NCBI GenBank assembly: GCA_020851735.1
Contig: JADZCD010000011.1
Coordinates: 1 to 64,000, forward strand
Length of the DNA: 64,000 bases
From: Phycisphaeraceae bacterium
GTDB lineage: Bacteria > Planctomycetota > Phycisphaerae > Phycisphaerales > Phycisphaeraceae
Direction: 5' to 3'
The position numbers were made by a program, and so were the translations under genes. Every line of letters starts with the position of its first letter. Position 1 is the stretch's first letter. A model generated the notes under the pieces. That model ran no database searches. It was not told the origin of the DNA and saw only the letters and a program-made list of their open reading frames with translations. Shown here in pieces: positions 1 through 64,000 of this stretch.

Positions 1-77
1 CTTGCCCTCTCCCTCTGAGAGGGAGAGGGAATAAGAGGTTCCGGGAGCGATTCCGAGGGCACTTCCGGGGGCGGGGG
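1..77. repeat. CCCTCTCCC palindrome plus CCGGGGG units inside mfd
   Basis: Positions 5-29 form a perfect palindrome (CCCTCTCCCTCT, one base, AGAGGGAGAGGG). Next to it, 38-77 holds degenerate TTCCGGGGGC units. The same two elements occur together again at 1457-1535 and at 21957-22040. Here they are read in frame as part of mfd. Confidence 0.8.
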
Positions 78-1602
78 CGTCTTGCCAGAGGAAGCCGCGG
101 TGGAGGTAGCCGATTTCTAGGCGAACATCGCCGGACGCGGCGATCTGCGATCGCCCGCTAAACGGGGGAACGTCGGATTCTGAAGATGAAGGCGACGGTG
201 CGTCTTGATCTTTGAGAAGTTCGGTAAGGCGATCGCGTTCGGCGTCGTTTTGGCAGAGGACGACGACGTCCAGGCCGGTGCGGGCGAGTTCCTTTAGTTC
301 GGCGACGGCTTTGGCGGCGTCGCGGTCGAAGGACATCAGTGAGCGCACGGGCAACCTGACCCCCGGAAGTACCCCCGCACCCGAAAGTGGTGCTGACCCT
401 GCAAGGGGCTTGGGCGCGGCGAGTCTGCCTGAGCTGTACTGCATGACTTGGACGTGGGGACGGCTGGTTAAGAGTTTCATCACGGCGGGCGGGCTGTAGA
501 TGCCGCGGGCGTTGGTCAGGCGTTCGTAGTAGCCGCGGGCCTGCTCGGAAAGCTCGAGGATTTCGTGCAAGACGACGACGGTGCGCGGCGGCAGGAGGGT
601 GATGAGGTTGGTGGTGCGGTCGTCCATCTGCAGCTGACGGGCGGAGGCGCCGATGAGTTTGGCGGCTTGGATCTTGCGGCCCGAGCCCATGGTTTCGGTG
701 TCGATGAGGGTGATGGACTCGATGTCGTCGCCGAAGTAGTCCAGGCGAATGGGGGTCGGCTCGCCGGAGCCGACGGATTCGAGCTTGTCCTTGGCGGGGG
801 CGTTTTTGCGATCGACGGTTTCGACCATCACACCGCAGGGGGCGAAGATGTCGATGATGCCGCCACGGACGGCGAAATCGCCGGGCTGCTCGATGGCGTC
901 GACGCGGCTGTAGCCGGCACGATCCAGCCAATCCAGCAGACGACCGGGCGGCATGGCCAGGCCGGCGCGAAGATTGAGGGCAAAATCGGCCAGGGCGTCG
1001 GGCTGGGGGACGCCTTGCATGAGGGCCTGAATGGGGGCGACAAGGACGCTTGCCTGCCCGGCCCCCGGAAGAAATCCATCGCCCGCGGGGGAAGTTGAGT
1101 CCGCCATGGGCACACAGCAGGCTTCGCCCCCCCGGAAGTGCTGTGTGGCACCCATATTTTTGGGGTTGGTCAGGGCTTCGACGACGGCGAGGCGTTCGGC
1201 CAGGAGTTCGAGGCTGACGCTGCTTTCGCCGGGGAGGACTTCCAGAGCGCCGAAGCGACGGGGGTTGAGTTTGAAGCCGGCGGCGTCGAAAAGCTCCAGG
1301 TCGCCCACGGCGTCGTCGGCGTCATCCAGGTGGGCGACGACGAGCAGAACCGGACAGCCAAGGCGGGCGGCGATGGCGCCGGCCAGGAGGTTGGGGCTGG
1401 AGCCGAAGCTGCCCTCGGCGGTGAGGGAGGGGACGATCGAAGAAACACCAGGGCCCACACCCTCACCCTTACCCTCTCCCTCTGAGAGGGAGAGGGAGTC
1501 GGCACGACCAGGGGCGATTCCGGGGGCAAGGGAGGCGCAGAGGTCGCGCACGGCGGGGCTGGCGATCAGTTGTCTAAGCCAATTGCGGTGCTCTGGGCCC
1601 AT
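1..1602 (-). CDS. mfd: Transcription-repair coupling factor Mfd, N-terminal part (runs off left edge)
   Basis: Minus-strand frame open from ATG 1602 to the window edge (534 codons, no stop). Mfd releases stalled RNA polymerase from lesions and recruits UvrA; only the UvrB-like N-terminal module lies here, while the polymerase-interaction and translocase domains would be further left. Diagnostic UvrB/Mfd segments are FAVRGGIIDIFAPCG near residue 245, followed by PIRLDYFGDDIESITLID. The frame is interrupted at several places by peptides encoded by dispersed DNA repeats: SLSLSEGEGK-type stretches at 1457-1500 and 1-35, an ACACAGCA/TGCTGTGT palindrome at 1109-1152, and CCCCCGGAAG units near 40-77, 357-395, 1056-1075, 1124-1142 and 1508-1535. 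None causes a stop. No strong ribosome site precedes 1602, and an in-frame stop lies shortly upstream. The family call is secure; whether the insertions are tolerated by the protein is not known. Confidence 0.9.
   Translation of the reverse strand, partial: MGPEHRNWLRQLIASPAVRDLCASLAPGIAPGRADSLSLSEGEGKGEGVGPGVSSIVPSLTAEGSFGSSPNLLAGAIAARLGCPVLLVVAHLDDADDAVGDLELFDAAGFKLNPRRFGALEVLPGESSVSLELLAERLAVVEALTNPKNMGATQHFRGGEACCVPMADSTSPAGDGFLPGAGQASVLVAPIQALMQGVPQPDALADFALNLRAGLAMPPGRLLDWLDRAGYSRVDAIEQPGDFAVRGGIIDIFAPCGVMVETVDRKNAPAKDKLESVGSGEPTPIRLDYFGDDIESITLIDTETMGSGRKIQAAKLIGASARQLQMDDRTTNLITLLPPRTVVVLHEILELSEQARGYYERLTNARGIYSPPAVMKLLTSRPHVQVMQYSSGRLAAPKPLAGSAPLSGAGVLPGVRLPVRSLMSFDRDAAKAVAELKELARTGLDVVVLCQNDAERDRLTELLKDQDAPSPSSSESDVPPFSGRSQIAASGDVRLEIGYLHRGFLWQDAPAPGSALGIAPGTSYSLSLSEGEGK
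357..395. repeat. CCCCCGGAAGT minisatellite units inside mfd
   Basis: Two to three degenerate copies of the 11-12 base unit CCCCCGGAAGT, spaced about 12 bases apart, encode a Pro/Gly/Ser-rich stretch of mfd. Single units recur in the same gene at 1056-1075 and 1124-1142. Confidence 0.7.
1109..1152. repeat. ACACAGCA...TGCTGTGT palindrome inside mfd
   Basis: The arms CACACAGCA and TGCTGTGTGGCACCC match intergenic copies at 15702-15738 and 57053-57090. In this copy the centre differs and carries a CCCCCGGAAG unit. It is translated in frame within mfd. Confidence 0.7.
1457..1535. repeat. CCCTCTCCC palindrome plus CCGGGGG unit inside mfd
   Basis: A perfect palindrome at 1472-1496 is identical in its core to the one at 5-29. 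It is preceded by CCCTCACCCTTA and followed at 1508-1535 by a GATTCCGGGGGC unit. It falls near residues 23-49 of mfd and keeps the frame open. Confidence 0.8.
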
Positions 1603-1741
1603 GTTTGCCAACCTGCGCGCAGCAGTGAGCCGCGCGGAATGAATTTCCCGCGGTCAGCCCGGAAGTTGCGATTGCCCCCCACTGCTTACCGCCCACCCAT
1701 GATACGACTATCGAAAAACGATCGGCTAAACCAGTCCTGGT

Positions 1742-2305
1742 TTATGAGCTAAGGGGCGATTTGCCGGAGTTGCGCAGGACCACGGGCACGATATAGGCGT
1801 CCAGGGCGGGCGGGGGGGCCTGGGGGGCAAACTGTTCGGGGATTTCCGGCAGAACGCGGATCATGGCGATTTCGTCGCAGGCCTGGTTTTTGGGGCAGCG
1901 CATGCACTCGCTCCAGACCTTTAGGGGCAATTGCTGGCGGTCCACGACGCTAAAGCCCAGGGACTCGAAAAAGGGCTTTTCATACGTCAGGGCCATGAGC
2001 TTGCGAATGCCCAGGAGGCGGGCTTCTTCGACGCAGGATTCGACGAGTTGGCGGCCCAGGCCCTGGCGGCGGAATTCGGGGGCGACGGCCAGGGAGTAGA
2101 CCTCGGCCAGGTTGGCCCAGACGACGGACAGGCCACAGACGCCCTGGATTTTGGCGGGGTCGTCGGGGGCGACGGAGACGAAAAAATCACGGACGTGTTC
2201 GTAGAGAAACGCCATCGACCGGTGGAGCATCAGGCCATACTCCGCGCAGTCGTTGATGATCTTGGCGAAGGCGGGCACATCACTGACTACAGCCCGACGA
2301 ATCAT
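1742..2305 (-). CDS. GNAT N-acetyltransferase, N-acetylglutamate-synthase-like
   Basis: 187-residue GNAT-fold acyltransferase using acetyl-CoA. The acetyl-CoA loop is visible as VAPEFRRQGLGRQLVESC around residues 76-93, with the beta-strand LAEVYSLAV just before it. The segment KVWSECMRCPKNQACDEIAM (residues 129-148) resembles the Cys-rich tail of the short ArgA-type N-acetylglutamate synthases, so a first step of arginine synthesis is plausible, but substrate cannot be proven from sequence. The last 30 residues are Pro-rich and variable. Start ATG 2305 has a GGGAG-like site upstream. It follows mfd on the same strand with about 140 bases between, but mfd lies downstream, so co-transcription is possible. 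Confidence 0.8.
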   Translation of the reverse strand: MIRRAVVSDVPAFAKIINDCAEYGLMLHRSMAFLYEHVRDFFVSVAPDDPAKIQGVCGLSVVWANLAEVYSLAVAPEFRRQGLGRQLVESCVEEARLLGIRKLMALTYEKPFFESLGFSVVDRQQLPLKVWSECMRCPKNQACDEIAMIRVLPEIPEQFAPQAPPPALDAYIVPVVLRNSGKSPLSS

Positions 2306-2449
2306 GGTGAAGGACTCCCAAGGGGGGTTTGGGGCGTTGGCCCTGCTTCTATTATGACAATCCTAGGGCAAGGTGCGCCATGGCGAAGAACGGGAGGCGG
2401 CCGACTCCTGGGTTGACGGGAGCGTAGGCGGGGGCGGACAATCGGGGGC

Positions 2450-3628
2450 ATGGCAGAATCTCAAGCTCATCTCTGGCAGCGGCGTTGGTTTACGGATCTG
2501 TTGGTGTTGGTGGTGCTGGCGGTATTGATCGCCATGGCGGTGGCGGCGTCGGCGGTGCTGTTGCCGGTGGTGATCGGATTGGGTTTGGCGTATGTGTTTA
2601 ATCCGCTGTTGGTGTGGCTGGAGCGGAAGTTGCGGCTGCCGCGGGTGCTGGGGGCGTTGTTGATATTGTTTCTGGTGGTGGTGGTCGGGTTGGGCGTGTT
2701 TCTATTTGTGCTGCCGCACGTGGTCAGTCAGGCGTTGTTGCTGTTGGACAATTTGCAGCGGTATTGCGCCTGGCTGGCGAACGAATGGGGGCTGGACTGG
2801 AGCCAGTTGCGGGGGTGGGCGCGGCAGGCGGCGACGGATCTGATGGGGGCGGTGAGCGCGGGGGCCGGGGAGCCGGCGGCTACGACGCAGGCGGCGACCA
2901 CAGTGCCGGCGACGATGCCGACGGGTTGGACGGGGCAGGTGTCGTGGGCGGCGGTGCTGAAAGTGATCGCCGGCGGCGCGGGAATCACGCTGGGGCTGAT
3001 CGGGGGGACGTTGGCGCTGGTCAGTTATCTGGTGTTGGCGCTGGTGGTGATTGTGTATTCGTTCGCGGCGTTTGCCTGGCGGATGGCGCGGATCGGGCCT
3101 TGGATCGCGGGATTTATTCCCGAAAGCAAGCGACGGCGAGGCATGGAAGTGCTGGGGATGATGGACAGGGCGGTGTCGGCGTTTGTGCGGGGGCGGTTGC
3201 TGCAGGCGTTGGTGATGGGGGTGGTGCTGAGCTTAGGGTGGATGCCGTGGGTGCCGTACTGGCTGCTGCTGGGGCTATTCGCGGGGATGCTGAATCTGGT
3301 GCCTTACGCGGCGGCGGTGGGGTGTCTGCTGGCGGTGGGGCTGACGGTGCTGGACACGCTGGCGGGGGGGACGGGGGCGTTTTCGTGGTGGCTGGTGGCG
3401 GGGCCGGTGCTGGTGTATCTGGGGGCGCAATTGCTGGACGGGTGGGTGATTGAGCCGGTGGTGCAGGGCAAGGCGACGGGGCTGGACTCGCTGACGGTGA
3501 TGGTGGCGGTGCTGGTGGGCGGAACGCTGGGAGGATTGCTGGGGCTGCTGATTGCGATACCGACGGCCAGCTGCTTGAAGATACTGGCTAAAGAAGTGGT
3601 TTTGCCGTGGCTATACGCGGAAGAGTAA
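2450..3628 (+). CDS. AI-2E family (PerM-like) membrane permease
   Basis: 392-residue integral membrane protein. Hydrophobic segments cluster at residues 16-55 and 63-90, then a soluble stretch (about 95-165, with a Thr/Ala-rich run) and further segments from about 170 to 370. The arrangement and the GMLNLVPYAAAVG segment near residue 278 are typical of the AI-2E/PerM family, whose members export small molecules or work in Na+/Li+-H+ exchange; the substrate here is unknown. It is a single gene, divergent from the GNAT gene and followed by a hairpin terminator at 3671-3702. Codon use is extreme in G/C third positions. Confidence 0.85.
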   Translation: MAESQAHLWQRRWFTDLLVLVVLAVLIAMAVAASAVLLPVVIGLGLAYVFNPLLVWLERKLRLPRVLGALLILFLVVVVGLGVFLFVLPHVVSQALLLLDNLQRYCAWLANEWGLDWSQLRGWARQAATDLMGAVSAGAGEPAATTQAATTVPATMPTGWTGQVSWAAVLKVIAGGAGITLGLIGGTLALVSYLVLALVVIVYSFAAFAWRMARIGPWIAGFIPESKRRRGMEVLGMMDRAVSAFVRGRLLQALVMGVVLSLGWMPWVPYWLLLGLFAGMLNLVPYAAAVGCLLAVGLTVLDTLAGGTGAFSWWLVAGPVLVYLGAQLLDGWVIEPVVQGKATGLDSLTVMVAVLVGGTLGGLLGLLIAIPTASCLKILAKEVVLPWLYAEE

Positions 3629-3670
3629 TACGGATCGCGGTGATCGCGCGGGCGCAAGGCTGCATACGCA

Positions 3671-3702
3671 CCCGGCCGGCGGAGCGGCTGGGCTTTTATT
3701 TT
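3671..3702 (+). terminator. Intrinsic terminator after the AI-2E permease
   Basis: Stem CCCGGCCG (3671-3678) pairs with CGGCTGGG (3685-3692) around a six-base loop, with one G-U pair, followed by CTTTTATTTT. It lies between two convergent genes. Confidence 0.6.
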
Positions 3703-3708
3703 CATACC

Positions 3709-3746
3709 TGCGGCATTTCCACGGGGCTGCGGTATTTCCACAGGGC
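3709..3746. repeat. Tandem duplication of a 19-base unit
   Basis: CTGCGGCATTTCCACGGGG is followed directly by CTGCGGTATTTCCACAGGG, two copies differing at two positions, in the gap between convergent genes. No function is evident. Confidence 0.7.
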
Positions 3747-3768
3747 GTATGAATTCGCCGGGCCGGGG

Positions 3769-4815
3769 TTATCCTAAGGCAAGGACGCGGGTGGAGGCGC
3801 GGCGCGGCAAGCGTCGCCGGATGGCCGCGCCCAGGCGCGTTAAGTGATCGGCCGGCTCCTGGGCCAGAAGGTCGTCACGGTCGGCGATTCGATCACGGCA
3901 CAGGGTCAGGCAGGCGATTTCGGCGGGGCACTGGATGCGGAGGGGGAACCAACTGCCGATGCCGGCGGTGACGTAGAGGTAGCGATCGCCCCAGCGATAG
4001 AGCCCGCGGGGATAGCGGCAGGCTAAGCCGCCTAAGCTGATCGAGCCCTTGCGGCCACGATTGGAAGTCAGCACCAGTTGTCCGCCGTGGGTGTGTCCGG
4101 AGAGGGTCAAGTCCACGCGCTGGCGATAGGCGGATTCAAAGGCGTGGGGGTGATGCGCGAGGAGAATGCGCGGGGGAGCGGATTTTTCGCGGCGTTGCGG
4201 TCGGGATGGCGAGGAGGGGTAGGGGCGGAAGACGTCGGCGACGGAGCGTTTGGTTTGGGTGGAGCAAGCGGAATAGTCGATGCCGGCGATGACCAGGGGC
4301 TGCCCGCGATGGTGGAGCAGGCGGGATTCATTGACCAGAAGAGACAGGCCGGCCTGGCGGAACTGGGCGATGAGGCGCGGGCCGTCGACGAGGTAATCGT
4401 GATTGCCGGTGACCATCCAGACGCCCAAGGGGGCGGACAGTTTGCTCAGGTGGGCGATGACTTCGGGCAGGACGTGGAGTTTTAGGTCCACGAAGTCGCC
4501 GGTGAGGGCGATCAGGTCGCAGCCGAGATCGTTGGTGGCCTGGACGATGTCGGGCAGGCGATCGGGCTCGAGCAGATCGCCGACGTGGAGATCGCTGAGG
4601 TGGGCGATGCGCAGGCCGTGGAGTTCAGCGGGCAACTGGGGAAGAGCGATGGAGCGTTGAACGAGATTGATCCGGCTCATGGAGCGGGAGGTGGTGACGC
4701 GGCCACGGGAGAGGCGCACGGGCATGCGGGTGAAGGCGGCATGGCGCAGGCGGGCGCGGAAGCGCCGGCGGCGGTGGGCCTGAATCTGTCGTGGCGATAG
4801 CGTGGCAGGTGTCAC
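3769..4815 (-). CDS. Calcineurin-like metallophosphoesterase (YkuE type)
   Basis: Two-metal phosphoesterase. With the GTG start at 4815 the protein has 348 residues. Motifs in order: LSDLHVGD (Asp75, His77), LTGDFVD (about 105-110), GNHD (137-140), then AHHPHAFE and SGHTHGGQ in the C-terminal half, followed by RYLYVTAGIGSWFPLR. This matches the YkuE branch, several of which are membrane-associated or exported; no signal peptide is seen here, only a very basic N-terminus. The frame stays open to 5103, but that extension crosses a dispersed palindrome (4926-4945) and has odd composition, so I reject it. ATG 4725 and ATG 4680 are alternative starts. Function class is secure, start uncertain. Confidence 0.8.
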   Translation of the reverse strand: MTPATLSPRQIQAHRRRRFRARLRHAAFTRMPVRLSRGRVTTSRSMSRINLVQRSIALPQLPAELHGLRIAHLSDLHVGDLLEPDRLPDIVQATNDLGCDLIALTGDFVDLKLHVLPEVIAHLSKLSAPLGVWMVTGNHDYLVDGPRLIAQFRQAGLSLLVNESRLLHHRGQPLVIAGIDYSACSTQTKRSVADVFRPYPSSPSRPQRREKSAPPRILLAHHPHAFESAYRQRVDLTLSGHTHGGQLVLTSNRGRKGSISLGGLACRYPRGLYRWGDRYLYVTAGIGSWFPLRIQCPAEIACLTLCRDRIADRDDLLAQEPADHLTRLGAAIRRRLPRRASTRVLALG

Positions 4816-5358
4816 TAATGGTTTCTCTACGAGCGGCGAGTTAGCGATGTTCAAAACCAAGCGGTGCGGGGGGCGGGCGTCACGACTTGTGACGGCGGGG
4901 TTGAAGGGCGAGGGGCGATGAAGTACCCCCCGGCGGAGCCGGGGGCTGAATGGCGGGGGCAGTTGCGGGGAAGCTTGCTCCCGAAGGGAATATTGTAGGG
5001 CATGGCTTGAAGAAGAGAATCGGGTGGTGGGGATGGCGGGGAAAAATAAAACATGGTTTATGATCGGCGGCGGCGAGGGATGGAAAAGGGCGCAGATTGC
5101 CAACTGATGCCTAACAAGGGAGTAAGAGCTTGCGTTAAGCTAGGCAATCTATACGGCGATATACCATAAGTATTTTGGATTAATGGTTTTACACGAATGT
5201 ATGCGAGGCTAAATTTTCGCAGTGAACGTTGTTTTCGGTTGTCTGGCAGGCGGGGAAGTGCTATCTTTACGTACTCCCATAAACAATAAGGTTGGGTGTT
5301 GTGGCGTAACCAGAAGTTGCGCTGTTGTGTTTAATAAGAACCCTGGAGGGAACTAGAG
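4816..5358. other. 543-base divergent intergenic region with a palindromic repeat
   Basis: It separates the phosphoesterase from the 3D-domain gene. 4926-4945 holds the palindrome CCCCCCGGCggaGCCGGGGG, which recurs at 12150-12168. The right half (about 5100-5340) is much richer in A+T than the coding DNA and probably carries the promoter and leader of the 3D gene. GGAGG at 5345-5349 is a good ribosome site. I see no gene or recognised riboswitch in it. Confidence 0.6.
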
Positions 5359-6060
5359 ATTTACGCAAGACACTTACATCGATCGTCGGCGGTCGCTAAC
5401 GTTGCCACCCCGGTCAAGAAGGGCGGCAAGTGGCTGGGACTGATGTCGGTGGTGATGCTGGCTCTGGCGGTGACGTCGGTGGCGGGGATTCTGCATGCGG
5501 CGACGGGATGGACCGGATCCAGCGCCCCAAAGGCTGTGGAGCTGATGGCGTTTGAAAATCTGCCGGTGAAGGATCAGGCGCCTTTGGAGCTTGGGCCGGT
5601 GACGGTGGAAGCGGCGGCGGAGCCGCAAGCGCCCGCGCCGGTGGCGCAGGTGGCGAAGGCCAAGGCCCAGCCTCCTCGGAGTGCGGCGGCCCAGAGCCAC
5701 AAGAAGGCGCAGCTTTATTTTGATGGTCGGCCGATCCGTGCCAAGGGCACGGTGAAGCTGTTGGTGACCGGTTACAGTCCGGACGCGCGGTCGTGCGGGA
5801 AGTTTGCGGACGGGATCACGGCGTCGGGCAAGAGTGTTTACACCAACGCGATGAAGATGGTGGCGGCGGACACGCGTCTGCTTCCGTTCGGGTCGATCGT
5901 GTCGGTGCCCGGTTATAACAACGGCCGGCCTGTGCCGGTGCTGGACCGGGGGGGGAAGATCAAGGGCAAGCGGCTGGATTTGCTGTATCCGACGCACGAA
6001 CGAGCCATGAAATGGGGCAAGAAGTGGGTGGAAGTGACGGTGTGGGAATACGCGGATTAG
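5359..6060 (+). CDS. 3D-domain (Asp-Asp-Asp) cell-wall protein, putative lytic transglycosylase-like
   Basis: Exported or membrane-anchored protein with a C-terminal 3D domain of the MltA/YabE type that acts on peptidoglycan. TGYSPDARSCG and ADTRLLPFGSIVSVPGY, then VPVLDRGGKIKGKRLDL, show the fold and its conserved Asp residues. An N-terminal hydrophobic helix is followed by an Ala/Pro-rich linker. The nearest ATG is 5443, but that start would lack the basic residues of a signal sequence. The frame is open upstream to a stop at 5335 with no ATG, GTG or TTG. An ATT at 5359 sits nine bases after GGAGG and gives a Lys-Lys-containing N-terminus before the helix. I therefore propose ATT 5359 as the start (233 residues), with ATG 5443 (205 residues) as the conservative alternative. 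Confidence 0.7.
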   Translation: MYARHLHRSSAVANVATPVKKGGKWLGLMSVVMLALAVTSVAGILHAATGWTGSSAPKAVELMAFENLPVKDQAPLELGPVTVEAAAEPQAPAPVAQVAKAKAQPPRSAAAQSHKKAQLYFDGRPIRAKGTVKLLVTGYSPDARSCGKFADGITASGKSVYTNAMKMVAADTRLLPFGSIVSVPGYNNGRPVPVLDRGGKIKGKRLDLLYPTHERAMKWGKKWVEVTVWEYAD

Positions 6061-6111
6061 TGGTGGCAGCGGAAACGAGAACGAAACACTAACGGTGAAG
6101 TCGAATTTCAG

Positions 6112-6147
6112 CCCGCGGTCTATTAAGGATCGCGGGTTGTTTTTTTG
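6112..6147 (+). terminator. Intrinsic terminator after the 3D-domain gene
   Basis: CCCGCG (6112-6117) pairs with CGCGGG (6131-6136), followed by TTGTTTTTTT. A second hairpin with CCCACCCGC/GCGGGTGGG and CTTTT lies at 6219-6245, and a third, CCGGCCC/GGGGCCGG, at about 6290-6312 close to the end of the convergent tetR gene. Confidence 0.8.
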
Positions 6148-6353
6148 CGCGCGGGGCGAAGCCCTGCGGAGGAACGGCGGGCGTGCTGAACAAAGCGTGT
6201 GCTTTTTGGCGGCTGATTCCCACCCGCGGGTGCGGGTGGGCTTTTGTCTGCCATAGGGCTGCGATCCGTATGGCGGGGCGGAAGATGATCCGGCCCTGAA
6301 GGGGCCGGCTTGATGGAGGTATGAGGAATTGAGAAGGAGAGTCGGGCGAGCGA

Positions 6354-7022
6354 TCAATCCGGGGAGACGTGGGCAAGGATGTCGTCCAGGAGGTCGTCGG
6401 TCTTGGCGCTAAGCACGGTGATGCGATTGGAGATGGCCAGGGAGGCTAAGCCATGGAGGGCGATCCAGAAGCGCCCGGCGTCGCGGGCGGCCTGGTGTTT
6501 AAGCTGCGGGCCGGTCAGGCCACGGGAGGAAAGGCGAGCGGTGACTTTGTCGATCAGGCCTTGAAACCCGCCGACGAAGAGCTGGTGTTCGGCGGGGCTG
6601 AAGGTGGAGGGGGAATCGAACATGAGGCGATAGAGGTTGGGATTTTTCAGGGCGAACTGGAGGTAGGCATGGGCCCCGCCGTGCCAGGGCTGGGGGGTGT
6701 CGAGGGTGGAGGCTTGATTGCAGCCATCGTAGAGCATTTGGAATCCGCGTTCGATCATGGCGTGGCGGAGGTCGTTCTGGCTGTCGAAGTAGGTGTAGAG
6801 GGTCATGGCGCCCACGCCCAGGCGCTGGGCGACGCGACGGATGGTGACGGTCTGCAGGCCGTGGCGGTGGAGGACTTCGAGGGCGGCGGTGACGATCAGA
6901 TTTTTGCGCTGGAGGTGGTCGGCCTTAGCCCAGGGCCGACTGAGGGCTATACTGATTCGTACCCGCGGGGAACGGGATGGGCGCGAACGGGCGGGGGAAG
7001 ATTGACGCGGCGAAGTGGTCAT
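6354..7022 (-). CDS. TetR/AcrR family transcriptional regulator
   Basis: 222-residue repressor. After a basic, Ser/Pro/Arg-rich N-terminal arm of about 35 residues comes the TetR DNA-binding domain: RKNLIVTAALEVLHRHG, then VTIRRVAQRLGVGAMTLYTYF (split across about residues 39-79) with the helix-turn-helix. The C-terminal part looks like the WHG-type ligand-binding domain (YLQFALKNPNLYRLMFDSP). It is divergent from an RND efflux pair and two palindromes overlap its start (7023-7056), so it most likely represses itself and the pump in response to a pump substrate. The start at ATG 7022 is the first in-frame ATG with sensible composition. A much longer open frame to 8573 exists but is antisense to the efflux gene. 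Confidence 0.85.
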   Translation of the reverse strand: MTTSPRQSSPARSRPSRSPRVRISIALSRPWAKADHLQRKNLIVTAALEVLHRHGLQTVTIRRVAQRLGVGAMTLYTYFDSQNDLRHAMIERGFQMLYDGCNQASTLDTPQPWHGGAHAYLQFALKNPNLYRLMFDSPSTFSPAEHQLFVGGFQGLIDKVTARLSSRGLTGPQLKHQAARDAGRFWIALHGLASLAISNRITVLSAKTDDLLDDILAHVSPD

Positions 7023-7058
7023 CGTACGCTGTACGCAGCATACCGTACAATGTACGAT
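7021..7058. promoter_or_regulatory. Putative TetR operator: two phased CGTAC-N3-GTACG palindromes
   Basis: CGTACgctGTACG (7023-7035) and CGTACaatGTACG (7044-7056) are perfect inverted repeats whose centres are 21 bases apart, two DNA turns. ATCGTAC at 7021-7027 and GTACGAT at 7052-7058 form an outer repeat. They overlap the tetR start codon (7020-7022) and lie upstream of the efflux genes. The binding protein is inferred from position. Confidence 0.65.
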
Positions 7059-7079
7059 ACGGCAAGAAGAAAACGACAC

Positions 7080-7192
7080 CCCCCCCGGAATGGACCCCGG
7101 AAGGTATCCCGGAATGGACCCCGGAAGTGTCCGGGATGAACCCTGGAAGTACTCCGGAAGAAGACCCCGGTAAAATCCCTGAAAATGTTTGC
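7080..7192. repeat. CCCCGGAAGT minisatellite array, about nine units
   Basis: Roughly nine tandem, degenerate units of 10-13 bases with the core CCCCGGAA, each ending in a short A/T/G-rich tail. This is the longest array of the unit that recurs in mfd and at 12232, 14714, 22005, 25258 and 39276. It lies between the operator and the efflux adaptor gene. Confidence 0.8.
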
Positions 7193-7253
7193 GGACGCGC
7201 GAGGAAAAAACCCCGGGGGAAATCCCGGTTAACGGAAAAAGGAAGTGTGGGCC

Positions 7254-8504
7254 ATGAACTGGATGACCCAGGCGCGGCGGTGGAAGGTCGGGCTGGCGAC
7301 GGCGACGTTGGCGATGGCGCTGGCCGGCTGCGGGGAGGGCGGCGATCCGGCGGCGATGGGCGGGGGCGCGGCGAAAGCGGACGCTCCCGCGGCTCCGCAG
7401 GGACCGCCGCCGGCGCTGGTGCGGCTGGGGGAGGTAAAGAGTGAGAGGCTGCAGAGCCGGGTGGAAATCGTGGGTCAGTTGCAGGAGCTGCGGCGGGCGG
7501 TGGTGGCGGCGGAGACGTCGGGCAAGGTGTTGGCGCTGGCGGTGGACAGCGGCGACGCGGTGACGGGGGGGCAGACGGTGTTGGCGCGGATCGACCCGGT
7601 CTGGACGCGGCTGAAATTTGAGGCGGCGGAAGCGGCGGTGGCGGCGGCGAACGCGACGCTTGAACAGGCGCAGCGGGACCTGACTTATCTGGAAGAGCTG
7701 GCGGCGGCGAACTCGGCCAAGCCCAAGGAAGTGGAAGACGCGCGGGCGCGGGTGAAGTCGTCGGCGGCGATGCTGGACGGGGCGCAGGTGGCGTTGGAAG
7801 TGGCCAAGGAGCGGATGGCGCGGCTGGAGGTGGTGGCGCCGTTTGACGGGTATGTGACGGCGAAGCTGACGGAAGCGGGCCAATGGCTGGACGAGGGGAG
7901 CGGCGTGGTGGAGATTGTTTCCCGCGGCGAAATCGACGCGGTGGTGGACGTGCCGGAGCGGATCATCAACGCGGTGAAGTTGCAGGAGCCACTGGAGGTG
8001 GTCATTGAGCCGCTGCGGCTGGAAACCCGCGGGCAGGTGACGGCGATCAACCCGATGGGGTCCAAGGCGGCGCGGACGTATCCGGTGAAGATTCGCCTGG
8101 CGGATCAGGAAGGCCGACTTAAGCCGGGGATGAGCGTGGTGGCCAGGGTGCCCACGGGTGAGGAGGCGGCGGTGCTGACGGTGCCGCGGGACGCGGTGGC
8201 GTACACGCCGCTGGGGGCGACGGTGTGGGCGGAGGCCAACGGCAAGGCCCAGTCGATAAACGTGCGGGTGCTCTTCGGGCAGGACGATCGGTATGCGGTG
8301 CAACCGGGCCCGGACGCGCCGCTGGAGGCGGGGATGAAGGTGGTGATTGAAGGGGCGGAACGGTTGTTCCCCGCGCGCCAGCTGATGACGGCGGAGATGA
8401 TGGGAGGCGCGGGGGCGGCGGCGCCCGAAGCGAAAGGGGGGCAGGGCGAGGCGGCAGCGGCCAAGGACGGACAGAGCGAAAAGCCGGAGGGGGCGCAGCC
8501 CTAG
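7254..8504 (+). CDS. RND efflux periplasmic adaptor (membrane fusion) lipoprotein
   Basis: 416-residue adaptor linking an RND pump to an outer-membrane channel. A lipoprotein signal ends in ALAGC (Cys26), so it is probably tethered by lipid in the periplasm. Then come a lipoyl/barrel-sandwich half (LAVDSGDAVTGGQTVLARID), an Ala-rich alpha-helical hairpin (about residues 120-190), the second lipoyl half (VVAPFDGYVTAKL) and beta-barrel/membrane-proximal domains (GRLKPGMSVVARV). The C-terminal 40 residues are Ala/Gly/Lys-rich. ATG 7254 is preceded by GGAAG at a good distance; GTG 7245 in frame is less likely. It is followed after 87 bases by the RND permease, with which it forms the pump; the outer-membrane channel is not in the window. 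Confidence 0.9.
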   Translation: MNWMTQARRWKVGLATATLAMALAGCGEGGDPAAMGGGAAKADAPAAPQGPPPALVRLGEVKSERLQSRVEIVGQLQELRRAVVAAETSGKVLALAVDSGDAVTGGQTVLARIDPVWTRLKFEAAEAAVAAANATLEQAQRDLTYLEELAAANSAKPKEVEDARARVKSSAAMLDGAQVALEVAKERMARLEVVAPFDGYVTAKLTEAGQWLDEGSGVVEIVSRGEIDAVVDVPERIINAVKLQEPLEVVIEPLRLETRGQVTAINPMGSKAARTYPVKIRLADQEGRLKPGMSVVARVPTGEEAAVLTVPRDAVAYTPLGATVWAEANGKAQSINVRVLFGQDDRYAVQPGPDAPLEAGMKVVIEGAERLFPARQLMTAEMMGGAGAAAPEAKGGQGEAAAAKDGQSEKPEGAQP

Positions 8505-8591
8505 GGGCGGCGAGCTGGGACGCGGGACACAAGCGGGGGCGGTGACGGGAATCGGGCCAATTCTATTTCGCAAGAAGATGGGGCAGGCGCC

Positions 8592-11500
8592 ATGGATTAC
8601 ATCCGTTTTGCGATCACCAATCCTGTCAAAGTAACCGTGGCGGTGCTGCTGCTGTTGCTGTTCGGGTTGATCGCGTTATTCACCATTCCCGTGCAACTGA
8701 CGCCCAACGTGGATCAGCCGATCATCACGGTGGAGACGAACTGGACGGGCCGGAGTCCGGAAGAGGTGGAGCGTTCGATCGTCGAGGAGCAGGAGGACAA
8801 GATCAAGGGGGTGACGAATCTTAAGAAGATGACGGCGACGTCGTCGCTGGGGCGGGCGCAGATCACGCTGGAGTTTTACATCGGCACGAACATGACGCGG
8901 GTGCTGCAGGAGGTGTCGGACAAGCTGCGCGAGGTGCCGGAGTATCCGGAGGACGTGGACCAGCCGGTGATCACGGCTTCGGAGGCGTCCGAGGAGCGGG
9001 CGATCGCGTGGATGGTGCTGGTCAGCGAGGAGCCGGGCTTCGACGTGGCGTCGATTTTCGAGGAGGCGGACAAGAGGCTAAAGCCCTACCTGGAGCGGGT
9101 GGAGGGCGTCAGTCAGGTGAACATCTACGGGGGGCGCAAGCGCGAGGTGCACATCCAGGTGGACCCCAAACGGGTGGCGGAGCGGGGGATCACGTTCAAC
9201 CAGCTGCGGCAGGCGCTGCGGCTGGAGAATTTGAATATTTCGGCGGGGAATCTGCCCAGCGGGCGGTTGGACCTGCGGGTGCGGACGATCGGGCAATATG
9301 AGGATTTAGAATCGGTGCGGAACACGATCGTGGCGGACACGGCGGGGGGTCCGGTGCGGGTGCGGGACGTGGCGACGGTGGTATTGACGCTGGAAAAGGA
9401 GCGGGCGTTCGTCAAGACCAACGGGAAGCCGGCGATGGCGATCAACGTGATCCGCGAGACGGGGGCGAACGTGATGACGGTGATGGCGGAGGTGCGGCAG
9501 CGGATCGAGGAGATCAATCGCACCATTCTGCCGAGCATGGGCCCGAAGCTGAAGCTGGAGCAGGTGTACGACGAGACGATTTACATCAGCGATTCGCTGG
9601 CGCTGGTGACGGACAACTTATGGCAAGGCGGGGCGCTGGTGGTGCTGGTGCTCCTGTTTTTCCTGCGGCACGTGCGTTCGCCGGCGCTGGTGGGACTGGC
9701 GGCGGTGGTGCTGACGTTTTCGGCGGCGACGGCGTTTGCGGCGCCGGAGGGGTGGGTGAAGACGCTGGCGCTGGCGGGCGTGGGTTTGGCGATGCTGGTG
9801 ATCGTGCTGGATTCGCCGCCGACGATGATCATCGGGCTGGCGATACCGTTGTCGGTGATCGGGACTTTTGTGGCGATGACGGCGTTCGGGCGGAACTTAA
9901 ACGTGGTGAGTCTGGCGGGCCTGGCGTTCGCGGTGGGCATGGTGGTGGACAACGCGGTGGTGGTGCTGGAGAACATCGACCGGCACCTGGGGATGGGCAA
10001 GACGGCGATGCGGGCGGCCTACGAGGCGACGCGGGAGGTGTGGCTGGCGATGATGGCCTCGACGGCGACGACGCTGGTGGTGTTTATTCCGGTGTTGACG
10101 CTGCAGGAAGAGGCAGGGCAGCTGTTCCGGGATATTTCGCTGGCGGTGTGCGCGTCGGTGGGGTTATCGCTGATCGTGGCGGTGACGGTGATTCCGGCGG
10201 CGGCGGCGCGCTGGCTGGGACACAAGCCCAAGGCCAAGGCAAAGGAGGCGGCGGCGCGGGGGCTGCGTTTTGAAACGCTCTGGGGAATAGCGCCTTTGTT
10301 AGGGAACGTCGTCAATCTGACGGCGGCGACGGTGTATGCGGCGACGGGGTCACTGGTGGTGCGGGTGGTGGTGGTGGCGGTGTTCACGGCGGCGTCGATG
10401 ATCGGGTCGTGGCTGCTGATGCCGCCGACGACGTATTTGCCCAGCGGCAATCGGAACCTGGTGTTCGGCGTCATGCTCACGCCGCCGGGGTACAACATCG
10501 CGCAGAACCGGAGCATCGGCGAACGGGTGGAGGCTGGGCTGCAGCCGTATTGGGAAGCCAAGAGTTTTGAGGACACGGCCAAGGTGCCGCCGCTGGTGGA
10601 CATGTCCACGGGGCAGGTGGTGGAAGGGCCGCGGCCGTGGATCGATCACTACTTTTTTGTGTCGTTCGGCGGGCAGATCTTCATGGGCGCCGCCAGCGGG
10701 AGCAAGGAGATTGTGCAACCGCTGGAGCCCTTGATGACGGGGGCGATGATGCAGATCCCCGGGGCCTTTGGATTCGCCAAGCAGATCTCGCTGTTCGGGC
10801 GCGGGCTGGGGGGCAGCAATTCGCTGGACGTGGAAATTTCCGGGGATGATCTGACGACGGTGCGGGCGAGCACGGAAGCGATCTACCAGACATTGATGGC
10901 GCGTTACGGGCAGATGAACGTCATCCCCGGGCCGATGAACTTCAATATGGCGGCGCCGGAGTATCAGGTGACGATTGATCGGGTGCAAGCGGCGGATCTG
11001 GGGATTGACGTGGCGTCGCTGGGGTTGGGGGTGCAGGCGCTGGTGGACGGCTCGGTGGTGGGCGACTACCGATATCAGGGGGATTCGATTGACCTGGTGA
11101 TGGTGCGGGACCCGAAGCTGGAGCTGACGCCCGAGACGCTGGGGGACGTGCCGGTGGCGGTGAACCCGGCGTACGGAGGCGGGACGGTGCCGTTGTCTTC
11201 GGTGGCGCGGCTGCGGCACACGGAGGCGCCGCAGGAGATCAAGCGCATCGAGCAGCGGCGGGCGATTTCGCTGGCGGTGACGCCGCCGACGGACGTGCCG
11301 CTGGAGCAGGCGACGACGGACATTCAGAAGATGATCGAGCCGCTGCGGGCGTCGGGGCAGGTCAGCCCGGACGTGGAGATCACCATGGCGGGCACGGCGG
11401 ACAAGCTGATCCAGGTGCGGGAGTCGTTTCTGGGGCCGTGGCACGGGTGGACGATCAAGAGTCTGGAAAGCTTGATTATGAGCCGAATGTTCCTGGCGCT

Positions 11501-12098
11501 GTTGATCAACTACCTGGTGATGGCGTGGCTGTTCGACAGCTTTTTGTATCCGTTTGTGATCATGTTCACGGTACCGTTGGCGACGGTCGGGGGATTTCTG
11601 GGCCTGCGGGTGACGCACACGTTTGTGCCGACGCAATTGCTGGACGTGGTGACGATGCTGGGGTTTGTGATTCTGATCGGCACGGCGGTGAACAATTCGA
11701 TTCTGCTGGTGGCGCAGGCTTTAAATTTCATGCAGGGATTCGGGGAGAGTCCGGAGGATCGGCTGGAGAAGGCGATGACGCCGCGGGAGGCGATTCGGGA
11801 ATCGGTGCGAACGCGCATGCGCCCGGTGATGATGACAACGACGACGACGCTGTTGGGTATGTCTCCGCTGGTGGTCAAGCCGGGGGCGGGCAGCGAGCTG
11901 TATCGAGGGCTGGGCAGCGTGGTGCTGGGGGGTTTGGCGGTGTCGACGGTGTTCACGCTGCTGGTCACGCCGTTGGTGTTCAGCCTGGTGCTGGACGTGA
12001 AGATCTGGGCGTATCGGCGGATGGGGTGGCCGATCAAGGAGCTTAATGAGTTGGAGGAATTGCCGGGGGCGACGGCGGCGGCGGGGGTGAAAGGGTAA
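8592..12098 (+). CDS. RND multidrug efflux permease (HAE1/AcrB family)
   Basis: 1168-residue proton-driven inner-membrane exporter, longer than the usual 1030-1060. TM1 is at residues 12-32, followed by the porter domain (TPNVDQPIITVETNWTGRSP), then TM2-6 with the TM4 segment GMVVDNAVVVLENI, where Asp453 matches the first proton-relay Asp of AcrB and the second is Asn, as in many HAE1 pumps. A second porter domain and TM7-12 follow (FVILIGTAVNNSILLV). Extra hydrophobic sequence of about 46 residues sits between TM2 and TM3 (near 360-410), where AcrB has a short loop, and the region after TM6 is also long. With the adaptor upstream it forms a tripartite pump under the divergent TetR protein. 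Substrate unknown. Confidence 0.9.
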   Translation: MDYIRFAITNPVKVTVAVLLLLLFGLIALFTIPVQLTPNVDQPIITVETNWTGRSPEEVERSIVEEQEDKIKGVTNLKKMTATSSLGRAQITLEFYIGTNMTRVLQEVSDKLREVPEYPEDVDQPVITASEASEERAIAWMVLVSEEPGFDVASIFEEADKRLKPYLERVEGVSQVNIYGGRKREVHIQVDPKRVAERGITFNQLRQALRLENLNISAGNLPSGRLDLRVRTIGQYEDLESVRNTIVADTAGGPVRVRDVATVVLTLEKERAFVKTNGKPAMAINVIRETGANVMTVMAEVRQRIEEINRTILPSMGPKLKLEQVYDETIYISDSLALVTDNLWQGGALVVLVLLFFLRHVRSPALVGLAAVVLTFSAATAFAAPEGWVKTLALAGVGLAMLVIVLDSPPTMIIGLAIPLSVIGTFVAMTAFGRNLNVVSLAGLAFAVGMVVDNAVVVLENIDRHLGMGKTAMRAAYEATREVWLAMMASTATTLVVFIPVLTLQEEAGQLFRDISLAVCASVGLSLIVAVTVIPAAAARWLGHKPKAKAKEAAARGLRFETLWGIAPLLGNVVNLTAATVYAATGSLVVRVVVVAVFTAASMIGSWLLMPPTTYLPSGNRNLVFGVMLTPPGYNIAQNRSIGERVEAGLQPYWEAKSFEDTAKVPPLVDMSTGQVVEGPRPWIDHYFFVSFGGQIFMGAASGSKEIVQPLEPLMTGAMMQIPGAFGFAKQISLFGRGLGGSNSLDVEISGDDLTTVRASTEAIYQTLMARYGQMNVIPGPMNFNMAAPEYQVTIDRVQAADLGIDVASLGLGVQALVDGSVVGDYRYQGDSIDLVMVRDPKLELTPETLGDVPVAVNPAYGGGTVPLSSVARLRHTEAPQEIKRIEQRRAISLAVTPPTDVPLEQATTDIQKMIEPLRASGQVSPDVEITMAGTADKLIQVRESFLGPWHGWTIKSLESLIMSRMFLALLINYLVMAWLFDSFLYPFVIMFTVPLATVGGFLGLRVTHTFVPTQLLDVVTMLGFVILIGTAVNNSILLVAQALNFMQGFGESPEDRLEKAMTPREAIRESVRTRMRPVMMTTTTTLLGMSPLVVKPGAGSELYRGLGSVVLGGLAVSTVFTLLVTPLVFSLVLDVKIWAYRRMGWPIKELNELEELPGATAAAGVKG

Positions 12099-12105
12099 GA
12101 GTTGG

Positions 12106-12280
12106 GGATTGGATTTTGGGGGTTGGGGATTGGGGGGAGGATGCGGTATCCCCCGGCGGAGCCGGGGGCTAACACCGGATTGGGCTGAGGCGGCGGACCG
12201 GGCTCATAGAGCCCGGCTCTGACGGACGGGTACTTGCGGGGGCGTTTGCGGGGGCGATTCCGGGGGCGCTTGTGGGGGGC
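12106..12280. repeat. Cluster of dispersed repeats between the RND gene and ligA
   Basis: Three families lie together: GGGGATTGG/GGGGTTGGGG units at 12106-12140, the palindrome CCCCCGGCggaGCCGGGGG at 12150-12168, and at 12232-12280 several TTGCGGGGGC/TTCCGGGGGC units of the minisatellite. A hairpin CCGGGCTC...GAGCCCGG lies near 12198-12215. Confidence 0.75.
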
Positions 12281-12297
12281 TGGGGGTACAATCTTGA

Positions 12298-14343
<2,046 letters not shown>

Positions 14344-14453
14344 GGCGGGCGGCCATGGCGCAGGTGAAAGCCCACTGGCGCCCGCAGGCGGCACCCGGCC
14401 GGCGGTGCGACCGGGCTATTCTCTTCGCGTCGGCGGTGTTATCGCCGGGCGTA

Positions 14454-14870
14454 CTATTCGGTTAGTTCCAGCTCGGTGACGAAGGCTTGATCGAAGCTGA
14501 AGACGTCGGCGAAGTCTTTGAGGTCGTCCTCTTCGGTTTTCTGCATCAGGCCGGCGTCGACCATGGCGAAGACGATGGCGCCGAAATCATCGCTGCGGGT
14601 GATGTGCCAGTTGCGCAGGACGGCGCGGGCCATTAAGCCGTATTGCGCGATGGCGAAATCGCGCAGGCCGTAGCAGAGCTGCTGGCCGGTGATGTGGCGG
14701 CTTTTGCCCTTGGCCCCCGGAAGAGAGTCCTGCGGCGGCGCGTCGGCATCCGCGGCGGCCTTGGGGCCATGCATGCGTTTGACGGTGAAATCCAGGCCCC
14801 GCTGGACGAAGACGAAGGCTTCGGCGGGGTATTTGGTGGTGCGGGCTAGTTGTTGCAGGTCGACCAACAT
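14454..14870 (-). CDS. Minf_1886 family protein, function unknown
   Basis: 138 residues. The family signature is visible as AEAFVFVQRGLDFTV near the N-terminus, SRHITGQQLCYGLRDFAIAQ in the middle and SDDFGAIVFAMVDAGLMQKTE towards the end. The family is common in Planctomycetota and Verrucomicrobiota and has no known function. The stretch around residues 36-57 (Ala/Asp/Pro-rich, then SLPGAKGK) is not part of the usual domain, and its DNA (14714-14727) carries a CCCCCGGAAG unit, so a repeat seems to have entered the gene in frame. It faces ligA convergently; 14385-14415 between them can form a GC hairpin (CCCGG...CCGGG). Confidence 0.75.
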   Translation of the reverse strand: MLVDLQQLARTTKYPAEAFVFVQRGLDFTVKRMHGPKAAADADAPPQDSLPGAKGKSRHITGQQLCYGLRDFAIAQYGLMARAVLRNWHITRSDDFGAIVFAMVDAGLMQKTEEDDLKDFADVFSFDQAFVTELELTE

Positions 14871-15015
14871 GAGCGTTTACTTCTACGACGCAAGGCTGGG
14901 GTAAACTAATGGTGATTCCCGTTTGATTATAGACAACCCGTGATGTTTGGGGCAGTCCAGGCGACTGGCGAGCTGAGCGGGACGGGCCGGCGGCGGGGAA
15001 AGGCGGACGGACGCG

Positions 15016-15585
15016 ATGGCGACGACGGAGAAGAGTTTACTGCGTAAGCAATACCGCGCCCGGCGACATGCGATCGCCCCGGCGCAGCGGCACACGATGT
15101 CGCTGGCCATCGCGGAGCGTGTTTTGGGCTTGCCGGAGCTGGCGACGGCGCAGACGGTGTTCTGCTATGTGGGGGTGGGCAGCGAGGTGGAAACGCGGGC
15201 GCTGATTGAGAGTCTGTGGGCGCTGGCGAAGGTGGTGGCGGTGCCGTGCGTGGTGGGCCCGGGGGTGATGCAGCCGCGGATTTTGCGGAATTGGGAGGAG
15301 CTGGTGGTTGATCCGGCGGGGCACGGCATACCGGCGCCGCGGCGGGGTGAAATACTGGATAAGACGCCGGATGTTTGTCTGGTGCCGGGGGTGGCGTTTG
15401 GGCCGGGGGGTTGGCGCTTGGGATCGGGGCAGGGGTTTTACGATCGGTATCTGGCGGCGCACCGGCAGGCGATCGCGGTGGGGTTGTGCTTCGAGGCGCA
15501 GGTGGCGCTGGAGCTGCCGCATGAAGAGCATGACGTGGCGATGGACCTGTTGGTCACGGAAAGCCGGACGGTACGGACGAAGTAA
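15016..15585 (+). CDS. 5-formyltetrahydrofolate cyclo-ligase
   Basis: 189-residue cytosolic enzyme that converts 5-formyl-THF to 5,10-methenyl-THF with ATP. The N-terminal SLLRKQYRARRHAIAP is typical of the family, and the substrate/ATP loop GPGGWRLGSGQGFYDRYLA (about residues 131-149) is intact. Length is normal. In many bacteria the gene adjoins the 6S RNA gene; none is recognisable here. The protein recycles the folate pool that also feeds the flavin-dependent thymidylate synthase encoded at 32256. It is a stand-alone gene, divergent from the Minf_1886 gene. Confidence 0.92.
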   Translation: MATTEKSLLRKQYRARRHAIAPAQRHTMSLAIAERVLGLPELATAQTVFCYVGVGSEVETRALIESLWALAKVVAVPCVVGPGVMQPRILRNWEELVVDPAGHGIPAPRRGEILDKTPDVCLVPGVAFGPGGWRLGSGQGFYDRYLAAHRQAIAVGLCFEAQVALELPHEEHDVAMDLLVTESRTVRTK

Positions 15586-15595
15586 AGGCCAAGAA

Positions 15596-15622
15596 AAAAC
15601 CCGCCCTGGTCAGGGCGGGTGG
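15596..15622 (-). terminator. Intrinsic terminator for the minus-strand oxidoreductase gene
   Basis: CCCGCCCTG/CAGGGCGGG hairpin at 15600-15619. On the minus strand it is followed by TTTTTT, so it should stop transcripts coming from 16938. It lies directly after the plus-strand cyclo-ligase gene and may work in both directions. Confidence 0.65.
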
Positions 15623-15701
15623 GCTACCGGCGAATGTTCAGTTGACGGTCAGGCGACGCGGGGTTCGGTTTCCAGAGGAACACGCGTGCGACGACTGGGA
15701 A

Positions 15702-15738
15702 GAGCACACAGCACGCTGCGCGATGCTGTGTGGCACCC
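15702..15738. repeat. ACACAGCA...TGCTGTGT dispersed palindrome
   Basis: AGCACACAGCACGCT, GCGCGA, then TGCTGTGTGGCACCC. An inverted copy at 57053-57090 differs by about one base in the shared 36, and a diverged copy lies inside mfd at 1109-1152. Short GTGGCACCC direct repeats follow to about 15760. Confidence 0.8.
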
Positions 15739-15777
15739 TAGGGGTGTGGCACCCTGGCACCTTCGCCATGTGGTCCT

Positions 15778-16938
15778 TTAGCGGAAGGAGCCGGCCATAT
15801 CGGCGACGGTTTTCTTCACCGCGCCTTTTTGGAATTTGGATTTGGCCGACAGGTCGTTGATGAGCTTCTCGAAGGCGTCGCGGTCGGTGGGGATAGCGAT
15901 CGGCTTATTCAACAGGCCGCTCATGAGCATGGCGTTGCCCAGCTCCAGGCCCTTGATGCCGTCCTCGCCGGGGGCGATGAGTTTTTCGCCGTCGAGGACG
16001 GCGGCCACGAAGTTTTCGGTGATGGCCTGGTGATGGGTGGACGACCCGCCGACTTCGATGGTGACCTTGTCGCGTCCGGGGGTGGCCCACATTTCCTTGG
16101 TGGTGCGGCAGAATTCGGCGGCGGCGACGTGGTTTTTGTGCAATTCGATTTTGTTCGAATTACCCGTAATAACGAGTTTGCCCCAGTCGCCGGCGATTTC
16201 CAGCAGGTCCGTGCCGGGGGCTTCGCCGGTGGTGGTGATGAAGTTGCCGGTGGCGCCGTCGGGGAATTCCAGGTAGGCGTTGACGTCGTCCTCGACCTCG
16301 ATGTGGTGATAATGTCCCAGCCGCACGTTGGCGCTGACGAGTTTGGGCACGCCGACGAGCCAGGTGAGAAGGTCCAGGTTGTGTGGGCACTGATTGATCA
16401 GGACGCCGCCGCCCTCGCCGGCCCAGGTGGCGCGCCAGGTTCCGGAATCGTAGTAGGCCTGGCTGCGGAACCAGTTGGTGACGATCCAGGTGACGCGCTG
16501 GAGCTTACCGAGCTCGCCGGAGTCGATGATCTGCTTGGCTTTCTTCCAGACGGGGAAGGTGCGGGATTGGAACATGATGGCGTAGATGGTCTTGTTGAAC
16601 TTGCGATGGGCCTCGTTCATCTTCTCGGCGGCCTTGGCGGTGACGGCCACGGGCTTTTCGGTCAGGACATGGATGCCTTTTTCCATGGCGGCGATGGCGT
16701 ATTGGGGGTGGAAATAATGGGGCGTGGCGATCAGGACGGCGTCGACGAGGTTAGGGTCGATGACCTTCATGCCGTCGTCAAAGCCCTTGACGTTGTAGGT
16801 ATCGACGACTTTCTTGACGCGTTCGGGATCGGTATCCGACGCGGCGGTGAATTTCAGACGAGCGATTTTGGAGAAGTAACCCATGTGGTGCATGGCCATC
16901 TGACCGCAGCCGATCACGCCCAAACGTACTTCTTGCAT
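15778..16938 (-). CDS. Gfo/Idh/MocA family NAD(P)-dependent oxidoreductase
   Basis: 386-residue dehydrogenase of sugars or cyclitols. The Rossmann start LGVIGCGQMAMHHMGYFSKI (residues 6-25) binds NAD(P). HVLTEKPVAV (around 92-101) carries the conserved Glu-Lys-Pro, and the C-terminal domain has GGGVLINQCPHNLDLLTWL with the usual Asp/His active-site region. No signal peptide is present, so it acts in the cytosol. The substrate is not identifiable. Planctomycetes carry many paralogues used in breaking down unusual sugars, which fits the glycosidase genes 4-12 kb to the right. Transcribed alone; the terminator is at 15596-15622. Confidence 0.9.
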   Translation of the reverse strand: MQEVRLGVIGCGQMAMHHMGYFSKIARLKFTAASDTDPERVKKVVDTYNVKGFDDGMKVIDPNLVDAVLIATPHYFHPQYAIAAMEKGIHVLTEKPVAVTAKAAEKMNEAHRKFNKTIYAIMFQSRTFPVWKKAKQIIDSGELGKLQRVTWIVTNWFRSQAYYDSGTWRATWAGEGGGVLINQCPHNLDLLTWLVGVPKLVSANVRLGHYHHIEVEDDVNAYLEFPDGATGNFITTTGEAPGTDLLEIAGDWGKLVITGNSNKIELHKNHVAAAEFCRTTKEMWATPGRDKVTIEVGGSSTHHQAITENFVAAVLDGEKLIAPGEDGIKGLELGNAMLMSGLLNKPIAIPTDRDAFEKLINDLSAKSKFQKGAVKKTVADMAGSFR

Positions 16939-17102
16939 GGCAGGAACCTTTCTATAGCCGTTTAATAAAATGATTTAACAGGGCAAGTCAGTGTAACGGG
17001 CTTGGGGGTCGGATTCCAAATGGCGGATATTGCCCGCGGCTTTTTGCCCTGCTACCCTTACCCGCCGGCAGGGCCTGCCGGATAAGCCAAGGGAGCCAAA
17101 GC

Positions 17103-18308
17103 ATGGAGCTATCCAATCGAGTTAAAGCGATCAAACCCTCGAGCACGCTGGCGGTGACGGCCCGTGCTAAAGCCTTGAAAGCACAAGGTGTTGACGTGGT
17201 TTCCTTCGGGGCCGGCGAGCCGGACTTCGACACCCCGCAGAACATCAAGATCGCGGCGACCAAGGCGTTGGACGCGGGGGTGACCAAGTATCAGCCGACG
17301 GCCGGCACGCCCGAAGCCCGCAAGGCGGTGGCCAATTACATGAACAGCCAGCACGGGTACAGCGTGGGGCCGGAGAACGTGATTATCTCCTGCGGCGGGA
17401 AGCACTCGTTGTACCTGGCGTTCATGGCGCTGGTGAACCCGGGGGACGAGGTGCTTTTGCCGGCCCCGTATTGGGTGAGCTATCCGGAGCAGGTGAAGCT
17501 GGCGGGGGGGACGGTGAAGGAATTGCAGACGACGCCGGAGAGCGATTTTAAGATCACCCCGGCACAGTTGGAGGCGGCGATTACGCCTAAGAGCAAGGTG
17601 CTGGTGATCAACTCGCCGTCGAACCCGACGGGGACGATGTATTCGCCGGAGGAACTGAAGGCCTTGGCGGACGTGGTGGCCAAGCACCCGAATCTGCTGG
17701 TTTTCTCGGATGAAATCTACGAGCGGCTGGTATTCGGGGGCGTGAAGTTCGCCAGCTTCGGCAAGCTGCGGGCGGACGTGGGGGAGCGGACGGTGACGTT
17801 TAACTGTTTGAGCAAGACGTACGCGATGACGGGCTGGCGGGTGGGCTTTACGATCGGCCCGGCGGCGCTGGTCAAGGCGATGGACGACCTGCAGGGGCAG
17901 ATGACCTCGAACATCACCAGCTTCTGTCTGCCGGCGGTGGTCGAGGCGCTGGGCGGGCCGCAGGACGAAGTGGAGACGATGCGGAAAGCGTTTGCCGAGC
18001 GCGGGGAGCACATCCACAAGCGGCTGGCGAAGATTCCGGGGGTAAAGTGTCCCAAGCCGACGGGGGCGTTTTACGTGTTCCCGGATATTGCCGAGGCGGC
18101 GTTCGGCAAGAAGGACCCGGCGGGCAAGGTGATCGGCACGGCGGGAGACTTTGCGGCGGCCTTGCTGGAACACGCGAAGGTGGCGGTGGTGCCGGGCGAG
18201 GATTTTGGGGCGCCCAAGCACATTCGCTTAAGCTTTGCCACCAGCATGGAACAAATTGACAAGGGCGTGGATCGGATCGCCGATTTCATCAAGAACCTAA
18301 AGAAGTAA
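17103..18308 (+). CDS. PLP-dependent aminotransferase, aspartate aminotransferase type
   Basis: 401-residue fold-type I aminotransferase, class I/II, subgroup I-gamma. SFGAGEPDFDTP near residue 36, NSPSNPTGTMYS near 176, SDEIYERLVF near 204, the pyridoxal-phosphate lysine Lys238 in LSKTYAMTGWRVGF, and an Arg in HIRLSFATS near the C-terminus are all present. The usual reaction moves the amino group between aspartate and 2-oxoglutarate; related enzymes also act on prephenate or aromatic substrates, which cannot be excluded. ATG 17103 has AAGGGAG at a good distance. It is a single gene, 95 bases before an AraC regulator. Confidence 0.9.
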   Translation: MELSNRVKAIKPSSTLAVTARAKALKAQGVDVVSFGAGEPDFDTPQNIKIAATKALDAGVTKYQPTAGTPEARKAVANYMNSQHGYSVGPENVIISCGGKHSLYLAFMALVNPGDEVLLPAPYWVSYPEQVKLAGGTVKELQTTPESDFKITPAQLEAAITPKSKVLVINSPSNPTGTMYSPEELKALADVVAKHPNLLVFSDEIYERLVFGGVKFASFGKLRADVGERTVTFNCLSKTYAMTGWRVGFTIGPAALVKAMDDLQGQMTSNITSFCLPAVVEALGGPQDEVETMRKAFAERGEHIHKRLAKIPGVKCPKPTGAFYVFPDIAEAAFGKKDPAGKVIGTAGDFAAALLEHAKVAVVPGEDFGAPKHIRLSFATSMEQIDKGVDRIADFIKNLKK

Positions 18309-18402
18309 CGAGCCGGCGGCGGGGGAAGGCGAAAGCCACGGCGGGTGGATCGGCGGCAGGACGCGTCAAAGCTCCGCGTGGGGGGTATATTACGCGGCGG
18401 CG

Positions 18403-19260
18403 ATGGCTACCCAAAGCGAGCTACCGGAAATTCGCAGCATGGGCCGATCGGTGTTCGACCCGATCTGGGCTCAGCAGGAACACGTGGACGAAAACGCGGA
18501 GCTGTTGCACGTGCTGCGCGGCAAGGTGGTGGTGCAGACGAGGGGGTATCGGATCGTCGGGAACGAGGGGGACACGATCTACACGCCGTCGGGCATGCCG
18601 CACCGGGATATTTTTCCGGCGGGGTCGGTTTTTGAGGTGTATTTGACGCAGTTTCGCTGGGCGGGGGAAGGCGACGTACTGGGGCGGTTTACGCCGCCGC
18701 AATTGGCGCAGGAGCGCGGGCCGGTGCGGGCGCGATTGGCGGATCAATGCCACAAGCTCTATGAGGAGTTCTGCACGAGCTTGCCGTATGGAAGGGAGCT
18801 GGCGGCGGCGCGGTTGCTTAAGATTCTGCTTTCGATGTGCCGGGAGGCGGAACTGAGCAGGCTGGACCAGCGCGCGGAAAAAGATCGACCGGGAAAAAGC
18901 TCGACGGCCAAGCGCGGTCGGCGGGAAGGAATTCTGGAACTGGCCAAGCGGCTGATGCAGGACAATTACGCGCAGCCGCTGAGCCTGGACTGGCTGGCGG
19001 AAAAGTTGAACGTCAGTCCGTATTACCTGTCGCGGGTGTTCAGCGAGGAGTCGGGATTCCGCTTGTCGGACTATTTGACGAGCTTGCGGATGGATCAGGC
19101 CCGGCATTTCTTGGCCGACGGGCGGCTGCGGGTGGCGCAGGTGGCGCATGCGGTGGGATACCGCGACCCGCACTATTTTGCGAAGGTGTTTCGCGGGCAT
19201 TTTAAGCAATCGCCCAGCGCGTTTCGCCTGTCTCTGGCGGCGAAAAAGGAACGACGGTGA
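18403..19260 (+). CDS. AraC family transcriptional regulator with cupin sensor
   Basis: 285 residues. An N-terminal cupin-like sensor (ELLHVLRGKVVVQTRG, GDTIYTPSGMPHRDIFP) is followed by a linker and a C-terminal AraC DNA-binding domain of two helix-turn-helix motifs: PLSLDWLAEKLNVSPYYLSR and VAQVAHAVGYRDPHYFAKVF (about residues 190-275). Proteins of this build usually activate sugar-use genes when a sugar binds the cupin. The glycosidase/sulfatase neighbourhood begins 560 bases downstream, so it may be the target, but this is only positional. Its last bases overlap the start of the next gene (GTGA). Confidence 0.88.
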   Translation: MATQSELPEIRSMGRSVFDPIWAQQEHVDENAELLHVLRGKVVVQTRGYRIVGNEGDTIYTPSGMPHRDIFPAGSVFEVYLTQFRWAGEGDVLGRFTPPQLAQERGPVRARLADQCHKLYEEFCTSLPYGRELAAARLLKILLSMCREAELSRLDQRAEKDRPGKSSTAKRGRREGILELAKRLMQDNYAQPLSLDWLAEKLNVSPYYLSRVFSEESGFRLSDYLTSLRMDQARHFLADGRLRVAQVAHAVGYRDPHYFAKVFRGHFKQSPSAFRLSLAAKKERR

Positions 19261-19487
19261 ACCGGTGGCTATTTTTTGTGGCGGTGGTGGCGATGCGCTT
19301 GGCCTTCGGGCTGACGCTGGGAGGGATATTGGGTTTGTATCTGACGGCGCGGTTTCACTCCCGCATGTGGGGTTATCAAAACAGTCCGCTGACTCTGCTG
19401 GTGGTGATCTGTCTGGTTTTCGCCATTCCTTGCGTGGCCACCACGCCGGGGCATTTGTATCCGTGGCGGAAGGATGACGAGTCCTGA
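19257..19487 (+). CDS. Small membrane protein, unknown
   Basis: 76 residues starting with GTG at 19257, overlapping the AraC stop by four bases, so the two genes are translationally coupled. Two hydrophobic helices are visible (about residues 5-31 and 44-62) joined by a short polar loop, with a charged C-terminus ending WRKDDES. I do not recognise a family. Coupling to a regulator suggests it is expressed with it, but no role can be assigned. Confidence 0.6.
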   Translation: MNRWLFFVAVVAMRLAFGLTLGGILGLYLTARFHSRMWGYQNSPLTLLVVICLVFAIPCVATTPGHLYPWRKDDES

Positions 19488-19816
19488 CGGCGACCGGGTA
19501 AACCGAACAAGCTATGAACTCTTATCTATAAGAACCGCCAAGTCGCCAAGAGCGCCAAGAATGAAACTAAGGCGGATATTTTGAGGTAATAAAACCGTTG
19601 ATCCGTGACTTTGCTTAACTTGGCGGCCCTGGCGTCATGGCGGTCAATCGTCTTTCTTGTTAGCTGCTCAAAGTCAAAACGGTACCTTAGGACAATAAAT
19701 TCCCCTCTGGCGGCAACGGTTTTCCCTTGTCGATGCGACACAGGGGGGGATGATGGTGGAGGGCGTTTACCCCCCCACTGCTCTTAACCCGCACTGCACA
19801 CCTATAAGGAAAAGTC
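19488..19816. other. Intergenic region with an inverted GCCAAG repeat element
   Basis: 19533-19643 is bounded by ACCGCCAAGTCGCCAAGAGC on the left and, near its right end, by TTGGCGGCCCTGGCGTCATG, imperfect inverted arms of about 27 bases with an A+T-rich centre. A near copy lies at 22506-22618. From 19690 to 19816 I see only the leader of the DegT gene, with AAGGAAAAG before its ATG. No gene is apparent. Confidence 0.75.
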
Positions 19817-21121
19817 ATGGCTATTCTGGCGATCAACGGCGGCGAGCGACTGATTCCACCGAACACGGTCAAGCCCTGGCCGCCGATCGACGACGTGGAT
19901 CGGCAATACGTCATGGCGTCGCTGGAGAACCCCAATCACACGTTCGGGCCTAACTGCCAGAAGCTGCAGGAGGAGTTCGGGGCGTGGAATGGGAACAAGT
20001 TCGTGATTGCCACCAACAGCGGCACCGGGGCGCTGCACATGGCGGTGGCGGCGGTCGGCTGCGGGGCGGGCGATCACGTGCTGGTGACGGCGTATTCCTG
20101 GTCCAGCAGCGCCACGTGCATCCTGCATCACAATGCCATACCGGTGTTCGTGGACGTTGACTATGACACGATGAACATCGACCCCCGGAAGATTGAGGCA
20201 GCGATCACACCGCAGACCAAGGCGATCATTGTGGTGCATCTGCACGGGCTGGCGGTGGACATGGACGCGGTGATGGCGGTGGCCAGGAAGCGGAACCTGA
20301 TGGTGATCGAGGACGCCTGCCAGGCGCACGGGGCGACGTTCAAGGGGCGGAAGGTCGGGACGTTCGGGCATTGCGCGGCTTTCAGCCTTAACGCCAACAA
20401 GTGCCTGTGCGGCGGCGAGGGCGGGCTGTTTGTGACCAATGACGAGGAAATCCATAAGAAGGCGCTGCAGGTCTGGTCGTTCGGCGAGACGCGCACGCCC
20501 AGCCAGGAGCGCGACTATCACGCCTATGCCCTGGGGTGGATGTATCGCAACGACGACCTGGGCGCGGCCTTTGCGCGGGCGCAGTTGACCAAGCTGGATG
20601 GGTACATTGCCAGGCAGCGGGAGAATGCCCGCGTGTTTATGGATGAACTAAAGGGCGTGGAGGGATTCACGCTGCCGGTGCAGCCGGCCGGGCATGAGCA
20701 CAACTGGTACAACTTGAATCTGCGCATCGTGCCGGAGTGTTTCGGGCTGGACCCAAAGCCGGACGGGGGGGAAAACTCGGCGAAGATTTCGACCTGGCGG
20801 GACAGGATTCTTAAGGCGCTCGAGGCTGAGGGGGTGCACACGTTCATGTGGCAGCGATTTATTCTGCCGGCCATGACGGTGTTTCAGGCCAAGAACGCTT
20901 ACGGGCACGGCTGTCCGTGGACGCTGCCGTATACGGGGCCGGTGGATTACGACGTGCATCAATTCCCGATGGCCCAGGCGCACACGGACCGGCATTTGTG
21001 TTTTGCCATTCCCCTGCGCGCGCCCAATGGGAAAGACGTGGCCAAACTGACGGCCCAGGGCATCCGCAAGGTTTTTGATAACATTAAGGAATTGGATCTC
21101 CAGAGGAATCCGCCGAGGTAG
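19817..21121 (+). CDS. DegT/DnrJ/EryC1/StrS family PLP aminotransferase
   Basis: 434-residue aminotransferase of the sugar-aminotransferase family, which acts on keto-sugars or keto-cyclitols. Marks: ATNSGTGALHMAVAAVGCG (about 71-89), VIEDACQAHGATFKGRKVG, and the pyridoxal-phosphate lysine Lys195 in FSLNANKCLCGGEGG. The length is somewhat above the family norm because of a C-terminal extension. The next gene starts six bases after its stop, so the two are co-transcribed with the ceramidase-like hydrolase. In a catabolic setting it may interconvert amino and keto sugars; this is inference. Confidence 0.88.
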   Translation: MAILAINGGERLIPPNTVKPWPPIDDVDRQYVMASLENPNHTFGPNCQKLQEEFGAWNGNKFVIATNSGTGALHMAVAAVGCGAGDHVLVTAYSWSSSATCILHHNAIPVFVDVDYDTMNIDPRKIEAAITPQTKAIIVVHLHGLAVDMDAVMAVARKRNLMVIEDACQAHGATFKGRKVGTFGHCAAFSLNANKCLCGGEGGLFVTNDEEIHKKALQVWSFGETRTPSQERDYHAYALGWMYRNDDLGAAFARAQLTKLDGYIARQRENARVFMDELKGVEGFTLPVQPAGHEHNWYNLNLRIVPECFGLDPKPDGGENSAKISTWRDRILKALEAEGVHTFMWQRFILPAMTVFQAKNAYGHGCPWTLPYTGPVDYDVHQFPMAQAHTDRHLCFAIPLRAPNGKDVAKLTAQGIRKVFDNIKELDLQRNPPR

Positions 21122-21127
21122 ACCCCC

Positions 21128-22483
21128 ATGACCATGCGAGCCGCATTTGCCCAAGTGGACATCACGCCCCAGGTGCCGTGCGGCAAAGCGGGGTGGCTGG
21201 TCAAGAAGGTGGCGGTGCGGGTGCGCGATCCGTTGTTTGTCCGTGTGGGCGTGCTGGAAGAGGGCGGGAAGCGGCTGGTGCTGGTGTCGGCGGATTTGAT
21301 CAGCATCCGCTGGAAGGAAGTGGAGAAGATCCGCGACGCGGCGGCGAAGCTGGGGATCGATCGGCAACTGGTGATGGTGGCGGCGACGCACAATCACTGC
21401 GGCCCGGCGTCGGCCAGTGCGGGAGAAGTCAAACGCGATCAACCGTACATCGACCAGGTGCTGGTGCCGCGGGTGGTTGAGGCGCTGGCGCAGGCCACGG
21501 AACGATTGCGCCCGGCGCGATTGACGGTGGCGGGCGGAGTTGAGGATCGGGTGGCGTTTATCCGGCGGTTCCACATGCGCGACGGGTCGGTCAAGACGCA
21601 TCCGCAGGATCGAACGCAAATTGTGTGTGCGGAAAGCGTGCTGGACCCGCAATTGCAGGTGCTGGGCGTGTGGAGGCAAGAGGACCAGACGCCGCTGGGG
21701 TTTCTGGTTAACTATGCCCTGCACCCAACGCATTTCGGCGGGGATGACACGCTTACGGCCGGCTGGCCGGGACGGATGGATGCGCATATCAAGCGGCTCT
21801 ACGGGCCAAGTTGCGTGGGCATGCTGCTTAACGGCTGTTTTGGCGACGTGCATCACGGCGATCCGTGCAATCCGCAGCACGTGGACGACATGGACCAGAT
21901 CGGGCGCATCCTGGCGGAGGACGTGCAGCGGTTGTTTCCCGAGGCAGGAGAACGACACCCTCACCCTGCCCTCTCCCTTAAAAAGGGCGAGGGTGCAAAC
22001 CCCGAGGGCCTTCCGGGGGCGGGGGCACTTCCGGGGGTGATTCGCAGTGTCTCTTGCACGCTGCGCTTGCCTTGGCGGGATATTGACGGGCCTTACGGGA
22101 TAGAGATGAGGTTTCGCCAGCGGTTTGGGACGGATGAAATCTACGAACACGAGATCGAGAGCTTGCGTCGCAAACAAGCCAAGAAGGACCACTTCCCGGC
22201 GGAGATTCAATGTCTAGCGTTGGGAAATGACGTGGCGATCGTCGGCTTGCCGTGCGAGCCGTTCAGCGAACTGGGGCTGCGGATCAAGACGACGTCGCCG
22301 TTTCGACATACGCTGGTGGTCGGCGCAGCCAACGGCATGGTGGGGTATGTGCCGACGCGGCGGGCGTTTGACGGCGGGGGTTATGAGTGCACGCTGATCA
22401 CCTCCAGCGCCATGGCGCCGGAGGCGGGGCAGATGATGGTGGACGCGGCGAAGGAATTGTTAAGGGAAGTGTCGGCACCGTAA
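21128..22483 (+). CDS. Neutral/alkaline ceramidase-like hydrolase
   Basis: 451 residues. The start (AAFAQVDITPQ), the zinc-site segment AATHNHCGPAS near residue 83 and NYALHPTHFGG near 196 place it in the neutral/alkaline non-lysosomal ceramidase superfamily, whose planctomycete members are widespread beside glycosidases and probably hydrolyse amides or esters other than ceramide. No signal peptide is seen. Residues about 275-305 are encoded by two dispersed repeats (21957-22040: CCCTCTCCC palindrome, then TTCCGGGGGC units) and form a His/Pro/Gly-rich insertion with no counterpart expected in the family; the frame continues normally after it. Co-transcribed with the DegT gene upstream. Confidence 0.8.
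   Translation: MTMRAAFAQVDITPQVPCGKAGWLVKKVAVRVRDPLFVRVGVLEEGGKRLVLVSADLISIRWKEVEKIRDAAAKLGIDRQLVMVAATHNHCGPASASAGEVKRDQPYIDQVLVPRVVEALAQATERLRPARLTVAGGVEDRVAFIRRFHMRDGSVKTHPQDRTQIVCAESVLDPQLQVLGVWRQEDQTPLGFLVNYALHPTHFGGDDTLTAGWPGRMDAHIKRLYGPSCVGMLLNGCFGDVHHGDPCNPQHVDDMDQIGRILAEDVQRLFPEAGERHPHPALSLKKGEGANPEGLPGAGALPGVIRSVSCTLRLPWRDIDGPYGIEMRFRQRFGTDEIYEHEIESLRRKQAKKDHFPAEIQCLALGNDVAIVGLPCEPFSELGLRIKTTSPFRHTLVVGAANGMVGYVPTRRAFDGGGYECTLITSSAMAPEAGQMMVDAAKELLREVSAP
21957..22040. repeat. In-frame dispersed repeats inside the ceramidase-like gene
   Basis: CCCTCACCCTGCCCTCTCCC with its inverted arm AAAAAGGGCGAGGGTG, followed by two TTCCGGGGGC minisatellite units at 22010-22035. The same pairing of the two repeat types is seen twice in mfd. 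The insertion is a multiple of three and has no stop in the gene frame. Confidence 0.8.
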
Positions 22484-22505
22484 ACTAAATTTCTTATACA
22501 GAATG

Positions 22506-22618
22506 AACCGCCAAGTCGCCAGGAGCGCCAAGAAAACAGCCACGATGAATGTCTTAATGCAGCAAAATCGTTGATTCGTGACTGGGCGTAACTTGGCGTC
22601 CTTGGCGTCATGGCGGTT
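22506..22618. repeat. Inverted GCCAAG repeat element, second copy
   Basis: Left arm ACCGCCAAGTCGCCAGGAGC, right arm TTGGCGTCCTTGGCGTCATG followed by GCGGTTAA. It is closely related to 19533-19643, including the central TTGATTCGTGACT. The two copies flank the DegT/ceramidase-like gene pair. Confidence 0.8.
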
Positions 22619-22681
22619 AATTGATTTTTTGTTGACGGTTCTTAATCAAACACCAAATTGCATCAAGGAAGACAGGTTCCC

Positions 22682-24031
22682 ATGAATAAGCTTCCCGGCC
22701 CGTTGCGTGTGCACCCGACCAATCCCCGCTATTTTGCCGACGCCAGCGGGCGGGCCCTCCTGCTCACCGGCTCGCACACCTGGGACAACCTGCAGGACGT
22801 GGGCTGGACGAATCCGCCGCCGGAGTTCGACTACGAACAGTTTCTGGATTTCCTGACCCGCCACGGCCACAACTTCTTCCGCCTCTGGACGTGGGAGCAC
22901 GGAAGCTGCCCGATGAAGGCGTACCAGAAGCAGCTTTACTTCGTGCCGACGCCTTTTGTAAGGTCCGGCCCGGGCGTGGCGCTGGACGGCCTGCCCCGCT
23001 ACGACTTAGAGAAGTTCGACCCGATTTACTTCCAGCGGATGCGCCAGCGAGTTATGGCCGCGGGCGAGCGCGGGTTTTATGTTTCGATCATGCTGTTTGA
23101 CGGCTGGAGCATCGAGGAAAAGAACGCCGAGTACGGCAGCCCCTGGGCTGGGCACTTTTTTCACCGCGACAACAACAGCAATGGCGTGGACGGCGATCCG
23201 GACAAAGTCGGAGACGGGCGGGCCACGCATCACCTGCGCAACCCGGCTGTCACGCGCGTGCAGGAGCGGTACGTCCGGCAGGTGATCGAAACCGTCGGCG
23301 ACCTTCCCAACGTGCTCTATGAGATCAGCAACGAGAGCAACGGCGAGGCGTACGCCTGGCATAACCACCTGATCGACTTCATCCATGAGGTGGAATCGCA
23401 CCGGCCCATGCGGCATCCGGTGGGCTTTACCGTTCCTTATCCGGGAGGTGACAACGAAAAGCTGCTGGCCAGCGGGGCTGAGTGGATTTCGCCTAAGCCG
23501 GGCCAGGACCAGAACGACCCGGAAATCGCCGACGGGCGCAAGGTGATTCTGGACGACACGGATCACCTCTGGGGCATCGGCGGGGACCGCTATTGGGCGT
23601 GGAAGAGTTTCTGCCGGGGGCGCAATCCGCTGTTCATGGACCCTTACACATCCAAGAGCATCTGGGTGGACGAATTGAAGAACTGGAACCCGGACGACGA
23701 CCGCTGGCACAGCCTGCGGCGGAATCTGGGCTATATCCGTCACTTGGCGGAGAAGGTGGACTTGGCGGCCTTGACCCCGCGCGGCGAGCTGAGTTCCACG
23801 GGCTACTGCCTGGCCACGGCGGACGACGCGGCCCGGCCGACGCTGATCGCGTATCAGCCGACGGCGGGGGAATTCAGCGTCGATCTATCGCGGGTGCGGA
23901 CGGGGCTGAAGCTTCAGTGGCTCAATCCGGCGGATGGGTCGACCAGCGAGGGCGGCCCGATCGGCGGCAAAGGAAAGGTGACGCTCAAGCCCCCGTATGC
24001 GCATGACGCGGTGGGGTATCTGCATACGTAA
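22682..24031 (+). CDS. Apiosidase-like glycoside hydrolase (DUF4038/GH140-like)
   Basis: 449-residue TIM-barrel hydrolase. PLRVHPTNPRYFADASGRAL at the start, then LLTGSHTWDN, HGHNFFRLWTW and YEISNESNGEAYAW (a likely acid/base Glu region around residue 215) follow the order of the apiosidase-like family. The last 80 residues look like the small beta-sandwich that ends these proteins. No signal peptide, so substrates are probably imported oligosaccharides. ATG 22682 with AGGAAG upstream is preferred to an in-frame TTG at 22658. It starts after a repeat element and faces the beta-propeller gene. Substrate not assigned. Confidence 0.78.
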   Translation: MNKLPGPLRVHPTNPRYFADASGRALLLTGSHTWDNLQDVGWTNPPPEFDYEQFLDFLTRHGHNFFRLWTWEHGSCPMKAYQKQLYFVPTPFVRSGPGVALDGLPRYDLEKFDPIYFQRMRQRVMAAGERGFYVSIMLFDGWSIEEKNAEYGSPWAGHFFHRDNNSNGVDGDPDKVGDGRATHHLRNPAVTRVQERYVRQVIETVGDLPNVLYEISNESNGEAYAWHNHLIDFIHEVESHRPMRHPVGFTVPYPGGDNEKLLASGAEWISPKPGQDQNDPEIADGRKVILDDTDHLWGIGGDRYWAWKSFCRGRNPLFMDPYTSKSIWVDELKNWNPDDDRWHSLRRNLGYIRHLAEKVDLAALTPRGELSSTGYCLATADDAARPTLIAYQPTAGEFSVDLSRVRTGLKLQWLNPADGSTSEGGPIGGKGKVTLKPPYAHDAVGYLHT

Positions 24032-24071
24032 ATGAGGATCGCAGGCAGGCAGCAGGCGGGACAGCGGCGGC

Positions 24072-25151
24072 TTAGAGTGACGCTTGGCGGGCGAACATCT
24101 GTTCGCGGCCATAGGACCCGGTGTTGTAGAAGATGGTCATCTTGCCGTCGGGCGTCAGCAGGGCGTGATGCCGCCAGAGGTTGGTGCCTTCGCCGACCTG
24201 CAGCGCGGCGGGGGGAATGGACGCGATGCGTTCGATCGGTTCGTCCAGAGGTTTCCACCCGCTGATGGGCCAAGCTTGGGGGGTGTGGGCCCAGCCGCCG
24301 AGACTGGGGGCGGGCTCGCGCATGTATTTTTCCTGTTCGACGGAAACCGGCGGGGTGGGGCTGGCGTTGAAGAGGCCGAACCATCCGCCGGCGCGGGCGG
24401 GGAAAAGCTGGAGCCCGCCGATCCAACCGGCGGTCCAATGCGATGGATCGGAGGAGGGCTTAAGGATCGGGCTGAGCTTCTGGGCGGGCTGAGGGGAGGA
24501 AACCGAGGGGGACCAGAGGGCGGGGGCGTTGCTCGAGCCCCAGGGCGAGCGCGGTTGGTCGGGCTGAGCGTGCAGGGGGTAGCCCTTATAGAAGAGCAAG
24601 GCGGACTGGCGATCCGGAAACCACCAGGCGGTGACGGTTTCGGCGTGGTAGCCGTCGAAAGCGTCGGCGGGCCCGGGTTCGAGGATCGGCTTGGGCTGAA
24701 TCTGCCAGGGCCCGGCCAGGGTGGGGCCGCTGGCGGCCTGGACGCACTTTTTGCAGCCTCGCAGGACCACGGCTAAGAGCCAATAGCGGTTGTCGACTAG
24801 GGCGGGCTGATTGGGATAGCGGGGGTCGATCAGGACGGCAGGCTTGTGGGGATTGCTCAGCAGGTCCCGGGGATTGGCCCATTGCACGGGCCCGATTTTC
24901 TCCCACGAGCCGGGCCCGACGTCGGCGGCGGAGCGGCAGACGGCCTGGCCGATGTTGCAGACGGCGCCGCGGTGGTCGTGAACCATGGCGAAATAGAACA
25001 TCCGCCATTGGGCAAGTTGCTGATCCCAGACGATGCAGGGATCGCCGGTGACGGCGGAGTCGAAGCTGCCCACAGGCCCGCGCGGGAGGACGCAGCCTAA
25101 GCGGTGCCAGGAAATGGGGGGTTGGGTTAGACCTTGGAAGGAGCTGGGCAT
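24072..25151 (-). CDS. Five-bladed beta-propeller glycosidase-like protein
   Basis: 359 residues. Repeated motifs such as GDPCIVWDQQLAQWRMFYFA, NKPAVL-like and LWRHHALLTPDGKMTIFYN, each with an Asp/His and an aromatic strand, look like the blades of GH43/GH130-type propellers. The family is not certain and the acidic triad cannot be assigned by eye. No signal peptide. Convergent with the apiosidase-like gene and in the same neighbourhood of sugar enzymes, so a role in oligosaccharide breakdown is likely but inferred. Confidence 0.6.
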   Translation of the reverse strand: MPSSFQGLTQPPISWHRLGCVLPRGPVGSFDSAVTGDPCIVWDQQLAQWRMFYFAMVHDHRGAVCNIGQAVCRSAADVGPGSWEKIGPVQWANPRDLLSNPHKPAVLIDPRYPNQPALVDNRYWLLAVVLRGCKKCVQAASGPTLAGPWQIQPKPILEPGPADAFDGYHAETVTAWWFPDRQSALLFYKGYPLHAQPDQPRSPWGSSNAPALWSPSVSSPQPAQKLSPILKPSSDPSHWTAGWIGGLQLFPARAGGWFGLFNASPTPPVSVEQEKYMREPAPSLGGWAHTPQAWPISGWKPLDEPIERIASIPPAALQVGEGTNLWRHHALLTPDGKMTIFYNTGSYGREQMFARQASL

Positions 25152-25226
25152 CGGGTACTCCAGAGTCGCCAGAGCGGGGGGAGGAGGGGTGAGGCTAAGG
25201 TGGGGTAATTCTACTTGCGTTGTCCA

Positions 25227-25322
25227 CTTGCGGGGCGGGGGGAGTTCGAGTTTCGGGAGCCGGGGTGGTGGCTACCGGGGGGACTTGCGGGGGGACTTCC
25301 GGGGGACTTGCGGGGGGATTTG
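25227..25322. repeat. CCCCCGSAAGT minisatellite array upstream of prfB
   Basis: On the minus strand the units read CCCCCCGCAAGT, CCCCCGGAAGT, CCCCCCGCAAGT and CCCCCCGGTAG, each 11-12 bases; a further unit lies near 25227-25240. Two alternating forms (GGAAGT and GCAAGT) are clear here. Confidence 0.8.
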
Positions 25323-25413
25323 ATGCGGTTGGGGGGTTAAACCGATAGAATCTGCATCTTTGGTCGCCCCCGGTACTCCAAAAGGAAATGCACCGGGCAA
25401 GAGAAAGGGCTCC

Positions 25414-26533
25414 ATGCACGAGAATATTGGCTCAATCCTCGAAAACATGCAGGCGCGGATCTTAACCGTCCGCGACTCTCTTTAACTACGACAGCAAAGT
25501 CGAAAAACTCAAGACTTTAGAAGGCAAGATGGGTGAGCCGAACTTCTGGAACAACCAGGAGTCGGCCGGCAAGGTCGTCGAGCAGGTTAAGAGCATCAAG
25601 GCTCAGGTGGAGCCGCTGCGCAAAATCACCGCCAAGCTGGACGATGCGGCGCTGCTGTGGCAGATGGCCCAGGAAGCCAACGACCAGGAATCACGTCTGG
25701 AAGTGGACGGGCAACTGGACGCGCTGATCAAGGAAGTTGATCGCGTGGAGACGTTGTCACTCATGTCGGGCAAGTACGATGCGCGGAATTGTTACCTGTC
25801 CATTTACGCCCGCGAAGGCGGGACGGAGGCGATGGACTGGACGGAAATGCTGCTGCGGATGTATTTGAATTACTGCGAGTCGATGGGCTGGCAGGTGCAG
25901 GAAGTGGACAAGACGCAGGGCGAAGAGGCGGGCTTAAAGGACGTGACGATTTACGTCAAGGGCGCGATGGCGTACGGGTATCTGTCGGCTGAGCGCGGGA
26001 CGCACCGGCTGGCGCGGGTGTCGCCGTTTAATGCCCAGGGCAAGCGGCAGACGAGCTTCGCGGCCGTGGACGTGGTGCCGGAGTTCGACGACGCGGGGGC
26101 GGTGGAGATCAACGAAAACGATCTGGACATGCAGGTGTTCGCCCGCTCGGCTGGGCCGGGGGGACAGAACGTCAACAAGGTGGCCACGGCGGTGCGCATG
26201 ACGCACAAGCCCACGGGCATTGTGGTGCTCTGCTCGGTGGAGCGGAGCTTAGAGCAGAACAAGCGGCGGGCGATGTCGATCATCAAGGGCAAGATCGAAC
26301 TGCTGGAGGAACAGAAGCGCCAGCAGGAAATCACCGCGGCTTCGGGCGGGAAGCTGGAGATGGGCTGGGGGACGCAGATGCGTTCGTACGTGATCTACGA
26401 CAACCGGGTGAAGGACATCCGCACGGGCTACGAAGTGGGCAACCCGCAGAAGGTGCTGGACGGCGACCTGCACGGATTTGTGGAAGCGGAGCTCAAGCGG
26501 CGGGCCAAGCAAAGGGCGACGGCGGGGGCGTAA
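25414..26533 (+). CDS. prfB: Peptide chain release factor 2 (programmed +1 frameshift)
   Basis: RF2 ends translation at UGA and UAA. The start ATG 25414 follows AAAGGG. The zero frame encodes 23 codons and meets TAA at 25483-25485 after CTT; the +1 frame from AAC 25484 then runs to 26533, giving 372 residues in total (E. coli RF2 has 365). The +1 frame has its own stop upstream and no usable start before ATG 25529, which would drop 38 N-terminal residues. The codon-recognition tripeptide SPF is in [10 protein letters not shown] and the catalytic GGQ in [13 protein letters not shown]. The joined sequence [12 protein letters not shown] matches the RF2 N-terminus. Unusual points: the shift codon is UAA rather than UGA, and no AGGGGG-like stimulator precedes it. 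Confidence 0.92.
25480..25489 (+). other. prfB frameshift site CTT-TAA-C
   Basis: CTT (25480-25482), TAA (25483-25485), C, then TAC GAC. Slippage of the Leu tRNA from CUU to UUU would make AAC (Asn) the next codon. The classical site is CUU UGA C. The ten bases upstream (CCGCGACTCT) contain no purine-rich internal Shine-Dalgarno. Confidence 0.85.
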
Positions 26534-26583
26534 AACGGCTGAACCCAGGCGGATATTTCACCATCCGCCACAGGCACGTTTCT

Positions 26584-27009
26584 ATGGCAACTGCGAAGCG
26601 TAAGTTTCGCCAAACGCTTATCAGCCTCGTCGCTATCTATCTATTTCTGTGGGCTGTAACGTGGGCATGGGGTGCTTACACGCTGAGAACACAATACAGG
26701 TCGCAACATGCCACGGCGTTTTGGGGCTTGGGCGTCGGCAATTCAAAGCCTGCGGAGATGCCATCACGCGAGATCACAGACCACACGCTTGGCCAGGCGC
26801 TGGTCCCATTTCGCAGCGAGGTGACGGCGACATTCCCTGACGGTCCTTGGCACTACTTGGGGAGAGTTCTCTCTCCCTGTCCGTTTGTGCTCAGCGCTGA
26901 CTTTGCATACTCGGATGACAGCCTTGTCGGTGCTGGTGGTCGAATGTATGTGTTTTGGTTTTTCGGATACACGAAACAGGTCAAACGTACGATTTACTGG
27001 GTGTCATAG
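26584..27009 (+). CDS. Hypothetical membrane-anchored protein
   Basis: 141 residues with one N-terminal hydrophobic helix (about residues 11-32) after a basic start, then a soluble part rich in aromatic residues that ends VKRTIYWVS. I recognise no family. Base composition is clearly closer to 50% G+C than its neighbours and it uses A/T-ending codons freely, so it may be a recent arrival. It sits between prfB and a glycosidase gene and ends before a hairpin terminator at 27072-27092. Confidence 0.55.
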   Translation: MATAKRKFRQTLISLVAIYLFLWAVTWAWGAYTLRTQYRSQHATAFWGLGVGNSKPAEMPSREITDHTLGQALVPFRSEVTATFPDGPWHYLGRVLSPCPFVLSADFAYSDDSLVGAGGRMYVFWFFGYTKQVKRTIYWVS

Positions 27010-27071
27010 AGCCGAACGAAAAGATGCCACGAGCCAGGAGCAGTCACGCAAACAACTTCCGTTAAGAGCGA

Positions 27072-27092
27072 GCCGCGTAGCGGCAATTTTTT
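27072..27092 (+). terminator. Intrinsic terminator after the hypothetical gene
   Basis: GCCGC (27072-27076), loop GTA, GCGGC (27080-27084), then AATTTTTT. It lies 14 bases before the start of the next gene. Confidence 0.75.
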
Positions 27093-27105
27093 CTCGAGTC
27101 AACCG

Positions 27106-28272
27106 ATGAGCCTTGATCTTCATAGCGTGCAAACCAAGTGTCGGCAGGCCCGTGAGGGTTTGTGGCAGAACAGTCAGGGCGTGCTGGGCTACGACCAGCC
27201 CGTGCTGTGGGAGGGCGGAGTCTACGGAGGCATCTGGCTGGAGTGCGGCCCGCACGAGGCGTCGATTTTTGCCGGGCATGATCCCAAGGCGATTCCCATC
27301 GCCATCGCCAGCCACCGGGTTTTCTATCACCATCAGCGGGAAGACGGGCAATTCCCCTGCTGGATCAAGACCGATCAGATGGCGTACAGCCAGATTCAGA
27401 TGGTGGTGCCGATCGCGTCCACGGCCCTGGATGTCTATCAGCTCAGCGGGGACAGACAGTTTCTCATTGACAGCTACGCAGCCTGCGCCCGCTGGGACGA
27501 TTGGCTGGCCAAATATCGCAACACGCGCGGCACGGGCTTGTGCGAGTGCTTTGTGGAGTATGACACCGGGCACGACAACAGCCCGCGTTTTGCCCACGGC
27601 ATGTTGCGCGAATGTCCCGGCGGGGACGCCCGCAACTGCCCGACGGGATTCAACCTGCCGTGGCTTTCGCCGGACCTGTCAGCCACGGTTTACGGTGGGC
27701 GTGTGGCCCTGGCAAAGATGGCCGAACTGCTGAGCAAGCCGCAGGAAGCCAAGCAGTGGCGTGACCGAGCGGAGGCGATTCAAAAGGCGATCATGGCCCA
27801 CTGCTACGATCCGGCCAGCGAGTGTTTTTATGATCGGGACATGACGGGACAGTTCGTGCGCGTGCGCGGGGACGCGATGCTGCGGGTGCTGATGGAGCAC
27901 GTGGTGGATCAGCCGACGTTCGACCGCATCGCCAAGCGGCACCTGTTTAACCCCGAGGCGTTCTGGACGCCGTATCCGTTCCCGTCGATCGCGGCGGACG
28001 ATCCGACGTTCGTGCGGGCCTTGCCGGGCAATTCCTGGGGCGGAGCGAGCCAGGCCTTGGCGGCGCTGCGGGCTCCGCGCTGGCTGCCGCACTACGGGTG
28101 CCAGAAGCAGTTAGAGCACCTGATGCGGCCATGGGTCCAGTCGCTGGTGCGGGCCAAGGCGTTTATGCAGCAATTAAATCCCTGGACGGGCGAGCCGTTG
28201 TTTTCCGAAGGGTATTCGCCGGCTATGCTGGTGATGATTGATTTCGCGGCCCGCCTGGGATTTGGCGCCTAG
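27106..28272 (+). CDS. Alpha/alpha-barrel glycosidase (MGH1/GH63-like)
   Basis: 388 residues. Helical-toroid pattern with YHHQREDGQFPCWIKTD near residue 73, LDVYQLSGDRQFLIDSYAAC near 110, YDTGHDNSPRF near 153 and LPGNSWGGASQALAALRA near 305; this resembles the mannosylglycerate-hydrolase-like/GH63 and trehalase folds, which cleave alpha-glucosides by inversion. Substrate unknown. No signal peptide. The sulfatase gene starts 45 bases downstream on the same strand, so the two are probably one transcript. A terminator just upstream separates it from the preceding gene. Confidence 0.75.
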   Translation: MSLDLHSVQTKCRQAREGLWQNSQGVLGYDQPVLWEGGVYGGIWLECGPHEASIFAGHDPKAIPIAIASHRVFYHHQREDGQFPCWIKTDQMAYSQIQMVVPIASTALDVYQLSGDRQFLIDSYAACARWDDWLAKYRNTRGTGLCECFVEYDTGHDNSPRFAHGMLRECPGGDARNCPTGFNLPWLSPDLSATVYGGRVALAKMAELLSKPQEAKQWRDRAEAIQKAIMAHCYDPASECFYDRDMTGQFVRVRGDAMLRVLMEHVVDQPTFDRIAKRHLFNPEAFWTPYPFPSIAADDPTFVRALPGNSWGGASQALAALRAPRWLPHYGCQKQLEHLMRPWVQSLVRAKAFMQQLNPWTGEPLFSEGYSPAMLVMIDFAARLGFGA

Positions 28273-28317
28273 GGCGGCGCAAAAGCGTATGGGCGGTATA
28301 CAGCAGGGGTGACAGGG

Positions 28318-29724
28318 ATGGCTGGGCCCAATATTCTCTTGTTCCTGACCGATGACCACGGTCCGTGGTCGTTAGGGTGCTACGGCAACAGCGAGTGCCG
28401 ATCACCGACGCTGGATCGTCTGGCGGCGGAGGGCGTGCGTTTTGCCAACGCCTTTACGCCGTGCCCGGTCTGCTCGCCGGCGCGGGCGTGTCTGCTGACG
28501 GGGCGCACGCCGTCGCAGGTGGGAATTCACGACTGGCTTTGGGAGGTTGACCCGCAGATCGGTGACCGTGACTGGCTGGCGGAGGAAATCACGCTGCCGC
28601 AGTTGTTGCAGCAAGCGGGATATTACTGCGGGCTGTCGGGCAAGTGGCACTTAGGGCAGTCGCATAAAACGCCGCGGGGATTTGACTGGTGCTTCGGCTT
28701 GCCGCGCCGGCAGGGCAAGCACATTCAGGAATACACGTACCACCTTAACAACGAGCCGGTGACGCTCACGGGCAACAAGACGGGATTCATCACGGATTAC
28801 GCGCTGCGTTTTCTGGAGCAGGCGCCGGCGGATCGGCCGTTTTTCCTCAACGTGGGCTACATCGCCACACATTCGCCCTACGGCGAGCACGAGCCTGATT
28901 TGATGGCTTCGTACGCGGGGGCGTCGTTTAGGGATATTCCCGTGTACGAGCCGCACCCCTGGCATAAGAACGAGGGGATGATCAACGGCGATCAATTCTC
29001 GCCGCACGATTTGCGCCGGTTGTATGCCGGCTATTACGCGGCGGTGACGGACATGGATCGCCACATGCGGCGCATTTTCGATGCGCTGGGCCGGCAAGGG
29101 CGATTGGATGACACGCTGGTGATTTATACGGCGGACCACGGCTGTGCGCTGGGGCATCAGGGTTTCTGGGGCAAGGGTAACAGCACCCGGCCGCTGAACA
29201 TGTATGAGGTTTCCCTGCGCGTGCCGCTGTTGATGCGCTGGCCGGGGCGGATTCCGGCGGGCAAGGTGGTGGCGGATGGCGTGGATCACTACGACCATTT
29301 CAAGGCGATCTGCGCGGTGGCGGGCGTGGACCTGGAGCGAGCGCATCTGGCGGAGCGGCGCTATCCGGGGCGGAGCCTTTGGCCGCTGGCGTGTGGGCAG
29401 ACGATCGCGGATTGGCGGCAGACCCGCTTCGGAGAATACGGCGACCTGCGGATGATCCGCACGCCGGGGCACAAGCTGGTGCGGCGGTATGGACACCGGC
29501 CGGATGAGTTGTTCGACCTGCGGCAGGACCCGTTGGAGAAAAACAATCTGGCGGCACAGCCGACGGCGGCGGATCTACGCGCGACGATGGAAGCGGAGTT
29601 GGAGGAATTTTACGCCAAGCACGACGATCCCCGGCACAGCGGCCTGCGGGTCAAGGAACTACCCAAGCAAAACGACGCGGCGGAAGCGTGGCGGGATGGC
29701 CTGCGCGAGGCGCGCTTCCCGTGA
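28318..29724 (+). CDS. Type I (formylglycine) sulfatase
   Basis: 468 residues. Cys52 in CSPARACLLTGR is the residue converted to formylglycine by an FGE or anaerobic maturase, neither of which is in the window. Metal ligands are visible at LFLTDDHG (start) and YTADHGCALG (about residue 272), and the Lys of SGKWHLGQ (about 108) is in place. It removes sulfate esters, most often from sulfated polysaccharides. No clear signal peptide is present, unlike many planctomycete sulfatases, so it may act in the cytosol on imported fragments. ATG 28318 with AGGGG upstream is preferred to GTG 28309. Probably co-transcribed with the glycosidase upstream. Confidence 0.93.
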   Translation: MAGPNILLFLTDDHGPWSLGCYGNSECRSPTLDRLAAEGVRFANAFTPCPVCSPARACLLTGRTPSQVGIHDWLWEVDPQIGDRDWLAEEITLPQLLQQAGYYCGLSGKWHLGQSHKTPRGFDWCFGLPRRQGKHIQEYTYHLNNEPVTLTGNKTGFITDYALRFLEQAPADRPFFLNVGYIATHSPYGEHEPDLMASYAGASFRDIPVYEPHPWHKNEGMINGDQFSPHDLRRLYAGYYAAVTDMDRHMRRIFDALGRQGRLDDTLVIYTADHGCALGHQGFWGKGNSTRPLNMYEVSLRVPLLMRWPGRIPAGKVVADGVDHYDHFKAICAVAGVDLERAHLAERRYPGRSLWPLACGQTIADWRQTRFGEYGDLRMIRTPGHKLVRRYGHRPDELFDLRQDPLEKNNLAAQPTAADLRATMEAELEEFYAKHDDPRHSGLRVKELPKQNDAAEAWRDGLREARFP

Positions 29725-29786
29725 ACGAAAATGGGCGTGCGGGCAGGCAGTGTTTAGGAAATCCCCCCACCAAACACGCGGAGAGT

Positions 29787-29915
29787 TTCACCACAGAGAT
29801 CACGGTCTTCGACCCTGAGGCTGAGTTTTGGGCTCAGACCCGAAGGGAGAACACGGAGGCGAACCAGAATTCCCGATTTTAGATTCCTGTGCCTTGCCTC
29901 TGTGCTCTTTGGTAC
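29787..29915. repeat. Inverted ACCACAGAG element between sulfatase and efp
   Basis: The left arm TTCACCACAGAGATCACGG and right arm GCCTCTGTGCTCTTTGGT are imperfect inverted repeats. Between them are GAACACGGAGG and a small hairpin around GAGTTTTGGGCTC. It looks like a dispersed non-coding element, but only this copy is in the window. Confidence 0.5.
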
Positions 29916-29942
29916 ACAACGATTTTCGACCACCCCGGGCCC

Positions 29943-30497
29943 TTACGCCCTGGAGAGATACGAGCCGTCCTCGGTGCTGATGCGGATTTTTTCGCCGATG
30001 GAGATGAAAGCGGGCACTTTGGTTTTCAGGCCCGTTTCCATGGTGGCTTCTTTCATCACGTTGGTCACCGTGCCGCCCTTGACGCCGGGGGGGGTGTCCT
30101 TGACCACCAGGTCCACGGTCTTGGGCAGTTCCACCTGCACGGCTTTGCCTTCGGTGAAGAGCACAAAGAGCTGGGTGTTGGGTTTTAAGTATTTCATGGA
30201 CTCGCCGACGAGTTCCTCGATCAGGTTGAACTGGTCGTAATTCTGGGTGTCCATGAAGACGTACCCGCTGCTGTCGGCGTAGAGGTATTCGACCTCGCGG
30301 CGGTCCATGTTGACCTGTTCGACTTCCTCGCCGCTGCGGAGGCGCTTTTCGATGATCGAGCCGTCGGGAATCCGCTTGAGCTTGACCTGAATGAAGGCCC
30401 GCAGGTTGCCGGGGGTCACGTGCTGGAATTGGGTGATCAGGAAGATGTTGCCTTCCATCTTGATCGCCATACCGGGTCGAAGATCCGTGGATTTCAC
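29943..30497 (-). CDS. efp: Translation elongation factor P
   Basis: 184-residue three-domain factor that helps the ribosome through polyproline stretches. The start KSTDLRPGMAIKMEGNIFLI, the middle VEYLYADSSGYVFMDTQNY and the end IRISTEDGSYLSRA are typical. The loop that reaches the peptidyl-transferase centre reads HVTPGNLRAF: the position normally occupied by a modified Lys (or a rhamnosylated Arg) is Asn31, with Arg33 two residues on. This may mark a subgroup with no modification or a different one. No modification gene (epmA, epmB, earP) is nearby. Transcribed alone on the minus strand. Confidence 0.94.
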   Translation of the reverse strand: MKSTDLRPGMAIKMEGNIFLITQFQHVTPGNLRAFIQVKLKRIPDGSIIEKRLRSGEEVEQVNMDRREVEYLYADSSGYVFMDTQNYDQFNLIEELVGESMKYLKPNTQLFVLFTEGKAVQVELPKTVDLVVKDTPPGVKGGTVTNVMKEATMETGLKTKVPAFISIGEKIRISTEDGSYLSRA

Positions 30498-30664
30498 AGC
30501 CCAAGCTCCTTATGCCTGCCGCTAGGAATCAGCCCCGCAGGCACGCATGTCCGCGTTTTGGCCTTGCAGTAAGGCCGAAGATTCTACCCGAAGTCGAGTT
30601 AATGGCGAATAGGCGGGCTCGGCGGACCAAAAGGCGGGTTTTCCTATGATCGGCGAGTCCGGCT

Positions 30665-31660
30665 ATGATGGCATGTTTTCAGAAGGCTTTAACTGTGATT
30701 TCAAGCCCCACGCCGACATCTCGCCGCTATGGTTTATGGCTGGCATTTATCGGTATTTACCTGATCTGGGGATCGACGTATCTGGCGATTCGCTTTGCGG
30801 TGGAGACGATGCCCCCTTTTCTGATGGCGGGGGCGCGGTTTCTGTCGGCGGGGCTGGTGTTGTATCCGTTGGTCCGGTTGCAGGGGGCGCCGGCGCCAAG
30901 AAACGAGCACTGGCGGTCGGCCATGATTCTGGGGTGTCTGATGCTTTTGGGCGGCAACGGGCTGGTGTCGTGGGCCGAGCAATGGCTGCCCTCGGGGATC
31001 ACCGCGTTGATCATCGGGTCCACGCCGTTGTGGTTTAACGTTTTAGACTGGCTGTTTTTTGCCGGCCCGCGCCCGACGGGCCGAAGGTTGGCGGGCATTG
31101 TGCTGGGGTTTGCGGGGATTTATCTGCTGGTGCGCCCGGAGAATCTTTCCGACGGGTCGTTTAACCCGCTGGCGGTGGCGGCGGTGCTGATTGGGTGCGT
31201 GTCGTTCGCGTTCGGGTCGCTGTATTCGCGGAGCCTAGAGCACCCGCCGTCGCTGTTTCTGACCAGTGCCATGCAGATGATCGCGGGAGGCGCGGCCATG
31301 GTGATTCTCGGCTCGCTTAAGGGCGAATGGCAGTTGGCGGATCCGGCGTTGTTTTCCACGCGGTCGATTCTGGCGATGGCGTATCTGATTGTCATCGGCT
31401 CGCTGTTGGGATTCAGCGCGTACGTGTATCTGCTGCGCCATGCCGCGCCGGCGGCGGTATCGACGTATGCGTACGTCAATCCCGTGGTGGCGGTGTTCCT
31501 AGGCTATGCCTTGGCGAATGAAACGCTGGGGGCGTCGGCGCTGCTGGCCGCGGCGATGGTGGTGGTGTCGGTGATCTTGATCACCGCGCCGGATCACCTT
31601 TTGGCCAAGCTGGGGTTGGTCCGGGCTGCCACAGCGACAGACGAGGCGACAAAGAATTGA
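30665..31660 (+). CDS. EamA/DMT family transporter
   Basis: 331-residue permease with about ten hydrophobic helices arranged as two EamA repeats. GIYLIWGSTYLAIRFAVETM (about 29-48) and GCLMLLGGNGLVSWAEQW (about 89-106) are typical of the YedA-like branch, and the second repeat ends SAYVYLLRHAAPAAVSTYAY, VNPVVAVFLGYAL. Members export amino acids or other metabolites; the substrate here is unknown. Two in-frame ATGs (30665, 30668) are adjacent. It converges on the nuoA gene. Confidence 0.88.
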   Translation: MMACFQKALTVISSPTPTSRRYGLWLAFIGIYLIWGSTYLAIRFAVETMPPFLMAGARFLSAGLVLYPLVRLQGAPAPRNEHWRSAMILGCLMLLGGNGLVSWAEQWLPSGITALIIGSTPLWFNVLDWLFFAGPRPTGRRLAGIVLGFAGIYLLVRPENLSDGSFNPLAVAAVLIGCVSFAFGSLYSRSLEHPPSLFLTSAMQMIAGGAAMVILGSLKGEWQLADPALFSTRSILAMAYLIVIGSLLGFSAYVYLLRHAAPAAVSTYAYVNPVVAVFLGYALANETLGASALLAAAMVVVSVILITAPDHLLAKLGLVRAATATDEATKN

Positions 31661-31714
31661 CGCGCCGATGGCCCGCCCCCCCACTGCCGCGGCTTGGGTT
31701 AAGGAATGGGCAAA

Positions 31715-32110
31715 TCAGTCGTAGCGGAAGACGCCCTTGCGCCAGGCGTAAAGGAAGGCGATGACGCTGGTCAGGAGGAAGAACAAGACCCTGGCCAGGA
31801 ACAGGGGGCGCAGGGCGCTTTGCTCAGCCAGGCTGGGGAAAACCACCGCCCAGGGGTAGAGAAAGACGATTTCCACATCGAAGAGCAGAAACGTCATGGC
31901 CACGATGTAGAAGCGGACATTAAACCGCCGGCGGGCGGTGCCGATGGGGTTCATGCCCGATTCGTAGGTCATGCCCTTGATCTTGCCCTGCCGATGCGGG
32001 CCCAAGACGTGGGTCAGAATCAGATTGCCGAAGGCGAAACCCAGGGCCAGGACCAGCAGCAGGACTAATGGTCCAAAGTGGCTGAACTCGGTCTGGGCAA
32101 GGGTGGGCAT
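31715..32110 (-). CDS. nuoA: NADH-quinone oxidoreductase subunit A
   Basis: 131-residue membrane subunit of respiratory complex I. Three helices are visible, and the loop YESGMNPIGTARRRFNVRFY followed by FLLFDVEIVFLYPWA is the family hallmark with its conserved acidic residues. nuoA usually heads a nuo operon; here no other nuo gene is within reach on either side, as it lies between a convergent DMT transporter and the divergent thyX gene. The remaining subunits must be elsewhere. Confidence 0.93.
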   Translation of the reverse strand: MPTLAQTEFSHFGPLVLLLVLALGFAFGNLILTHVLGPHRQGKIKGMTYESGMNPIGTARRRFNVRFYIVAMTFLLFDVEIVFLYPWAVVFPSLAEQSALRPLFLARVLFFLLTSVIAFLYAWRKGVFRYD

Positions 32111-32205
32111 ATGGCGGATTAGTTTAGCGAAGCGCCGGGGAAAAGCTCAAATCGGTGGGTGGGGCTTAAGCATGGAACGGGCGGATTCGCCAGTCGGTAT
32201 TGCCT

Positions 32206-32240
32206 TTCCCTGACCCCCAATCCCTAACCCCCAACTCCCT
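32206..32240. repeat. CCCCCAATCCCTAACCCCCAA element upstream of thyX
   Basis: ACCCCCAATCCCTAACCCCC, the complement of the GGGGGTTAGGGATTGGGGG repeat at 39758-39786; a related run lies at 12106-12140. Confidence 0.75.
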
Positions 32241-32255
32241 GGTTATCATAAAGCC

Positions 32256-33143
32256 ATGCCAGTTGATTTAAACGCCATCGTTATTCAGAAAAAGGCCTTT
32301 GACGGTCCGACTTTCGACGTCATGGACGGAGCAGCCCGCTGGGAGGTTAAGGTCCACGAGCACGGGCTGATCGCCCTGGTGGACGCCATGCCGCGGCTGG
32401 TGCCGGTGGGTCAGACGGCTGACAGCGCCATCGTGCAGGCGGCCAGGGTTTCTTACGGGGCGGGGACGAAGAAGGTCAACGAGGACCGCGGGCTGATCCG
32501 CTACCTGCTGCGGCATCGGCACACCACGCCGTTTGAGATGATTGAGTTCAAATTCCACGTGGCCATGCCGATCTTCGTGGCCCGGCAGTGGATCCGCCAC
32601 CGCACCGCCAACGTCAACGAATACTCCGCCCGCTACTCGGTGGTGCCTGATCGCTTCTATCGCCCGACGGCGGACAACGTGCGGCAGCAGTCGCTGGCCA
32701 ACCGCCAGGGCGGCGAGCAACTGGTGGACGATCTGACCGCCCAGCAGTTTCTGGATTACCTGGCCAAGACCGAGGCCCACTACCGCGAGTACGAAGAGCT
32801 TTTAAACAAGGGCGTGAGCCGGGAACTGGCCCGCATCGGTTTGCCGCTGGGCATTTATACGGAGTGGTACTGGAAGTGCGACCTGCACAATATTTTGCAC
32901 TTTCTGTCGCTGCGGATGGACGCGCACGCCCAGCAGGAGATCCGCGATTACGCGTACGCGATGTTCGCGCTGATTCGGCCGATCGTGCCGGTGGTGGCCG
33001 AGGCCTTTTTGGATTATGAATTCGAGGGCGTGCACTTAACGCGGCTGGAAATCGAGGCTCTGCGCTCGGGTAAACCGCTGGCCAGCGACAACAAGCGGGA
33101 ACAGGCGGAGTGGGAAGAAAAACGCAAGACGATGGGGCTGTGA
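32256..33143 (+). CDS. thyX: Flavin-dependent thymidylate synthase
   Basis: 295-residue enzyme that makes dTMP from dUMP with methylene-THF and FAD/NADPH. The ThyX signature reads RHRTANVNEYSARYS (about residues 112-126), with the upstream RHRHTTPFEMIEFKFHV also typical and the C-terminal RMDAHAQQEIRDYA intact. The product is THF, linking it to the folate cyclo-ligase at 15016. The N-terminal 40 residues form a family-specific extension. A tRNA-Val gene follows 20 bases after the stop. Confidence 0.95.
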   Translation: MPVDLNAIVIQKKAFDGPTFDVMDGAARWEVKVHEHGLIALVDAMPRLVPVGQTADSAIVQAARVSYGAGTKKVNEDRGLIRYLLRHRHTTPFEMIEFKFHVAMPIFVARQWIRHRTANVNEYSARYSVVPDRFYRPTADNVRQQSLANRQGGEQLVDDLTAQQFLDYLAKTEAHYREYEELLNKGVSRELARIGLPLGIYTEWYWKCDLHNILHFLSLRMDAHAQQEIRDYAYAMFALIRPIVPVVAEAFLDYEFEGVHLTRLEIEALRSGKPLASDNKREQAEWEEKRKTMGL

Positions 33144-33163
33144 ACACGACGGCTGGATGAATC

Positions 33164-33237
33164 GGGCGATTAGCTCAGTTGGCTAGAGCACATCCCTTAC
33201 AAGGATGGGGTCACAGGTTCGAGTCCTGTATCGCCCA
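33164..33237 (+). tRNA. tRNA-Val (TAC)
   Basis: Complete cloverleaf: acceptor GGGCGAT/ATCGCCC with discriminator A, D arm GCTC/GAGC, anticodon stem CATCC/GGATG with loop CTTACAA (anticodon TAC at 33198-33200), T arm ACAGG-TTCGAGT-CCTGT. The 3' CCA is not encoded. Confidence 0.95.
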
Positions 33238-33303
33238 TTGGCGACGAAAATCCGTGGCGGAAGAACAATGGTTTGCGGGGGGACAGGCATCAGCTTGGAC
33301 CAA

Positions 33304-33333
33304 AGAAAAAGCCCACGGAAGGTTCCGTGGGCT
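33304..33333 (-). terminator. Intrinsic terminator of the PilM-fusion operon
   Basis: AGCCCACGGAA/TTCCGTGGGCT hairpin at 33309-33332. On the minus strand it is followed by TTTTTC, so it ends transcripts from the operon that starts at 39049. Confidence 0.8.
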
Positions 33334-33374
33334 GAATGTTTCTTAGGCGGAAACAGCCTGTCGTGATGCAGGCG

Positions 33375-35441
33375 TTACATACGCGGGATCTGATAGCCGG
33401 TGGGCGGCGCGAACTGGTCGGGGGATGAAGGCGTGTCGCTGGGCGGGCCGACGGGCGGCGCGCCGGGGGGTTGGCCGCCGGGGGTCTGCTGGTTGCTGGG
33501 GGAATAGTCCCAAAGCAGTTCGTCGTTCTTAAACACCACCCGCTGCGGGTCGGAATTATCCGAGCGCACGGAGCGGGCCAGAATGGCGTCGGTCGGAACG
33601 TTCAGGAACAGCGCCTGGGTGTCACTGACGCTGCCGGCCTCGTTGTCAATCAGGTCGATAAGGACCAGCCCCAGATCAAAGGTGAGGTCAATTTTCTGGT
33701 CGCGGATGGATTTGGTCTGGGTTCCGCCGATGGCGTCGCCGGGGTGCACGCCCTCAAACGTGCAGGAACGCCACACGCCGTCGTAGAGGTGATACGCCTC
33801 GATGATGGCGGTTTGCTGAGGCGCGGAACCGGCGACCACGAAGAATTGCGTTTGGGGCTCGACGTGCACGGGATCGGTCCAGGCGCTGGGCTGGGAACGA
33901 AGGACCAGTTGTTCCGCCAGGGGTTTCTGTTCGGCGGTCAGATTCTGCTGACGCTGATAGAGGGGATTGAGCAGGCCCAGAATCAGGCGATAGCGGTAGG
34001 TTTTGCCCGGCGCCACGGCGATGTCGTGGGCCCAGCACTTGATGGTGTCCACTTTTTCAGCTTTGCTGTCGGCCGCGGAGGAGGAGTCCGCGGAGCTGGC
34101 CCCGGGCGAGGTGAAGAAGTCCGGCGGCAGGGTGACGCCGGGCGGCAAGGCGGATGAACTGATCCCGGCTGGCTGATTGACGCGACCGGCGGAGCTGCCG
34201 ACCTCCACGCCTTGACGGGCGGAGAGCAACAGGTCGTTAAGTTCCTGGGTCTTTTCCTGGACCTGGCGGCGAAGGTCTTCCAGTTGTTCCTGGGGCGTCA
34301 TGCGCCGGGGCGGGCCGGACGGGGTACGGCGCTGCCCGCTGCCGGGACCACCGCCGCCACCTAAGCCGCTGGTGAGGTTAGGGTCCTGCATCTGCGGCGG
34401 AGGAGCGGCGGTGGGCGGAGGAGCGGCCGCGCCACTGCCGCGTCGGGAAGACGAAGCATCGGCGGATTCCACCCGCTTGGCCTGGGAATCGATCTGGCGA
34501 TTGAGCCGGTCTATTTCCTTGTTCAACAGGGCAAGGCGATCGTGCTGTTCGATGGTCAGCACCGAGGCGGGAGCATCGGGAGATCGCCAGGGAGGACCGC
34601 CGGCCAAGGGCAGGAAAGGCGGGCGGGCCAGCAGCTCCTGATTGCCGCGGACCGCGGTGATCACGACGTTAGCCTCGGCGCGGGAAGCCACCGTCAGATG
34701 ACGGAAGCTCATTTGCCCGGGCAACACATCCACCAGCACGGTGGGCCCCCACTGCCCGGTGAGCGGGTCCAGCTCCTGGCGTTCGATGAGGACATCCACG
34801 ACGTAAGTGGCGTTGCGTTGCCAGCTGGTGGGCAGTTGCCGGCCGTCGGCGGTCTGCTGCTGGAGGAGATCGGACCAGGCTTTCATGTCGAACTGGGCGC
34901 CGACGCTGACATAGCGAAAGTCGCGCGGTTGTTCATCGCCGATGATGGCCACGACTTTGGCCATGTCGTTGGGATTTAAGCCGGTTTCCGCCAGCACGCC
35001 GTGGCTGGGCCGGGCCTGGGGATCGGTCGGGGCCGGAGGCGTGGGCAGGTCGTATTTGGCCTCCGGCTCGGCGCCGACCTGGAATTGGCCGCGGGCCAGC
35101 CCGACCAGGCCGAACGGCACCTGAAAACGATCGATGCCGCCGGTGACGGAGCGCTCGAGTTTGGTCTTGATGTCCTGGGCATAGTCGGCCACTTCAAAGC
35201 TGGACAATTCCTGGGGCACCTGGTCCGACGCCACCTTGGCGGACAGGCCATCGGCGGCCCTGGTCACCAGCCCCACGACCTGGCTGGGGGTGGACTGTTC
35301 GGCGGCACGGCCCACGCGCACCTCGACGGTGTAGGGGTTGGCCAGGGAATAGAGCCAGATCATGGTCAAGGCGACGAGAATCGCCAATCCCAGCACGACT
35401 TTTTCAACCAGCGATTGGAGCAATCCCAGATTCTTTTTCAT
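33375..35441 (-). CDS. Third gene of PilM-fusion operon: single-pass periplasmic protein, unknown
   Basis: 688 residues. After a short basic N-terminus there is one membrane helix (about residues 12-33, VEKVVLGLAILVALTMIWLY), and the rest should be periplasmic. A predicted coiled coil (about 298-330, LLNKEIDRLNRQIDSQAKRV) is followed by a Gly/Pro-rich low-complexity linker, a second short coiled coil near 385-405, then a folded C-terminal domain (about 460-640) and a Pro-rich tail. I recognise no family. Position after a PilM-type and a PilO-like gene suggests an alignment-complex or PilP-like partner. GAGGGTG precedes ATG 35441; 87 bases separate it from the second gene, and a terminator follows it. 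Confidence 0.7.
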   Translation of the reverse strand: MKKNLGLLQSLVEKVVLGLAILVALTMIWLYSLANPYTVEVRVGRAAEQSTPSQVVGLVTRAADGLSAKVASDQVPQELSSFEVADYAQDIKTKLERSVTGGIDRFQVPFGLVGLARGQFQVGAEPEAKYDLPTPPAPTDPQARPSHGVLAETGLNPNDMAKVVAIIGDEQPRDFRYVSVGAQFDMKAWSDLLQQQTADGRQLPTSWQRNATYVVDVLIERQELDPLTGQWGPTVLVDVLPGQMSFRHLTVASRAEANVVITAVRGNQELLARPPFLPLAGGPPWRSPDAPASVLTIEQHDRLALLNKEIDRLNRQIDSQAKRVESADASSSRRGSGAAAPPPTAAPPPQMQDPNLTSGLGGGGGPGSGQRRTPSGPPRRMTPQEQLEDLRRQVQEKTQELNDLLLSARQGVEVGSSAGRVNQPAGISSSALPPGVTLPPDFFTSPGASSADSSSAADSKAEKVDTIKCWAHDIAVAPGKTYRYRLILGLLNPLYQRQQNLTAEQKPLAEQLVLRSQPSAWTDPVHVEPQTQFFVVAGSAPQQTAIIEAYHLYDGVWRSCTFEGVHPGDAIGGTQTKSIRDQKIDLTFDLGLVLIDLIDNEAGSVSDTQALFLNVPTDAILARSVRSDNSDPQRVVFKNDELLWDYSPSNQQTPGGQPPGAPPVGPPSDTPSSPDQFAPPTGYQIPRM

Positions 35442-35528
35442 GGCAAGTCACCCTCAATTCTCCAGGCCGGCGAAACCTCTTTAGTGCATCCGCTCCATCA
35501 CGCAAGCCGTCGCGCACGCGCCAAAACT

Positions 35529-36983
35529 CTATGGCGCCGGCGCAACGGCGGGCAGGGCGCCGATGCGGCCGCGCACCGGCTTGGGCATCAGGTCCTTGGT
35601 CCAGGCCCGCAGCCAGATGCTTTCGACCAACACGTGAATCTCCACCGCGTCGTCCGGACCGTACACGTAGCCTTCCTGCAGGTGGGCGTACTCGTCGACG
35701 TCGAACAGGTCCACCCGCAGGACCGTCATCAGATTGACGCGGGACAGATGGTCCAGAAACTGGGGAATGCGGTCGGCATCGACGATCACGCGCACCCAGG
35801 CATGCCAAACGTCGTAAAGGTCGTTGCTGCGATGGCCGGTGTGCGCTACGCCGTAATCCTTGGGCTTTAAGTCCACCGGAGGATAGGTTTCTTCCTCGGG
35901 AGTCTGCTGGGTCTTAACCGCCGGGCCGCCTTCGGCCAGCGCCGCCGCCCCGACGCCGCCGACGCTCTGTTGAAACAGCTGCTCGAGACTGGCCGTTTCC
36001 CCGCCGGACGGGCCGGCCACCGGCGCGCTGACCTGCTGGGGGCCCGCGGCGGCATTCATGCCGCCACCGTTGTCGATCCCCACATAGCCGGGAATGACTT
36101 CGATCTTAAGCAGGCGTTTGACGGGGTTGGTCGTCACATCGTAGCTGGGGTCTTCGACCTTGTTGGTGTCGGCGATGGCCTGAATGATGTCCTGCTGGAC
36201 CCACAGGCTCATCTGGGATTGCCAGATGTCAGCCATGCGCGGCACGGTTTTTTCAAAGGCCCAGGTTCCCATGTCAAAGGGTGAGCCGGGGGTCACCTCG
36301 GCCGGGGCGTAAATGCTGATGCCGCGGGCGCGGCGGGTGAGGAATTCGCGCAGGCGCTGATTCTGCCGCTTTTCAAACTCCTTCTGCTCGGCGGGGGACA
36401 GGTTGCTGATCGCCTTGCCGCCGATGTCCACCAGATATTCCTGCTCGGACTTGCGCATTTCATCGACGATTTCCTCGCGGGCCGGCGGGGTGCCGGCGTT
36501 CAACCGCGGCAGCTTGGCGTCGGGGGCATACTCGGCGAGGAACTGCGGAAAAATCTGGCGATACGCCTCGCGGGCCCGGATGGGCAGATCCGAGGTTTTA
36601 GGCTCGGGGAAAAGGTCGGGCAGAATCGGCAGATGGCGGTTTTCGTTGAGCTTGACGACCGTGGCCAGGGTGTCCTGATATTGCTTGCTGGTCTGTTCAA
36701 AGATCCACTGCCGCTTGGCGATGGCCGCCTCGTTGACCACGCCCTTGACTTCCTGGGGCTGGCCATCGGGAGTCTGGGGCGGAATGGTCATGGTGGCGTC
36801 GGTGTAGCGGCTGATTTCGCCCAGCTGCCGACTGACGTCGCCGGCCACGCTCTGGCGGAAGCTGCCGGCGGGCATGACCACCAGCAGCATCCACAAAGGG
36901 ATAACCAGCAGCATCACGGCGACGGAGCCGATGGTGATGGGATTGGCTTTGGCCCACTCAAGGAAGCGTTTGAGGTAAATCAT
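35529..36983 (-). CDS. Second gene of PilM-fusion operon: PilO-like single-pass protein
   Basis: 484 residues with one N-terminal membrane helix (about 16-40, ITIGSVAVMLLVIPLWMLLV) and a long periplasmic part. A helical stretch (about 85-120 and 170-215) is followed by a low-complexity Gly/Ala segment (around 305-355) and a C-terminal domain (WHAWVRVIVDADRIPQFLDH) that could be the ferredoxin-like fold of PilN/PilO proteins. The start codon overlaps the stop of the PilM gene (ATGA), so translation is coupled. No direct family recognition; the PilO-like label rests on topology and gene order. Confidence 0.65.
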   Translation of the reverse strand: MIYLKRFLEWAKANPITIGSVAVMLLVIPLWMLLVVMPAGSFRQSVAGDVSRQLGEISRYTDATMTIPPQTPDGQPQEVKGVVNEAAIAKRQWIFEQTSKQYQDTLATVVKLNENRHLPILPDLFPEPKTSDLPIRAREAYRQIFPQFLAEYAPDAKLPRLNAGTPPAREEIVDEMRKSEQEYLVDIGGKAISNLSPAEQKEFEKRQNQRLREFLTRRARGISIYAPAEVTPGSPFDMGTWAFEKTVPRMADIWQSQMSLWVQQDIIQAIADTNKVEDPSYDVTTNPVKRLLKIEVIPGYVGIDNGGGMNAAAGPQQVSAPVAGPSGGETASLEQLFQQSVGGVGAAALAEGGPAVKTQQTPEEETYPPVDLKPKDYGVAHTGHRSNDLYDVWHAWVRVIVDADRIPQFLDHLSRVNLMTVLRVDLFDVDEYAHLQEGYVYGPDDAVEIHVLVESIWLRAWTKDLMPKPVRGRIGALPAVAPAP

Positions 36984-39049
36984 GAGGGATTTTTCTCCTC
37001 GGCCGGGGCGTCAGACTCGTCCTGGGCGGGCGTTTCGACCGGCGCCGCGGGAGCTGGACCGACGGCGGCGTCCGGACCAGCGGCATAAAGGCGTTCCTCG
37101 GCGGTGCGGGCTTCTTCGGGCTTGCGGACCTCGATGGTGAACTGAAGTTCAAACCGCCAGTCGTTGTGGCGAGGCTCGTTGGCCAGCGGGCGGGTGGGGA
37201 AAAACGAGCTTAAATCCGTCAGGGCGCGCTGACCGCCTTCGCGGGGCGGAAGGGCGGTGCCGGGCAGGCCGGGGGGCATGCCCGCGGCGCCCGACGAGCC
37301 GGCCGGACCTTCGCCGCCGACACGATCGAACTCCAGCAGGGGATTGCCGTGCAACACCAGCTTGTAGGGGCGATCGGCCCGATCGCCGTTTTCGCGCAGC
37401 CAGCGGATGAACGTCTCGGTGAAGAAGGTCACGCCCTCGCGATTGGGCGTGGTGCCCTTGATGCGAATGACAAACGAAGGCGGCAGCAGGCCCGCACCCT
37501 CGCCGCCGGCGGCCGCCCAGGGGTCGATCCGCCAGGGGTCCTGGTTATTGCTGCCGGCGGTCACGGGATCGCCCGGCCCGACGCGATACTGGGCGGAGAT
37601 CGACTCGACGATAATCCGCCGGCGCTCCTGGCGGGGAATGGCGGCCACCTGGTCGTAGTCAGTGCCCAGCAGGGGAGGTTGGGGCTCGGCGGACTTTAAG
37701 GCCAGTTGAATGTCGGTCAGGATCAGCGGCCAGACCGTCCGGCTTTCGGGAATGCGGCGAATCCGCTCGATCTCCTCGCGCGGGTCCGCCGTCTGGGACA
37801 GCTCTTCCCAGCGCTGCTGCAAGGCGCTGGCCTTACTGACAATGCCGCGGACGCTCGACAGCTCGGCGGGATCGTATTGGCCCTTGGCGCCGACGAGGCT
37901 CAGGAAGTTCCACCCCAGGGCCACCAGCAGCACCGCGGCGGCGGCGGCGAACCAGGGTTGCTTGGCTTTCCACATCCGCTGCTGAACCACCTGCGACGGA
38001 ATGATGTTGGCGCTGACGGTTTCCAGCCCCAGGCCCTGCAGGGCCAGGCCGTAGGACGTGGCCAGGTTCAGGGCGTGATCGGCGAATTCCGCGGCGTCCT
38101 TGCCTTCCACGGCCAGACGCTTGAATTCCGTCAACCGCACCACGTCCATCTGCAGCTGCTGCTTAAGAAACTTCTGCAGGCCCGGCAGGCGGAACGTCGA
38201 GCCGACGCCGATGATCTTCGTCAGCGTCGCGTCGCGGTTTAGGCTCTGGAAATAGCCCAGCGAGCGTTGCAGTTCCTGGACTAAGTCGGCAAAGACCGGC
38301 CGCATGGCCTGGAAGATCTGGCGGGCGTATTTGCTGGTGGCCGCCTCGCGTTTGAGCTTCTCAGCCTTGGGGAAGCTGAGCTTAAAGGCCTTCACCAGCG
38401 CTTCGGTGAAGTCGTTGCCGCCTATCTGCAGGGTGCGGACCCAGATGTTGCCGCGATAGGACACCACCACGTCGGTGCTCGAGGAGCCGATGTCCACAAA
38501 GGCCACGCCTTCGCCGCTTTCCGACAGGTTCATGTCGAAGGTCAAGGCGTTGAACACCGCCACGGGCGAAAGCGTCAGGCCGTCGATGTTCATGCCCACG
38601 GAACGGTAATTATCGAGGAAGGCGTTCACGCGATCCTTGCCGATGGCGAAAATGCCCACTTCCACGTCCGGGGAATCGTCCTGCTGGAAGGTCTGGTAGT
38701 CCCACTCCACCTGTTCGATGGGGAAAGGAATCTGCTGGACCGCCTCGAACTTGACGATATCGGGAATCTTCTTGGGCTCCACGGGAGGCAACTTGGCGAA
38801 GCGAGCAAAGCCCATGTGCCCGGGGACGGAAACCCACACCGCGCTTTTGCGCAGGTCATGGCGTTGGAGGAATTGATCGAGGTTGACCTGTATCTCCTCC
38901 TTGGCGTTGATGTCCGGGGTGGTGAGGATCTGCTTAAAGGGCAGGACGTCGTATTCCAGCACGGTGACGTCGTCGCCGCTGCGGGCTAAGCGAATGGCTT
39001 TGATGGCGTCCGCGCCGACTTCAATGCCCCAAGCGTCGTTTTTGGCCAT
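36980..39049 (-). CDS. PilM-type actin-like ATPase fused to a membrane/periplasmic domain
   Basis: 689 residues, about twice the length of PilM. Residues 1-345 are a PilM/GspL-cytoplasmic-type actin fold: WGIEVGADAIKAIRL, WVSVPGHMGFARFAKLPP, GVAFVDIGSSSTDVVVSYRG and IIGVGSTFRLPGLQKFL mark the nucleotide-binding segments. A membrane helix follows (about 364-386, WFAAAAAVLLVALGWNFL), then a periplasmic region with a coiled-coil start and a Pro/Gly-rich tail. In other bacteria PilM is separate and binds the N-terminus of PilN; here the two appear to be one protein, as in GspL of type II secretion. AGGAG precedes ATG 39049. First gene of a three-gene operon; no secretin, ATPase or pilin gene is in the window. 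Confidence 0.85.
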   Translation of the reverse strand: MAKNDAWGIEVGADAIKAIRLARSGDDVTVLEYDVLPFKQILTTPDINAKEEIQVNLDQFLQRHDLRKSAVWVSVPGHMGFARFAKLPPVEPKKIPDIVKFEAVQQIPFPIEQVEWDYQTFQQDDSPDVEVGIFAIGKDRVNAFLDNYRSVGMNIDGLTLSPVAVFNALTFDMNLSESGEGVAFVDIGSSSTDVVVSYRGNIWVRTLQIGGNDFTEALVKAFKLSFPKAEKLKREAATSKYARQIFQAMRPVFADLVQELQRSLGYFQSLNRDATLTKIIGVGSTFRLPGLQKFLKQQLQMDVVRLTEFKRLAVEGKDAAEFADHALNLATSYGLALQGLGLETVSANIIPSQVVQQRMWKAKQPWFAAAAAVLLVALGWNFLSLVGAKGQYDPAELSSVRGIVSKASALQQRWEELSQTADPREEIERIRRIPESRTVWPLILTDIQLALKSAEPQPPLLGTDYDQVAAIPRQERRRIIVESISAQYRVGPGDPVTAGSNNQDPWRIDPWAAAGGEGAGLLPPSFVIRIKGTTPNREGVTFFTETFIRWLRENGDRADRPYKLVLHGNPLLEFDRVGGEGPAGSSGAAGMPPGLPGTALPPREGGQRALTDLSSFFPTRPLANEPRHNDWRFELQFTIEVRKPEEARTAEERLYAAGPDAAVGPAPAAPVETPAQDESDAPAEEKNPS

Positions 39050-39548
39050 GCGAAGGCTCCTGCGGAAACGAATGGTCCAACCGGCGTGTGTCTGCTTCTT
39101 AAGCCACCGGCGGCAGAGGTTGCATCGTCATATCTTTATACGGTCCGCAGCCAAGGGTTGTGCGATTCAAGGGAGTCCTGGGGACCCAGCGTGGGAGGCT
39201 CGGCCAACCTTTAGACGCCCTGGGGCGACCGGAGTTCCCAGAGCCGCCGTATCTGAAGCCTGCGGGAAAAAACATCCGGGCTTCCGGGGGCCGGGGGGTG
39301 ACTTCCGGGGGGTCCAGGGGGGCATGGGGTACAGCCGCGAAGGCCGGCAACCGACGGTCGCCCATCGGCTATCCAACCCAAAACGTCATTACACCGCTTT
39401 CCAGGCGAACGGTCAAGACAGGAAAAAAGCCAAAGGGGCCTGCCGGCAACCGGGGTTCCGCGCGTTGTGGTCCGGGGGTGCTTCTGTAGGCTTCACCCTC
39501 CGGGGGCGTTGCCTTCCGGGGCCTAGGCCGATACGATGCCCACCCATC
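39050..39548. other. About 500 bases without a gene: minisatellite and tRNA leader
   Basis: The part next to 39049 holds the ribosome site of the PilM gene. 39276-39323 carries several TTCCGGGGGC/CCGGGGGG units of the minisatellite, and a single TCCGGGGG unit recurs near 39473 and 39500. The open frames on both strands are short, mutually overlapping and of non-coding composition. The tRNA-Ala gene follows directly. Confidence 0.65.
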
Positions 39549-39621
39549 GGGGCCGTAGCTCAATTGGGAGAGCGCTACGTTCGCAATGTAGAGGTTGTGG
39601 GTTCGATCCCCATCGGCTCCA
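39549..39621 (+). tRNA. tRNA-Ala (CGC)
   Basis: Acceptor GGGGCCG/CGGCTCC contains the G3-U70 wobble pair that identifies alanine tRNA. D arm GCTC/GAGC, anticodon stem CTACG/TGTAG with loop TTCGCAA (anticodon CGC), T arm GTGGG-TTCGATC-CCCAT, discriminator A at 39621. No CCA encoded. Confidence 0.95.
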
Positions 39622-39859
39622 TTCGACTCGCGTGGTTTGCGCCCACGCTCGCTCTTGGCCAGCCATCTTCATCAACCGCCCAGGCTTGCGATGGCTGGAG
39701 AACCGGCGAGTCCAATGCCCTGAGCGAAGGCGAAGGGCACGGGCCGCCATCGTGTTGGAATCGGGGGTTAGGGATTGGGGGTTAGGAAAAGACAAGTTCA
39801 GGCATGGCCATGCCTGGGCTTCAGAAAACTTCTGGGAATACTTCACTTATGGGGGAGAC
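39622..39859. other. Gene-free stretch with GGGGTTAGGGATTGG repeat
   Basis: 39758-39786 reads CGGGGGTTAGGGATTGGGGG, the inverse of the element before thyX. The rest carries no convincing gene; short frames on both strands overlap the tRNA and the repeat. It adjoins the nucleotidyltransferase remnant, so part may be decayed sequence of that gene. Confidence 0.6.
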
Positions 39860-39952
39860 TTAGGCCGCCAACGCGTGCGCCCCGACCACCAGGTATTCAA
39901 CGCGGTTTTTTGAAAACGCGCCAAGAATGTCGCGGAAGTCCGGGTTCAGCAA
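39860..39952 (-). pseudogene. Truncated nucleotidyltransferase, N-terminal 30 residues only
   Basis: A frame starting at TTG 39952, with AAGGGG seven bases upstream, encodes LLNPDFRDILGAF then RVEYLVVGAHALAA and stops at 39860. This is the typical beginning of a minimal nucleotidyltransferase of the kind paired with a small partner protein; the next segment of an intact enzyme would carry the catalytic Gly-Asp-Leu-Asp motif, which is absent. It overlaps the end of the small gene 39897-40103 by 56 bases in another frame, as intact pairs commonly do. I read it as the remnant of a two-gene module. Confidence 0.6.
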
Positions 39953-40103
39953 CCGCTTGCCCCTTAAATGCCCAAGCTGACTGGGTTATTTCCCATACCA
40001 GGGCCAGACGCTGGGCCGCTGTTAAGTCACGCATCGCCTGGCCTTCGTCTTCAGGCTGATGCAGATCCTTGCGGCTAACCTTCATGTCTTTTCGCCGGCC
40101 CAT
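39897..40103 (-). CDS. Small protein, partner of a (now truncated) nucleotidyltransferase
   Basis: 68 residues. LTAAQRLALVWEITQSAWAF followed by GQAVAEPGLPRHSWRVFKK resembles the small proteins encoded just upstream of minimal nucleotidyltransferases in planctomycetes (typical pattern L(S/T)xxERLxxVWxLTxxAWxFxG...RLxRHVxR). Such pairs may be toxin-antitoxin-like, but I know of no demonstrated role. The partner frame begins inside its 3' end and is truncated. ATG 40085 is an alternative start. With its partner broken, the gene may itself be decaying. Confidence 0.55.
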   Translation of the reverse strand: MGRRKDMKVSRKDLHQPEDEGQAMRDLTAAQRLALVWEITQSAWAFKGQAVAEPGLPRHSWRVFKKPR

Positions 40104-40234
40104 GTCTCTATTCTACATTCCCGGTCCAAATGACAATCTTCCCGCCACGTCCCAACCTAGGCCCATCGGAACCCAGGCCCTGACAGATGCGGTGATTTCA
40201 CCCGCGTTCATGGCCGATCCTGATGCGCTCTTGC

Positions 40235-41713
40235 CTATCCACAGGGTACCCGCAACGGCACGCCTAAAGACATCAGTTGTTTCTGAAGGCGAGCGACGTC
40301 CACTTGGCGAAAACCTCCTTCGGTTGGCGTCAGCGCCGCCGCCATACCCGCAGCCTCCCCAAACTGCATGGCGTTAATCATCACCCGAATGGCCCCGGCT
40401 GCTTCGTGATCCGCCCCCACACAGCGACCGGCTGCGATGACGTTATCCAAGTCGCGGGGAACCAGACTGCGATAGGGCATGGTCCAGCAAAGGGTTGAAC
40501 GCGGGGGCGCACCGGTCGGCTGGCCATCCCAGCGTTCCATGATCGTCTGGCGGTCGCCGCGGACAATTCGGCGGGTGCCGTCGAGATACTCAAAAGTAAT
40601 GCCCGGCTCGTGGGGGTGGTGGATGTCGATGGGGTAATTGCCTTGGGCGATCACGTCGTCAAAAACGTGGCCATGGAGCAGTTCGTCGCGGGTGACCTGG
40701 TGCTCCGCCATGATGCGATAACTCTCCCGGCAGCCGATCTGCGTGGCGATGTCGATCAGGCGCACATCCTCCCAGCCTTTCATTTTTTGGATGTTCTTTA
40801 AGACCCAGCGCATCTGATAGCGGGCTTCGATTTCCGCCTTGGTAAAGTCCCCCGCCTGCCCGACGTTCACGTCCAGCACGCGCGTGCCGGCCAGCATGAT
40901 CTCGTGGGCGTCGTTAACCGCCTGCGTACCCCAAAGGAAGCAGGGGTATTTCCCGCCGTTATAGTCCATGCTCAGCTTATACAGCTCCGCCTGAATGGCG
41001 GGCAGATTAACCGCCCCCGGCTTGGCGCCCTGGACGCGAAAGCAGAGCGTCGGCGGCTGGCAGCGGCCTTGGCGATTGCCCAATTGCACAGCCGCCCCTG
41101 CCCGCCGGCAAAGGTCCGCATCGCCCGTGCAATCGACAAACAGCCGGGCCAGGATGGCCTGTCGACCGGACTTGTTCTCCACGATCGCAGCCGTGACTTT
41201 TCTGCCCGTGCAAACCACGTCGGCCATCCAGCAATGAAAGACCAGCTTCACGCCGCCGCCTAGGACCATGTCGTCGAACACCAGCTTGGTCAGCTCGCTG
41301 TCCACGTGCCAGCAGCCGGTCTGGCCGTCCGGAGCGTCGTTCTTGATGCCGCGGATTCTTTGCAGGCGACGGATGATTTCCTCGGGCAGGCCGCCGATGA
41401 CCTGGGTGGCGTGATCGTTGCCGTAGAGCGAGTGCCAGATGTTGACGTTGGCGGCCGTGGCCATGCCGCCTAAAAAGCCGTAGCGTTCCACCAGGACCAC
41501 GCGCAATCCTGCTCGCGCCGCCGCCACCGCGGCACACACCCCGGCCGGGCCGCCGCCTAAGACCGCCAGGTCGCACTCGGCCAGCACCGGCACCTGCCGG
41601 GCGGGCTCGGTGATCGTGCGCTGATCCGGTCCGGTGGGAAGAAAATTTTCAAGCGGGAATGGGGGTGGATCCTCGGCTGGAACCCCAGCGCGCAAGCGGG
41701 AAGACAAGGCCAT
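40235..41713 (-). CDS. FAD-dependent oxidoreductase (PF12831-like)
   Basis: 492-residue flavoprotein. The dinucleotide motif GGGPAGVCAAVAAARAG (around residues 53-69) is followed by VVLVERYGFLGGMATAANV, the RLFVDCTGDADLCRRAGA segment near 188 and a C-terminal VIAAGRCVGADHEAAGAIR FAD contact. This is the FAD oxidoreductase family abundant in planctomycetes next to sugar enzymes; reactions are mostly unknown. No signal peptide is evident, although the N-terminus is long and Pro-rich. Transcribed alone. Confidence 0.88.
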   Translation of the reverse strand: MALSSRLRAGVPAEDPPPFPLENFLPTGPDQRTITEPARQVPVLAECDLAVLGGGPAGVCAAVAAARAGLRVVLVERYGFLGGMATAANVNIWHSLYGNDHATQVIGGLPEEIIRRLQRIRGIKNDAPDGQTGCWHVDSELTKLVFDDMVLGGGVKLVFHCWMADVVCTGRKVTAAIVENKSGRQAILARLFVDCTGDADLCRRAGAAVQLGNRQGRCQPPTLCFRVQGAKPGAVNLPAIQAELYKLSMDYNGGKYPCFLWGTQAVNDAHEIMLAGTRVLDVNVGQAGDFTKAEIEARYQMRWVLKNIQKMKGWEDVRLIDIATQIGCRESYRIMAEHQVTRDELLHGHVFDDVIAQGNYPIDIHHPHEPGITFEYLDGTRRIVRGDRQTIMERWDGQPTGAPPRSTLCWTMPYRSLVPRDLDNVIAAGRCVGADHEAAGAIRVMINAMQFGEAAGMAAALTPTEGGFRQVDVARLQKQLMSLGVPLRVPCG

Positions 41714-41859
41714 GGGTCAATCGCTCCGTTGGCTAATACCGACAACAGACCATGGGATTTAACAGACAAAAAGATAGCAAAACTCATCAGGCCTCAGCGT
41801 CGCCGGCCGAGAACCAGCCAGGCACAAAATCCCCCAAAATGAGCGGAAATCACAAAAAA

Positions 41860-41895
41860 AGCTGGACCGCCGGAGGATTCCGACGGTCCAGCGTT
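41860..41895 (-). terminator. Intrinsic terminator after the first PEP-CTERM gene
   Basis: GCTGGACCG/CGGTCCAGC arms around 41862-41894. On the minus strand the hairpin is followed by TTTTTTT, ending transcripts from 43146. Confidence 0.8.
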
Positions 41896-41952
41896 TACCC
41901 ACACGGCCCGGCTGAACACAATATTTGTTGCGCTCAATCCACTTGATGATTT

Positions 41953-43146
41953 CTAGCGTCGCCGGCCAAAGGCCAGCACGGCGCCTGCCGCCAGCATGGC
42001 CATGGCGCCCGGCTCAGGAATCACCACGGCCTGGCCGCCGGTGAGCAGTTGCTTAAAGGGATTGATGTCCGACAGGGTCACCACGCCGTCGCCGTTGGGA
42101 TCGATCACCGGAAGATAAGCGTCCGGATACTGGGCCTGCCAGGCGGCGCTGTCGGTCAAGGCCAGTTTGAAGGGGTTGATGTCCGACAGGGTCACCTGCC
42201 CGTCGTCGTTAAAGTCGCCCGCCACCGCGATCGGCAACTGCAGACTGAAGTTGTCAAAACCCTGGGCGAACGTATCGGAGACCTGACCGCCGAGGAGCCA
42301 GAAATACATGTGCCCTTCGCCGTAGACGATCGAGTAGTTCACGATGACGTAGTAGGGATAGGTCTGGTCCAGGTCGACCGTCAGCTCATTGCCGCCGGGG
42401 CCCAGATCGCCCCAATAAAGCGGATCGGGATTGTCCGAGGAAACGTGGTGCCAGGTGTTCAGATAGGTCTTGCCGGCCGCGGCGAAATCAGCGGCCATCC
42501 AATCGCCGTAGACATAGCGTATCAACACGTCGCCCGCAGCAGTGCCGTCCCCTTCCAGAGCGTCGCCCCCCAGCGGCGTCAAGGCCATCCCCACCCCGCC
42601 GTCCGTGCAGTAGGAGACGTCGTGGGGAGGCAATTCATTGAGTCCCATCAGCCACAAATAGCCCCAGTTGCCGTTATCACCCATCCAATTGCCCTGCATG
42701 TAGTCAAAACTGAACTTGATCGTTCCCGGCACGTGGTTGGCGGGGGCTGCGACCCACTGGCCCCAGCGCGGGCGGAACATGATCGGCTCGAGGATGTGAT
42801 TGCTGGGATTCAGCGGGTCCACCGAACGATTGACGTTGCCCAAGTCGCCCGTATCGCGGAGGACACCGCCGGTCTCTCCTACGTCGCGCGGATTGTTGTA
42901 GGTGGAAAAACCGCCAAAGCCGCCGTCCTGCGAGGGAGGGCCCCACTTGGCCAGCCACTTGCCTACGTCATATTGCTGGCTGAATCGATGGGTCAGGATC
43001 CCATCGGGTGATGCTTGGGTTTTAAGGGCAGAGGTGCTTTCAAAATCACCCCCGCTGACCAGATTGCCCGTCAACAATGCCCAAGCTGACTGACCGGTGC
43101 TTACGAAAAGCGCCGCCGCTACGACGAGTCGCATATTGAAATGCAT
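41953..43146 (-). CDS. Exported PEP-CTERM protein with dockerin-like repeats (paralogue A)
   Basis: 397 residues from ATG 43146, which has AAGGAG upstream (a longer frame to 43197 lacks a good site). A signal peptide (RLVVAAALFVSTG) is followed by a beta-rich domain starting NLVSGGDFES, then two calcium-loop repeats, GDFNDDGQVTLSDINPFKLA and DPNGDGVVTLSDINPFKQLL, which are dockerin-type EF-like motifs, and the sorting tail IPEPGAMAMLAAGAVLAFG-RRR. PEP-CTERM tails are cleaved by an exosortase and place proteins at the cell surface or in the matrix; the exosortase gene is not here. No catalytic domain is recognised; the N-terminal domain may bind carbohydrate. Confidence 0.82.
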   Translation of the reverse strand: MHFNMRLVVAAALFVSTGQSAWALLTGNLVSGGDFESTSALKTQASPDGILTHRFSQQYDVGKWLAKWGPPSQDGGFGGFSTYNNPRDVGETGGVLRDTGDLGNVNRSVDPLNPSNHILEPIMFRPRWGQWVAAPANHVPGTIKFSFDYMQGNWMGDNGNWGYLWLMGLNELPPHDVSYCTDGGVGMALTPLGGDALEGDGTAAGDVLIRYVYGDWMAADFAAAGKTYLNTWHHVSSDNPDPLYWGDLGPGGNELTVDLDQTYPYYVIVNYSIVYGEGHMYFWLLGGQVSDTFAQGFDNFSLQLPIAVAGDFNDDGQVTLSDINPFKLALTDSAAWQAQYPDAYLPVIDPNGDGVVTLSDINPFKQLLTGGQAVVIPEPGAMAMLAAGAVLAFGRRR

Positions 43147-43197
43147 GAACGACTCCTTTCCGTTGAGGAGAAATGCCGCAACACCAAAAACAACCAA

Positions 43198-43504
43198 CTA
43201 GTATTATATTTTGCCCTTCAGACACTCATAACCTAATCGCGTAAAAGAATTGACCTATTACGACAAGTCTGTCATTCCCATCATAAAATGCCAGCCGATT
43301 TGATCAGCCGAGTGGAGTCATTGAATTCCAGATTAGCACCGAGCCCTGATGACGGTCACACGGCACAAGCCACAAACGACTAAGCGGTGCCACATACCGG
43401 TATCACGCGGTCGTACCTGGGAATCTGCTGAATTCACGTCGCCGCAGCGGCCAAAAACGAGGCCTCTGCCCCCAACCGTCTGACGGCTGGGGAATCGTTT
43501 GCTC
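43198..43504. other. 307-base gap between the two PEP-CTERM genes
   Basis: It is richer in A+T next to 43198, where the promoter of paralogue A should be. Near 43473-43495 the hairpin CCCCAACCGTC...GACGGCTGGGG lies just downstream of paralogue B and may serve as its terminator, though no T-run follows. No gene is seen. Confidence 0.5.
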
Positions 43505-44653
43505 TTAACGTCGCCGGCAAACAGCCCACATCACACAGGCTGCCAAAATCGTCGCTGCGCCGGGCTCGGGAATCACCGCGCCCTGCCCGCCGGTGAGCAG
43601 CTGCTTAAAGGGATTGATGTCCGACAGCGTCACCACGCCGTCGCCGTTGGGATCAACGCCCGCCAAGATGACGTCGGGATATTGAGCCTGCCAGGCGGCG
43701 ACGTCGGTCAAGGCCAGTTTGAAGGGGTTGATATCCGAAAGCGTCACTTGCCCGTCACCATTGAAATCCCCCGGCACGCCGACCGACACGCGCAGGTCGA
43801 AGTTGTCAAAGCCCTGGGCGAATGTGTCGGTGATCTTGCCGCCGTTGAGCCAGAAGTAGGGGTGATCCTCGGGGTAGACCACCGCGTAGACGATCACCGC
43901 GTAATAAGCGTACGTCTGCGTCAATTCGGTGGTCAGGATGTTGGTGTTGGCCGGGTTGTTCAGATCGCCCCACAGCAAGGTGCTCGGAGCATCCGTCGAA
44001 ACGTCTTGCCAGACGTCCAGGTAGCCGGGATTGCTCAGCCCCCGTCCCTGGCTGTAGCGGAACTGCACGAGCATGTCCGCCCCCGAAGGCACCAGCGCCC
44101 CGCTGACGTCCTCGCAGTAGGACTCGTCGTTGGTCGGCAGCGAGTTGGATCCATAGAGCCACACCCGCCCGTTGTTCATGTTGATCGTGTCCCATTCCTT
44201 GACCAGCATGTCGAAGCTGAACGACATCGGGCCCGGCACATGGTTGGCCGGAGCCTCGATCCACTGCCCCCACCGCGGACGAAACAGCACCGGCTCGAGG
44301 ATGTGGTTGCCCGGGTTCAACGGATCAACCGACCGGTTGACGGACCCCAGGTCGCCGGTGGACTGCGTGTCCCCGCCGGTCTCGTTCAGGTCGCGTGGAT
44401 CGTCGTACAGCGAGAAGCCCGCCAAACCGCCCTGCGACGGAGGCCCCCACTTGGCCAGCCACAGGCCCACGTCGTTGGCCTGGCTGAAGCGATGGATTAA
44501 GACGCCGTCCGGCGAGTCGTCGGTCTTGAGGTAGGAGGTATCTTCAAAATCCCCGCCGCTGACCAGATTGCCGGATAAGCCAGCCTCGGCAGGCAGAGCA
44601 CAAACAAACAGCACCGCCACAAGAGCCAAACCAATAAGAACATGCCTTGACAT
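43505..44653 (-). CDS. Exported PEP-CTERM protein with dockerin-like repeats (paralogue B)
   Basis: 382 residues from ATG 44653, with GGAGGG at a good distance. Same layout as paralogue A: signal peptide (VLIGLALVAVLFVCALPAEA), beta-rich domain NLVSGGDFEDTSYLK, GDFNGDGQVTLSDINPFKLA and DPNGDGVVTLSDINPFKQLL repeats, and the tail IPEPGAATILAACVMWAVC-RRR. The DNA for the repeat region is almost identical to that of paralogue A, while the middle of the N-terminal domain has diverged, which points to a tandem duplication with later conversion of the 3' part. It diverges from a XylR-type regulator. Confidence 0.82.
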   Translation of the reverse strand: MSRHVLIGLALVAVLFVCALPAEAGLSGNLVSGGDFEDTSYLKTDDSPDGVLIHRFSQANDVGLWLAKWGPPSQGGLAGFSLYDDPRDLNETGGDTQSTGDLGSVNRSVDPLNPGNHILEPVLFRPRWGQWIEAPANHVPGPMSFSFDMLVKEWDTINMNNGRVWLYGSNSLPTNDESYCEDVSGALVPSGADMLVQFRYSQGRGLSNPGYLDVWQDVSTDAPSTLLWGDLNNPANTNILTTELTQTYAYYAVIVYAVVYPEDHPYFWLNGGKITDTFAQGFDNFDLRVSVGVPGDFNGDGQVTLSDINPFKLALTDVAAWQAQYPDVILAGVDPNGDGVVTLSDINPFKQLLTGGQGAVIPEPGAATILAACVMWAVCRRR

Positions 44654-44992
44654 TTTTGTCCCTCCCATAAAAACCTAAAGAAAACCAGAGTCCAACAGCC
44701 AGGACGATATGCACGTAAGCTGTTACCTTGAATCAAATCTAGCACGGTACTAAACCTAAAAAAATAAAATAAGCGAGATTTGCGCAAAAAGACAATAGAA
44801 TATCGCAAAACAATTGATTTCATGCGACAAGAGCTGCCATGATGTTGCCGGAACAGCAAAACAAAGGTGTGCGATTAGCATGAGGCAAGTTTTCGTATAC
44901 TATGGCAGAAAACTACGCCGCCCGGGCAAGGAAATTGGATTTTCGCGACTGCGATTATTCCGATTTAACTAAGGGCGAAAAGGACAGGACCT
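44654..44992. promoter_or_regulatory. Divergent promoter region of paralogue B and the XylR-type regulator
   Basis: 339 bases of A+T-rich sequence. It contains the palindrome TTTGCGCAAA (44779-44788) and the arms TCGCA (44803-44807) and TGCGA (44823-44827), centred 20 bases apart, which are candidate operators for the regulator encoded at 44993. This is inferred from position only. Confidence 0.4.
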
Positions 44993-46126
44993 ATGGTACC
45001 GCGTGTGGCATTGATCATGTACACCTCTCCTTCGCAGGAACGAGGGCTGTTGGCGGGGATCAGCCAATATGTGCGCACGCACAATCGCTGGTCGCTGTAT
45101 GTCCAGTCGCATTGGATGGATAACCCCGAAGGGCTGGCGAGTTGGAAAGGTGATGGCATTATCGCCTATGTGAATAACAGTCATCTGCTGGAAGCGATCC
45201 GCCAGACGGGCTTGCCGACCGTGAACGTGGCGGAGGGTCTTGAGCAGCCGCTGATTCCCGCGGTGCTGCCTGACAATCACGCCATTGGAAGACTGGTGGC
45301 TCAGGCATTTCTCGACAACGGCTTTACCAATTTCGCCTTCTCCGGAATTAACACAGCCATCTACTCCAATGAGCGCATGGAGGGATTTGAGAAGACCATC
45401 CAAGCGCAAGGCTACAAGTGTTACCGTTGCCACGGCGACGAGGAATACGACTGGAATGAACCGCCGAAAGGTTTGGAAGATTCGATTCGGGCTCTGCCAA
45501 AGCCGGTGGGTTTGTTCGCCTGTTTCGACGCCCGGGCGCGACAGGTGGTGGAGACCTGCCACAATCAGGGCATCGCGGTGCCCGAAGAGGTGGCGGTGAT
45601 CGGCGTCAACGACGATGAACTGATCTGCAACCTGGCGGAAGTGCCGTTGTCCAGCGTGTCGTTGCGTTCCGAGCAGCGTGGCTACGAAGCCGCCCGGATG
45701 CTCGACCAGCTGATGGCTGGGCAGCGGGTGGAAGAGGTGATCCGCATCGGCCCGCAGCACGTGGTGACGCGGCGTTCCTCGGACATGCTGGCGATCGACG
45801 ATCCGGAAGTGGCGCAGGCGGTGCGGTACATTCGGCTGCACGCCACCGAGCCGATCGGAGTTCAGCACGTGGTGGACAAGGTGCTGGTGTCCCGGCGCTC
45901 ACTGGAAAGGCGCTTCCGCCGCATCCTGGGCCGCACGCCCTCGGACGAAATCACCCGCGTGCGCGTGGAAAGAGCCCGGCAACTGCTGGATGAAACCGAC
46001 CTGCCGATGACGCAGATCGCCTCGGCCAGCGGCCTGGGCGACGCGGTGAATCTAAGCCGGGTCTTTAAGCGCAAGACCGGCATGACGCCGTCGCAATGTC
46101 GGGAAAAGCGCTATTTGAGCCGGTGA
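44993..46126 (+). CDS. XylR-type transcriptional regulator (LacI-like sensor, AraC DNA-binding)
   Basis: 377 residues. A periplasmic-binding-protein-like sensor without an N-terminal helix-turn-helix occupies residues 1-265 (PRVALIMYTSPSQERGLLAG, GLFACFDARARQVVETCHNQ, VPEEVAVIGVNDDELICNLA), followed by an AraC domain (about 272-377) with VLVSRRSLERRFRRILGRTP and MTQIASASGLGDAVNLSRVF. This is the XylR layout, in which a sugar binds the sensor and turns on sugar genes. It is divergent from the second PEP-CTERM gene and may control both surface proteins. Confidence 0.87.
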   Translation: MVPRVALIMYTSPSQERGLLAGISQYVRTHNRWSLYVQSHWMDNPEGLASWKGDGIIAYVNNSHLLEAIRQTGLPTVNVAEGLEQPLIPAVLPDNHAIGRLVAQAFLDNGFTNFAFSGINTAIYSNERMEGFEKTIQAQGYKCYRCHGDEEYDWNEPPKGLEDSIRALPKPVGLFACFDARARQVVETCHNQGIAVPEEVAVIGVNDDELICNLAEVPLSSVSLRSEQRGYEAARMLDQLMAGQRVEEVIRIGPQHVVTRRSSDMLAIDDPEVAQAVRYIRLHATEPIGVQHVVDKVLVSRRSLERRFRRILGRTPSDEITRVRVERARQLLDETDLPMTQIASASGLGDAVNLSRVFKRKTGMTPSQCREKRYLSR

Positions 46127-46302
46127 GCGGCCCGTCCACGCGCACCTGATCAAGTCCATCCCGGCGGGCTCTGTGCCGAAAGCTCTCCACGGCAACGTCG
46201 CAAGCGGTGGAATATCCGTTGCATGAGCGCTTGGGCAAAGTTGGTGGACTTTGCCCACGGCGATAACATACAAAGTTGAAACTCTGCGAACAGGAGGCCC
46301 CC

Positions 46303-46758
46303 ATGTCTAAGCGCGATTTCATCGTCCGTTGGACGGCCGGGTTAATGTTGTCGGTATTGCTTCTTGGCGGCTGTGCCTCGACCGGCCAGTCGAACTCGTC
46401 CGTGCAGGACGGCGTTTTTGTGCACATCAAATCAGGGCCCGATCAGGCCCACAGCGTACTCATGGGTCTGCGCATGGCGCAGATGATGTCGGCCGACCGG
46501 GACGTTCTGGTCTACTTCGACGTCGACGGCATTGAGGTGGTGCTCAAAGACGCGCCGGACCTGCAGATGGCCCCCCTCGGTTCCTCCCAGGCCATGCTCA
46601 AGGATCTGCTGACCCGCCGCGTGCCGGTCTACGCCTGTCCGGGCTGCCTGAAGGCTGCGGGCAAGACGCCAGAGCAATTGGCCCCGGGCGTGCAGGTCGC
46701 GCAGAAGGAGGCGTTTTTTCGCTTCACCCAGGGACGGATCCTGACGCTGGATTACTGA
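46303..46758 (+). CDS. DsrE-family lipoprotein
   Basis: 151 residues from ATG 46303, preceded by AGGAGG. The lipoprotein signal ends LLLGGC (Cys24). The mature part resembles the DsrE/DsrF-like sulfur-relay fold: a first strand VFVHIKSG, helix AHSVLMGLRMAQMM, then DVLVYFDVDGIEVVLK and VPVYACPGCLKAAG. The CPGC pair holds the likely active cysteines (the first corresponds to the DsrE site). It probably handles persulfide sulfur or acts as a redox partner in the periplasm. It converges on, and overlaps by seven bases, the sigma-54 activator gene, and with the genes up to 51558 it forms a redox locus. Confidence 0.75.
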   Translation: MSKRDFIVRWTAGLMLSVLLLGGCASTGQSNSSVQDGVFVHIKSGPDQAHSVLMGLRMAQMMSADRDVLVYFDVDGIEVVLKDAPDLQMAPLGSSQAMLKDLLTRRVPVYACPGCLKAAGKTPEQLAPGVQVAQKEAFFRFTQGRILTLDY

Positions 46759-48143
46759 ACGGCTGGATCCTCCTTAAGCCCATACGTCTTGATGCGCTGG
46801 TACAGCGTGGTTCGACTGACGCCCAAACGCCGGGCCGCCTTGGCGACGTTCCAACCCGAGTGAACTAGCATTTCCTGGACCGACGCACGTGACAAATCGG
46901 GCGGGCGCGGGTTCGACGGTACGATCGGCCGCGCCCCGGCGCTGGTCGAAGCGGGTTCGGACGACCGGACCGAAGCCAGGTCCGGCGGCAGGTGTTCGCG
47001 GCGGATGTTCCCCTGCCGAGCCTTGACGAAGGCGTACTCGATGATGTTCTCCAATTCGCGGACGTTGCCCGGCCAGGGATAATCCATCAGGAGCGCCAGC
47101 ACGTCGGCATCCAATCCCTCGATCGGCCTGCCCGTTTCCTGCTTGAACTGTTCGACAAAGTGCTGGGCCAGCAGCGGGATGTCGTCCCGCCGTTCCGCCA
47201 GGCTCGGCAGCCGAATCGGCACCACCCGCAGGCGATAGTACAGATCCTGGCGAAACTGACCTTCGGCGACGAGCCGTTCCAGCTCGCGGTGGGTGGCGGC
47301 GATGACACGGATGTCGATTTTCAGAGATTTTTCGCTGCCGAGTCGTTCGATAGTGTGTTCCTGGAGCACCCGAAGAAGCTTGACCTGCGTGGCAGGCAGG
47401 ACGTCACCGATCTCGTCGAGAAAGATGCTGCCGCCCGAGGCGATTTCGAACCGTCCGCGCTTGTCCCGCATCGCTCCGGTGTAGGCCCCGCGCATGTGGC
47501 CGAACAACTCGCTCTCCAGCAGCGTTTCCGGAAGAGCTGAACAGTTGACCGGCACGAACGGCCCGGGCGCTCGCTGGCTGAGGAAGTGAATGGCCCGAGC
47601 CACGAGTTCCTTGCCCGTGCCGGTGGGGCCTTCGATCAACACCGAGGCATCCGACTCGGCCACATGCTCGATCAGGTCGAACACCGTCTGCATCGATCGG
47701 CTCTTGCCGATGATGTTGTGCAGGCGATGCCGCTGCCTCAGATCGCGGCGCAGCTGCGAGAGCTCGGTGATGTCCCGGAACATCACCACGCCGCCGGCGG
47801 GCGATCGGGCGGCGGACCGAAACACCGCCGTCCGCAATCGCAGCACCTTGCGACTTCCCGAGGGCGTGCGCATGGCCAGGTCGAAATCCGGCAACGCCAG
47901 TTGCGCGGCGATCGACCGGCGCAGAGTGGAGCCCGCGTCACAGGCCTGTTCCCCCAGCAGACACGGGCACCCTAAGTGCAAGGCCTCCGCCTTGGTCGTC
48001 TCCAGGATCTGACAGGCGGCCCGATTGATGCCGATGATCCGGCCTTCAATGGTCAGCGTCAGGACGCCCTCATCCAGGCTGTCAAGGACATCCTCGAAGT
48101 GTCCCTGCCATCCTTGCGGCATGGATCGATCGCGACCAGCCAT
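46752..48143 (-). CDS. Sigma-54-dependent transcriptional activator with PAS domain
   Basis: 463 residues. An N-terminal PAS domain (about 15-130) contains Cys44, Cys59, Cys61 and Cys68, which may sense redox state. The AAA+ ATPase has Walker A GPTGTGKE (172-179), the sigma-54 loop GAYTGA (219-224, Tyr in place of the usual Phe), Walker B IFLDEIGD (240-247) and PWPGNVRELENII (about 365). The Fis-type helix-turn-helix is at the end (AKAARRLGVSRTTLYQRIKT). No receiver domain, so it acts without a partner kinase. A -24/-12 promoter in front of the divergent lipoprotein gene (48323-48338) is a likely target. Confidence 0.93.
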   Translation of the reverse strand: MAGRDRSMPQGWQGHFEDVLDSLDEGVLTLTIEGRIIGINRAACQILETTKAEALHLGCPCLLGEQACDAGSTLRRSIAAQLALPDFDLAMRTPSGSRKVLRLRTAVFRSAARSPAGGVVMFRDITELSQLRRDLRQRHRLHNIIGKSRSMQTVFDLIEHVAESDASVLIEGPTGTGKELVARAIHFLSQRAPGPFVPVNCSALPETLLESELFGHMRGAYTGAMRDKRGRFEIASGGSIFLDEIGDVLPATQVKLLRVLQEHTIERLGSEKSLKIDIRVIAATHRELERLVAEGQFRQDLYYRLRVVPIRLPSLAERRDDIPLLAQHFVEQFKQETGRPIEGLDADVLALLMDYPWPGNVRELENIIEYAFVKARQGNIRREHLPPDLASVRSSEPASTSAGARPIVPSNPRPPDLSRASVQEMLVHSGWNVAKAARRLGVSRTTLYQRIKTYGLKEDPAVQ

Positions 48144-48399
48144 CGTGTGACCTTTCCGTGCAAAATACCGTTTTCTAAGTGAACATATGTGTACATCAAC
48201 TTTACATAAACGTTAGTCTAATAAACACTAATGTACAACCTGTATCGTACGTTATTTTGAGGCTGATATCCATAAGTTATTTGTTTGGAGAAATTTAAAA
48301 ATTACGGCGTGGCTGCGCCGCTTGGCACGGCGCGTGCCCATGAGTGATCCATCGGAATAGAACTGCCGTAGCCGTAAAACAAGGAAAGGAAAAGGTGCT
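48144..48399. promoter_or_regulatory. Divergent regulatory region with activator-site candidates
   Basis: 256 bases, A+T-rich at 48175-48300. GTACAT near 48190 and ATGTAC near 48231, and the palindrome TTAGT-N9-ACTAA near 48211-48229, are candidate binding sites for the sigma-54 activator about 100-130 bases upstream of the promoter at 48323. Inferred. Confidence 0.45.
48323..48338 (+). promoter_or_regulatory. Putative sigma-54 promoter
   Basis: TGGCAC, five bases, GTGCC: the invariant GG (48324-48325) and GC (48336-48337) are exactly ten bases apart, as in -24/-12 promoters. It lies 62 bases before the lipoprotein start at 48400. The -12 element is GTGCC rather than the preferred TTGCA. Confidence 0.5.
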
Positions 48400-49014
48400 A
48401 TGAAAGCTGATCGATCCAATCGCATGGTCCGGTGGGGTTTGCTCGTCGTTCTGCCGTCCGTTCTGTGGATGTCCGGGTGCAGCCTGGACCCTGCGCCCAA
48501 ACAGGTGCGCTCCGGTTTGTCCCTGGCGGACTATGGACCGTACAGCCTGAAACTGAAAGACCGGGCCCCTGACTTCGTTTTTGTCGACGACCAGGGCAAC
48601 CTGCGGCGGATGAGCGAACTGCCCGGCCACGTCACCCTGGTGGTGTTCCCGGAGTCCTCCGGTTGGCCTAAGTGCGACGTCTGCCAGAAAGTCGCCCAAC
48701 TGACCGCCAAGCTCGATTCCCCGACCGCACGGGTTCTGGCGGTCAGCGTGGTCAAGCCGGACAAGCCGGCCGACAACGCCCTGGCGGCCATGGATAGCTG
48801 CCGCATCGGCACGGATCGGCTGCTGACGATCGTCGACAGTCAGGGGCAGATCCGTTACCTCTACGGCCCAAAGGTGGACGGCATGTTCTACGTCATGAAC
48901 GATCAGCATCGCGTCTTCGCCATGGGCAGACTCAGCGACTGGGATGCGATCGATCGCGGCCTTCGCGGCGCGGTGCGATCAGCCGAGAGCCACACCGGCC
49001 CCAACATTCCCTAA
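48400..49014 (+). CDS. Thioredoxin-fold (SCO/AhpC-like) lipoprotein
   Basis: 204 residues. The lipoprotein signal ends WMSGC (Cys27). The mature part starts with KDRAPDFVFVDDQGNLRRMS, the usual entry to an AhpC/TSA-SCO fold, and the redox pair CDVC (Cys92, Cys95) follows VTLVVFPESSGWPK. It is probably a periplasmic thiol oxidoreductase or cytochrome-assembly factor. It is preceded by a sigma-54-type promoter and faces the cytochrome b gene, so it is likely induced along with the octaheme cytochrome locus. Confidence 0.78.
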   Translation: MKADRSNRMVRWGLLVVLPSVLWMSGCSLDPAPKQVRSGLSLADYGPYSLKLKDRAPDFVFVDDQGNLRRMSELPGHVTLVVFPESSGWPKCDVCQKVAQLTAKLDSPTARVLAVSVVKPDKPADNALAAMDSCRIGTDRLLTIVDSQGQIRYLYGPKVDGMFYVMNDQHRVFAMGRLSDWDAIDRGLRGAVRSAESHTGPNIP

Positions 49015-49036
49015 AACCGTCTACCCCACGTTTCGG

Positions 49037-49069
49037 GCGGCCCCCCGTTCCCGCAACGGCTGGGGCCGC
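49037..49069. terminator. Strong bidirectional hairpin between convergent genes
   Basis: GCGGCCCC (49037-49044) pairs with GGGGCCGC (49062-49069), with an inner stem CCGTT/AACGG. TTTG follows on the plus strand. Likely terminator for both the lipoprotein and the cytochrome b genes. Confidence 0.65.
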
Positions 49070-49105
49070 TTTGTCATGGCCCCCACGAGCCGACGCGCGG
49101 CCGAC

Positions 49106-49726
49106 TTAGGGCGTAACCGTCGGTTCCGAATCGTCCTCGGTCAACTCCCAGCCGGTGATCATGGCCCAGATATTGGACCACAGCGTCCGGCCGGTGGTGG
49201 TCAGGTAGATGTGGGCGCACATGAAGGCGGTCAGCCCGTAGGCTGCCACGGTGTGCATAAGCGCGATCGGCCGCAGCGCCGTCGGGGCCAACGATGCTCC
49301 CCATTGGTTGTAGTAGTAATACAGAAAACCACTGCTGACCAGCACGGGGATCACCAGGACCTTCAGGCCCAGGTAGGTCAGTTTCTGCAGCGGATTGAAT
49401 TTGGCGATGGCGGTCTTCCGCACGGGATGGGGCCCGTGCCGGAAGATGTCGATCAGGTAGAAACGCACCATCGTCAGAAGAAACTGACGAGTGGGAAGGT
49501 ATTGCCGCCATTGGCTGGTCGTAAAGTGCCAGAAAATGGCAAAGGCGATCAGGACCACGAACACCCACGCCAACCGCCGGTGCAGCATGACGGCGGTTTC
49601 GAAGCCGAAGAGGTCCAGACCCTGGAAGTGGATGTCAAAGCCGGTCAATCCCAGCAAGACGACCAGCATCGCCTGGGTCCAGTGCCAGAAGCGGTTGAAG
49701 CGGCTGTAGATCAGCTCATGTTTCAT
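49106..49726 (-). CDS. Membrane cytochrome b (b561/HydC-like)
   Basis: 206 residues with four hydrophobic helices and histidines placed as haem ligands: RFWHWTQAM (His15), VMLHRRLAWVF (His49), FWHFTTS (His67) and LMHTVAAYGLTAFMCAHIY. It should pass electrons between the quinone pool and the octaheme cytochrome encoded just upstream: its start codon overlaps the cytochrome stop (ATGA), with AAGGAG before it. The C-terminus is acidic and cytoplasmic or periplasmic. Direction of electron flow (quinol oxidation feeding a reductase) is inferred. Confidence 0.85.
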   Translation of the reverse strand: MKHELIYSRFNRFWHWTQAMLVVLLGLTGFDIHFQGLDLFGFETAVMLHRRLAWVFVVLIAFAIFWHFTTSQWRQYLPTRQFLLTMVRFYLIDIFRHGPHPVRKTAIAKFNPLQKLTYLGLKVLVIPVLVSSGFLYYYYNQWGASLAPTALRPIALMHTVAAYGLTAFMCAHIYLTTTGRTLWSNIWAMITGWELTEDDSEPTVTP

Positions 49727-51558
49727 GACGGATTTCTCCTTCCCATCAGGATGCGCAACAACCCGTGCAGGGCGGCTCCACCTAAGGCGACGGCGATCAT
49801 GGCCAGCCCGGCGTCGTCGACCAGGTCGCTGCGGTCACGGCCGGGCATGTAGAAACCGGTAAGCGACGCCAAGCGCCCCTGTTCGGGGCGGTGGCACTCC
49901 TCGCATCGCACCGCGTGTTCCTTGGGTGCGATCATGTGAGCCAACGGCCAAAGCATCTGCGTCTGGATGAAGCCGTATTCCCCGCTGTAGGGTTGTCCGA
50001 CATAAGCCATGCCGGCCTGGATGGATTTGCCCCAGTCAAAATCGGACCAATAAGCCCCGGACCCGGGCGGGCCGAACAGTTTGGGCACGACCAAGGTTTT
50101 GTTTTTCACGTCGTAGGGTTGGCGCCCGCGGTGGATCTTCACCGGCCAGATGCGCGACCCCCGATCGTCCGCCGATCCGTGCAAGGTGTTGATGGGCACC
50201 ACCGTCTGACGGTCGTCAAGGCGGTCGAATCGGCCGGTGCGGCGGCCCAGGTCGCGGCCGGGGGTCTGGTCGTCGATCGTGTCGCCGATGAACGTGTGGC
50301 CGACTCTTCCGTTGAACCAGACGTAGTCCGGCCATTCGTCGCGTGCCCAGATGAATGAACCCTTCTTGCTGTCATAGCTGGATACTTTCTCGCCCTTGAC
50401 CTCCACCGTCTCGGTCAGGGCCTTGCCGTCAGGCCCCAGGCGTCCGGCTGACTCCCAGTCCCACCACATCTTGGTGGCCTTGCGACGGGCGAAAGACGGA
50501 ATGTGGCAGGTCTGGCAGGCCAGCCGGTCGGTATGGTCGTTGAGCTTGGCGCTGACGTGCGGCGCGTCGGTGTGGCACGCCTGGCAGTCGAGCAGATTGG
50601 CCTCGATTCCCCGCCGCGCCACCGCATCCTGACCCATCGGCGGTATGGTGAAACACCTGCCGGCGATCTTGTGGTCACGCGTGGTATGGCAGGTCGTGCA
50701 GTTGAAATCAATGCCCTGGTGGCTCATGTGCACGTCCAGATCGCGCTGGGGCTGATCGAGCGTGACGTCCATGTCGCCGTGCTTGACGCCCTCTCCGCCG
50801 CCGCCGAAAAAGTGACAAGTGCCGCAGGTGTATCGGGACGGCTTGCCCACGTGCATGGCGACCTGCTTCAGATCCACCGGCGGCCAGTTCTTGCCCTCGA
50901 ACGGGCGACCCTGGGGGTACTTCTCGGCGTAGACCGGATGGCCCGCGTCCGTGGGGAATTTCTTGTACGTGCGGGTGGTGTCGTGGCAGATCAGGCAATC
51001 CACCAGGTTCGGATTGTCAAAATCAAAGGAGGTGTTTTTCCATCCATAGCCGATGTGACATGAAGTGCAGCGGGGCTCGTTGGAACCCAAGGCGATGCAG
51101 AAGTTGTTGATCACGTGTTCCGCCTTGCCCACCTCAATGCCCTGACGCTGCTCAAGCTCCTTGCGGGCCCCTGGACAAATCCAGGTCCAGTGGCTGGTCT
51201 TCATCACCTGGGCCGACGCCTCGGTATGGCAGGTCAGGCACGCGGCGGTGACGGCCGGCCCGTCCTGGAAGTCCTGCTGAAGAATTTCAAAGCGTGTGTG
51301 ATCCGCCGTCGGATTGGACGGTCGATGGACGGATATTGTCCGCGGATCAATCGTGGTCGACGTCTGGGCCGGGGTGGACACCGGTTGGCTTGGCGCCGTC
51401 GCCGGCATCGAAGCCGGCGACTGGTCCGCGGCCGTCGAGGCGACGAACATCCCATAGGCCGCCGTAAGTCCGGCCGCCGAAATCACCAAAGCCGTCATCG
51501 CAAACCGCCCGCGGCCGCCAAACCGTGAAGGCAATCGACGGTCATCGAAGTCCGCCAT
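49723..51558 (-). CDS. Octaheme c-type cytochrome, tetrathionate reductase family
   Basis: 611 residues from ATG 51558, which follows AAGGAG; the longer frame to 51741 is not supported. A membrane/signal helix (FAMTALVISAAGLTAAYG) is followed by eight CxxCH haem motifs in order: CLTCH, CTSCH, CLICH, CGTCH, CTTCH, CQACH, CQTCH, CEECH. HTRFEILQQDFQDGP and MKTSHWTW near the first haem are typical of the octaheme tetrathionate reductase (OTR) group, whose members reduce tetrathionate, nitrite or hydroxylamine in vitro. A C-terminal helix (GLAMIAVALGGAALHGLL) anchors it, unlike soluble OTR. Partner cytochrome b follows in an overlapping gene. The physiological substrate is open. Confidence 0.88.
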   Translation of the reverse strand: MADFDDRRLPSRFGGRGRFAMTALVISAAGLTAAYGMFVASTAADQSPASMPATAPSQPVSTPAQTSTTIDPRTISVHRPSNPTADHTRFEILQQDFQDGPAVTAACLTCHTEASAQVMKTSHWTWICPGARKELEQRQGIEVGKAEHVINNFCIALGSNEPRCTSCHIGYGWKNTSFDFDNPNLVDCLICHDTTRTYKKFPTDAGHPVYAEKYPQGRPFEGKNWPPVDLKQVAMHVGKPSRYTCGTCHFFGGGGEGVKHGDMDVTLDQPQRDLDVHMSHQGIDFNCTTCHTTRDHKIAGRCFTIPPMGQDAVARRGIEANLLDCQACHTDAPHVSAKLNDHTDRLACQTCHIPSFARRKATKMWWDWESAGRLGPDGKALTETVEVKGEKVSSYDSKKGSFIWARDEWPDYVWFNGRVGHTFIGDTIDDQTPGRDLGRRTGRFDRLDDRQTVVPINTLHGSADDRGSRIWPVKIHRGRQPYDVKNKTLVVPKLFGPPGSGAYWSDFDWGKSIQAGMAYVGQPYSGEYGFIQTQMLWPLAHMIAPKEHAVRCEECHRPEQGRLASLTGFYMPGRDRSDLVDDAGLAMIAVALGGAALHGLLRILMGRRNPS

Positions 51559-51926
51559 AGCAGAATCTCCTTGCCCCACATCAGACATAATTATCGAGTT
51601 TATTGGATTCGAATCTTTATTCTCTACAGGCCCGCAGAAGTGCTCGATCTTGTCCTGTTGCAGGGACGCGGACCAATAGTTGAACAGCCATTTTTTCTTT
51701 GTTGTGTTGACACTGAATCTCCAGCCAGATGATTGCGTCACCGGCGACCAGAGGAAGATGAGATGGCTGGCTGATTGGGGAACCAGGCGCGGGCTTTCGG
51801 TTCCCGGCGAGATCGTTTTACCCGATCATCGAAGGCCAAACAGGCGTCGGTGCATATCGAAGGACACTCAGGTCGCCACTTCGCGCACGCAGATGACCAT
51901 TCGGCCGGCAGTCTGTTTTCGTGTGG
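51559..51926. other. 368-base upstream region of the octaheme cytochrome operon
   Basis: It is A+T-rich at about 51590-51640 and should carry the promoter of the cytochrome operon. On the minus strand near 51645-51675 a GG and a TGCAA occur but 11 rather than 10 bases apart, so I do not call a sigma-54 promoter. Nothing else is recognised. Confidence 0.45.
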
Positions 51927-54641
51927 TTACTCAATCCGCACGCGCGCAAAGGTCATGGGGGCAATCGTCAGGCTGCGGCGGGCGCACGGGCCCAGGACGC
52001 GACCAAGCAGGTCGGCCCGATGCAGCGCGCGGCCGGTCACCGCCGGGCCGGACAGGGTAATGGTCTGGGCGCTCTTGGCGGTGTTGTAGAAATCCACCGA
52101 GGTGTGCCCGTCGCGCACGGTGGCGTTGAGCACCAGCACACGCCGGTCAGGCGCCACCGTCAGCCAGGATTTGCCGGTCCAACGCATCAACGCCGGATCG
52201 ACCACCTCGCCCAGACGGTTGAACCCAGCCGCGAAGCGATACGCCTGGGCGTCGTCGAATCCGCCGCGGCGCGTGCGGATGGCGCAGCGGAATCGCCACG
52301 CCCGGTGGCCGCCCTGGTCCTCCAACGCTTCCTTGGGATTCTGCCCCGTGCCCATCAGGTGCCACTGAAAGCGATTATCCGTCACCACGCTGCGGAACGG
52401 CTTTGGATCATGCCGGCCCGCGCCGGCTTCGAGCAGATTGCCAAACCGGCAGGCGCCGGACTGATCGAGGGCCATATCAAGGCCCTGCGTGCGGCCTGCG
52501 TTGCAGACGCTTAGCCCCTCGCCGGCGACGAAAGCGGAGCCCGCGACGCCCAGCAGCGAATCACCCCCCTTGTCACTGGGGCCGGGCGTGGCAAAGCCCC
52601 CCCCACTCTCACCGCGCCAGACGCAGCGATTCCAAGGCATCGTCATGGTCCAGGACAAGTTGTAGCCCTCGCGCGGCGGCGTGCCTTTGACGTCGATGAG
52701 CAGTTCGATACCGTCGTCGTCGGGTAAGGGCGCCGTGGCCACGGTCACCGAAAACGGCCCAAGGCGCCAGCGGCGCTTGCCGCCTGGAAGGCTGACGTAG
52801 TTCCGCGGGGAGATCGGCCGCGCGTCCACGACGTCAAGCATGGGTCCCATGCCGTCAAGATCAAGCGGGCTGACCCGTTCGACTCGCTTGGGCGTCGCCG
52901 CCCCGGGGCGGAACTCCAGCACGCGCGCGCCGAAGGCCGGCACATGGGGAATGCTGGCTGAATAATCCCCCGCCTTGCCGACCACGGCGAAAGTCTCGCG
53001 GGTTTCGGGGTCAACTAAGTGAACCGGTTTTTTCCCACCAAGCTTGGGCAACTGGATGCGGCAGCGGCGCGTCCAGCCGAGCGTGTTGACGACGGCACAT
53101 TTCATGGCCGAGCCCGCCCGCGCCGGCTTGGCCAAGCTCTTGCGGATCGCCGCCACCTGCTTTTGGATGCGCTCCACCCGGTCGTGGCGAATGGAATAAT
53201 TCAGCCGCTTGGAGTTGGGGCCCGACCCGTTCCAGGCGTGATCGCCCAGGGCCACCAGATCCCACGCCGCCAAGTCCAGCCGCTTGGCGATTTCGGGGAG
53301 CGGTTTGCGGATCATGGCCAGAAGAGTTCGCAGCGAAACCACGTCGCGCTGGGCCTGACGAAAGCCCGCAGACTGATGCTGGGCATCCAGCGGCCACATG
53401 TCCCAGGAACTGCCGGTGTCGCCGCGCACGGTGCGCAGGCGCGTGCCGCGCTGGGGCTGGGCCGGTGGGCCGATCTCGCGCTGCACGTGGTCGAAATAGT
53501 GCGGCCAGGTGGCGCTGACCAGGCGCGGATATTCCCAGCCCTGGTTGTTGTAGCGGTCGATGGTGTCGACCTTTAACTGGCCCCAGTCCTTGGTGTGATG
53601 GGCCAGGTCGCTGTAAATCCCGATCAAGGGCAGCGCGCTGGTGGGATATTCCGGGCCCCAGACTTCGTGCTTGGGAATGGCTTTTTCGTGCAGAAAAACA
53701 TTAGCCTGGGGCAGGCCATGCAGGAGCATTTCGCCTTCGCTGTAAATGCCGCAGCCAAGCAAAAGGTAAACAAATCGCCCGGGGGAAACCTCCAGCCGGG
53801 TCAGGCGGGGGACTTTCTTTAGGTCCGTCACCCATGGGGCTTGATACTGCAGCAGGCTCTTGCCGAAGCTGCGAAAACCCGCAGCCGAAAGCAGGTTGAC
53901 GTAGCCGTTGGTCCAGGTGGGCGCTTCCATGTGATACGCGTCGGCCGGAATCTGCGCGTCGGTCATGCCCGCGTGCCGGCACCACTTGAGGAAGGGCTCG
54001 AGCACCATCGGATAGGCTGAGAGCAGAAACTGCGCGCAATTCAGCTGATTCGGCGTGGGCGTCATGTAGAAGCGCCCGCTGCGCAGAGCCTTTTTGAGCA
54101 TCTCCCCCTGCGGCTTGGTGCAGCGATCGAAGTAATGCTCCGCCTGATGGGCCGCCGCGAAGTTGTAGCAGTTGTCGCTCGAAACGTTCAGCTCGGAAAG
54201 CGTCGTCAGATAGTCCTCCCGGTTGTGAGCCTCCAAGTCGCTGAAAGCCCACGTGTCGTCCACGCAGATGTCCGTCAATAGATAAATCGTCCACGGGCGG
54301 TGATCACCGATAGCGACTTCCGCCTCCAGACTCTGCTCCCCGCTGCGCAAAATCAGGCGGGCCTTCGGGTCCGCCGGCTTAGGCCAGCGGGCCGGCGCGA
54401 ACGCACGCACCGTTTGTATCCCGCGCGTGCCCACCAGCGAGCCCCACTTCTTCACCGCCGACTGTTTCCCGCTGCGCAGCTCGATGTCCAGGTACGGCCG
54501 CGCGTACGCCACCTCCAGGTCCAGCTCCACCCATTGGCAAAGCTGCCCGCCCTCGTGCGAGAAATAAAGCGTCTGGCGAAACCCGTGCAGCTTGACGCTC
54601 TCAAAATCATTGCGGATAAGCCGGAAACCGTTGTCAGCCAT
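51927..54641 (-). CDS. GH38-like alpha-mannosidase-related glycosidase
   Basis: 904 residues from ATG 54641, preceded by AGGAGGG; a longer frame to 54740 is rejected. After an N-terminal beta-domain (about 1-100), YLLTDICVDDTWAFSDLEAH (about 112-131) resembles the metal/catalytic start of the GH38 barrel, and RSGRFYMTPTPNQLN, TYLLLGCG-like and DLVALGDHAWNGSGPNSKRL segments follow the layout of these large enzymes, with beta-sandwich domains in the C-terminal half. Metal ligands cannot be matched residue by residue, so the family is probable, not certain. No signal peptide. About 100 bases downstream of the next glycosidase gene on the same strand, so probably one transcript. Confidence 0.65.
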   Translation of the reverse strand: MADNGFRLIRNDFESVKLHGFRQTLYFSHEGGQLCQWVELDLEVAYARPYLDIELRSGKQSAVKKWGSLVGTRGIQTVRAFAPARWPKPADPKARLILRSGEQSLEAEVAIGDHRPWTIYLLTDICVDDTWAFSDLEAHNREDYLTTLSELNVSSDNCYNFAAAHQAEHYFDRCTKPQGEMLKKALRSGRFYMTPTPNQLNCAQFLLSAYPMVLEPFLKWCRHAGMTDAQIPADAYHMEAPTWTNGYVNLLSAAGFRSFGKSLLQYQAPWVTDLKKVPRLTRLEVSPGRFVYLLLGCGIYSEGEMLLHGLPQANVFLHEKAIPKHEVWGPEYPTSALPLIGIYSDLAHHTKDWGQLKVDTIDRYNNQGWEYPRLVSATWPHYFDHVQREIGPPAQPQRGTRLRTVRGDTGSSWDMWPLDAQHQSAGFRQAQRDVVSLRTLLAMIRKPLPEIAKRLDLAAWDLVALGDHAWNGSGPNSKRLNYSIRHDRVERIQKQVAAIRKSLAKPARAGSAMKCAVVNTLGWTRRCRIQLPKLGGKKPVHLVDPETRETFAVVGKAGDYSASIPHVPAFGARVLEFRPGAATPKRVERVSPLDLDGMGPMLDVVDARPISPRNYVSLPGGKRRWRLGPFSVTVATAPLPDDDGIELLIDVKGTPPREGYNLSWTMTMPWNRCVWRGESGGGFATPGPSDKGGDSLLGVAGSAFVAGEGLSVCNAGRTQGLDMALDQSGACRFGNLLEAGAGRHDPKPFRSVVTDNRFQWHLMGTGQNPKEALEDQGGHRAWRFRCAIRTRRGGFDDAQAYRFAAGFNRLGEVVDPALMRWTGKSWLTVAPDRRVLVLNATVRDGHTSVDFYNTAKSAQTITLSGPAVTGRALHRADLLGRVLGPCARRSLTIAPMTFARVRIE

Positions 54642-54742
54642 GAAAAGCCCTCCTGGAAAAACGTCGGCCGCAAAAGTATGCGATCGACTTAATGGAGTCA
54701 ATAAGGAACGAGGATGCCGCGCCTGGCCAGCCGTCGCCACCT

Positions 54743-56722
54743 CTATTCAAATGCGATCATCTGATGCCCGTGCACGCGGGGAACCGTCAGCTCCACGCGC
54801 CCGCCGCGATACGCAAACGCCAGATCCTGCCGCTGCGGCACCAGCTGCACCCGGCCCGGGCGCGCGGGCAGCTTCAGCGACAATTTCAAATCGTGCAGCG
54901 GAATAATGTCCTCAACAATATCCAGCGTCGGCGTGCGCCGTTCGGGACTGTAGTAAAGCAAGTGCACAATCGTCCGCCTGCCTTGCTTCATCACCGTCGC
55001 TTCCAGCCCCGTCGGGCCATCCACTCTCAGCACCGGCTTGGGCAACAGCCGATCAAGCATCGCCCCCACCAGCAGGCGATACGGATAATTCCCGTGATTG
55101 GCATACGCGCCGAAGACGGGATAGCTGACGTAGCCCACCTTGCCCTTGATCACGGCGACCGCTTGATTCGTCGCCTTGCCCGGCGGCGTCTGGGCGTGCG
55201 AGCAGAAGTGCTCCCACGTGCGCTCAAAATAAGGCTCGACGACGTGCGCCAGCACCTTCGCCCCAGCTGCCGGCTCAACGCACAGCCCACGCTCGTACAT
55301 GACGTGATCGCCGCTGGGCATGTCTTTCAAATCGCGGGCAAAGCGGAAATACGTCGTGCTTAAGGGCGAAAAGCCCTGCGGCCTGATCGGCAGTTGGGCT
55401 AACAGGCGCTGCCTGCCGTCAGCCGACAGACCGCTGGTTCCCGTCGCCAGCAGCGCGCCGCCTTGCTTAAGAAACGCCCCCAATCGCTTGCCCAGCGCCT
55501 CATCCACCTCCACCTGGTCCGGCAAAATCAACAACTCATAGCCCTTCAGATCAGTCTTCTCGCCCACCACGTCAAACTGCTGGCGAAGCTGCGTGAGCAT
55601 GCGCACCGCGCCGTTCTCCGCCGCCGCCCGCGCTGCCGGTGCGTCCGCCACGCCGGACTCCAGTTGATAAACCCCGATCTGCGCCACGGGCTTGGCGCCC
55701 GTCAGCCAAGGCTCACGCTCTGCCACGCGCCCATACACCCGTCCGATCTGCGCGTAGGCCGCCGGATCCAGTTCCCCACGCGGGTGCATCTGATCCCCGA
55801 TGCTGCACGCCGCCCCCAGCGCCATCATCTGGCTGGTTTCGTATTCCAGCGCGGCATACGGCTTTAATCCGCCGAAGTCGCCCCACGCCTTGTGAAATCG
55901 GCTGGTCATGCCCAGATACGGCTTGCCGAACGTGCGGGCATATCGGCCGTATTTGGGGAAGAACATGTAACCCCACCCGCCTGTGGGCAGAGCCTCCACT
56001 TCCACCTGGTCAATCCACGCGATGTCCTGGGCCAGCTCCGCCATCGGACGACTGTTGTAGTAAACCGTGGCCCGCGGGCTCGAACGCTTGACCATCTGCC
56101 GGAATCGCCGCATGTAGACCAGCGCCACCTGGTGCGCGTAGCGCAGCCGATCGTCGTTGGATTCCGGATTCAGCCGGCTGCGGCGCATGCCGTCGATCGC
56201 CCACGACGTCGTGGACCGCTGCGCCCAGCACATGTCAAAAAAAATCCCATCCACCGGCCGAAACGTCTTGAGAATTTCCGCCAGCTGCTCCGCCAGATAG
56301 TCCTGATACGGACTGGACATGTCCATCACGTGCCAGCCGGGCTCAAAGGCGTTGCCCCCCTTGCACAGCCCCGTGTCCGGCCGCCGCGCGACCCATTCGG
56401 GATGAGCGTGGGCAGCGAATTCATCCACCTGCACGCTGACGTAGATCGGCGCGCGAATGCCCACGCGATGCAGCGCCTCAACCTGCCGGCCCAACAGATC
56501 CAGCCCCCGCCGCAAACCAGGGTGCCGCTCCGCCCGCTTCGTGTTGTAGTACAGGTGCCCGTGATGGCACTTGGCAAAAACGGTGACGCTGTTGACGTGT
56601 GCCTGTTTCATCGTCGCGGCAAATTGCCGGGCGTCGAACCGCACGCCCACGTCGCCGATGGCTGGACTGGTGTGAAAGTCCAAGTGAATCTGACGCGCAG
56701 GCAGATGGAATCGCGCAGCCAA
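54743..56722 (-). CDS. GHL6/beta-galactosidase-trimerization type glycoside hydrolase
   Basis: About 660 residues. The N-terminal barrel starts QIHLDFHTSPAIGDVGVRFD and VNSVTVFAKCHHGHLYYNTK, the pattern of the hypothetical glycosyl hydrolase 6 (GHL6) family. VDGIFFDMCW (about 160) and WIDQVEVEALPTGGWGY are likely active-site strands, and the second half (GYELLILPDQVEVDEALGKR, then GGALLATGTSGLS) is the GH42-type trimerization/Rossmann-like domain. It should hydrolyse alpha-fucosides or beta-galactosides, but the substrate is unassigned. TTG 56722 with GGGAGGA upstream fits best; ATG 56752 and 56737 are alternatives. First gene of a two-gene glycosidase operon. Confidence 0.75.
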   Translation of the reverse strand: MAARFHLPARQIHLDFHTSPAIGDVGVRFDARQFAATMKQAHVNSVTVFAKCHHGHLYYNTKRAERHPGLRRGLDLLGRQVEALHRVGIRAPIYVSVQVDEFAAHAHPEWVARRPDTGLCKGGNAFEPGWHVMDMSSPYQDYLAEQLAEILKTFRPVDGIFFDMCWAQRSTTSWAIDGMRRSRLNPESNDDRLRYAHQVALVYMRRFRQMVKRSSPRATVYYNSRPMAELAQDIAWIDQVEVEALPTGGWGYMFFPKYGRYARTFGKPYLGMTSRFHKAWGDFGGLKPYAALEYETSQMMALGAACSIGDQMHPRGELDPAAYAQIGRVYGRVAEREPWLTGAKPVAQIGVYQLESGVADAPAARAAAENGAVRMLTQLRQQFDVVGEKTDLKGYELLILPDQVEVDEALGKRLGAFLKQGGALLATGTSGLSADGRQRLLAQLPIRPQGFSPLSTTYFRFARDLKDMPSGDHVMYERGLCVEPAAGAKVLAHVVEPYFERTWEHFCSHAQTPPGKATNQAVAVIKGKVGYVSYPVFGAYANHGNYPYRLLVGAMLDRLLPKPVLRVDGPTGLEATVMKQGRRTIVHLLYYSPERRTPTLDIVEDIIPLHDLKLSLKLPARPGRVQLVPQRQDLAFAYRGGRVELTVPRVHGHQMIAFE

Positions 56723-57141
56723 GGGAAATCCTCCCATCAAGCAGCAGGGCAAGACAGGGATCAGGATAAGTCAAAATATTGGAACTTGCTTTAAGCCCCG
56801 AATTTCGCCCGTGTGCTCAGACCTGTTCGCATCTAAGCCCCGCATGGAAATGCGGGGCCGGTTCAAAGGCTCACAGGCGTTCGCACTTCCAAGGTTTCGG
56901 TTTTCCGGGGGGCCTCGTTATTCCGGGATGAAGAAGCCCACGGATTGAATCCGTGGGTTGCCTTACTTGTCTTCGTAACGCCCAGGGATTCCTTCCCTGG
57001 GCTCCGCCTCTGTTTAGCGAACGATCGCAGATCGCCGCGCTTCTCATAGCTCGGGTGCCACACAGCATCGCGTAGCGTGCTGTGTGCTGACTTGTTGGCT
57101 CGTGTCGGGCGCCTGGCGATAAACACCGCCCGCCACGCCAG
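56723..57141. repeat. Run of four dispersed stem-loop repeats
   Basis: Four different perfect or near-perfect palindromes in 260 bases: GCCCCGCAT/ATGCGGGGC (56837-56858), CCCACGGAT/ATCCGTGGG (56937-56957), GCCCAGGGA/TCCCTGGGC (56980-57002) and the CACACAGCA family (57053-57090, inverse of 15702-15738). No gene is seen. The last three lie directly downstream of the minus-strand sulfotransferase gene and could act as transcription or mRNA-stability ends. Confidence 0.75.
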
Positions 57142-57846
57142 TCACGGGAGCCACAGCGCGTTCGGGGCATCTTCGGGAAGGTCACAGTTAAAACGCCGAT
57201 AGCCGAAGGCTACAAAGTCTTCAGCGGCGTGCGCCCATACGACCTGCTCGCCGTCGGGATCCTTGAAGAAATCAAAATAGTTGCCCGGCGGCCGAATGCC
57301 GCGCTCTGGATGATGCGGAAACGGAGGCACATCATTGGCATCAACGAACGGCAACTCTTTGAGACAGTGTGGTAAGCGCTCGAAGTAGAGGACGAGGTTC
57401 ACGCCGGCCCGCTCGACGAATCGCTTCTGGTTGATCCCATGCCCTTCGGGTTCGTTCGCCGCGACAGCCTCGCGGATCCGCTGGTCGAGGGGAACTGGCG
57501 AGTTCTTCGGCTCCGGCAGGGGTCTCTGTACCTGCCTCTGCCGCGTCGCGAGAATCGCACGGAACTTTCTCATCCGCTCCTGCGCACCGCTGCACGGTCC
57601 GATCTCTTCATCCGTGGGCGCCTGGTCATCCCACGTCACAGTGAAGTATCCGCTTGTTCTCCTGTCATAGGGATTGCGCACCATCGTGAAGATAAGATAA
57701 TCCTTGGCCTGCTCCGGCACGGCATAGTCGTGATGCCCTCTGTCACCGTGCCCGTCGAAGTACTCCGTAAGCCAATGATTCATCGACTTCGACCCGGTTC
57801 GCGGAATGCCGATGTACACGTATTTGTGTTTGTGCGAGATGATCAT
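57142..57846 (-). CDS. Sulfotransferase family protein
   Basis: 234 residues from ATG 57846. KYVYIGIPRTGSKSMNHWL near the start is the 5'-phosphosulfate-binding loop (about residues 13-20, with Arg-Thr-Gly-Ser-Lys-Ser), and FTMVRNPYDRRTSGYF around residue 55 is the 3'-phosphate-binding segment. This places it in the sulfotransferase-2 type that transfers sulfate from PAPS to sugars or other hydroxyls. Acceptor unknown. Its presence with a sulfatase elsewhere in the window suggests the cell both makes and breaks sulfated polymers. The C-terminus ends in PNALWLP. Confidence 0.82.
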   Translation of the reverse strand: MIISHKHKYVYIGIPRTGSKSMNHWLTEYFDGHGDRGHHDYAVPEQAKDYLIFTMVRNPYDRRTSGYFTVTWDDQAPTDEEIGPCSGAQERMRKFRAILATRQRQVQRPLPEPKNSPVPLDQRIREAVAANEPEGHGINQKRFVERAGVNLVLYFERLPHCLKELPFVDANDVPPFPHHPERGIRPPGNYFDFFKDPDGEQVVWAHAAEDFVAFGYRRFNCDLPEDAPNALWLP

Positions 57847-57916
57847 GCCCGGTCCAATACTTGACTGAGGGTGAGGGCGTGAAATTGCGCGCCACCGCAT
57901 CCCACTATATAGAGAA

Positions 57917-58017
57917 AAGCGGCGGGCCGGGCGGAGGTGTGCCCCTCTCGCCCGGCAGCGGCCAGCCTTTGACGCGCGGCAGACGCATCCCCCCGTCTTG
58001 TCCGGGTCCAGCCGCCT
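57917..58017. repeat. About 100-base hairpin-forming repeat, copy 1
   Basis: 57917-57972 is almost identical to 60046-60099 (AAGCGGCGGGCCGGGCGGAG, then TGTGCCCCTCTCGCCCGGCA). The inner stem is CCGGGCG/CGCCCGG, and GTCCAGCCGCC at the end can pair with GGCGG at the start. It lies between two minus-strand genes. Confidence 0.8.
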
Positions 58018-58033
58018 CTGGCCGCAGATCGTC

Positions 58034-58639
58034 TCACTTCGGCCTGATCGTTTCCGCCATGAGTTCCTGCCACTTCCTGTAAGACTCGCGAAGTTCCGGG
58101 TCTGGCGCCAGGGGCAACGTATCCAAGAAAGGAATGATCTGCGAAACCGTTGCCGCGATGAGATTCACCGCGGCAGGCCGCGCGATCGGCTTCTCCAGAT
58201 TGGGATCGACGGCCACATGGCACTGATGGATGATCCAGTCAATGAGGAGGACCTTCTCATTGGCTGTGTTGCACCTGCTCAGTCTGTCGACGTACTGCTG
58301 GAAGTACGGATACGCAGTGCCTCCGTGCAGCTGCTTGCCCTGATAACTCTTCAGAAACTCACCCCATGTGACAGCCCACCCGCACTTGTCACACCGCAGC
58401 ACATCGCTTCGTTCGGAGGCGCTGTGCTGCAGAGCATTCCCACAGCCGTGACATCGGACTCTGCCTCTTCCTGCCTCCATCACTTCAATGATGCTTCGGC
58501 AGCGATCGTCAAATGCGTAGGCGATCTCATCCACCAGCGCTTCATCGCAAAGACCCCGAGCCATTTGGCTATAAAGCTGGAGAATCTGCGCCATTTTGAC
58601 GCGCGGGGCCCACTGAAACTTAATGTTCGACATGTTCAA
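58034..58639 (-). CDS. Zinc-ribbon protein, unknown
   Basis: 201 residues. A central four-cysteine ribbon is clear: RCHGCGNALQ (about residue 62) and LRCDKCGWAVTWGEFLKSYQ (about 81), and helices flank it on both sides. TAYPYFQQYVDRL and VLLIDWIIHQCHV follow. I do not recognise the family. It lies 168 bases downstream of a phosphotransferase gene on the same strand, separated from the sulfotransferase by a repeat. DNA or protein binding through the ribbon is possible but not shown. Confidence 0.65.
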   Translation of the reverse strand: MNMSNIKFQWAPRVKMAQILQLYSQMARGLCDEALVDEIAYAFDDRCRSIIEVMEAGRGRVRCHGCGNALQHSASERSDVLRCDKCGWAVTWGEFLKSYQGKQLHGGTAYPYFQQYVDRLSRCNTANEKVLLIDWIIHQCHVAVDPNLEKPIARPAAVNLIAATVSQIIPFLDTLPLAPDPELRESYRKWQELMAETIRPK

Positions 58640-58807
58640 CTTCCATGACTATCTGTCGTCTCGTAGCTGCTGAACGAAGTGGCCTCGGTCAACCCTCGCG
58701 ACCGGCCGCTGCGGATGCCACATTCCCTGATCACGCCGCCAGCCGCGCTCCTTGCCTCGCTCGCCATGAGCCCATCGTTCGCCTGCTTGGCCTGAATTGC
58801 ACGAAGT

Positions 58808-59899
58808 CTATCTGTCTGCCTCTTGCCGGACAGGGTCGAAGGATCGCAGCTCTTCGGCAGTCTCCGTTAGATGATCGAGCATCCACCCGCGATACACTCG
58901 CTTGCCTTCTTCGCGATCAGCCGTGAAATCGACCTGGCCGTCGAGGCAGCGGGCAAGGCTCCATCCCCAGAAACCCACGCGGTTCCACGGGCCAACGACG
59001 CGCAGCACGTCCAAAAAGGTCTCGAAAGCGACGGCCGGCCCACCGGATTCACGAAGAACGCGAAGATAGTGCTCCGCGCTCTTCTGCCAACTTGCTTCAC
59101 GTAGAAGCTGCATATCAGTGAAGACCCTAGCCACGTCCGTGAAGACGCAGTCCCGGCATATCCTGTGCAGATCGAAGAGCAGGATCGGGCCGCCGGGCTC
59201 TCGGCGCCCGACGTTCTGCGTACCTGCGTCCGAATGCACAAGACCCACGGGAAGGTGGTCGACCTGTTCCGCAATCCATCTGACATAGTCCGGAAAACGC
59301 TCCCATTCCGATCTCGCGCACTGTCCCTCGATCGCATCGCCGAGATTCCCGGCACGACCCTGCGCCAGAAGCCGTGTGCAGGTGTCCAGGATCTCCGCCA
59401 CCTTCTCAGCGGCGCCGTGCAATGGTAGACGCGGTGTCTCTGGAGCGTCAAAGGGCGTCGCGTTGAACATGGCCAATGCTCGCAGGAATTCACTGCGATC
59501 AGCAGGGTCCGAACGGTGATAGCCGACATACGGCAACCATTCAAGGAACAAAGCCTCATCGCCTGCCGGATCCCTGAGAGCGCCCCACATGCGCGGCACG
59601 GGAGCGTTGTGTCGCATCAACCACCGGTAGTATTCACTCTCGCCGCCTCCGCCCCATCCCTTAAAGTGCTTGACCAGAAGGCGGATGACGTTAGTCTGAC
59701 CCCTCGTTGTTCGATACACGAAGTCGCCGATAAACTTCGGGCAGACGTACCCTTGACACCCCCTGATCCGCTCATCAATCCGTAGGTCGAGGAACATAAC
59801 GGATTCTTGGCCTGCGGCTTGAGCCAACACCTGAGACAGCTCCGCCGAATCGAGACTGTCGATGAGCGCTCTGGCCTGCTGGATCGGAAGAATCTGCAC
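58808..59899 (-). CDS. Aminoglycoside phosphotransferase (APH)-fold kinase
   Basis: 363 residues from GTG 59899, which has GGAAGGG upstream; GTG 59953 in frame is an alternative. The catalytic loop reads LVHSDAGTQNVG, with the Asp and Asn of the HxDxxxxN motif, and the metal-binding segment is ILLFDLHRI. The N-lobe contains VIRLLVKHFKGWGGGGESEY with a likely ATP lysine. Such kinases phosphorylate small molecules such as choline, homoserine or antibiotics; nothing here points to a substrate. The neighbours (zinc-ribbon protein, sulfotransferase) do not define a pathway. Confidence 0.75.
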   Translation of the reverse strand: MQILPIQQARALIDSLDSAELSQVLAQAAGQESVMFLDLRIDERIRGCQGYVCPKFIGDFVYRTTRGQTNVIRLLVKHFKGWGGGGESEYYRWLMRHNAPVPRMWGALRDPAGDEALFLEWLPYVGYHRSDPADRSEFLRALAMFNATPFDAPETPRLPLHGAAEKVAEILDTCTRLLAQGRAGNLGDAIEGQCARSEWERFPDYVRWIAEQVDHLPVGLVHSDAGTQNVGRREPGGPILLFDLHRICRDCVFTDVARVFTDMQLLREASWQKSAEHYLRVLRESGGPAVAFETFLDVLRVVGPWNRVGFWGWSLARCLDGQVDFTADREEGKRVYRGWMLDHLTETAEELRSFDPVRQEADR

Positions 59900-60045
59900 G
59901 ACGTGAATTCCCTTCCTGGTATGACTTGACTCCTCCACCGGCGTCAGCCGCACGGGCTATTCGAAGACAAGGTTGGAGACTTGGTGTTCCAGGCGCTGTA
60001 GGCTTCACCGCAGACTGACGTCTGCTCGCCGTTCTTAACACAAAG

Positions 60046-60145
60046 AAGCGGCGGGCCGGGCGGAGGTGTGCCCCTCTCGCCCGGCAGCGGCCAGCCTTTT
60101 ACGCCCGCAAGCACATGCGGGCACTTTCCGGGTCCGGCCGCCTTT
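60046..60145. repeat. About 100-base hairpin-forming repeat, copy 2
   Basis: Second copy of the element at 57917-58017. Its right part differs (CCCGCAAGCACATGCGGG hairpin), but it ends in GGGTCCGGCCGCC, pairing with the start. It lies just downstream of the minus-strand sigma factor gene. Confidence 0.8.
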
Positions 60146-60151
60146 CCGCCA

Positions 60152-61255
60152 TCAATCGTTCGTAGCCTCGCCTCGCCTCGACGCAATAATCGCATTGACC
60201 AAGCCCGCCAAAGCATTACGGGGGTAATCCCGTTCTGCCGCCAACGCGGCTGCTGCATCTTCCAGCGGCACGTATTCGGGCCAATCGTAGAGCACGCAGG
60301 CAGCCGTCCGTCGCACGCGCCGCGACGGGTCCCGCAGCATCGGCACGAGCATGGCCGCCAGCTCGCCGCGTTCACTTGGCTCGCTCTGCCCTCGTTCGTG
60401 CAGCAGTACGACAGCGCCGCTCCGCACTTTCCGATTGGGATCGCTCAATGCCGCCCGCGCGATATTTACGTCATCCCCGCTCGCCCCTGTCATGTTCAAC
60501 ATGCCCATGGCGAACGATCGCAGCGCACTATTGGGCGACTCAAGCACCCGTTCGTATCCCTCGATGCCCGCCGCCCCGATCTGCAGCAATTCATCGACGG
60601 TCCGCCACCAAGTCTGACACTCATAGGTGGGCCTGACCGTCGGCCCCCGCCGGCACAGCAGCTCATACACACGCTGCGCCGCGTCTTCCTTCGGAGCTTC
60701 GGATTTGAGCACGTCTTCGACCATGGTGAGCATCTCTTGCTTCAATTTCGCCCGTGCGTCGTGCAGCCGCCGCTTCACCGTCCCCACCGGCACTTCCTGA
60801 ATCGCCGCCACTTCCTGCTGCGAATACCCATTGATGTAAAAGAGCGTCGTCGTCTCCCGCTGGGTCCTGCTGAGCTTGCCGATCGCGGCCATCACCTGGT
60901 CGCGCAAGTCGCCCGTTCGTTCTCGCGTGCGCCCGTCGGCAATGGCCTCTATCTTCTGACTCGCGTCAATGACGCCACTTGTCTGTCCACTGCGCCGCAA
61001 ATGATCGATCGATCGGTGAATCGTGATCGACCGCAGCCAAGCGCCGAGGCGGGCCGGATCGTTGAGATTGCTGATCCGCTGGAAGGCTTCGAGGAACACG
61101 TTCTGCACCACGTCTTGAGCGTCATGGAAATTGCCCAGCCTCGCCAGCGCGACAGCGAACACCGCGTCCTGATATCGCTGAACGATCGGCGCGAACTGTT
61201 CGGGATCGCCTGCTATCGCCGCGGCTACAAGTGCAGCGTCACTCCGTTCATTCAT
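60152..61255 (-). CDS. ECF-type RNA polymerase sigma factor with C-terminal HEAT repeats
   Basis: 367 residues from ATG 61255 (a longer frame to 61381 lacks a ribosome site). The sigma-2 region reads RYQDAVFAVALARLGNFHDA then QDVVQNVFLEAFQRI (about residues 26-60), and sigma-4 reads TLFYINGYSQQEVAAIQEVP with the helix-turn-helix (about 140-175). The remaining 180 residues are not part of normal ECF factors: repeated helical pairs such as SALRSFAMGMLNMTG, NRKVRSGAVVLLHERG and SRRVRRTAACVLYDWPEY have the pattern of HEAT repeats. These may bind a partner and act as a built-in regulator. No anti-sigma gene is adjacent. Confidence 0.85.
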   Translation of the reverse strand: MNERSDAALVAAAIAGDPEQFAPIVQRYQDAVFAVALARLGNFHDAQDVVQNVFLEAFQRISNLNDPARLGAWLRSITIHRSIDHLRRSGQTSGVIDASQKIEAIADGRTRERTGDLRDQVMAAIGKLSRTQRETTTLFYINGYSQQEVAAIQEVPVGTVKRRLHDARAKLKQEMLTMVEDVLKSEAPKEDAAQRVYELLCRRGPTVRPTYECQTWWRTVDELLQIGAAGIEGYERVLESPNSALRSFAMGMLNMTGASGDDVNIARAALSDPNRKVRSGAVVLLHERGQSEPSERGELAAMLVPMLRDPSRRVRRTAACVLYDWPEYVPLEDAAAALAAERDYPRNALAGLVNAIIASRRGEATND

Positions 61256-61773
61256 GCATGCCTCATGCCTCTCCACCGATATGTCGATCACGTGGGCCGA
61301 AAGGTTCGGTCGTATCCACAATTCTGTGTCGTGGTGCGTACCGTGGCGCCATCTTGGGTTACTACAGAGCTTAGGAGCCAAGACCGCGACAAGACCAATG
61401 CATCAACCGCTCAAGCCAAATGGCCCTCTGAGTCTCCATCCCTCTCTTCGCTGAATCAAATTCCTTTATAAGCAATAGCCGCTGTCCCCCCTACCCAAGC
61501 CGCCGTAACGCATCTCCACCATCACCGAACCCGCCTTACGTCACCTATCCGACCACAATCGTCACCGACCGAAACGTAAAGTCTTTCGCATCTGCATCAG
61601 CCGATTCCACGCGTTATAAGCATACCCGTGGGCCCCGTCGTAAGTCAGGTTTCCGTCGCGTCATGGCCCAGCCACAGGGGACTTTGCTGCCTGCGTCGGC
61701 CCATTTGTTTGACGGCCCGCAACCACGGGATTAGTTTCCTCTGCCTACCACTATTCTTTGAAAGACCTTTCTT
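61256..61773. other. 518-base divergent intergenic region
   Basis: It lies between the sigma factor and the epimerase gene. The left 130 bases are open in the sigma-factor frame but have no start signal. The base composition is lower in G+C than the coding DNA. Promoters for both genes should be here; I find no repeat, RNA gene or clear operator. Confidence 0.5.
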
Positions 61774-63027
61774 ATGGCTAAAGCCAACCTCACGCCCGTG
61801 CCCCTGGGCCTAAAGCCGAGCTTCGGTTTTGGCGACCGCCTGGGCCTGGCGACCTCCGGGCATTTGGACGCGTTAAAGAACCAGGGCCAAGGCATCAGCG
61901 GCATCTTTGCCCAGCAGTCCATCCGCGAGATGAAGCGGACCAACCGCACGCCGACGCAGGTCATGCAGGCCGCCCAAGCGGCGCTGGCAGCTGCCAACTA
62001 CGCCGAGCCTTGGGGGGCCGACGCGGACCACCTCAAAACCCCCGCCGACGTGGACGTGACCGCCGCCGCGGGTTTTGTGTTCTTTACGATCGACCCCTCC
62101 GACCACGTGGACACCCAGGCGGACAATTATGTCGCGGGGGGCACGGACTCGGAACTGGCCAGGCAATTCGCCAAGATAAAGGACCAGACGCCCTGGGTGG
62201 GACAATATGTGGATAAACCGGTATCGCTGCCGGGCGGGCTGAAGATCGCCTTCGACGCCACGACCGTCCAGCGGGCAGCGGTCAAATACGGCCGGGCCAT
62301 CCGGCACACCATCGAACTGGCCGGCCACATTCAGAAAGTCATGGCTGGCAAAGCCTTTGAGATCGAATTAAGCGTTGATGAAACTCCACAACCCACCACC
62401 TTGGCTGAGCACTACATCATTGCCGACCAATTGCGGCAGGCCGGGGTAAAGGTGATCAGCCTGGCTCCCCGGTATGTCGGGGATTTTGAGAAAGGAATCG
62501 ACTTTAAGGGTGATATTGCCACTTTTCAGCGATCTTTGACCGATCATGCCGCCATTGCGCGACATTTAGGGCCTTACAAGCTCAGTTTGCACTCTGGGTC
62601 CGATAAATTGTCGATTTATACCGCTTTCGCGCGGGTTACGGGTGGTCTTTTTCATGTGAAGACGGCTGGAACCAGCTACCTGGAAGCCCTGCGGGTGGTG
62701 GCTCGGCATGATGACGGGCTGTTTCGGCGGATTGTGGATTTCTCACGGGGTCGGTTCGCCGAGGACCGGGCGACGTATCACATATCCGCGGAACTGGGCA
62801 AAGTCGCCCCGCCCAGCCACGTCAGTGACAAAAAAGTCCTGGAAAAGGTGTATTTGGATGAAAACGACGGCCGGCAGATCCTGCACGTCACGTTCGGGTC
62901 GGTGTTGACCGACGCGACCCTGGGGCTGGCGGTCAAGGAAGTGCTCAAAACGCATCCAAAAACACATACAGAGGTATTGACCAGCCACTTTGGCAAGCAC
63001 CTGGCAGCCCTGAAGAAGGGGATGTAG
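61774..63027 (+). CDS. Tagaturonate epimerase (UxaE family)
   Basis: 417 residues. KPSFGFGDRLGLATSGHLDA near the start, WGADADHLKTPADVD (about 77-91) and HLGPYKLSLHSGSDKLSIY (about 264-282) mark the tagaturonate epimerase family, which converts D-tagaturonate to D-fructuronate in galacturonate breakdown. A metal-dependent barrel is expected; the Asp/His residues of those segments are candidate ligands. Length is normal. This is a route for using pectin-derived galacturonate, consistent with the polysaccharide-degrading genes in the window. It is a single gene; the rpmF-plsX pair follows 238 bases on. Confidence 0.88.
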   Translation: MAKANLTPVPLGLKPSFGFGDRLGLATSGHLDALKNQGQGISGIFAQQSIREMKRTNRTPTQVMQAAQAALAAANYAEPWGADADHLKTPADVDVTAAAGFVFFTIDPSDHVDTQADNYVAGGTDSELARQFAKIKDQTPWVGQYVDKPVSLPGGLKIAFDATTVQRAAVKYGRAIRHTIELAGHIQKVMAGKAFEIELSVDETPQPTTLAEHYIIADQLRQAGVKVISLAPRYVGDFEKGIDFKGDIATFQRSLTDHAAIARHLGPYKLSLHSGSDKLSIYTAFARVTGGLFHVKTAGTSYLEALRVVARHDDGLFRRIVDFSRGRFAEDRATYHISAELGKVAPPSHVSDKKVLEKVYLDENDGRQILHVTFGSVLTDATLGLAVKEVLKTHPKTHTEVLTSHFGKHLAALKKGM

Positions 63028-63148
63028 GCGGAAAATAGAGGGCCAGATGGGCTGCGACCGCCTCCTGCCGACCCCTGAAAACATCGGCCCGGCGAGCGAA
63101 GATTCCGACGGCCCGTTAAGGTGGGAAGACCGGGCAAACTTGGATTGC

Positions 63149-63177
63149 TTGACGATCCCAGGTAGTCTTATTAGATT
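63149..63177 (+). promoter_or_regulatory. Putative housekeeping promoter for rpmF-plsX
   Basis: TTGACG (63149-63154), 17 bases, TAGATT (63172-63177), 88 bases before the rpmF start. Spacing is ideal and the -35 element matches at five of six positions. Confidence 0.55.
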
Positions 63178-63265
63178 GTCCGACTTGCTTTTTAAGGTTC
63201 CTCCCGCTGTCAGCTTTGGGGTGCAAGCCCTAAAGTGAGGCAGGCTTAGCCAGAGAGAAGGCGTC

Positions 63266-63448
63266 ATGCTTCCTGTACAACGAAAGACCCGAACCCAAGT
63301 TCGCAAGCGTCGGTCTCACCACGCGCTAAAGCCCTGCCGGACCGTGCGTTGCCCTAATTGCGGGGAGGCGAAGCTACCTCACGCGGCCTGCCGGGAATGC
63401 GGCTATGTGCGGCCGGGCCTGAAACTCCAACTCACCAAGGACGAATAA
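63266..63448 (+). CDS. rpmF: Ribosomal protein bL32
   Basis: 60-residue protein of the large ribosomal subunit. The start LPVQRKTRTQVRKRRSHHAL is the basic tail that enters the rRNA, and the zinc-binding cysteines are in CPNCGEAKLPHAACRECGY (C-x2-C...C-x2-C). It precedes plsX with 15 bases between, the common rpmF-plsX arrangement that links ribosome and membrane-lipid synthesis. A promoter candidate is at 63149-63177. Confidence 0.96.
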   Translation: MLPVQRKTRTQVRKRRSHHALKPCRTVRCPNCGEAKLPHAACRECGYVRPGLKLQLTKDE

Positions 63449-63463
63449 GTCCAGGGAAGACGC

Positions 63464-64000
63464 GTGCGCATCGGCATAGACGTCATGGGGGGTGACAACG
63501 CGCCCGACGCGATTTTGGCTGGCAGCCTCGCGGCGGTGGGCCAATTGTCACCTCAAGATTGCCTGGTTTTGATCGGCGACGAGCGGATCATCCGGGAATC
63601 CTTGCGCGAAGCGGGCCTGGAAAACGACAGCCGATTGGAAGTCGAGGGAACGACGGAGGTCATCACCATGGATGACCCGCCGGTGACGGCGATCCGCAAC
63701 AAACCAGACAGTTCAATCGTGCGCATGGGCGAGCTGGCGGGCAAGCGCGCCGGGGCCCGGCGTTGCGACGTGGTGATCAGCGCGGGCAACACGGGGGCGT
63801 GCGTGGCGGCGGCCCAGATGTCGATGCGCCGGCTGCCGGGAGTGCATCGCCCGGGGATCGCGGTGACGGTGCCGACGTTTTATGGGCCGATCGTCCTCTG
63901 CGACGTGGGGGCCAACCCCGAGCCGCGCCCGACGCATCTGCACCAATACGGGCACATGGCCAGCATTTTCGCCCGGGAAGTGGTGGGGATTAAGGAACCA
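63464..64000 (+). CDS. plsX: Phosphate acyltransferase PlsX, N-terminal part (runs off right edge)
   Basis: PlsX makes acyl-phosphate from acyl-ACP at the membrane surface for phospholipid synthesis. 179 codons are present. RIGIDVMGGDNAPDAILAG is the family start, and NTGACVAAAQMSMRRLPGV and VLCDVGANPEPRP follow in the normal order. The start is GTG 63464 with AGGGAAG upstream. The gene continues past the window edge. It should be co-transcribed with rpmF and possibly followed by fab genes. Confidence 0.94.
   Translation, partial: MRIGIDVMGGDNAPDAILAGSLAAVGQLSPQDCLVLIGDERIIRESLREAGLENDSRLEVEGTTEVITMDDPPVTAIRNKPDSSIVRMGELAGKRAGARRCDVVISAGNTGACVAAAQMSMRRLPGVHRPGIAVTVPTFYGPIVLCDVGANPEPRPTHLHQYGHMASIFAREVVGIKEP

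Follow-up and report, generated by a model that had tools for sequence, protein, structure and literature searches.

The RF2 gene (prfB) of a Phycisphaeraceae bacterium carries, with a probability that we put at about 0.82, an autoregulatory +1 frameshift site in which a hairpin built from leader codons takes the place of the internal Shine-Dalgarno (SD) element and in which a UAA stop makes the feedback respond to total release-factor activity. The prfB frameshift is a textbook case of programmed frameshifting. A 2025 survey of more than 12,000 genomes judged its elements to be almost completely conserved, with nearly all bacteria using one mechanism (PMC12421855). The whole class to which our bacterium belongs apparently relies on a different stimulator, in keeping with a principle found only recently in yeast. 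It offers a natural experiment for telling apart two possible causes of +1 stimulation, a duplex at the exit site and anti-SD pairing. The conserved UAA raises the question of which quantity the loop measures, RF2 or total release-factor activity.

The window (the whole 64,000-nucleotide stretch of DNA that was analyzed) contains the single prfB locus of the genome, at 25414-26533 on the forward strand (Table 1). A sequence-only reading of this DNA had placed the start at ATG 25414, the CTT-TAA at 25480-25485, and the remainder of RF2 in the +1 frame, and the sequence bears these coordinates out: the zero frame runs from ATG 25414 to CTT (25480-25482) and TAA (25483-25485), followed by C at 25486. 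The +1 frame extends from AAC 25484 to a stop ending at 26533 and encodes 349 amino acids, beginning with NYDSKVEKL. In a profile search, it scored 415.9 bits against TIGR00020 (cut-off 370). The match begins at residue 2 of this frame, and the residues encoded upstream of an in-frame ATG at 25529 fit the RF2 profile.

Table 1. Features of the prfB frameshift site, in window coordinates.
Feature	Position	Strand	Basis or remark
prfB zero-frame leader ORF, 23 codons, UAA end	25414..25485	+	sequence; leader motif ARIxxIRDSL kept in relatives
Hairpin 5' arm, CGCGGAU	25454..25460	+	register scan; covariance-model match
Hairpin loop, 7 nt, CUUAACC	25461..25467	+	single-sequence fold; loop variable in class
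Hairpin 3' arm, GUCCGCG, -12 to -6 from CUU	25468..25474	+	register scan; overlaps part of the SD-like place in other bacteria
5-nt spacer ACUCU, hairpin to shift codon; A-5 invariant, UCU spacer codon	25475..25479	+	column composition
Shifty stop CUU UAA C: P-site CUU, A-site UAA, +4 C	25480..25486	+	sequence, relatives
Main RF2 coding frame (+1), SPF and GGQ motifs	25484..26533	+	reading frame, profile match

The site shares with known autoregulatory prfB sites a short zero-frame ORF with an early stop and RF2 in the +1 frame, a CUU_U slippery codon with C after the stop, and a stop that RF2 can read (UGA or UAA, never UAG; UAA in the window). Across the class, CTT-T was present in 148/148 loci and the +4 C in 146/148 (column composition), and the stops were TAA or TGA only. 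The UGA specifically, found in 98.6% of known cases, and a purine-rich SD-like element of the AGGGGG type 3 nt before CUU are both missing. Because the site lacks the SD-like element (AGGGGG), we regard it as a variant and not as a canonical member of the prfB frameshift family.

Other features of the window and of the genome were recorded. G-rich short tandem repeats (gggggactt units) lie directly upstream of the prfB leader, at 25260-25325. Downstream, 28309-29724 encodes a sulfatase-family protein (arylsulfatase and choline-sulfatase models, both below their cut-offs), preceded by a region (27106-28272) with weak resemblance to glycoside hydrolases. Two short and weak release-factor profile matches, at G000:C57:88716-88889 and G000:C62:182128-182397 (L003 and L004), possibly represent rescue hydrolases of the ArfB kind.

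Upstream of the shift codon, positions 25454-25474 can form a 7-bp RNA hairpin that ends 5 nt before CTT. All sampled relatives from the order that shift have CGCGGAT-(7 nt)-ATCCGCG or a variant of it, ending at exactly this distance. A register scan of 148 class loci detected one diagonal of seven pairs, from (-26,-6) to (-20,-12), each paired in 88-98% of the loci; neighboring registers were not paired. When the partner was slid by one column in a diverse set of 45 sequences, pairing fell from 91% to 31-48%. Complete pairing (7/7) was found in 78% of 151 class loci versus 8% under synonymous resampling with family codon use, a procedure that alone gives 5.2/7 pairs on average. Compared to synonymously resampled codons, the mean folding z was -1.98 in the class versus -0.34 in other classes. 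The fold of the window's own sequence was unexceptional against shuffles (z -0.39), single-sequence folding being uninformative here.

The pair (-25,-7) links the third positions of an Ala and an Arg codon, and changes at both are silent. The combinations found at class loci were GCG-CGC (57), GCC-CGG (51), and GCA-CGT (2). Covariation was evaluated against a tree-keeping null, in which substitutions were redistributed over the same tree by our own script in the manner of R-scape. The pair (-25,-7) ranked 1/1081 (E 0.005) and (-22,-10), on the same diagonal, 3/1081, with repeated double changes. Only two of the seven pairs are variable enough for covariation, and just one of these passes the tree-aware test by itself. 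A covariance model of the hairpin with its shift site matched 270/298 class genomes, nearly always once each. In the genome under study, it matched prfB only (25450-25489, 49.6 bits; next best 16.9). In Rfam, no family scored above chance level for the hairpin. Together, the comparative data indicate that the hairpin exists, that it is selected at the RNA level, and that its spacing is fixed.

The pairing is not uniform across the class. Some members of families f8 and f22 are down to 4-5 pairs; in f7 and f16, the register is a different one. By eye, a potential hairpin CCTTGA-x-GCAG...CTGC-TCAAGG ending at -6 was recognized in f7 (L055, L074), and a potential GAGCGC/GCGCTC hairpin slightly further upstream in f16 (L053, L058, L060, L073), as though the structure had arisen anew or moved near the same place. 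In another class, a prfB site of family f64 (L234, 1035-1074) shows potential CGCG/CGCG pairing and almost no SD complementarity; its covariance-model score of 34.3 bits was the second best in a 70-locus set.

The link of the hairpin to FRAMESHIFTING is seen in uninterrupted genes. Six prfB genes of the class that read through without a shift keep 4-5 pairs and have lost the CTT codon, and the frameshifted prfB genes of the own order keep 6 or 7 pairs. No covariance-model match was obtained in the uninterrupted relatives checked. These genes also have altered amino acids at the place of the hairpin, and their leader motif is not kept intact. This comparison of sequences shows that the hairpin accompanies the frameshift and is degraded in genes that have lost it.

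The sequence-only reading had noticed that the usual AGGGGG stimulator is missing. No AGGGGG precedes CTT in the window, but that reading overlooked the replacement, which is the covarying hairpin. The site of the window belongs to the CGC type, which has almost no SD complementarity. Median anti-SD pairing was -0.3 kcal/mol for the CGC type and -5.4 for other classes of the phylum; the CGG type had -4.0 and E. coli -10.7. CGG-type sites, about half of the class, keep a weak GGGA SD-like remnant, and in these the hairpin and the SD could cooperate. In other classes of the phylum, AAGGAC, AGGGAC, or AGGGGG stands before the spacer codon. Loss of the anti-SD from 16S rRNA was ruled out as the cause of the missing SD: CCTCCTT is intact at the 16S 3' end of order members. 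The 16S 3' end was not found in the bacterium's own assembly, and the 16S of relatives was used instead. A reasonable history would lead from an SD-like element through a hairpin including an SD remnant (ATCCGGGAC) to an SD-free hairpin (ATCCGCGAC), with the opposite arm compensating.

For the stop codon, prfB was extracted from relatives at family, order, class, and phylum level; the own order comprises families f1-f6. CTT-TAA was present in 28/39 frameshifted prfB genes of this order (72%), and the remaining 11 had CTT-TGA. TAA was found in 4/112 frameshifted genes in the rest of the class and in 0/~70 in other classes of the phylum, where all had TGA. A pattern scan of public genomes for the shift site gave at least 119 matching stretches; 79 of the 80 loci examined were RF2 genes with UAA, nearly all labeled Phycisphaerales, Phycisphaeraceae, or Planctomycetota, and two complete genomes, CP087563 and CP050848, have the CTTTAAC prfB site.

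This recurrence, at the same place in the 28 genes of the order and in two complete genomes, upholds the earlier claim that the UAA is no sequencing error. The expectation that CTTTAAC would be conserved in relatives held for those 28 genes; it failed for the 11 with TGA and for five sampled members of the own family (L006, L009, L033, L071, L029), in which prfB reads through in one frame. As a whole, the sequence-only reading is partly supported. An RF2 tree implies about 10 switches of the stop between TAA and TGA, and three losses of the frameshift within the class. Two independent losses apparently occurred in the own family, one in a four-genome clade and one in L029. UAA shift sites outside the order, in families f11 (L127, L135) and f18 (L034, L035), apparently have separate origins. 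The sequences show that UAA is conserved in the order, although not as a strict requirement, given the roughly 10 switches on the tree.

With CUU in the P site, the 3' arm (-12 to -6) would lie at the mRNA exit side, adjoining the E site, in a place that overlaps that of the E. coli SD-anti-SD duplex (AGGGGG at -9 to -4). Most probably, the hairpin folds behind the ribosome and helps it to slip into +1; by analogy with hairpins known to stimulate such shifting, it is a probable +1 stimulator. Its folding or refolding would hold or pull the mRNA 5'-ward and, whenever the stop is read slowly, would help the Leu-tRNA to move from CUU to UUU.

UAA is read by RF1 and by RF2, from which the sequence-only reading had predicted weak RF2-specific feedback at this site, unless RF1 is limiting or the site responds to the total release-factor level. 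Because most members of the order have UAA at the site, termination by both factors would compete with the slip, and the feedback loop would sense total release-factor activity on UAA, not RF2 alone. With UAA, RF2 synthesis is therefore likely to depend on RF1 plus RF2: if both compete at the site, RF2 synthesis would be lower when either is abundant. Other causes of the UAA were considered. Low use of UGA was ruled out: in UAA-site genomes, about 65% of genes end with TGA (pooled loci, crude ORF calling), and RF2 is therefore still needed. A damaged RF1 is unsupported, as the RF1 encoded elsewhere in the own genome (C5) has the PAT and GGQ motifs, though its score is below the NCBIfam cut-off. 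A protein-level need for Asn instead of Asp is unlikely, since uninterrupted relatives have other codons there.

In its widest form, the proposal states that the class swapped the SD duplex for a hairpin, which would be the first upstream-hairpin stimulator of +1 shifting to occur naturally in bacteria, and that the UAA of one order acts as a sensor of RF1 plus RF2. We give it slightly less than even odds. In the open-licence PMC literature, we found no example of a natural bacterial hairpin stimulator of +1 shifting.

The hairpin might instead be a by-product of codons, the conserved stretch being the protein motif ARIxxIRDSL. The motif is conserved in the class and its amino acids are permissive, resampled codons already forming most of the pairs. 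However, third codon positions show synonymous covariation, complete pairing occurs ten times as often as under synonymous resampling, and the motif is not intact in uninterrupted relatives. We reject this origin because of the synonymous covariation and consider it highly improbable. We see a better, though still small, chance that a weak SD (GGGA or AAGGA) drives the shift and that the hairpin merely tunes access to it. CGG-type sites (CCGGGACTCT) keep anti-SD pairing near that of other classes of the phylum, and AAGGAC lies inside the 3' arm of family f7, but CGC-type sites, including the window, keep the stem despite having almost no such pairing. As the evidence for the hairpin is positional and comparative, it would also fit an unrelated regulatory RNA, for example one involved in mRNA stability or leader regulation, that chances to sit in the leader. 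This is very unlikely given the fixed 5-nt distance to CTT, the one strong copy per genome at prfB, the degradation where the frameshift is lost, the lack of an Rfam match, and a position at which a synthetic hairpin and the yeast ABP140 hairpin stimulate +1 shifting. We give next to no credence to a sequencing error, a pseudogene, or RF2 synthesis from the internal ATG without shifting. Such a start codon is available in frame, but the +1 residues before it follow the RF2 profile, this is the only prfB in the genome, and the site recurs in more than 100 relatives and in the two complete genomes; the recurrence and the profile match rule these explanations out.

A stronger contender concerns only the stop: UAA may be tolerated single-base drift from UGA without regulatory meaning, UAA being read mainly by RF2 anyway. 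The change from TGA to TAA is one transition, the stop has switched repeatedly on the tree, and evidence has been cited that RF2 may be the main reader of UAA in most bacteria (PMC12421855). The concentration of UAA in the order, compared to its rarity in the rest of the class and its absence from other classes, speaks against drift, as does the low share of TAA ends, only about 17% of genes, in these GC-rich genomes (pooled loci). This order-level contrast is nevertheless compatible with drift within a lineage, and we hold this explanation to be quite plausible, if somewhat less than an even bet. Sensing of RF1 plus RF2 remains our preferred reading of the UAA.

A UAA prfB shift site as such is not new: Prince et al. 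2025 (PMC12421855) already reported CTTTAA in 1.4% of prfB frameshift genes. They called it randomly distributed and judged TAA to be poorly tolerated since it was unfixed in particular clades. Their variants have the UAA premature stop in common with our sites and are scattered, whereas UAA dominates in the window's order. This dominance contradicts the statement of no clade fixation and is a counter-example to it. A hairpin is present at the Phycisphaerae sites and goes unmentioned in their text.

Compared to the E. coli RF2 type, the gene, the place, the CUU slippery codon, the stop, the +4 C, the short leader ORF, and RF2 in the +1 frame are the same. E. coli has CUU UGA C with AGGGGG; in Phycisphaerae, a hairpin appears to replace the SD-like element, and the stop is mostly UAA in the order. 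In the work of Huang et al. 2018 (PMC6321510), a synthetic upstream hairpin at CUUUGA stimulated shifting to about 60% of the SD level when assayed in an RF2-free E. coli 70S extract, and the authors named it a functional mimic. Those hairpins likewise adjoin the E site and stimulate +1 shifting on 70S ribosomes; in contrast to ours, the hairpin is artificial and has 12 bp, and the sections consulted name no natural bacterial case. The 5' stem-loop of T4 gene 60 is likewise an mRNA structure at the ribosome exit that acts on the ribosome ahead, but it supports a 50-nt bypass, not a +1 shift (PMC5009743).

The yeast gene ABP140 has a natural stem-loop 6 nt before CUU_AGG_C that raises +1 shifting from 40 to 60%, and one extra spacer codon abolishes the stimulation, indicating strict spacing (PMC12661321). 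Its authors put forward a model in which the hairpin, as it forms, pulls the mRNA 5'-ward, and they expected further cases; the bacterial evidence that they cited was artificial or concerned bypass only. Like ABP140, the Phycisphaerae sites have a natural, conserved stem-loop with compensatory changes no more than two codons 5' of a CUU +1 codon, and the spacer is strict (5 nt in nearly all loci). The two differ in that ABP140 involves the eukaryotic 80S ribosome, a hungry AGG codon instead of a stop, and a different gene (PMC12661321). The two structures are clearly convergent, and in position, spacing, and slippery codon the Phycisphaerae hairpin would fit the pulling model proposed for ABP140.
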